Shown in pieces: positions 1 to 24,395 of a stretch of DNA of 24,395 nucleotides (its first letter is position 1; each line of letters opens with the position of its first letter). Under the pieces are notes generated by a model. That model saw only the letters and a list, made by a program, of their open reading frames with translations, did not search any database and had not been told where the DNA came from. Source of the stretch: a virus; the IMG/VR virus record IMGVR_UViG_3300042549_002688, positions 1-24,395 of that record. The stretch is one strand, 5' to 3'. Made by a program: the position numbers and the translations under genes.

Positions 1-2791
1 GTAGGCTTGAGACAGGATTACTATCTCTAGTATCTATTGTCTTTATATATACAGAGGATTCTCTGTTAAAATTATTAATGTTTAAGTTGTCTCCAACATT
101 CTGAACACCAGGTATTAAGTATTGAACTATATCAATTTGTCTTTGTTTAACACCTAAATCATTATTAATATCTATAGAATAGTCATACTCTGCTATTGAG
201 TTGTAAGACTTGGCATAGTTCTTTCTAGTTATACCATTGATATAAATAGTTAAGTATGCCTGGTATGCAGCAAACATTGCTGACGCATCAAAAGAAGCTG
301 TGATGTCTGCAATCTCTTCACTAGACTTTAAAGCATCTTCCTGAGCTTCTTTAGTGATTAGTTTATAAAAAGCATTCTTACTAACTTGTACAAAGTGTGC
401 ATTACCTCGTCCATATATTGCATTCTCAAGTTTTAAAACGTTTCCTAAGAAAGGACTGCCAAACGATGTGTCTGGTGAGTTAAATACATATCTGTATGGA
501 GAGTTTGTATTATTAAATGCATCTAAGTTATCATCACTAACTGTACAATTTTTAACACCGTTCTTTACCTCTTGTAAAAGTGTAATTTCAATCCTTCCAG
601 TTCCACTTATAAATATTGGTTTAGTTACAGAATTTACAACTGTGCATGTTGGAAAAATTACACCAGAAGGTACAAATATTGTAGTGGGTAAAGCCTGATT
701 TGGAGGAAGATATTCAAATGTGTTGCCTGTAAAAATACCAGCAACTTTTGAACACAATCTCCAAACACCATAATCTGTTGCTGTTATTGTTCCATCAGAA
801 ATATTTGAAAGAGTTGGAAAAGCTGTTGAACATAAATTAACAACACTTGGAGAAGCTACTGGCTCATTAGTTTGGTCAGAAGTATCACAGTTAAAATATG
901 TAATTGTTGTACCAGCTACATTTGTAACAGTGATTTCATATTCTCTACATACAGCATCGAACGCATTGTTCTCTTGCAAAAGGAATGGATCAACCCTAAG
1001 GTCATTATATGGATAGTTAGGGAAGTAGAATGTATTTCCTTCTCTTTCATACTCACCCACATTTCTCAATATACCTTTTGCTACAATAGATTTATTTGTA
1101 TTTCTGTTTCCTCTTACTATCTTGAATCCAACAATGTTGTTCTTTTCTTCCTCTGTAAGACTAGAGAATTCAATTAGCTGTATTACTTGACTAGCATTAA
1201 ATCTAACGCCTATTGGGAATATAGCTCTGTTTTCAATCTTTAATCCACTGTATGTTCCATCATATTCAATTGTAGGTGTACCACTTTCAAATACAGGACT
1301 AACTAATACATCAGGAAACTTATGATGTCTAATTGGTTGATTAGCTAATTCTCCCCACACTTCCTCATTACAAGGATATGTTTCTGTGGATTCCCAATAT
1401 GCAAATTCACCATATTCGTAAGGTGTTGCATTACCAATAGGCTCTCCTGTACCAGCCCCTATTACAGAAGCTGTGTTGTATATCTTCCAATATGGAGCAC
1501 TTGTACCATCCCCAACAAAATCAGGATTGGTATTAGGAACATCAGGTTGAGTGAGTTCTGTAAAGTTTTTAACTCTACCAGGGATATGAAAACCATCAGT
1601 TTGTTTACCATTTCCTAATAGAAACACTATTTCAAAAGCATACACTTCATCTCTCAAGTATCCTCTTAGATTGGCAGAGTTTGCACCATCTGCATAATTC
1701 TCATCTGCAGGGAGCTTATATGTCTGCCAGTTTAATGTTATACCGTTAGCTATCTTTTGATAGTTAACTCTATCTATTGATGTAAGATTGTCCCAAACCA
1801 ATACATCTTGAACAGATGTAAGATCTTGAGCAATATCGTAATATGGAAACTTCTCAAATATATCGTTAAGTGTAAGTCTTATTTGAGTTTGATTCTGTCC
1901 ACTGTATGTAACGGTTCTAGATGCCTGATCAATATTATATGTTCCAACAAGCTCCACTGAGGAGATTGCATTAACTGTCTTTATTACAGCTAGATTAAAA
2001 TACTGGAAGTATCCAGTGGTGTCTAGGTTATTAATTAATAATTCAATAGCCTGTCCTACAGGATAATTGAAATCAGGAGTGGTAATTTCTACATTTCCTA
2101 TAGCAGTGGGGTTAGTCACTGAATAGTAAGATGTGTAAGGATCTCCTGAAGCATCACCATATTGAATAGCAAACTGATAGGTACCTGATGTCAGGTTTCC
2201 TGTATTATTTACACCAGTTATGTTTATTTGAGGAATGTCAAAGTTTGGCTGCACCTTGAGCTTATTGCAATCTAACTCAGGTGTAATTATAGGATCACAA
2301 CCTGTGATTCCTGGAGAGGTGATATAAGGAAGATTGTTTAGGTCAAGAAACCTACGTGGATTCAAACCATCTGTCCAATAGATTTCTGTTGTACAATTTG
2401 TAATCTTGTGTACAGCTTTATGTATTGGATAGTCAATATCAAAATTAAGACAATCACCACTAATGTATTTACGATAGACACAATCATTGTTATCCATATA
2501 ACCAATCTCACTAGCTCCTGTAGAAGGATTAGTGAGGAAGAATATATGCTTGCTTTGTTCGTTAATGAAATGTGTACCTATAAGATGATAGTCTTCAGGA
2601 AAGTTTAAGCATAGCTCGTTCCCTGGCTCATTCTGATAGTTAACAGAATTAGAGTCAAAGTTTTCAACAGCTGCATTCAATGCGTAGGTTAGTTGACCTT
2701 TAGGAATCTGATTGACAGACCTATCAAGGTTTAGCCCCGTTTGAGCAGCAGTTCTCTCCTGAATTATATTAGTTGTTCCTTCTCCAGCCAT
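1..2791 (-). CDS. crAss-like muzzle / tail stabilization protein (N-terminal 930 codons, 3' end outside window)
   Basis: An uninterrupted reading frame runs from an ATG at 2791 to the left edge, at least 930 codons, so this is a very large protein missing its C-terminus here. The N-terminus (residues 20-40, with LNLDRSVNQIPKGQLTYALN) followed by a Gly-Asn-rich stretch and 'FPEDYHLIGTHF' resembles the start of the large 'stabilization'/muzzle proteins that close the short tail of crAss-like phages. In that family the protein forms the distal end of the tail and guides DNA exit. The rest is rich in Asn, Thr, Tyr and beta-type sequence with no membrane segment. The start overlaps the preceding gene by 23 bp, which suggests translational coupling. 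The family call comes from recognising the sequence pattern and the position after the ring proteins. A giant tail-needle or fibre protein is the main alternative. Confidence 0.72.
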   Translation of the reverse strand, partial: MAGEGTTNIIQERTAAQTGLNLDRSVNQIPKGQLTYALNAAVENFDSNSVNYQNEPGNELCLNFPEDYHLIGTHFINEQSKHIFFLTNPSTGASEIGYMDNNDCVYRKYISGDCLNFDIDYPIHKAVHKITNCTTEIYWTDGLNPRRFLDLNNLPYITSPGITGCDPIITPELDCNKLKVQPNFDIPQINITGVNNTGNLTSGTYQFAIQYGDASGDPYTSYYSVTNPTAIGNVEITTPDFNYPVGQAIELLINNLDTTGYFQYFNLAVIKTVNAISSVELVGTYNIDQASRTVTYSGQNQTQIRLTLNDIFEKFPYYDIAQDLTSVQDVLVWDNLTSIDRVNYQKIANGITLNWQTYKLPADENYADGANSANLRGYLRDEVYAFEIVFLLGNGKQTDGFHIPGRVKNFTELTQPDVPNTNPDFVGDGTSAPYWKIYNTASVIGAGTGEPIGNATPYEYGEFAYWESTETYPCNEEVWGELANQPIRHHKFPDVLVSPVFESGTPTIEYDGTYSGLKIENRAIFPIGVRFNASQVIQLIEFSSLTEEEKNNIVGFKIVRGNRNTNKSIVAKGILRNVGEYEREGNTFYFPNYPYNDLRVDPFLLQENNAFDAVCREYEITVTNVAGTTITYFNCDTSDQTNEPVASPSVVNLCSTAFPTLSNISDGTITATDYGVWRLCSKVAGIFTGNTFEYLPPNQALPTTIFVPSGVIFPTCTVVNSVTKPIFISGTGRIEITLLQEVKNGVKNCTVSDDNLDAFNNTNSPYRYVFNSPDTSFGSPFLGNVLKLENAIYGRGNAHFVQVSKNAFYKLITKEAQEDALKSSEEIADITASFDASAMFAAYQAYLTIYINGITRKNYAKSYNSIAEYDYSIDINNDLGVKQRQIDIVQYLIPGVQNVGDNLNINNFNRESSVYIKTIDTRDSNPVSSL

Positions 2792-3737
2792 ATCTACCTA
2801 CTCTATTTGGAAGTTCGTACATGTTAAACCTATTAAGGTCATTCTTAATTCTACGTTGCTTAGTCCAGGCATCTTGTTTCTTAATCTCGATGTCTGCCAT
2901 TATGAAAGCTTCGTCAGAAAGGTTTTTATAGTAACCTAACTTCTTTTGAATTTGATCAAAGGTTTCATCATTTATTTGATTTGCCAGAGTTTCAAAAACT
3001 TTATATTTAATAAATGCTTCAATGTATTCCCTAATACGATAGTTATCTGGAATCATTTGGTTAGCATTACCATCATATGCTGTAGAATAAAATATAAGAT
3101 GTACAACAGCGTGTCTAAAGTTGGTAACAAATTTATTACCTCTTACGTCAAATGAATCATATCCTGCAGATCCAGGAGTGAACTCACGCAAGGGTGCAGG
3201 AGCACTTACAAATTCCCAAGCGTCTGTATAACTAACATCACAATTACCTCTTGCAGATATTGTTCCTGGTTTCAACAAATACGACCTTTGAAAAGATCTA
3301 GTCATTTGTTGATTGGTCTTATATACAGCTTGGATAAGTTCAGGCATACATTCAGGACATCCTGTTGTACAATTGAAATTGGTACAAGGCTGACCTCCAG
3401 AAATAACAGGACTAACCTGTATAGTGGTTTGATCAACTGCCTGTGAATAAAAAGAGTTTGGTGTTTGATAAGGATCTTGAGGAATCTCTGTACACATCCA
3501 AGCTTCCCTTGCAGCAAAGAAGTTATCTGGAAGCCTAGCTTCAAAGTCTTCAATATACAATATTTGTTCGCTGATTACATAAGTTGCTCTTCCTAACTTT
3601 CTAAGACATTTGTCTAGGTAGGTGGGGAACATTAAGTCATCCACTGCTCCTGTATCAAAGTAGGATTTAAGTTCCTCCTTAACAGTAGAGTAGACTGGTT
3701 CTGGGCTAACAAAATTATATCTGTAGTAATTTGACAT
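2769..3737 (-). CDS. Virion connector/ring protein (P22 gp4-like or tail tubular type), 322 aa
   Basis: Residues 32-82 read as a helix followed by 'YIEDFEARLPDNFFAAREAW'. This 'defined edge plus LPxNF' pattern is typical of the head-tail connector/ring proteins of crAss-like and related short-tailed phages, which sit below the portal. Residues 118-130 hold four cysteines (C118, C123, C127, C130) that could bind a metal or form disulfides. The C-terminal third is charged and helical. The gene lies 5 bp after the IHF-like gene and overlaps the muzzle gene by 23 bp, so it is part of the tail block. No enzymatic motif is visible. The structural role is inferred from neighbours and sequence pattern; the exact ring position is not determined. 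Confidence 0.6.
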   Translation of the reverse strand: MSNYYRYNFVSPEPVYSTVKEELKSYFDTGAVDDLMFPTYLDKCLRKLGRATYVISEQILYIEDFEARLPDNFFAAREAWMCTEIPQDPYQTPNSFYSQAVDQTTIQVSPVISGGQPCTNFNCTTGCPECMPELIQAVYKTNQQMTRSFQRSYLLKPGTISARGNCDVSYTDAWEFVSAPAPLREFTPGSAGYDSFDVRGNKFVTNFRHAVVHLIFYSTAYDGNANQMIPDNYRIREYIEAFIKYKVFETLANQINDETFDQIQKKLGYYKNLSDEAFIMADIEIKKQDAWTKQRRIKNDLNRFNMYELPNRVGRYGWRRNN

Positions 3738-3742
3738 CTATA

Positions 3743-4219
3743 TTATTTTTTCCATTCACGATAAATATGTTGATATTTCTCGTTGGTTTTTATGTAGTGG
3801 GATAGAAGTCTGGAGGTAGTTCTTGATGGTTTGAAGTACCAAAGATCTGTATGCTTGAGTCTAGCTGTTTCTTTAAACCACACCCATCCAAAGAAGTAAC
3901 CTTCTGTGTGATAGTTGAAGTTGTAAATAACCTTTCCCTTCTCTTTGGTCCTTGGCCAATCTATGGGAAGATTGACAAACTCTTTCCCATCAACACCTTT
4001 CATCTTTCTTCTCTTCTTTTTGTTGATAGAAAACTCACCAAATCCAAAAGGGAGCTTTGCTCGCTCTCCAGTTTCTAGTATGTAATTTTTGAAAGACTCG
4101 TTGAATGTGTAAACAATGTTTTTCCACTCATCGAATGAAATCTTCACCTCAGGATGTTTCTTACAGAAGTTGTTGTAGTTTTCTCTGCTTGAACTTCTCC
4201 AGTCTATTTTTACTCTCAT
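3743..4219 (-). CDS. HU/IHF-like DNA-binding fold protein of the tail block, 158 aa
   Basis: Residues 28-70 contain 'FDEWKNIVYTFNESFKNYIL', then 'LPFGFGEFSINKKKRRK'. The G-x-G-x-F/I beta turn followed by a basic arm is the hallmark of the HU/IHF fold. A second conserved-looking stretch (LPIDWPRTKEKGK, then HTEGYFFGWVWF) is characteristic of the IHF-like protein found among the tail genes of crAss-like phages. The protein is strongly basic. Its ATG shares one base with the TAA of the upstream gene (TAATG), indicating coupled translation. Because it sits between two probable ring proteins it may be a virion component using an IHF-like fold, not a free DNA-bending protein. The fold call is fairly firm; the role is inferred. 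Confidence 0.62.
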   Translation of the reverse strand: MRVKIDWRSSSRENYNNFCKKHPEVKISFDEWKNIVYTFNESFKNYILETGERAKLPFGFGEFSINKKKRRKMKGVDGKEFVNLPIDWPRTKEKGKVIYNFNYHTEGYFFGWVWFKETARLKHTDLWYFKPSRTTSRLLSHYIKTNEKYQHIYREWKK

Positions 4220-4944
4220 TAGTTAGTTGGTTTAGCATTCGGTGCTTGACCATCCACTCCATCCTGGGTCATGTCTGTTTTGATTCTAAAATAGGATGCT
4301 AACAATTTTTGTGAAGTAAGTTCTAAAACTTGTTTTTCTAAATACCCAGGAACAGCGTATGGTTTATCCAATGGATTCTTGCACCATTCTTCGTTTGTAT
4401 ATTCTTTTCCACAATCACATTCTGGAAACATTATCTCATTAGGAATCTCTTCCTCAAATAAAGCAGAGATCCTTATCGTCTGAAGGAGTGGGTTACTAAC
4501 ATATAGATACCCATTCATTATCCAGTAGTAGGTTTCTCTTTTTATAATTGGAAGCTTAATCAAGTTAACATACCTGTTCACTGTGATTTCTTTAAACTTG
4601 GTTCCTCTTCCACTCAAAGCATTAATAGAATATACACCTTGAATAAGGTATTGATAATTACCTTCTGATATACGAGGGAGTTTATATCTGCTCCTTGCTA
4701 CATTACAAGGGTCTACAAAATCACAGCATTCGGAAATAGGAACTTCTACCATTTCTAAACAAGGAATGGTAGTGAACAAAGTATCAGTAGCCCAAAGCTT
4801 CCTGAGATTTGTTTCTCTTTTAATTAGTAAAAGAGAGTTGTTCTTAACTTCAGAAGCAATAGCTCTATCAGTGATAAGACTGTCCGTGGACAGAAGCTTA
4901 TGCATTGAGCGTACATCTGAAACTAATTTTCTTAATGTTGACAT
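4219..4944 (-). CDS. Virion ring/connector protein of crAss-like type, 241 aa
   Basis: The N-terminal part (residues 1-60) is helical ('SDVRSMHKLL', 'IASEVKNNSLLLIKRETNLRK'), followed by beta-rich sequence with paired cysteines (SECCDFVDPC) and 'YQYLIQGVYSI'. I recognise this arrangement from structural proteins encoded next to the metallophosphoesterase in crAss-like phages, where connector rings are encoded. There is no catalytic motif, signal peptide or membrane helix. The gene overlaps both neighbours by one base through TAATG junctions, so it is co-translated with the metallophosphoesterase and the IHF-like gene. The assignment to a specific ring is not possible from sequence alone. Confidence 0.55.
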   Translation of the reverse strand: MSTLRKLVSDVRSMHKLLSTDSLITDRAIASEVKNNSLLLIKRETNLRKLWATDTLFTTIPCLEMVEVPISECCDFVDPCNVARSRYKLPRISEGNYQYLIQGVYSINALSGRGTKFKEITVNRYVNLIKLPIIKRETYYWIMNGYLYVSNPLLQTIRISALFEEEIPNEIMFPECDCGKEYTNEEWCKNPLDKPYAVPGYLEKQVLELTSQKLLASYFRIKTDMTQDGVDGQAPNAKPTN

Positions 4945-6194
4945 TATAAGTATTGTTTGAATATGTTTGTCATTCCATCATTTTCGTCTATAAGGAATGC
5001 AGTAACTTCAGCTTTCGCACACGTGTATCCGTTCTTTTCATCCCATGAACTTTTAGCATTAGAGAAAGCTGGAATTTGATAAAACTTAATTCCATTAAAA
5101 TCTTGACTTAACTCATGGTGTTTATCTCCTGTAAATATGTAGAACTTAGTATGATAGGACCATTCATCTCTATATTCCATTGGGAAGATTGCAGCTAGCT
5201 TTGCTGGCTTCAATGCATCACCATGGTTAAACATTAACGCACTTTCTCCAAAGCTTATGTATTTTCTATATCTAGGAGAACAATCAAAGGTTAACCTATC
5301 AGTGCTTCTGAAGTAGGTTTGCAACCATGTTGTTAGATGCCATCCTACATACTCATCATGGTTTCCTGCTACATATACAACATCTACGTTATTTGCGTTC
5401 TGTAACAAAAGAGAGATCATCTGAACTTCATATTCACAGATCCTTTGGAAAGAATCATGATATGTTAGGATGTTAGTTTGTGGAGTTCCTTTTGTTGTAG
5501 TGTTTGTGAACTCACTATTAAACTCATCCGATCCAATGATGTAAATTACTTTTTCGAGATTATTTGACAGAGTAGCTTGGTTCAAAATTATTTCCACCTT
5601 CTCAAGTATGCCACCAAATCTATCGTTTATATTGTTATCACCATAAACGTCAAACTTGTTAAGATGTGAGTCTTGTTTATTAATCACAAGACAAGCCTCG
5701 ATTTTTCCAAAATTGTATTTAGGAGCAAGGATATCTGGAGAACATGGTTTGTATTCATTCAAGAAATCTACAAAAGCATTCTGAAATATTTGACTATTGG
5801 TTTTCTTACCAAGCCAAGCTTTCACTTGCCAATGTGGATTTTCACCATTACCCCAGTAGTTCTGGACATATTTAGTTATTTCCCACTTACTTGTATCAAT
5901 CTTACACTTTTCAATAAGATCCTCCAGAGAACGAATTTCTTCTGGGCTATTGAACACTATCTCACCTGTACCCTTAATTAAATCTTCTTCAAACCTTACA
6001 ACAGCTTCTTCAAGCTGATCTATGTAATTCGAAACCTCTGCTTCATTCCTCAACAATTCACTTTTTCTAATTTCCTTTAACAACGCATCCACCTCATCTT
6101 CTGTAATCCCTAGCTTTTCTGCGTAAAACTTCTTGCTTTTTTTCCAGTTTAGCATTTGTTGCAACTGTTCTAATAGATGCTGGTTCCCTACCAT
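4944..6194 (-). CDS. Calcineurin-like metallophosphoesterase with N-terminal helix-turn-helix-like region, 416 aa
   Basis: The C-terminal two-thirds carries the metallophosphoesterase metal-binding series in order: D175-S-H177, G221-S-D223, G277-N-H-D280-E281, N323-H324-G-D326 and G356-D-K-H359-H360. This is the two-metal centre that hydrolyses phosphomono- or phosphodiesters. The second motif is G-S-D-E where G-D is usual, and the last is G-D-K-H-H where G-H-x-H is usual. Residues 10-45 ('KKFYAEKLGITEDEVDALLK') look like a helix-turn-helix of the kind found in small terminases and regulators. The gene is first in the tail operon, about 20 nt after a promoter at 6222-6254. Metallophosphoesterase genes at this position are known in crAss-like phages; their substrate is unknown to me. 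Confidence 0.85.
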   Translation of the reverse strand: MVGNQHLLEQLQQMLNWKKSKKFYAEKLGITEDEVDALLKEIRKSELLRNEAEVSNYIDQLEEAVVRFEEDLIKGTGEIVFNSPEEIRSLEDLIEKCKIDTSKWEITKYVQNYWGNGENPHWQVKAWLGKKTNSQIFQNAFVDFLNEYKPCSPDILAPKYNFGKIEACLVINKQDSHLNKFDVYGDNNINDRFGGILEKVEIILNQATLSNNLEKVIYIIGSDEFNSEFTNTTTKGTPQTNILTYHDSFQRICEYEVQMISLLLQNANNVDVVYVAGNHDEYVGWHLTTWLQTYFRSTDRLTFDCSPRYRKYISFGESALMFNHGDALKPAKLAAIFPMEYRDEWSYHTKFYIFTGDKHHELSQDFNGIKFYQIPAFSNAKSSWDEKNGYTCAKAEVTAFLIDENDGMTNIFKQYL

Positions 6195-6221
6195 TGGACT
6201 AGATTTTAGTTAAAATTACAA

Positions 6222-6254
6222 CAAAGATACAAACTATTTTTGAAATTCTCCAAA
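6222..6254 (-). promoter_or_regulatory. Bacteroidota-type promoter for the tail operon
   Basis: Read on the minus strand, TTTG (6254-6251), 21 nt, then TATCTTTG (6229-6222) fits the Bacteroidota primary-sigma pattern TTTG-N19-21-TAnnTTTG. The predicted start of transcription is about 20 nt before the metallophosphoesterase ATG at 6194. It lies just after the terminator that ends the preceding operon, which makes it a sensible second late transcription unit. The spacing is at the long end of the range. Confidence 0.6.
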
Positions 6255-6255
6255 T

Positions 6256-6298
6256 TTATTTAATTAAATAAGTTATCTATAATAACCAAGTTGGTTAT
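6256..6298. promoter_or_regulatory. Two perfect dyads directly upstream of the tail promoter
   Basis: TTATTTAATTAAATAA (6256-6271) is a 16-nt perfect palindrome ending two bases from the -33 box. ATAACCAAGTTGGTTAT (6282-6298) is an 8-bp inverted repeat around one central base. Both lie in the short gap between terminator and promoter. Possible roles are binding sites for a phage late regulator, or an AT-rich upstream element for RNA polymerase. The symmetry is seen directly; the function is inferred. Confidence 0.45.
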
Positions 6299-6307
6299 AA
6301 TTTAAAC

Positions 6308-6337
6308 AAAAAACTCCCAGGGTAGAAACCCCAGGAG
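6308..6337 (-). terminator. Strong intrinsic terminator at the end of the small virion protein operon
   Basis: On the minus strand a 9-bp stem (6337-6329 with 6322-6314, including G-U pairs) around the loop TTTCTA is followed immediately by six T residues (6313-6308). It lies 38 bp after the stop of the 109-aa gene. A second 7-bp hairpin (6365-6359 with 6346-6340) precedes it, so transcripts pass two tandem hairpins before the T tract. Confidence 0.8.
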
Positions 6338-6375
6338 ATACCCTGTAAAACCAACAAAACAGGGTTTTTGATAAT

Positions 6376-6705
6376 TTATGGTGCAGCAGTAGTTGTAGTG
6401 GTAGTTGTATAAGCCACACAACCATTTACAATCTGACAGAAGGCTGTAAGAAGAGAAACGTTTGTTGCAATTGTTTGTAATAATGTTTGGGCTAATATGA
6501 TAGGATCAAGCTCATTATCAAGCTTTTCTAAAACAACATTCAAATTGTCACCAGTTTCCACTCCTGAATTAGGTAGTGTAGGACCATTGTAACATATTAA
6601 ATTTGTTGATATTGGATAGCCAGCAAACCATCCGTTGTTACACTTTCTTGGATATACAGTGTTGACAACCAATGGATTACATGGTGAACCTGGAACACAT
6701 GCCAT
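6376..6705 (-). CDS. Small Cys-containing virion protein with Thr-rich C-terminal tail, 109 aa
   Basis: No enzyme motif is present. Residues 35-65 read 'LICYNGPTLPNSGVETGDNL', then a Leu-rich helix. The pattern C/Y-x-G-x-x-x-P-x-x-G-V-x-x-G-D-x-L-x-x-V recurs near the N-terminus of the next gene upstream (6724-7851), so the two proteins share a small module. The C-terminus is an uninterrupted run of seven threonines ending in AAP. Such Thr tails, also seen on the 385-aa structural protein in this window, suggest an exposed virion surface protein. It is the last gene before the tandem hairpins and terminator. The structural role is inferred from location and composition. Confidence 0.6.
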   Translation of the reverse strand: MACVPGSPCNPLVVNTVYPRKCNNGWFAGYPISTNLICYNGPTLPNSGVETGDNLNVVLEKLDNELDPIILAQTLLQTIATNVSLLTAFCQIVNGCVAYTTTTTTTAAP

Positions 6706-6723
6706 TTATTTAGAGTTTATTTG

Positions 6724-7851
6724 TTAAGGAATGTACATAATGTAATAACAAGCAAGGACAGGCTGAATGTTGCTGTGTGCACCACCGCTACCAGCAGCAG
6801 CATTTGTAACGCTCACTCCTGTAGTATTAGAACTTGACAAACCTAAAATTGCTGCTGTAATTGCAGAAGAACGCATTGCATATTCTTCTTGCGAAGAACC
6901 AAAGGTGCTTTCTTTTGCAATACTTGTTGTATTTGTTGGAAGAACACCAGTTGTATCAACAACATCTGCTAATGTAAAATGAGTGTGTCCAGGGTCTGTT
7001 ACAGTAGCTACGTGCGTGTGCGAAGGAAGCTGAGAAGTGTTGAGTGTTACAGTGTTGGCACCAGTTGTTCCATTGAGAGCATAGTTAGGGTTTGTAGGAG
7101 TTGCTGGATCCACTGCAGGATTCATAGCACCACCACCTACACCAACAATAACACCAACAGGAACTCTACCACGTTTATCAGGTGTTCCATTTAATCCATT
7201 ACATAGGTATATTTTTTCCCAATCGTTTAGTCCTGCACCTGTTACATCAAAGTTTCCTGTAAGCAATCCGTAGTATTCAACCACTGTATAAGGAACCATT
7301 CTAGTGTAATACTTTGTACCAGATGCGCTTGTGCTAGCAATGTAAGCAGCAATCAAACTGTTAAGGTCTGCAAGCTTTACGTAGTTAGTATCAACATCTA
7401 AAGCAAGAGCTGCAAGCTCTACATCTAAATCACAAAGCTTTGTAATAACTGCTTGAAGAACAGCATGTGTATCTGAAGTGGATGTAACTCCTGTTAAACA
7501 GTCTACATCATAGTTAGCGTTTAATACAAGTAGTTCAGCAACCACATCATCAACTTGTTCCTGCAGATCACAAGCAGCTTTGACAAGAGCTGTTATGTAG
7601 TCATTTAATGTAAACTCACCGCAATCAGGAAGATATTGTTGAACAACATTACAGATGATCAAAGGATCTACAATAGGTTTAATTCCTATACCATTGAGAG
7701 TAGATGTAAGAAACTCTATCAAAGAAGCTTCTACAACTGATAGAGAATCACCTGATAGAATACCTAGAACAGGTACGTCTAATCCTGTGTATCTCACACA
7801 CCTATCTGAGACAATCTCAGTGCATCCATTGTAACAATTTGAACAGGCCAT
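6724..7851 (-). CDS. Tail fibre protein with C-terminal phage tail-collar domain, 375 aa
   Basis: The C-terminal part matches the phage tail collar domain layout: 'WEKIYLCNGLNGTPDKRGRV' (residues 211-230), then 'TVTLNTSQLPSHTH' (267-280), a His-rich 'GHTHF', and the terminal 'HSNIQPVLACYYIMYI'. This domain is found at the ends of tail fibres that touch the host surface. The N-terminal 30 residues are Cys-rich and contain the module Y-T-G-x-x-x-P-x-x-G-I-x-x-G-D-x-L shared with the neighbouring 109-aa protein. It probably attaches the protein to the virion. The middle (80-175) is Leu/Ala/Asp-rich and helical, compatible with a trimeric coiled-coil shaft. It probably acts in host recognition. 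It could decorate the head instead of the tail. Confidence 0.75.
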   Translation of the reverse strand: MACSNCYNGCTEIVSDRCVRYTGLDVPVLGILSGDSLSVVEASLIEFLTSTLNGIGIKPIVDPLIICNVVQQYLPDCGEFTLNDYITALVKAACDLQEQVDDVVAELLVLNANYDVDCLTGVTSTSDTHAVLQAVITKLCDLDVELAALALDVDTNYVKLADLNSLIAAYIASTSASGTKYYTRMVPYTVVEYYGLLTGNFDVTGAGLNDWEKIYLCNGLNGTPDKRGRVPVGVIVGVGGGAMNPAVDPATPTNPNYALNGTTGANTVTLNTSQLPSHTHVATVTDPGHTHFTLADVVDTTGVLPTNTTSIAKESTFGSSQEEYAMRSSAITAAILGLSSSNTTGVSVTNAAAGSGGAHSNIQPVLACYYIMYIP

Positions 7852-7860
7852 TTTTATAAT

Positions 7861-8127
7861 TTATTTATTTATTAATAGTTTAACTCTACTAGCTATTTGT
7901 TCTACAGAAAAGGATTCTGCATACTCTGGGCTACAATACTTGTAAGTTAGTATCCTTTTGTAATTCAAAAGATCCCAAATCACTGTTCCTAGAACAGGCC
8001 AATTTAATTCATAAACAATATTATTGTATTCATTATTGGCTAGTTCTGTAAGCTTGCAATCAATGTCTGCAAGTAAAACAGGAACACTAGAACAATCGAC
8101 ACAATTTGTAAGCCTTGGATATAACAT
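7861..8127 (-). CDS. Small conserved-looking virion-cluster protein, 88 aa
   Basis: Function not recognised. The protein begins with a Cys-x-x-Cys (NCVDCSS) and then 'VPVLLADIDCKLTELANNEYNNIVY' and 'LLNYKRILTYKYC', a mix of helices with regularly placed hydrophobic residues and no membrane segment. I have the impression of similar short proteins among virion genes of Bacteroidota phages, but cannot name one. It lies between the collar-domain fibre gene and a tiny zinc-ribbon-like gene. Its first 41 bp overlap that gene's end, so translation is probably coupled. A virion assembly or attachment role is inferred from location only. Confidence 0.6.
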   Translation of the reverse strand: MLYPRLTNCVDCSSVPVLLADIDCKLTELANNEYNNIVYELNWPVLGTVIWDLLNYKRILTYKYCSPEYAESFSVEQIASRVKLLINK

Positions 8128-8239
8128 TATTTATTCTTTTATTAGCTTGTTTAATAGCGTTGTTGCAAGCTGAACATAGTCCGTTTATCAACTGACAGCC
8201 ACATCCCACTTTAACACCGCAGTTTCTACAGTTTGCCAT
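8087..8239 (-). CDS. 50-aa Cys-rich zinc-ribbon-like protein
   Basis: An ATG at 8239 opens a 50-codon frame ending at TAG (8089-8087). The product starts MANCRNCGVKVGCGCQLING and continues with a second C-x-x-C, giving C4-x2-C7, C13-x-C15 and C22-x2-C25, followed by a basic helix (KQANKRIN). This is the pattern of a short zinc-binding knuckle. The ATG lies one base after the stop of the 187-aa gene (8241), and the frame overlaps the next gene by 41 bp, so it fits the tight packing of the operon. Similar tiny 'MxxCxxCG…CGC' proteins are common in Bacteroidota phages in my experience. Function is unknown: a chaperone-like or nucleic-acid-binding role is possible. Confidence 0.72.
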   Translation of the reverse strand: MANCRNCGVKVGCGCQLINGLCSACNNAIKQANKRINNVISKAYKLCRLF

Positions 8240-8240
8240 A

Positions 8241-8804
8241 TTAATAGAAATTGTTTACATAGTTATTACCATAGCAATTACATTTGTTTGCTATGAATTG
8301 GTTTAACATCCTATTTGCTTGGTTGTACAGTTTATTAGCTGTAGCAATAGCACAATTATTTGCAGCAGCAATAGATCCTTGTATAAAGAAATAGATGCTG
8401 TTTAAATCTACCATCTGTTGTTTTCTAATAGCTGCATCACATTCCATCATATCAAGTTTCATAAATGCACTATCAAACTTCTCTTGAAGTTGGTCAACAC
8501 GCATTATTGTTTTCTGTACAAAGTTTTGATATGCAGGAGCAACAGAGTATTTAATATAATAAACCCCATCAGGAAGTGGTAACAAAGCATCACCAACTGA
8601 AGTTAGTCCTAATGAAGCAGAAGTGTAAATATTGAAGTCATTTATGTTAAATGGAAGGCTGACTAGACCAAATCCTGGAACATCTATTTCTATTGTAGGA
8701 GCACTGACAGGGGGAGAAGCTGGGTAGGTTGATGCATCAGCAATACCCAACGTTTGTACGTTGTACGTAGGAATTACTAAAAAGTCTAATTTCAAGTCTG
8801 CCAT
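8241..8804 (-). CDS. Virion structural protein of crAss-like type, 187 aa
   Basis: Residues 1-100 are beta-type with Pro/Gly-rich turns (ASPPVSAPTIEIDVPGFG, then 'LPLPDGVYYIKYSVAP'), like an immunoglobulin-like or fibre-head domain. Residues 100-165 are helical (MRVDQLQEKFDSAFMKLDMM) with cysteines, ending in an Asn/Tyr/Cys-rich tail. It is encoded directly after the hairpin that follows the 385-aa structural gene and just before the zinc-ribbon gene. Such beta-domain plus helical-tail proteins are typical of head or tail decoration proteins. The precise role is unknown. Confidence 0.55.
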   Translation of the reverse strand: MADLKLDFLVIPTYNVQTLGIADASTYPASPPVSAPTIEIDVPGFGLVSLPFNINDFNIYTSASLGLTSVGDALLPLPDGVYYIKYSVAPAYQNFVQKTIMRVDQLQEKFDSAFMKLDMMECDAAIRKQQMVDLNSIYFFIQGSIAAANNCAIATANKLYNQANRMLNQFIANKCNCYGNNYVNNFY

Positions 8805-8819
8805 ATTCTTCTAAATAAA

Positions 8820-8860
8820 TAAGCCAGAGGATTTGAGAAGATCCTCTCACCTCTGGCTTA
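8820..8860 (-). terminator. 11-bp hairpin after the 385-aa structural gene (terminator or RNA-processing stem)
   Basis: TAAGCCAGAGG (8820-8830) pairs perfectly with CCTCTGGCTTA (8850-8860) around a 19-nt loop that can itself pair further. On the minus strand it is followed by TTTATTTAG, only moderately T-rich. It may terminate partially, or stabilise the upstream message, so that the 385-aa protein is made in excess over the genes beyond. Confidence 0.55.
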
Positions 8861-8891
8861 GGTTATATGATATTGTTTCTACTACTTCTTA

Positions 8892-10049
8892 TTAAGGAAC
8901 AAGAGTGGTAGTGCTTGAAGTTGTAGGCCATATAGTGGTAGTTGTAGAGGTAGTGCTTACACAAGCATTATCACTAGCAACAAGACCAAGACCAGCTTCA
9001 AGAACAGCTTCAATTGCAGCACTCAACGCTTGAGGAGCAGCAATGATCACCATGCTATCTTCTTTAATATAATCACCCCAAGAATAAGCAGATTTGTCAT
9101 ATTCGTTGAACTTGATGTAGTAGGTATCGTAGGTAGTACCATCAGAAACCCAAGACTCAAAGTTCTCGTTATAACCTGCCATTCTGTAAAGATGCTTCAA
9201 GTAACCTGCTTGATAGCTGTAGAAGTTCTTTTCGAGCTGGATAATCTCATCAGAAGTACCTGAAGGATAAGAAGCACGTTGAGTAACTTGAGCATCAGCA
9301 ACAATGTTACAAGCATCTGCTACAATGAAGTCAGCAGTAGTAGCTGGTCCACTGTACACGAAAGTACGGAACCACATTCTGTCATACTCCCAAGGGAATG
9401 CAGCAACATCACAAGGCTGACCATACTTGGTAAGAGGCTTACCAGAAATACGGAGGATAGCGTTTGCATCGTTACCAATTCTTTGGAATTGATAGAAATC
9501 GTTAAAGTTGATATTGTCTGGGTTGTTACCAGGAGCTTGAAGAGTCAATTGAAAAATAAACTGATCAATCAATGCAGGAACATCAACATTAACACAAGGA
9601 TCACCACCACACTCACAACAAGGAGCTTGAACTGTTACAGAGCGAGTGAAACCATTGAAATACAATGTATCAAGGTAAGAAGAATGTGCACGAAGTGTAA
9701 GTGTTACAATATCACCACACTGTACATTCCAACCAGATACATCTGTTACTTGTGTAGCAGGAAGAGGACAACCAGTCACCTTGTACCACTCAGTAACGTT
9801 AGATTTACAAGTACCATCAATACAACCAGCGATCTTGTCAGAACGCTTTGAACCTTGAAGATATGTGTTTGTTCTACCTTGAGCTAAATAAAAGTATGGT
9901 TTAGCAGCGATGTTACCAGCGTTTGCAACACTGTAATCACTTCTAAAGATACCGAATTGACCTGCGGTCAAGTTTTGCGTAGAACCAGAGCTAGGTAGAG
10001 TGTTTCCTACTGGCACTACGAAAAGCGTAGTTAATGAGAAATCAGCCAT
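8892..10049 (-). CDS. Probable major virion structural protein with Thr-rich tail, 385 aa
   Basis: No enzyme motif. The N-terminus (MADFSLTTLFVVPVGNTLPS) and a run of beta-rich sequence, with 'YFYLAQGRTNTYLQGSKRSDKI' and a cysteine cluster at about residues 147-157 (PCCECGGDPC), suggest an extracellular-style folded virion protein. The C-terminus is a low-complexity Ser/Thr tail (STTSTTTTIWPTTSSTTTLV). The coding sequence has a more even base composition than its neighbours and is followed by a stable hairpin, both compatible with high expression. An auxiliary capsid, collar or tail protein is plausible. No family name can be given with confidence. Confidence 0.6.
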   Translation of the reverse strand: MADFSLTTLFVVPVGNTLPSSGSTQNLTAGQFGIFRSDYSVANAGNIAAKPYFYLAQGRTNTYLQGSKRSDKIAGCIDGTCKSNVTEWYKVTGCPLPATQVTDVSGWNVQCGDIVTLTLRAHSSYLDTLYFNGFTRSVTVQAPCCECGGDPCVNVDVPALIDQFIFQLTLQAPGNNPDNINFNDFYQFQRIGNDANAILRISGKPLTKYGQPCDVAAFPWEYDRMWFRTFVYSGPATTADFIVADACNIVADAQVTQRASYPSGTSDEIIQLEKNFYSYQAGYLKHLYRMAGYNENFESWVSDGTTYDTYYIKFNEYDKSAYSWGDYIKEDSMVIIAAPQALSAAIEAVLEAGLGLVASDNACVSTTSTTTTIWPTTSSTTTLVP

Positions 10050-10076
10050 TTTATGCTATTTTAATGATTAAAAAAC

Positions 10077-10808
10077 TTATTCGTTTGTCTGTATCCTGTA
10101 GATTGAACTCTGGACAGCAGACTGATTTTCGGTGTACATTGCAAGATTTTGAACTGTCAAGTCTAGAAGTTCATCCTCTAGATATGTCTCAAGTTCACAA
10201 TCTTGATTGAATGATGGTTCACCATCAAGCATTATGTATCCTTCTTTATTAATGTACTGAGGATACCTCATGTACATTATGTAAATTTTAGTTGGTGTAA
10301 ATGTACCATCTGTAAAGACACTTATCTCATCAGATGATAGGAAGTTAAAGGTTTCTTGATATTCAAAAGATGGCTTGTAGTGATCATTGTTTAAAATGAA
10401 CTGTAAGTCGCCATGCTTTGACAAATCTCTATTAACCCATATTATTCTATCTTTGCATCTTCCTTTATCAGCTAATATGTAACTATCTAAATAGAACATA
10501 TACTTAGGAGCAAGTGCATGCAAAGAAGCATACCACTGGTGAACCTCTTCGTTCTTTAATTTTAAATCAAGAGGTTGATGATTATAAGATTCTACTAAAC
10601 TCTGGAGATCTTCATACCTTTTCTTAAAGGCATCCAATCCCAGACCAGAAACAGTACTTATACCATCAACCTTCTGCTTTATTAATTTAATCTGAGCTTC
10701 ATTCAAAGCCAAGATCTTATCTTCTAATACTATCTGCTGATGTTCGTTGGTTGATAGCTTATTTAGTTTCTGATCTATCTTGTACAACAAACTATCTACA
10801 GGTATCAT
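10077..10808 (-). CDS. Structural protein of the head/vertex region with N-terminal coiled coil, 243 aa
   Basis: Residues 1-50 form a clear amphipathic helix (SLLYKIDQKLNKLSTNEHQQ, then 'KILALNEAQIKLIKQKV'). After it comes a globular part with 'LAPKYMFYLDSYILADKGRC', 'HGDLQFILNNDHYKPSFEYQ', and beta strands around 'TPTKIYIMYMRYPQYI'. I recognise this from proteins encoded close to the capsid gene in crAss-like phages, but no function is known to me. Its ATG overlaps the upstream gene's stop by 4 bp (ATGA). A role in the head, the portal vertex or the attachment of head fibres is inferred. Confidence 0.55.
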   Translation of the reverse strand: MIPVDSLLYKIDQKLNKLSTNEHQQIVLEDKILALNEAQIKLIKQKVDGISTVSGLGLDAFKKRYEDLQSLVESYNHQPLDLKLKNEEVHQWYASLHALAPKYMFYLDSYILADKGRCKDRIIWVNRDLSKHGDLQFILNNDHYKPSFEYQETFNFLSSDEISVFTDGTFTPTKIYIMYMRYPQYINKEGYIMLDGEPSFNQDCELETYLEDELLDLTVQNLAMYTENQSAVQSSIYRIQTNE

Positions 10809-11773
10809 ACAGAAGCTAATTTTTTACTTTTTAATTTTTGTTCTAGGGTGAGTAATTCATCTTGATTATCCTCATCTGCAAGGAACTTTACCAATTCCTC
10901 TTCATCAATAGCCACTTCATATTCACCTTCGTATATCCTTCCATTAGGTTTAGTTCTATAAACCGAATGTGACAAAGCTTGCTTAACTAAGTCTTTAATA
11001 TGGAGTAAGTTTTCCTTCATGTCTGCAAATCTTCCAAATATCTCAACTGGATTGAGACCTTGGTATTTACCATTCTTGAATTCTGTTTGTTTGAGGAGAT
11101 TGTCCACTTGATTATACACAGCTTCTTCTTTTGTATCTTCTGTCACTGGTAAACCTAGCAAACGAGCAACCTTTCTCTTTTTCTCAGGAGTCATAGAGTC
11201 AAACTTAACAATAGCTTTATTGATAAGTTGTTTCTTCTTGAACATCACTGCGTTTTCAATATCTTCATCAGCTACATAAAACTGTGTTTCTGCTGGAAAC
11301 TCACCACGTTCCCAAGCTTGATAAGAGCTTGCGATTGTTGGGTGAACACGTAACCAGGCAAAAGCTAGTTCCTGTAGAGGAACAGAAAGATCGAAATAAT
11401 TATCTCCATCTACAAGTTTTACTGGTTGTACATGCAGCACATCATCTGTAGAAGTTGAGAGTCCATAGTTCCAAAACTTAGAACGTGGTCCAAGATCAAT
11501 ACCACCAAGGGCATTTTGAAGCTTGTCACGAAGAGCTGTTACACGCTCAACCTCAATTTCTCTTTCAGTTGAATCACCAATTCTTCTAATGTAGGCAGCT
11601 TGTGGATCTAATCCTGTTCTATACTGACCATCAAGTTCTTTGTAAGGATACTTGAATACGCCTGTACCAGGGATTCTTGTTAGACCTTTTTGAGCCAAAC
11701 CGCTTTGCATTGTCTGCAACTGTGAGCTATTATACTCCTTCTTAATAGTGGAGATTTTTCCTGTCTTACCCAT
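10805..11773 (-). CDS. Virion-associated protein encoded next to the major capsid gene, 322 aa
   Basis: The protein is hydrophilic. An N-terminal part with conserved-looking 'TGVFKYPYKELDGQYRTGLD' (residues 38-57) is followed by an aromatic helix (ELAFAWLRVHPTIASSYQAW) and by charged helices rich in Lys/Glu (MTPEKKRKVARLLGLPVTED). The C-terminus is an acidic-then-basic helix. No membrane segment or enzyme motif is visible. The leader shares more than 30 bases of similarity with the scaffold gene's leader, including an identical 12-nt CCATATGTAGTT around the start (11770-11781). It is separated from the capsid gene by a 178-bp structured gap. A packaged or ejected protein, or a head assembly factor, are both possible. 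Confidence 0.5.
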   Translation of the reverse strand: MGKTGKISTIKKEYNSSQLQTMQSGLAQKGLTRIPGTGVFKYPYKELDGQYRTGLDPQAAYIRRIGDSTEREIEVERVTALRDKLQNALGGIDLGPRSKFWNYGLSTSTDDVLHVQPVKLVDGDNYFDLSVPLQELAFAWLRVHPTIASSYQAWERGEFPAETQFYVADEDIENAVMFKKKQLINKAIVKFDSMTPEKKRKVARLLGLPVTEDTKEEAVYNQVDNLLKQTEFKNGKYQGLNPVEIFGRFADMKENLLHIKDLVKQALSHSVYRTKPNGRIYEGEYEVAIDEEELVKFLADEDNQDELLTLEQKLKSKKLASV

Positions 11774-11804
11774 ATGTAGTTTATTTTAACTTGGTTTTAA
11801 TTTG

Positions 11805-11944
11805 CAGATGGGTCCCATCGAAGGGAATGCGACTGGGAGACACCCCAATCCATCCATCTGTAGTTTGAGGAGAGCCCTCCAAAGGTGGGAGGTAGGTAGG
11901 AGGGCTCTTCTCGGTAGGAATTGTCTAGAGATACTATCTCTAGA
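11805..11944 (-). other. Structured intercistronic region after the major capsid gene
   Basis: Three hairpins fill most of this 178-bp gap. TCTAGAGAT (11924-11932) pairs with ATCTCTAGA (11936-11944) about 7 bp after the capsid stop. A 14-bp stem with one imperfect pair (11867-11880 with 11899-11912) has an 18-nt loop. CAGATGG (11805-11811) pairs with CCATCTG (11854-11860) and encloses further short repeats. No T tract follows any stem on the minus strand, so simple termination is not obvious. mRNA stabilisation or processing is more likely. Reading frames across the gap look like noise. Confidence 0.6.
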
Positions 11945-11951
11945 GAGGTTA

Positions 11952-13505
11952 TTAGAACTGTGGGATTTCCTCAATAAGAACTGTACGAGACAAATCCTCA
12001 ATGAATACATCGCAACGATCTTTCATCCAAATTTCATAACCAGGGAACTTGTTAGCAGAGCTCATACCCTGAGACTTAGCAAAGCCTAAGTGGTGACGAG
12101 TTCCATCAATATATCCCCAAGTCATGGAAGGTGCTCCTTTCATTCTCACTTCACGGATGTTGTTCACCATTGAACCATCGCTCATTGGAGATACATCAAA
12201 CACCATGAATACAGGAGTAGATTTTTTATTCTGACCGAATTCAAGGTTAGATTGTGGAAGATCCAACTCTTTCAAGTGAATCAACTCAACACGACCAGTC
12301 TCACGGGTAACCATTGCATCGAATGCAAAGTTATAAGTGATATGCTGACCTTCGCCTTGCATATAACGATTTCCAGAATCAGCCATGAAGGTAAGACCAC
12401 TGTTCAAAGCGTCATTCTTCAAAGCTTGTTGGAATACATCAAATCCAGCTTCGTTAGTGTACATTTTAACTCTACGATCTTTAACATCAACCCTTCTGTA
12501 GAACAAATCACCAAATACAGAACGAATCAAGTTAGCAGAGAATTCACCACGATTATATTGTACCAAGTTACCGTTGTTACGCATTCTGTGATAAACACCA
12601 GCAGAAGTACGCTTCAATTCTTGCTTGCTACCATTTGTTTTAACAGTGCCTGGCTTAGCCCAAATCATACGCTTAACTTTCAATTCAAGCATAGACTTAC
12701 GCATCCAGAACTCGATGAATGGTTCCCATTTAACATCGTTTCTTGTAAGAGGAAGTTGATTCCTACGCTGTGGAGCATAAACAAGGATGTCAAGAGGCTT
12801 ACCAGAAGCATCACGCATCATTTTGTCATCAGCCCACTCAGTGATCTTGTGCTCAAAACCATATGCAGAACCTAAAGATTCAAACATAGTGATTTGCTCA
12901 CCAAGACGAGGGAGACCAAGCAAATCTTGATCGAACTCACCAATAGCAGCATCAACAAGCTCAAGTTCAATACCATACTGCAAGAAAGTAGGAGATACGA
13001 AATCTACAGTAGGATTGTCACTGATAAGAGTGAAAGAATAAAGGAAGCCCATGTTCCAAGGAACTGGATCCTTGATAACATAGAAACGAGGACCATACTG
13101 ACGAGAACCAACAGAAATGATAGCGTTCTTAGAGAACTCATTGGTATCAAGTACCAATTGGAATTCTTGACCATCGATACCAGGCTTAGACAGCTCAGCT
13201 GTAGAAGTAGGGATGTCAATGATCTTTGGGAACTTGTATGGAACTGCAACTTGCCATTTCCATGCATCACTGTTGTTGTCAATGTAATAAGGGGTTGACT
13301 TGTTGATCATGTCCAAGAAGTCATTGCTATAGAGGGAGCTCTGAGTATAGAGACTGATGATCTTTTTGTCATAGTCAGCTGGCTCAGTTGAGTGGAAGCT
13401 CTCCAGGTGGTTAGCATCGGTAAGCTTACCAACTGCACGCTTATCCATAGAAGCCACCCTAGCATACGTAAATCCAGTTAAACCTGGGATTGTTTGAATT
13501 GCCAT
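11952..13505 (-). CDS. Major capsid protein, 517 aa
   Basis: Length and sequence fit the crAss-like major capsid protein, which has an HK97 fold and assembles the icosahedral head. The N-terminus (MAIQTIPGLTGFTYARVASM) is followed by an extended arm with 'LESFHSTEPADYDKKIISLY', then beta strands and a long domain with 'QRRNQLPLTRNDVKWEPFIE'. It ends in 'RDCVFIED'-type strands. There is no scaffold-like acidic region, because the scaffold is a separate gene immediately upstream (gap 36 bp). Codon composition is more even and richer in C than in the neighbours, as expected for the most highly expressed gene. Strong hairpins follow the stop codon. The family call rests on sequence recognition and on its place after scaffold, portal and TerL. 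Confidence 0.85.
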   Translation of the reverse strand: MAIQTIPGLTGFTYARVASMDKRAVGKLTDANHLESFHSTEPADYDKKIISLYTQSSLYSNDFLDMINKSTPYYIDNNSDAWKWQVAVPYKFPKIIDIPTSTAELSKPGIDGQEFQLVLDTNEFSKNAIISVGSRQYGPRFYVIKDPVPWNMGFLYSFTLISDNPTVDFVSPTFLQYGIELELVDAAIGEFDQDLLGLPRLGEQITMFESLGSAYGFEHKITEWADDKMMRDASGKPLDILVYAPQRRNQLPLTRNDVKWEPFIEFWMRKSMLELKVKRMIWAKPGTVKTNGSKQELKRTSAGVYHRMRNNGNLVQYNRGEFSANLIRSVFGDLFYRRVDVKDRRVKMYTNEAGFDVFQQALKNDALNSGLTFMADSGNRYMQGEGQHITYNFAFDAMVTRETGRVELIHLKELDLPQSNLEFGQNKKSTPVFMVFDVSPMSDGSMVNNIREVRMKGAPSMTWGYIDGTRHHLGFAKSQGMSSANKFPGYEIWMKDRCDVFIEDLSRTVLIEEIPQF

Positions 13506-13541
13506 TTGTGTTATCTTTTAAATTAAAGGTTATAAATAAAA

Positions 13542-14789
13542 TTAAATGAACCAAGAATTAGGCTTGCTTGATTTACTATTGCTAGATTTCACTGAAGATT
13601 TGGAAGCTTGTCTAGCTACCTCACCAAAAAGATCATTTGACTTCTTGGTAATTCCTGTTTTCTGAATTGTGGATAGTGTTGGATCTTTCTCAATTATCTT
13701 AAGAAGAAGAGCAACCTTCACCTTCATTTCATGATTTTCAGGACGCTTCAGTTCTAGTATTGTACGGTCAAAGTCTGTAAGTGTTTCTCCAGACGATGTC
13801 TTATACTTATCTACTAGAAGGAAATCTTGTAGTTCGCTAGCAAGTTTTGGGTTTAAAGGAATACCATCAAACTCTTTTTGTTTGAGCTTATCCTGTAACA
13901 CCGTTTGTACATTAGCAACATATTGCTGTTTGTACGCTTGTTGTTGTTGTAATTGTTTCTCTCTTTCCTGTTCCATTTGTTGGAGCTTTGCAGCTTCCTT
14001 CTTAACAAGCACTTTGTGGTGCTTTGTAGCAACAGTTTCGAGATCACCATAGTTTTTCAAACGCTCAACTTCTGTTGTAATATCTTCAGGATCAAATCCT
14101 TGATCAGCTAAAGCTTGCTTGATGATTGACACTTGATTATTCTCTTGTGACAAATCCATCTCTGAAAAACTCTGTATTTGATTATATGTGCCGAAATATT
14201 CCTTAGGGTCAACACCCTTTACAAAGATGGCATCAAAGGCTTGTTGGTAATCTTCACCAAACTGACCAATGAAATTATTCACCACCTCAATTGCACCTTT
14301 TTTCTTTTCTAGGTTGAATCTCTCAAGAAATTCCTCAGGAGTAGATACTGGTGTATCTTCCTCATCATCTTCTTTTGAGAAGACTCCTAGTTTAAAAAGG
14401 TCTCTAGATAGAGCTGTGAACTGACTAACTGTTTCTTCTTCCTCATCACTTCCTTCTTCTGAAGATTCTTCAGTCTTAGGAGTTGTGGGTTTTTTAACTT
14501 CTTTAGTATCAGCTTCTTCCTCTTCTTCATCATCATCTGCATATAAAAAACTCTGTATGTCAACCTTCTCTTCCTCTTTCTCTTCCAGAGGAGCAGGGGT
14601 ACCCTTTACAGCTTTCTTTTCAGGAACTGATGGAGTTGGTTCATCGATATTTTTAATGTCGTCAGGAGAACCTGTGGCGGTTTCAGGAGACATCAGATCG
14701 TTCAAAAGATCTGCATTACCCATTCCCATTTCCATTGTGTTCTCAATGCTGAAGTTTCCAAATGATGGATTATCTAGATTTTCGGCCAT
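13542..14789 (-). CDS. Capsid scaffolding protein, 415 aa
   Basis: The first 150 residues are extremely acidic and low in complexity (runs such as DDDEEEEEAD and EESSEEGSDEEEE), with Pro-rich linkers. The middle is a Gln/Glu/Lys coiled coil (QQMEQEREKQLQQQQAYKQQ, near residues 270-290). The last 40 residues are basic and Ser/Lys-rich (SKSSVKSSNSKSSKPNSWF), suitable for binding capsid subunits. Acidic body, coiled coil and basic C-terminus directly upstream of the capsid gene is the standard profile of a phage scaffold. It is the first gene after a promoter at 14819-14849, giving a scaffold-capsid unit. No protease motif is visible. Confidence 0.8.
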   Translation of the reverse strand: MAENLDNPSFGNFSIENTMEMGMGNADLLNDLMSPETATGSPDDIKNIDEPTPSVPEKKAVKGTPAPLEEKEEEKVDIQSFLYADDDEEEEEADTKEVKKPTTPKTEESSEEGSDEEEETVSQFTALSRDLFKLGVFSKEDDEEDTPVSTPEEFLERFNLEKKKGAIEVVNNFIGQFGEDYQQAFDAIFVKGVDPKEYFGTYNQIQSFSEMDLSQENNQVSIIKQALADQGFDPEDITTEVERLKNYGDLETVATKHHKVLVKKEAAKLQQMEQEREKQLQQQQAYKQQYVANVQTVLQDKLKQKEFDGIPLNPKLASELQDFLLVDKYKTSSGETLTDFDRTILELKRPENHEMKVKVALLLKIIEKDPTLSTIQKTGITKKSNDLFGEVARQASKSSVKSSNSKSSKPNSWFI

Positions 14790-14818
14790 ATGTAGTTCTA
14801 TTTATTTGGTTTTCAATG

Positions 14819-14849
14819 TAAAAGTATATCACTATTAGCTATTAACAAA
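14819..14849 (-). promoter_or_regulatory. Candidate promoter for scaffold and capsid genes
   Basis: On the minus strand TTTG (14849-14846), 19 nt, then TACTTTTA (14826-14819) matches TTTG-N19-TAnnTTTG at all but the last base of the -7 box. The predicted transcript would begin about 22 nt before the scaffold ATG at 14789. The A-rich leader that follows resembles the one before the gene at 11773. It lies just after a hairpin (14861-14890), which parallels the hairpin-then-promoter layout at 6222-6337. Confidence 0.5.
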
Positions 14850-14860
14850 GACATGGAACA

Positions 14861-14890
14861 CTATATTGCTCAATATTCGAGATAATATAG
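14861..14890 (-). terminator. Hairpin after the SPFH gene, weak terminator or processing stem
   Basis: CTATATT (14861-14867) pairs with AATATAG (14884-14890), and the inner CTC (14869-14871) pairs with GAG (14879-14881). It lies between the SPFH stop codon and the scaffold promoter. There is no T tract after it on the minus strand, so complete termination is doubtful. Confidence 0.4.
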
Positions 14891-14907
14891 CATTATTATT
14901 TTTTACT

Positions 14908-15438
14908 CTAATCAAGTTTGTTTAGAAAAGAGTCGTTTATTATCCTGAAACTGCGTATAGGAGCTATGTCTGTAAGGGTCACTTGCTGAATATCAACACC
15001 CCACTTTCTAGCCTCAACCCTCACCTTCTTTGTAAGAACAACATCAATTTCAGGATCAACGCATTGTTCTAAAGGAAGTGATATGATAATGTTCTTTATA
15101 ATGGACTGTGTCATGTCAGCCAAAGCATCCTGAGCATCAAACACCTCAAGAAGAAAAACCTTTACATCAGATATCTTATATTTAATCACTCCTTTCACCA
15201 CAATGTTCTGTTTATCCTGTGTGTACAAGGACTGTGGAGCAAGACTGAGTGTAGTTACTACCACATGCTGTGATATAACGTCATCAAATATTGGAAGTTT
15301 CACGTGGAACCCTGGTCCTAAAACTTTCTTGAACTTACCGTTTCTTAGAAGAACAGCTTGCTCATAGTCAGGAATTATCACAGCAGGTATGATGTAGTTC
15401 CACCACGAAGTGAGCAGATCTATGAGTTTATCAAACAT
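14908..15438 (-). CDS. SPFH/band-7 domain protein (stomatin/prohibitin-like), 176 aa
   Basis: A hydrophobic stretch at residues 8-22 (LLTSWWNYIIPAVII) is followed by the SPFH signature: 'VLLRNGKFKKVLGPGFHVKL' (29-48), 'TQDKQNIVVKGVIKYKISDV' (73-92), a helix around 'DALADMTQSIIKNIIISLPL', and 'GVDIQQVTLTDIAP' (147-160). Cellular relatives (stomatin, prohibitin, HflK/HflC) sit in membranes and form ring-shaped cages, often regulating proteases. This copy is short: it has the membrane anchor and SPFH domain but not the long C-terminal coiled coil. It sits between portal and scaffold, its start sharing a base with the portal stop (TAATG). Other tailed phages often carry the head maturation protease here. 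A head-assembly platform or a membrane-acting factor are both possible. Confidence 0.75.
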   Translation of the reverse strand: MFDKLIDLLTSWWNYIIPAVIIPDYEQAVLLRNGKFKKVLGPGFHVKLPIFDDVISQHVVVTTLSLAPQSLYTQDKQNIVVKGVIKYKISDVKVFLLEVFDAQDALADMTQSIIKNIIISLPLEQCVDPEIDVVLTKKVRVEARKWGVDIQQVTLTDIAPIRSFRIINDSFLNKLD

Positions 15439-18029
15439 TATTTAGGTTTTTTAGTAGCTCTACCTTTGGCATTCTCTTTAGCAATAGCTAAATCGTTTGC
15501 TTGGTTTTCTCTAGCCACTTGAAGTTTCTCTCTTTCTATCTGCATCTTATCGTTAGCTAGTTTATTCTTAGCCTGAATATCACTCATCCTAGCTTGGTAT
15601 TCTCTGGCAGCTTTAGTGTTTTCTGCAGCTAACTTGCTGATTTCCAATACATCAGGAACTCCTGAAGCATCTTCATCAGCCAAGCCCATACCCATAGATT
15701 TAGACTCAGCATTGATCAGGGCAATCTCTTTCTTATTGATTCTATCAAGCTCAGCCTGGTAGTTGTCATTTGCAATCTTCTGCTCATTAGCAAGCTGTGT
15801 TTGTTCCATTTGAGCTTGTGCAATCTGAGCCTGTTGCTCCATTTGCTGTTGTTTCTGTTGCATTTGCTGATCTTGCAATTGCTCTTGTCTATCCTTAAGT
15901 TGCTTAAACACCTTCTTCATCTGTCTTAGAGAATCAGTAGAATAAAGCTCAATGATATCATGTAGAGAACCACCGTTCTGAATAACAGCTTGAGATAAGC
16001 CTCTGATTTCTTCAAATGATTTCTTGTCTTCAGGTCTATTAGTTGCAAACACTTTCAAATCACGGAACTTAAGATCTGTACCATTCACCTGTACAAATGC
16101 TGATTCTCCATCTGAAGTGATGTATGAAATGGTTGACTGAGGCTTTTTGCTTTCTATATAAAGCGAAGCATCAATGATTGCTTGGTACAATTGACCAAGT
16201 ACGTATTCATGTGCCACAAACAATGGTTCCGTTTGAGCATAAGACTGTTGAATTGCAGCTTGTGTACCTGTAGCAGATTCACTAGCTGAAACAGAACCAA
16301 GTCTTTGCTTAGACATACCAATCAATTCCCAACACTCATTCTTAAGTTGTATAGCAAGTTCATATCTAGATTTAATCTCCTGCGTACGTGTGAGGTCAAT
16401 ATCCCTAAACTGATTAAAGCTAGAAGGACTCTTTAGGTTTTCTGGAGAGTCATCAATAAACACCACACCTCTGTTTCTTGCTTCCATTTCCCAAATGTCA
16501 AGAGCATCTTGGGCATCACCATCCTTTGGAACAGGAACGTGTCTAATAGATGTCAAATACACCTTACCCACTTCTTTCTCAAGGAGCTTGTAAAGCTGGT
16601 TCATACATACATTGTACAACACTTGGAAAGGCTTCATAAGGTCAACTAGGGATTTAGCCTCTGTGTTTTTCACCTCGTAGTTGATACCAATGATTGGACA
16701 ATAGTTAAGAAGCTTGAATGGTTTTATATGATAGATGTCTGGTCCAACCTTGATTCCCTGATACCATTGATTAATCCATCCCCACTCCAAGCTTTGCTCT
16801 GTAGGAACAGTGCCACTCTTGTAGTTTTCATCCACTAGTGTAGATTGCTCATTACCTAATTCATCCAAGTAGATGAGCTTACCTATCTTTTTCTTACTCA
16901 ACCAATAACATCTCACTACCACATACTTGTATCCAAATGAAGACACATTTGATGTTAGTCCTAAGAAATCTTTTAGACCATCGTTGTTCTCCTTCATTTC
17001 ACTTTCGATAATCATACGAGTTTGAAGGACTAGTGGATCATATGTGTCATATGTCACCGAATCAATACCTGGTGTTACGTTAGGATTACCTAGGTTGGAT
17101 TCACGGACATTAATAAGTCCGTAGTCTTGGAGAGAACTTCTGAGATGATCTATTTCTTCTTTTGTAAGATCAGGAACACTTTCAATGATTTCAGAAAGCT
17201 CCATCACTTGCACTGTACCAGCAGCATAAGCACCTTGTGCTCTTCCTGTTGGATCAGAAATGTATTTTCTATCTGGTGTTGTTAAAAACCAGGTGTTCTT
17301 AGGATTGGCCACCTCAATGTTATACCCCACTTTAGAGTTGTCCTCATAGATGTGGTAGTATTCACGAGCAGAAATAAGCATGTCTCTGAATGCATCTTCA
17401 GACTTCTCCTTGACATTAAACTCAGCTTTTGTAGCTGTAAGAATATGGTTAGCCCACTTCTCAGCTGCTGAAGTGTAAGAATCAAGTTCATCTTTCACGT
17501 CCTCAAGAGTCATCTGTTGAAGTTGCTCCTCGTCTATTTCTTGCCCTTCCATTGCAAACTTCTCTTGTATCTTTTGTTTAGCCTGAGTGATGACAAAGTT
17601 TTGAAGAATCTCTGTTTTAAAATCAAGTTCTTCAGACTGACTGTCTTCATCAAATGCTTTTATTCTATATCCATCAGGACGCTTTGTAATCTCACCAACA
17701 AGTTCATTGATTGGTGTTGTTATAATAGAATAGTGCTTCACGTACGAGGGAAGCTGTAAATCAGCTGTAAGCATATCTGTAAAGCTTCTCACCTGAGGTT
17801 CTTGGTAGAAATCCTCCATGCGAAGAATACCCTTGACAAGATCATAGTTCTTTACAAACGTGTCTCTATTTTTTACATACTCAGCATAAGCTTTGTTGGC
17901 AAAATAGTCCATTGTGTTTTTAATCCAGCTTTCGTCCTTTTTCTCCTTCTCAGTTTTAAATTGATCAGGGAAAATGTTCAGATAGGCGTATCTGATAGTA
18001 GCGTCTTTTGTATATCTTATTATTGCCAT
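15438..18029 (-). CDS. Portal protein, 863 aa
   Basis: Position directly after TerL, with a one-base TAATG overlap, plus size and sequence identify the crAss-like portal. This is the twelve-subunit ring at the unique capsid vertex through which DNA is packaged and released. The N-terminal third contains long helices (MDYFANKAYAEYVKNRD, KHYSIITTPINELVGEI). The core has 'YCPIIGINYEVKNTEAKSLV' followed by 'MKPFQVLYNVCMNQLYKLLE', a long helical stem region. It also has 'MSKQRLGSVSASESATGTQA', the Ser/Ala/Thr-rich loop typical of such portals. From about residue 710 the chain becomes a Gln-rich coiled coil (QEQLQDQQMQQKQQQMEQQA), compatible with the long barrel or crown of P22-type portals. The ATG at 18029 is the natural start. 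Confidence 0.85.
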   Translation of the reverse strand: MAIIRYTKDATIRYAYLNIFPDQFKTEKEKKDESWIKNTMDYFANKAYAEYVKNRDTFVKNYDLVKGILRMEDFYQEPQVRSFTDMLTADLQLPSYVKHYSIITTPINELVGEITKRPDGYRIKAFDEDSQSEELDFKTEILQNFVITQAKQKIQEKFAMEGQEIDEEQLQQMTLEDVKDELDSYTSAAEKWANHILTATKAEFNVKEKSEDAFRDMLISAREYYHIYEDNSKVGYNIEVANPKNTWFLTTPDRKYISDPTGRAQGAYAAGTVQVMELSEIIESVPDLTKEEIDHLRSSLQDYGLINVRESNLGNPNVTPGIDSVTYDTYDPLVLQTRMIIESEMKENNDGLKDFLGLTSNVSSFGYKYVVVRCYWLSKKKIGKLIYLDELGNEQSTLVDENYKSGTVPTEQSLEWGWINQWYQGIKVGPDIYHIKPFKLLNYCPIIGINYEVKNTEAKSLVDLMKPFQVLYNVCMNQLYKLLEKEVGKVYLTSIRHVPVPKDGDAQDALDIWEMEARNRGVVFIDDSPENLKSPSSFNQFRDIDLTRTQEIKSRYELAIQLKNECWELIGMSKQRLGSVSASESATGTQAAIQQSYAQTEPLFVAHEYVLGQLYQAIIDASLYIESKKPQSTISYITSDGESAFVQVNGTDLKFRDLKVFATNRPEDKKSFEEIRGLSQAVIQNGGSLHDIIELYSTDSLRQMKKVFKQLKDRQEQLQDQQMQQKQQQMEQQAQIAQAQMEQTQLANEQKIANDNYQAELDRINKKEIALINAESKSMGMGLADEDASGVPDVLEISKLAAENTKAAREYQARMSDIQAKNKLANDKMQIEREKLQVARENQANDLAIAKENAKGRATKKPK

Positions 18030-20068
18030 TATGTAAAAAGTTTACGTTTGTATTTACTTGATCCAAACATTCCTGGTGAGTTGCTATCAAACAACTTTAT
18101 ACCACCGTTCCTATTTGTGAATAATGCTTTCACTCTTTCATCACCACTCCCCCCAACTCTACCCATAATTGGGTCAAGTTTGAGAGCCTGTGCTATTGCT
18201 AACTCTGCTGCTACAATACGGTCAAAGTTTCCTTGATCATGGTATTGTATTATCTCCTCAAGAAGAACTGGGTCAAACACTTTATTCACCCCTGTCACTT
18301 CTCTAATTAGTTTTCCGTCATCATTCTTCTCTGTGTGTATCACTTCTTCCAAATACTTCTTTAAGCAGTTGTGAAGATAGTCAATTATCTTTTGAGAACT
18401 CCTATGTATACCATATTCACGTTTAACTGTGGTGTTTGGTACAATTTCCATCAACCATTGAGGTTGTTTCTCAAGATAGTGAGCGTCTCCTTTTGCTTTC
18501 ATATATTCTATAAAGGAGATGTCATCATTTTCACAGAGCGTTCTAGCATTGTAATACTTGATAAGCAAACGAGCTTGTTCTTCCCAAACATCCTTCTTAT
18601 CAGGTCTAGCTACATACGAAGCTACGAACATATCTTGATATTTCTCACCTGTAAGGTCATGCATTCTTTTATAAACATAGACAGCACCTAAAGATGAGCT
18701 ATACGCAGATTGTCCTTGTCTGTAAGGATCCACTCCTGCAACATACAATCCATAAGGAGGGTTTGTTACAGGGAATTCATATATTACAACAGGAGCATCC
18801 TTCATATCACTATTCTTGAGGGGGAAGTTTGTAATGGGCTGTTTGTCTGAAAACTCATGCCCTATCTTATCTCCATCAGAGAATAGAACAACAGAAGTAC
18901 CTGTACGGTCATTCTGAAGCACCCTAGTCTTTTGCCTCTTGGCAGCTTCAATATCAAATATATTAGTGTCCTCGTTAAGGAATATGTCATCAACTTCTAT
19001 TGGATAGTACATCTTCTCTTTAAGATAGGCTATCCTGTCTCCAGCTTTCTTTAATCTGTCAAGGTTGGCTGTAGTTATTTCTTTTGCCTTTTCCTCATTG
19101 CTAACCAACATAGGAATCTTATGTAGACCACTATCAGCAGGTTGCTCGAGGAATGCACCAAGGCTGGAATCTTCTTTTGCTTCCATCCTGTATTTGTAGG
19201 AAATAAACAGTCCGTGTGTTCTGGATGTATCTTTTTCGTTATTATAAGTGAGAAAATTAAAATTGTCTACATCGAACATTAAGCTCTTTGCATCCATAAA
19301 TCTTTTCATATCACCACCTGTACCTGTAAGGATAGGAGAACAACCCCATCCAAAAGGTGTGGTAAAACCAGGCACAGCTGCCTGAAATCCTCTGAGAAAA
19401 TTCCCTTTACCAATCTCATCAATAATTAGTTTTCTTGGTTTTGTACCTGCAATTGCTTCCTCATTATTACCCTCATCAAGGTTACGTACGAGGATTTGAG
19501 AGAACGGAATCCTTTCTCCCCCCTTGGTTTTAATACCTAGTGTCACTTGGTTCTTCCAATTATCCTCAATTCTCTGCCATCTCCAAGCTTCTGGAAGGAA
19601 GTTTAATCCTTTATCAATCTTATCTGTAATCAGTTTAATATCGGGAGCATTTAGTCCAGATATGATGTTCTGAGAGTTCTCATCAAAGGTGGCTCCCCAA
19701 GCAACATATGAACTCTCAATAACAGACTTAGCCAAACGTCTAATTCCTAGAATGACCAGCCCTTTCTTTTCCTGCTGAGCTCTATCTATCTCGTTGGTTA
19801 TAATCCACTCATTATCCCTGAGCAGGGGGTTGGCATATTTCTGGGAGATTCTTCCTCTCTCATCCACAATATCCACCTCTGTATTCCAGAAGTTCAAATG
19901 CCAATACAAAAAGGGGTTGATATACACCCCGTTCATCATGGCTCCATTCAAACATAGTTCCTTGTGATAGTTAAAGAATTCTCTAAACTCTTCACTTTCT
20001 TTATCTGGAATTCTAGGCTGATTGATGTACCAATCTTTATAATCTATAGACTGTAATTCGTTTATCAT
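18029..20068 (-). CDS. terL: Terminase large subunit (TerL), 679 aa
   Basis: An ATPase plus nuclease two-domain protein that packages DNA into the head. The ATPase shows a variant Walker A, G108-IRRLA-K114-S115 (VILGIRRLAKSVIESS), a Walker B 'KLIIDE' with D217/E218, and a coupling motif 'ILTGTGG' (246-252). The RNase H-like nuclease domain begins with 'YVAGVDPYRQG' (D445), followed by candidate acidic metal ligands E511 (TLCENDD) and D614 (GNFDRIV). The C-terminus ends in a Ser/Gly/Lys-rich tail. Length is normal for the family. The start overlaps the stop of the preceding 111-aa gene by 4 bp and the stop is fused to the portal start. The call is secure; exact nuclease residues are read by eye. 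Confidence 0.92.
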   Translation of the reverse strand: MINELQSIDYKDWYINQPRIPDKESEEFREFFNYHKELCLNGAMMNGVYINPFLYWHLNFWNTEVDIVDERGRISQKYANPLLRDNEWIITNEIDRAQQEKKGLVILGIRRLAKSVIESSYVAWGATFDENSQNIISGLNAPDIKLITDKIDKGLNFLPEAWRWQRIEDNWKNQVTLGIKTKGGERIPFSQILVRNLDEGNNEEAIAGTKPRKLIIDEIGKGNFLRGFQAAVPGFTTPFGWGCSPILTGTGGDMKRFMDAKSLMFDVDNFNFLTYNNEKDTSRTHGLFISYKYRMEAKEDSSLGAFLEQPADSGLHKIPMLVSNEEKAKEITTANLDRLKKAGDRIAYLKEKMYYPIEVDDIFLNEDTNIFDIEAAKRQKTRVLQNDRTGTSVVLFSDGDKIGHEFSDKQPITNFPLKNSDMKDAPVVIYEFPVTNPPYGLYVAGVDPYRQGQSAYSSSLGAVYVYKRMHDLTGEKYQDMFVASYVARPDKKDVWEEQARLLIKYYNARTLCENDDISFIEYMKAKGDAHYLEKQPQWLMEIVPNTTVKREYGIHRSSQKIIDYLHNCLKKYLEEVIHTEKNDDGKLIREVTGVNKVFDPVLLEEIIQYHDQGNFDRIVAAELAIAQALKLDPIMGRVGGSGDERVKALFTNRNGGIKLFDSNSPGMFGSSKYKRKLFT

Positions 20069-20400
20069 TTTCTATTCTTCAAAAAGTCCTCAGCCATTGC
20101 GCTAAGTTCTCCCTTTCCTCTCACTTCCACCTTAGCCTCCTCAATCTTACGTAGCTTATCAACCACCTCTAGAAGGGCTAAATAGTTCTTCATTGTCTCC
20201 TGGATGAACTTGCCCTGTGCTTCAATAGAGGCAATCACCATAGGTAACATTCCTCCTTTAGCTGTAGGTTTCCATTCAATCCTGTCTTTTAGTTCATGCA
20301 GGGGATTGGCATCCACATATTGCTTCCAAGAAGCAAGCTGTTGTTCTGCCCAATCAAGCTCTGCATTAATATATGTAGTTTTCTTAATAGCTGTCGCCAT
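20065..20400 (-). CDS. Hypothetical protein upstream of TerL, candidate small terminase, 111 aa
   Basis: Mostly helical and charged: 'INAELDWAEQQLASWKQYVD' (11-30), 'IEWKPTAKGGMLPMVIASIE' (41-60), 'FIQETMKNYLALLEVVDKLR', and a basic C-terminus. A small all-helical protein encoded immediately before TerL with a 4-bp ATGA overlap would fit the small terminase subunit, which recognises the packaging site. No helix-turn-helix is obvious, so the call is positional only. It overlaps the preceding gene by 17 bp. Confidence 0.45.
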   Translation of the reverse strand: MATAIKKTTYINAELDWAEQQLASWKQYVDANPLHELKDRIEWKPTAKGGMLPMVIASIEAQGKFIQETMKNYLALLEVVDKLRKIEEAKVEVRGKGELSAMAEDFLKNRK

Positions 20401-20674
20401 CTTCTTCTTCTTTAAACAGACTGTCCAAATCCATCCCCTCTCTCAATATCTGATCAAGCTCCTCATTGTCTGCTATATGAGGAATGTCTAGTTCCATTCT
20501 CGTTTTATACTTCTCTAACAGGAACACAAACTCTTTGTCTGGTAGTCCCCATGCTTCTCCATAACCATCTAATGCTGTGGAGAGATGTCTACCCATGTTG
20601 TATTCAGGATAGGTTTTACACAAATCCTCTAGAAGAGCTATGATTTGCTTGTGATAGTTTGGTTTCCTTTTCAT
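20384..20674 (-). CDS. Unknown acidic-tailed protein, 96 aa
   Basis: Function not recognised. It starts basic (MKRKPNYHKQIIALLEDLCK), continues 'YPEYNMGRHLSTALDGYGEA', and ends in a strongly acidic stretch (LREGMDLDSLFKEEEDGDSY). Helical throughout with no metal-binding cysteines and no membrane segment. It overlaps the following gene by 17 bp and sits in the run of small genes before TerL, so a packaging or late-regulation role is possible by location only. The basic-to-acidic layout is also compatible with a small adaptor protein. Confidence 0.6.
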   Translation of the reverse strand: MKRKPNYHKQIIALLEDLCKTYPEYNMGRHLSTALDGYGEAWGLPDKEFVFLLEKYKTRMELDIPHIADNEELDQILREGMDLDSLFKEEEDGDSY

Positions 20675-20680
20675 AGGCCA

Positions 20681-20863
20681 TTATTTAATCAAGAGCCCTG
20701 CTTCTTTAGCTGATAGCTTCGAAAGACTCGGAGCAACAACATCCTTCAGAAGCTTCTCAATTTGTTCATTGGCTGCAAGCTTCACTTCCTCTGACACACC
20801 AGGTGTAGCAACAAGTGCTCCTAGCTTCTCAATAACAATCCATGCTTCTATCACTGGGTTCAT
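20681..20863 (-). CDS. Unknown small helical protein, 60 aa
   Basis: Function not recognised. The whole protein can be read as three amphipathic helices (PVIEAWIVIEKLGALVATPG, EEVKLAANEQIEKLLKDVVA, LSKLSAKEAGLLIK), with no cysteines or aromatic core. The compact layout is like a helical-bundle structural or adaptor protein. It overlaps the upstream gene by 4 bp and precedes the next by 6 bp, so its place in a tightly packed operon supports it being a real gene despite its size. Confidence 0.6.
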   Translation of the reverse strand: MNPVIEAWIVIEKLGALVATPGVSEEVKLAANEQIEKLLKDVVAPSLSKLSAKEAGLLIK

Positions 20864-21147
20864 AACAGTTGGTTTAAGTCGTCATCCGACAGTTTAACAT
20901 TTATTTTAGCTTTTCTATCACCATCAATGTCTTTTTCTTTTGAGGTGTTAATATCATCAAAGTTTTCCCTTAGCTCAGTGTTCATATACTCCTTTGAGAA
21001 TGAAACACCTATGCTATCCTGAATCTTATTGTTCACTCCTATAATATCTACATAATCCACCCCCTTATCATAAAGGTCGACTAATATATCTATTAGACTG
21101 TCTAAATGAATCTTCTTAATAGTGACATGTTTATCCTTCGCCATCAT
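20860..21147 (-). CDS. Unknown protein, 95 aa
   Basis: Function not recognised. A helix-rich N-terminus (KKIHLDSLIDILVDLYDKGV) leads into 'DYVDIIGVNNKIQDSIGVSF' and a charged C-terminal half rich in Asp/Lys (NTSKEKDIDGDRKAKINVKL, then 'SDDDLNQLL'). The first residue of the annotated frame is followed at once by another Met, and either could be the start. It overlaps the zinc-ribbon gene upstream by 17 bp and the 60-aa gene downstream by 4 bp. No domain could be named. Confidence 0.6.
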   Translation of the reverse strand: MMAKDKHVTIKKIHLDSLIDILVDLYDKGVDYVDIIGVNNKIQDSIGVSFSKEYMNTELRENFDDINTSKEKDIDGDRKAKINVKLSDDDLNQLL

Positions 21148-21454
21148 CTTCCCCTAGGGTGTTTCTTATTTCGTCATATTGATCATCTGTCATTAAAGCC
21201 TTCCAATATTTCATTGGACAGTTACAAGACAGACATTTAGTTTTAGCAGCTAGCGTACATCCACAATTTGTACAATGTACATCTGGTCTAGAGAAGGTGT
21301 GTCCGTCTTTCTTCTTGTTTTCTGAGTAATAACTACACTCCTTACAAATAGACATCCTGCTCTCACTGACAGATTTAATCTGCTCCTTCATATCTGACGC
21401 AGGGATCAAGTGGTTCTTCCACCCCTCGTAGATCTGTAACAGATTGATTTTCAT
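21131..21454 (-). CDS. Zinc-ribbon protein, 107 aa
   Basis: Six to eight cysteines are arranged as paired metal-binding knuckles: 'ICKECSYYS' (C-x2-C), 'HCTNCGCTL' (C-x2-C-x-C) and 'KCLSCNCPMKYW' (C-x2-C-x-C). An N-terminal 'LLQIYEGWKNHLIPASDMKE' precedes them. The pattern is that of a small zinc-ribbon protein which I associate with Bacteroidota phages, where it usually lies near IHF-like genes. Its function is unknown; nucleic-acid or protein binding is the usual role of such ribbons. Its start lies inside the 3' end of the upstream gene with an 80-bp overlap, the largest in the window, and an AAAACCAA motif (21467-21474, minus strand) lies 12 nt before the ATG. Confidence 0.7.
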   Translation of the reverse strand: MKINLLQIYEGWKNHLIPASDMKEQIKSVSESRMSICKECSYYSENKKKDGHTFSRPDVHCTNCGCTLAAKTKCLSCNCPMKYWKALMTDDQYDEIRNTLGEDDGEG

Positions 21455-21800
21455 TGGTTTGTAATTTTGGTTTTAAAACTTCTATGGCAGCAAGCGTATT
21501 TGCTAGCTTCACTGATGCTGAATTTCTTCTTTGCTCTGACAGGGAGTGGTCATTCATCTGCTTCGTAAACAGCTCAGCCTTGCTCAACATCTTCTCCATC
21601 CTCTTCTGTGCCTTCTTCTGGTTGAAATAAAACTTACCGAACCCACTGATTTCCAAGCTGTTATTCTGTTGAAGGGCTACATTGGCACTCTGGAACTGGT
21701 GGTTCACCACTGACTCAATAGTCTTCTCACTGAGCATCATCTTTACAGACATCAGCCTAATCAGATAGTCCTTGACAGACATACTTATTGGCTTATCCAT
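21375..21800 (-). CDS. HU/IHF-like DNA-binding protein, 141 aa
   Basis: Residues 7-70 fit the HU/IHF fold: two helices (KDYLIRLMSVKMMLSEKTIE, then 'VVNHQFQSANVALQQNN'), then 'SLEISGFGKFYFNQKKAQKR', the G-x-G-x-F beta turn and basic arm. The rest is a charged helix followed by a tail that ends in acidic and Pro residues. Crassvirales genomes usually encode IHF-like subunits, which in cells bend DNA. Here a role in packaging, genome compaction or transcription is possible. It overlaps the regulator gene upstream by 8 bp and the zinc-ribbon gene downstream by 80 bp. A second, divergent IHF-like protein is encoded at 3743-4219. Confidence 0.7.
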   Translation of the reverse strand: MDKPISMSVKDYLIRLMSVKMMLSEKTIESVVNHQFQSANVALQQNNSLEISGFGKFYFNQKKAQKRMEKMLSKAELFTKQMNDHSLSEQRRNSASVKLANTLAAIEVLKPKLQTNENQSVTDLRGVEEPLDPCVRYEGAD

Positions 21801-22158
21801 TGCTTGTAATTTTAACCTCCAACACTACATCATTCTCAAAATCAAGCGTAATTACAGGATTAACTTTAATCTTACTACCATCCTTCACCAACACCCCTAT
21901 TCTCTTCAGCTTAGAAATGATGTTATTAATCGTAGGAGGAGAACTCTTATACTTCTCACAAAACTCTTCCCTTATATTACCATAAGAAATGTTTCCCTTA
22001 ACAGCTGTAAAAGACACCAATTGCAACTCCCTCTCTGTCAGATGTAAACTGTTCACAGCAGACAGAATGGCGTAATACCTATGTGCTGCTTCAAACACAT
22101 CTGTCTCAGCCTTCTTAAGCTTCTGTACAATTGTCTTCTTTTTAACTGTTGGTTCCAT
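21793..22158 (-). CDS. Winged helix-turn-helix-like DNA-binding protein, first gene of the late operon, 121 aa
   Basis: Residues 40-105 read as a winged helix-turn-helix: 'LHLTERELQLVSFTAVKGNI', 'IREEFCEKYKSSPPTINNII' (candidate recognition helix) and 'SKLKRIGVLVKDGSKIKVNP' (wing). The N-terminus is basic (VKKKTIVQKLKK). As the first gene after a promoter only about 5 nt upstream, and preceding the packaging and head genes, it is a good candidate for a late-gene regulator or a DNA-binding factor in packaging. The start ATG at 22158 is supported by the promoter position. A small terminase would be the main alternative, because these also use helix-turn-helix domains. Confidence 0.65.
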   Translation of the reverse strand: MEPTVKKKTIVQKLKKAETDVFEAAHRYYAILSAVNSLHLTERELQLVSFTAVKGNISYGNIREEFCEKYKSSPPTINNIISKLKRIGVLVKDGSKIKVNPVITLDFENDVVLEVKITSNG

Positions 22159-22170
22159 ACGTAATTACCA

Positions 22171-22201
22171 CAAAGGTAGGAATAAATAAAACACTGACAA
22201 A
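22171..22201 (-). promoter_or_regulatory. Bacteroidota-type promoter of the late operon
   Basis: Minus strand TTTG (22201-22198), 19 nt, TACCTTTG (22178-22171): a full match to TTTG-N19-TAnnTTTG. The ATG at 22158 is 12 nt past the -7 box, so the 5' leader would be only about 5 nt, essentially leaderless. The -33 box sits inside a dyad, AAATAAC-N7-GTTATTT (22199-22219), a possible operator. Confidence 0.75.
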
Positions 22202-22219
22202 TAACCATTTATGTTATTT
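22199..22219. promoter_or_regulatory. Dyad overlapping the -33 box of the late promoter
   Basis: AAATAAC (22199-22205) and GTTATTT (22213-22219) are perfect inverted copies 7 nt apart. The half-site ATAACCA is also found in the dyad at 6282-6298, which lies upstream of the tail promoter. A protein bound here would cover the -33 element and could repress or recruit RNA polymerase. It is an inferred operator. Confidence 0.45.
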
Positions 22220-22248
22220 ACAAACACTAATGCTATATTATGCTCAAA

Positions 22249-22512
22249 TTAATCATTAGGCTTCCAAAACACAAACACAATGTTAACAAAGAACAAACCC
22301 ACAATCACTTCATCCTCCACACTACCATCATCTAAGGAGTGTCTATCAGAGAATATCCCAATCTTATAGAAAGGAGACTGAAACGTGTTAAGCTCTATAC
22401 CAATGTCTATCTGAGCACATCCTCTATATCCCATGAATAGAGCTAGAACAAGAACAAACAAAAGACCAAAGATCCATACCATACATTCTGTATTAAGGAG
22501 AATTATAAACAT
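22249..22512 (-). CDS. Small membrane protein, 87 aa
   Basis: Two hydrophobic segments are visible: residues 12-27 (VWIFGLLFVLVLALFM) and the C-terminal 'EVIVGLFFVNIVFVFW'. Between them is a polar loop with 'IDIGIELNTFQSPFYKIGIF', Asp/Ser-rich. The ATG at 22512 is preferred over an upstream GTG because a promoter at 22529-22560 predicts transcription starting around 22522. The topology with short tails resembles small inner-membrane phage proteins such as holin-like or superinfection-exclusion factors, but nothing identifies a function. It has its own promoter and lies between the late operon and the divergent early genes. Confidence 0.55.
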   Translation of the reverse strand: MFIILLNTECMVWIFGLLFVLVLALFMGYRGCAQIDIGIELNTFQSPFYKIGIFSDRHSLDDGSVEDEVIVGLFFVNIVFVFWKPND

Positions 22513-22528
22513 ACCCACCCTCCGCCCT

Positions 22529-22560
22529 CAAAGCTATGGGTGATTTTCCAAACCACCAAA
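22529..22560 (-). promoter_or_regulatory. Bacteroidota-type promoter of the small membrane protein gene
   Basis: Minus strand TTTG (22560-22557), 20 nt, TAGCTTTG (22536-22529): a full match to the consensus. Ten consecutive T on the plus strand (22561-22570, A on the transcribed strand's non-template) lie immediately upstream of the -33 box, like an A-tract upstream element that strengthens promoters. The leader to ATG 22512 would be about 10 nt. Confidence 0.65.
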
Positions 22561-22570
22561 TTTTTTTTTT

Positions 22571-22699
22571 CTAAATAGGGGGGCCTGTTGTGTGAAAGGG
22601 AGAGGAGGCTACTACCAATTGCAACCCCTCCACATCTTGCGGAGGTTGGGGATATCCCCCATTCAATGTAACTCTGCAAAATCGAAAAACAAGCGTTTT
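22571..22699 (+). other. Leader/regulatory gap before the first rightward gene
   Basis: No coding frame with support. It contains a 12-nt perfect palindrome GGGGATATCCCC (22648-22659) and, just before it, an inverted repeat CCTCC-N9-GGAGG. A TTTG/TAnnTTTG promoter was not found on the plus strand, so the promoter is unidentified. The palindrome may be an operator or part of an RNA leader structure. Confidence 0.4.
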
Positions 22700-23080
22700 A
22701 TGGAAATCAAAGGCAGACAGGTACTAAAGATTAAGACAGTTTCTACAGGAAACAAGTACAAGGTAGAAGAAGGTCATCCATTCTTTGGACAGACTTACAA
22801 TCTCTATCAGTACAATGGAACAGCATTCACTGTCAACACTAAAGATGAATTTGTTCAATGGAGAGATAATGGTGAATTGTTCTCTGTTGATTTTACTGAG
22901 GGCACTCGTGACCGTGAGATTGACGGTCAAATGGTTCAAGTACCAACACTACAATTAGTAGGTTGTTCAAGCACTAAACAAGAGGTTGCAATGGCTCGCA
23001 CTGAGAGCATCCTCAACAAGATCTATCGTGATGCTGAGGTTAGTGAGGTTAATGATGAATTGTTATCTGCAATTAGTTAA
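22700..23080 (+). CDS. Unknown protein, first of the rightward genes, 126 aa
   Basis: The start at ATG 22700 (MEIKGRQVLKIKTVSTGNKY) is chosen because the upstream in-frame extension is Cys/Gln/Arg-rich without a recognisable leader and overlaps the structured gap. The protein is beta-rich in the first half (GHPFFGQTYNLYQYNGTAFT, 'FVQWRDNGELFSVDFTEGTR') and ends in a helical, acidic tail (TESILNKIYRDAEVSEVNDE). No family is recognised. It is followed at once by an intrinsic terminator, so it forms a single-gene transcript. Its position at the start of the early strand suggests an abundant early protein that alters the host; this is an inference from location. Confidence 0.6.
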   Translation: MEIKGRQVLKIKTVSTGNKYKVEEGHPFFGQTYNLYQYNGTAFTVNTKDEFVQWRDNGELFSVDFTEGTRDREIDGQMVQVPTLQLVGCSSTKQEVAMARTESILNKIYRDAEVSEVNDELLSAIS

Positions 23081-23085
23081 TTAAT

Positions 23086-23108
23086 AGGGGGTGAAATTCC
23101 CCCTTTTT
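23086..23108 (+). terminator. Intrinsic terminator after the 126-aa gene
   Basis: AGGGGG (23086-23091) pairs with CCCCCT (23099-23104) around a 7-nt loop, followed directly by a T tract to 23108. It starts 5 bp after the stop codon. Confidence 0.8.
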
Positions 23109-23313
23109 CTTCTCTCATATATAAGGGTGGGTAAAACGCACAGTGTTTTATGTGGGTGGGGAATAAAAAACCTACATAACTCATTGATTATCTGTGAGTT
23201 TGTTAGGTGGTGTGTCATCCCTTCATGCCTGTATATCAATCATTTATACATCATCAATAACACATTATACAGACAATAGATATAGCATTAACTAACCAAT
23301 TAAACCAATTGTT
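23109..23313 (+). other. 205-bp hairpin-rich non-coding leader before the 68-aa gene
   Basis: Two hairpins: TAAAACGC…GTGTTTTA (23132-23150, 8 pairs with one G-U) lies between two GGGTGGG copies (around 23126 and 23153). A second has an inner stem AACTCA (23178-23183) with TGAGTT (23195-23200) and an outer stem CCTA with TAGG (23171-23174, 23204-23207), separated by a 3x3 internal loop. No consensus promoter was found. It may be a leader RNA or hold a promoter of another type. Confidence 0.4.
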
Positions 23314-23520
23314 ATGAAAGAGTTTGCATTAGTATCATCGTCATCTGGATTCACTGTTATGTATTATAGAGATTGGATGGAATGTCCAATAGGATGTGTT
23401 CTTTTTACCTCTGATGATTTAGATTCATTGAGAGATGAGGTTGATAGGAGGAATTGTGACATATGGGGAGAAGGATATTGGTCTTCAGATGAAGTGTTTG
23501 AAGTTTATAAGAGCCTGTAA
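23314..23520 (+). CDS. Unknown small acidic protein, 68 aa
   Basis: Function not recognised. The sequence begins MKEFALVSSSSGFTVMYYRD, contains two cysteines (ECPIGC) and an acidic middle (DDLDSLRDEVDRR), and is rich in Trp/Tyr near the end (GYWSSDEVFEVYK). It could be a small monomeric domain. The leader directly before the ATG, ACCAATTAAACCAATTGTT, resembles the one of the next gene. The stop codon lies in the loop of a terminator, so the message ends right after translation. The position fits an early takeover protein. Confidence 0.6.
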   Translation: MKEFALVSSSSGFTVMYYRDWMECPIGCVLFTSDDLDSLRDEVDRRNCDIWGEGYWSSDEVFEVYKSL

Positions 23521-23535
23521 CAGGGCTCTTTCATT
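23510..23535 (+). terminator. Intrinsic terminator with the TAA stop codon in its loop
   Basis: AGAGCCTG (23510-23517) pairs with CAGGGCTCT (23521-23529), with one bulged G, around a loop that is exactly the TAA stop codon. A short T-rich tail follows. Ribosomes reaching the stop would cover the stem, which links translation to termination. Confidence 0.65.
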
Positions 23536-23864
23536 TGAACAAACAGATGGGTTGAATAAACCAAGCTTGTGGTAAAGCAGTTTGTTCTTTAATGCACCAT
23601 TTCAGCTTCCCAAGGGCTGACAGATTGTAATAAGGTTGGAATACACCGCAAGTAACCACTTAATCGTGGGAAGTTATACAGTATAAGCATAGATGTGTTA
23701 AACACTATGTGTATCAGCCCAATGTGAGCGTGCTGTATGATGGTGGAATACTATTACATCTGAGTGCAGAGGGATTTCTGTTGCATATGGAACACATTGA
23801 GAATACAATCTAGGCAACAGTGGGTTGTATTTTCATCTTTCTTCATTTAAAACCAATTAGTTAT
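23536..23864 (+). ncRNA. Candidate structured non-coding RNA or long leader, 329 bp
   Basis: No supported reading frame on either strand. Several helices are seen: CAGC-N9-GCTG (from about 23611), TAACCAC with GTG…GTTA (about 23656-23676), CATAG…CTATG (about 23688-23709), then a pair of interleaved 7-bp helices. CTGTTGC (23778-23784) pairs with GCAACAG (23814-23820), and AATACAA (23802-23808) pairs with TTGTATT (23825-23831). The interleaving is an H-type pseudoknot topology, or two exclusive folds of a switch. TTGTATT followed by T residues also looks like a weak terminator. The gene downstream starts at 23865. Function unknown. Confidence 0.4.
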
Positions 23865-24095
23865 ATGGAAAATGTATACATTATATGGCGTGAAGATTAC
23901 GATAATGAGGATGATAAATGTTTGAGCTGTGGGAGCTATGATACAAATAAGAGTATTTTTAGAATCTTTGGGTCTAAACAAGAGGCTGAGGAGCATTTGG
24001 ACCATCTTAATAGAGAATGTTCATTTGATAATGATGAGGAGATTGATTGGTATGTTCAATATACATATTCTCTTACAGAACATAGGTTTGGATAA
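23865..24095 (+). CDS. Unknown small acidic protein with Cys pair, 76 aa
   Basis: The ATG at 23865 (MENVYIIWREDYDNEDDKCL) is preferred over an upstream frame extension that would run into the structured region. A C-x-x-C (CLSCGSYDT) is followed by 'IFRIFGSKQEAEEHLDHLNR' and a Trp/Tyr-containing acidic end (DWYVQYTYSLTEH). The whole protein is very acidic in its first third. No family is recognised. Its small size, acidity and place after a long leader fit an early phage inhibitor of host functions, which is speculative. An AAAACCAA motif lies 8 nt before the start codon. Confidence 0.55.
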   Translation: MENVYIIWREDYDNEDDKCLSCGSYDTNKSIFRIFGSKQEAEEHLDHLNRECSFDNDEEIDWYVQYTYSLTEHRFG

Positions 24096-24223
24096 ACTAG
24101 CTAGCACATATAGAGCTCAAAACATTCTATTCACAGGCTTTATGTGTTTTAACAACCGAACCACACGTATGATCTACGGGTCAGGTAGTGGTGAATAGAT
24201 GCTTCAACCAGCACAACGGTACA

Positions 24224-24253
24224 GAGAGGGTAATCAGTCCTCTCAACTTTTTT
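24224..24253 (+). terminator. Intrinsic terminator after the 76-aa gene transcript
   Basis: GAGAGG (24224-24229) pairs with CCTCTC (24239-24244) around a 9-nt loop and is followed by AAC and six T (24248-24253). It ends a 128-bp non-coding 3' region after the 76-aa gene. That region holds no supported frame. Confidence 0.75.
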
Positions 24254-24256
24254 CCC

Positions 24257-24264
24257 TATATTTG
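24257..24264 (+). promoter_or_regulatory. TATATTTG -7 box before the last gene
   Basis: TATATTTG is a full match to the Bacteroidota -7 element TAnnTTTG and sits 19 nt before the ATG at 24284, directly after the terminator. No good TTTG was found at -33 (the region is TCAG/ATCA), so the promoter may be weak or need an activator. Confidence 0.45.
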
Positions 24265-24283
24265 TGGTTAAACACATATTAAC

Positions 24284-24395
24284 ATGAAACACACCAACCA
24301 GTCATTATTAGTCTACAGCATTGTTATGTTCTTCTTGACAACAGCTATTCTTATGCTTATTATTATGAAGGATAATAGAGCTATGTATGTTGAAG
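24284..24395 (+). CDS. Small membrane protein, N-terminal 37 codons (cut by window edge)
   Basis: The frame starting at ATG 24284 gives MKHTNQSLLVYSIVMFFLTT, then 'AILMLIIMKDN', which is a single membrane-spanning helix at about residues 8-27 with a basic/polar N-terminus. The remainder is outside the window. The promoter box 19 nt upstream and the terminator before it support an independent transcription unit. Function unknown. Confidence 0.5.
   Translation, partial: MKHTNQSLLVYSIVMFFLTTAILMLIIMKDNRAMYVE

Follow-up and report, generated by a model that had tools for sequence, protein, structure and literature searches.

We found that a crAss-like phage encodes, directly after its portal gene, a short SPFH (Band_7) protein without the C-terminal coiled coil, and that close relatives repeatedly lack the gene or carry other small genes in its place. 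We consider it very probable that the gene is an optional accessory and not part of the core head machinery. SPFH genes are known in phages; what appears to be a new variant is the short form, together with a site at which SPFH and zincin-like genes seem to be exchanged. Throughout, the window is the whole stretch of DNA that was analyzed, 24,395 nucleotides of IMG/VR record IMGVR_UViG_3300042549_002688.

Identity and setting of the SPFH gene

The gene occupies positions 14908..15438 on the minus strand, where an ORF with an ATG start encodes 176 amino acids. The Pfam Band_7 profile matched residues 21-160 (14959..15378, minus strand) with an E-value of 2.1e-23 and a score of 83.7 bits (cut-off 23.6), and sequence matches in the PDB were to stomatin (1.2e-11), QmcA (2.6e-8) and HflK (9e-6). 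HflK was also the top NCBIfam match, but at 62.5 bits it stayed below the curated cut-off of TIGR01933 (159.4). An AlphaFold model was built from 42 relatives (mean pLDDT 74), and a Foldseek search with it gave stomatin as the top PDB fold match (E = 2.7e-12), followed by HflK/C, QmcA and prohibitin; the mouse stomatin SPFH crystal structure 4fvj agreed with the model to 2.1 A across 111 columns (TM 0.84 by target length). We conclude that the product belongs to the SPFH/Band_7 superfamily and has an SPFH1-SPFH2 domain by both profile and fold. The first-pass annotation, which had read the gene as SPFH/band-7 and proposed a structural comparison with stomatin, HflK and HflC, was right on this point. 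The SPFH fold was the only one found in the 176-aa protein, which showed neither a protease fold nor a catalytic motif (HExxH was restricted to the alternative cassette described below), and a PADLOC search for defence systems gave no match. A single scan of genome contigs for a cellular source returned only a Band_7 match, at 28%, in a Ferrovum MAG.

The virus belongs, by its protein families, to the crAss-like phages (Crassvirales). Its capsid (PF23898 Crass_capsid, 2e-27), ring protein (PF25702 CrAss_Ring_2, 9e-18) and portal (phrog_6547, 1e-102) bear out the crAss-like label given to it earlier. The closest named phage that we found was Leptolyngbya phage Lbo-JY46 (PP438436.1), whose capsid and portal are 28% and 31% identical to those of the window, so crAss-like structural genes exist in a cyanobacterial phage. 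In Lbo-JY46 the portal gene and the next gene have no gene between them, and a 273-aa SPFH frame lies elsewhere, around 3938-4483. Two proteins of the window, encoded at 6376-6705 and 8892-10049, carry threonine-rich C-terminal tails (TTTTTTTAAP; TTSTTTTIWPTTSSTTTLVP).

On the minus strand, the run of genes that includes SPFH is headed by the terminase large subunit gene (18029..20068; phrog_6681, 8e-88), followed by the portal gene directly upstream of SPFH (15438..18029; PF16510, 3.6e-14; phrog_6547, 1.2e-102). Beyond SPFH lie a putative scaffold gene (13542..14789), so called from position and composition only, which matches phrog_16294 of unknown function, and the major capsid protein (MCP) gene (11952..13505; PF23898 Crass_capsid, 2.2e-27). 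The order terminase-portal-SPFH-scaffold-MCP was kept, as far as the contigs reach, in the first 72 related IMG/VR contigs (65-97% identity where matched), and the place between portal and putative scaffold to which attention had been drawn is conserved across a large clade. Median identity among relatives was far higher for the capsid (11952-13505; 96%) than for the portal (83%), SPFH (73%) or putative scaffold (71%).

The portal and SPFH genes meet in a TAATG junction at 15436..15440 (minus strand), in which the stop codon of the portal gene and the start codon of SPFH have one base in common. This junction, from which translational coupling to the portal had been proposed, is conserved as TAATG or near-TAATG in most relatives, and full-length SPFH copies are nearly all exactly 176 aa. 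An extra insert of ~200 nt separates portal and SPFH in L020, L021, L025 and L233, with an ORF of ~65 aa where it was read. Median dN/dS was 0.07 for SPFH (from only 10 usable pairs), 0.11 for the portal, 0.06 for the capsid and 0.19 for the putative scaffold; judged by these sequence comparisons, the SPFH gene is under purifying selection.

A helical start and no coiled coil

In the cage-forming SPFH proteins (HflK/C, stomatin, prohibitin) a C-terminal coiled coil builds the wall of the cage, and attachment of SPFH proteins to the membrane is by a transmembrane helix, a hairpin or a lipidated surface. The chain of the window protein stops ~15 residues past the SPFH domain and the coiled coil is therefore absent, just as the first-pass annotation had stated; in nearly all relatives the chain likewise ends shortly past the domain.

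An N-terminal hydrophobic anchor had also been described, and here the claim stood only in part. A helix is present: residues 2-17 (15388..15435, minus strand) are helical in the AlphaFold model, and their hydrophobicity has a periodicity of 100 degrees, as in a helix. The hydrophobic moment of this segment was 0.57 in the window protein, a value equalled in 0.1% of composition shuffles, and averaged 0.63 in the 42 relatives. The best 19-residue hydropathy, however, averaged 1.34, compared with 2.24 for HflK and 3.36 for HflC, and hydropathy gave no transmembrane segment; the helix is amphipathic. Besides the 42 relatives, four divergent homologues and a protein of a T7-like phage keep the amphipathic start. 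The simplest reading of the sequences and the model is that the segment would lie in plane as an amphipathic helix and make contact with membrane or protein, rather than act as a transmembrane anchor. The protein thus shares with stomatin, QmcA and HflK-HflC, its best PDB and Foldseek matches, the SPFH1-SPFH2 fold and signature residues, but differs from them in being viral, in its length of 176 aa and in lacking the coiled coil, the C-terminal cap and a predicted transmembrane segment.

Turnover of the gene beside a conserved portal

Searches with the portal and the capsid added relatives both with and without SPFH; since SPFH itself was among the search queries, the carrier counts are not prevalences. 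In the tree built from 149 non-redundant portals, a single crown clade, within which the gene was lost several times, took in most carriers; SPFH presence changed 15 times, with at least 10 of the changes forced by well-supported branches. The deep lineage L222 holds a divergent SPFH copy that shares 32% identity with the window protein. Carriers and non-carriers also occurred as sister pairs with portals 92-94% identical (L164/L044, L275/L060 and L198/L017); in such non-carrier sisters the site is empty or is taken by a cassette of two genes, one of them for an HExxH zincin-like mini-protein. Band_7 was absent from the whole contig in all 14 SPFH-less crAss-like relatives of 98-123 kb, and each of 10 crAss-like carriers had exactly one Band_7 gene. 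None of 491 other gene families tracked SPFH presence in 12 near-complete genomes, a comparison (6 vs 6) of low power.

The survey of relatives gave a divided answer: the position is kept in a large clade, but the gene was gained or lost at least 10 times, partly in the manner of the sporadic insertion that the first-pass annotation had set against its own reading. An essential head component is ruled out by the repeated absence or replacement of the gene beside a near-identical portal and capsid. Nor was the proposed role in head building supported, given this turnover among portals 92-94% identical, the lack of any SPFH gene elsewhere in the 14 SPFH-less relatives and the close homologues outside the head block in other phages. 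This case shows that even a conserved head operon may house an accessory gene open to exchange, and so a place next to the portal is no proof of a structural role. Because relatives lose or swap the gene, the SPFH protein probably serves the phage as an optional means of acting on the host membrane.

Where SPFH is missing, the site is either empty (~140 nt) or filled by other small genes, often coupled to the portal likewise. One replacement consists of two ORFs of 78-84 aa, of which the second has an invariant HExxH...P...E motif; another is a 92-aa relative of this HExxH mini-protein (L227), and a third is a different HExxH protein of 142 aa (L150; phrog_1365). Further replacements are 74-aa ORFs and HNH-like genes. 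The HNH-like genes were seen at the portal/scaffold junction in L051 and L169, and in L115 the portal was matched as two ORFs, possibly reflecting an intron or other insertion.

The HExxH mini-family has at least 314 IMG/VR loci (one member at L188:10230-10484), and 58 of the 80 loci kept lie outside the portal/scaffold context. The model of the mini-protein (pLDDT 89) is similar to IrrE/PprI, abylysin and selecase; the Foldseek probability is ~0.9 or more for the best matches but the E-value only 0.04, and no profile match to the mini-gene was significant (M78, DUF6782 metallopeptidase, ~0.007; phrog_87 metallo-protease, 0.02). The likeness to the minigluzincins (abylysin, selecase) and to IrrE/PprI concerns the predicted fold of the mini-protein and not the SPFH gene. 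The mini-protein was found in none of 10 complete SPFH carriers. As a pattern, the site appears to alternate between the SPFH protein and zincin-like mini-proteins, which does not imply a common purpose. The first-pass annotation had remarked that tailed phages often encode the head maturation protease in this place; the SPFH protein has no protease fold or motif, but a zinc-peptidase-like mini-gene does occupy the same site in some relatives.

The cassette site and the putative scaffold gene are separated by a conserved element, TAATGCTATATTAT (14882..14895, minus strand), of which the window has a second exact copy at 22228-22241 (plus strand). Ahead of the putative scaffold gene, at a distance of ~108 nt, exact matches to its 13-base core, TAATGCTATATTA, were found in 75 of 75 SPFH loci, 7 of 7 zincin-cassette loci and 46 of 66 SPFH-less loci, and the core has only 1-2 copies per near-complete genome. 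The element divides the cassette from the scaffold/MCP block, of which it is probably a regulatory or promoter element. The accessory gene ends the upstream terminase-portal unit, and an insertion there would disturb neither block.

Relatives in other phages

A deeper search returned coil-less relatives of 173-174 aa with the same helical start. The crAss-like contig L446 has its coil-less SPFH gene TAATG-coupled to the gene for tail ring protein 1; in crAss-like phages the short SPFH gene stays beside vertex genes, whether portal or ring protein 1. In L444/L445 and L451-L453 it lies among small genes without a structural match, and models of the crAss portal and ring 2 gave no match in these contigs. 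The T7-like phage ctgrD200 (MW202733) encodes a prohibitin-like protein that is likewise a short SPFH protein with an amphipathic start, directly after the terminase large subunit; it differs from the window protein in sequence (24% identity), in phage type and in having no portal coupling. A wider search for proteins of the ctgrD200 type gave no close relative. Since coil-less relatives occur among non-structural genes and in a T7-like phage, the short SPFH family is not tied to the head. Full-length SPFH proteins of ~400 aa are also encoded in L444/L445 and in the 256-kb contig of L452; the pair in L444, of 174 and 414 aa, lies at 6001-6525 and 8043-9287. A tblastn match, MT835563, was dropped, as it proved to be a normal QmcA-like gene of 301 aa on an apparently bacterial contig.

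Annotations of phage SPFH genes go back to at least 2006, with the T4-like phages 44RR, Aeh1 and RB43 (PMC1524935). SPFH proteins were detected in purified virions of phage CBB (CBB_29; 8 unique peptides, 29.6% coverage; PMC5259590) and of a Vi01-like phage (gp200, 3 retrieved; PMC10892097). A Vi01-like SPFH gene adjoins a superinfection exclusion gene (PMC3220722), and the SPFH gene of Rhizobium phage RHEph10 lies near rIIA/rIIB. These full-length proteins resemble the window protein in that a tailed phage encodes an SPFH domain, but the CBB_29, Vi01-like and RHEph10 proteins are ~260-290 aa long and their neighbours, where seen, are not portal or capsid genes. Our literature search, which covered few subscription journals and preprints, found nothing relevant that linked crAss-like phages with SPFH, stomatin or prohibitin, and neither the coil-less form nor the strict portal coupling nor an SPFH/zincin exchange site. 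The same literature gave no tested function for phage SPFH genes and, in line with what the first-pass annotation had said, no described function for one at this position.

Possible role of the SPFH protein

The explanation that we favor, tentatively, is that the protein is a peripheral-membrane accessory which the phage can do without; probably made late, it would dock on host SPFH assemblies and alter access to FtsH-type proteases. Its late synthesis, its membrane position and its host-directed role are what we infer, and the SPFH/FtsH-modulating step is possible although somewhat doubtful; the first-pass annotation had likewise thought of FtsH, from which the protein might shield phage proteins. 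The protein would be produced late, in an amount tied to the portal, and would sit at the host membrane, on its inner side. Through its SPFH domain it might bind laterally to host assemblies (HflK/C-, QmcA- or stomatin-like), or to phage-encoded ones where present. Insertion into a cage is conjecture; a coil-less subunit there would add no coiled-coil wall, and substrate access to FtsH-type membrane proteases would change late in infection. E. coli HflK/C forms a chamber around FtsH that controls substrate entry (PMC12048511), which, with HflK as the top NCBIfam match (below cut-off), speaks for this explanation, and the phages of L444/L445 and L452, with coil-less and full-length SPFH proteins together, show the pairing that a co-assembly model would lead us to expect. 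Against a purely host-directed role, the crAss-like SPFH gene stays beside neck and tail genes, which such a role does not explain.

The same neighbours, always portal or, in L446, TAATG-coupled ring protein 1, would suit a minor virion protein that is located at the portal/tail vertex and touches the host membrane when the DNA enters. The detection of the CBB and Vi01-like SPFH proteins in purified virions, together with the vertex neighbours, speaks for a virion role. We nevertheless regard it as unlikely, as the gene is missing or swapped in sisters with portals 92-94% identical and close relatives lie among non-structural genes.

A slightly less likely alternative is that the protein acts alone on the host membrane, as a phage-made patch or scaffold affecting superinfection, membrane integrity or lysis timing, and leaves host SPFH cages untouched. 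The amphipathic helix would serve this well and no phage partner gene would be needed. The location of other phage SPFH genes near rIIA/rIIB (RHEph10) or a superinfection exclusion gene (Vi01-like) points the same way, but this neighbourhood argument is drawn from distant, full-length proteins. Quite improbable is a broader scheme in which coil-less SPFH proteins are phage-specific subunits that enter host or their own full-length SPFH cages, open or cap them and redirect late membrane proteolysis, and in which such a subunit and a small zinc peptidase take turns at the portal/scaffold site because both would tune proteolysis at the same stage.

The first-pass annotation had proposed that the protein keeps the portal, or procapsids at an early stage, tethered at the membrane. 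Portal coupling and a predicted membrane-binding helix would fit a tether, but the gene is dispensable in many relatives with a near-identical portal and capsid, and homologues lie away from the portal; because of this dispensability we think it very unlikely. That the gene is a decaying or selfish insertion and has no function, as its sporadic presence might suggest, is hardly credible against a fixed length of 176 aa and a dN/dS of ~0.07 from the 10 usable pairs.

Phage SPFH genes are widespread, and the present family is a minimal natural version of them. Because it offers many matched carriers and non-carriers, the family gives a handle on what an SPFH domain does free of a cage and on whether phages tamper with membrane quality control of the FtsH/HflK-C type.
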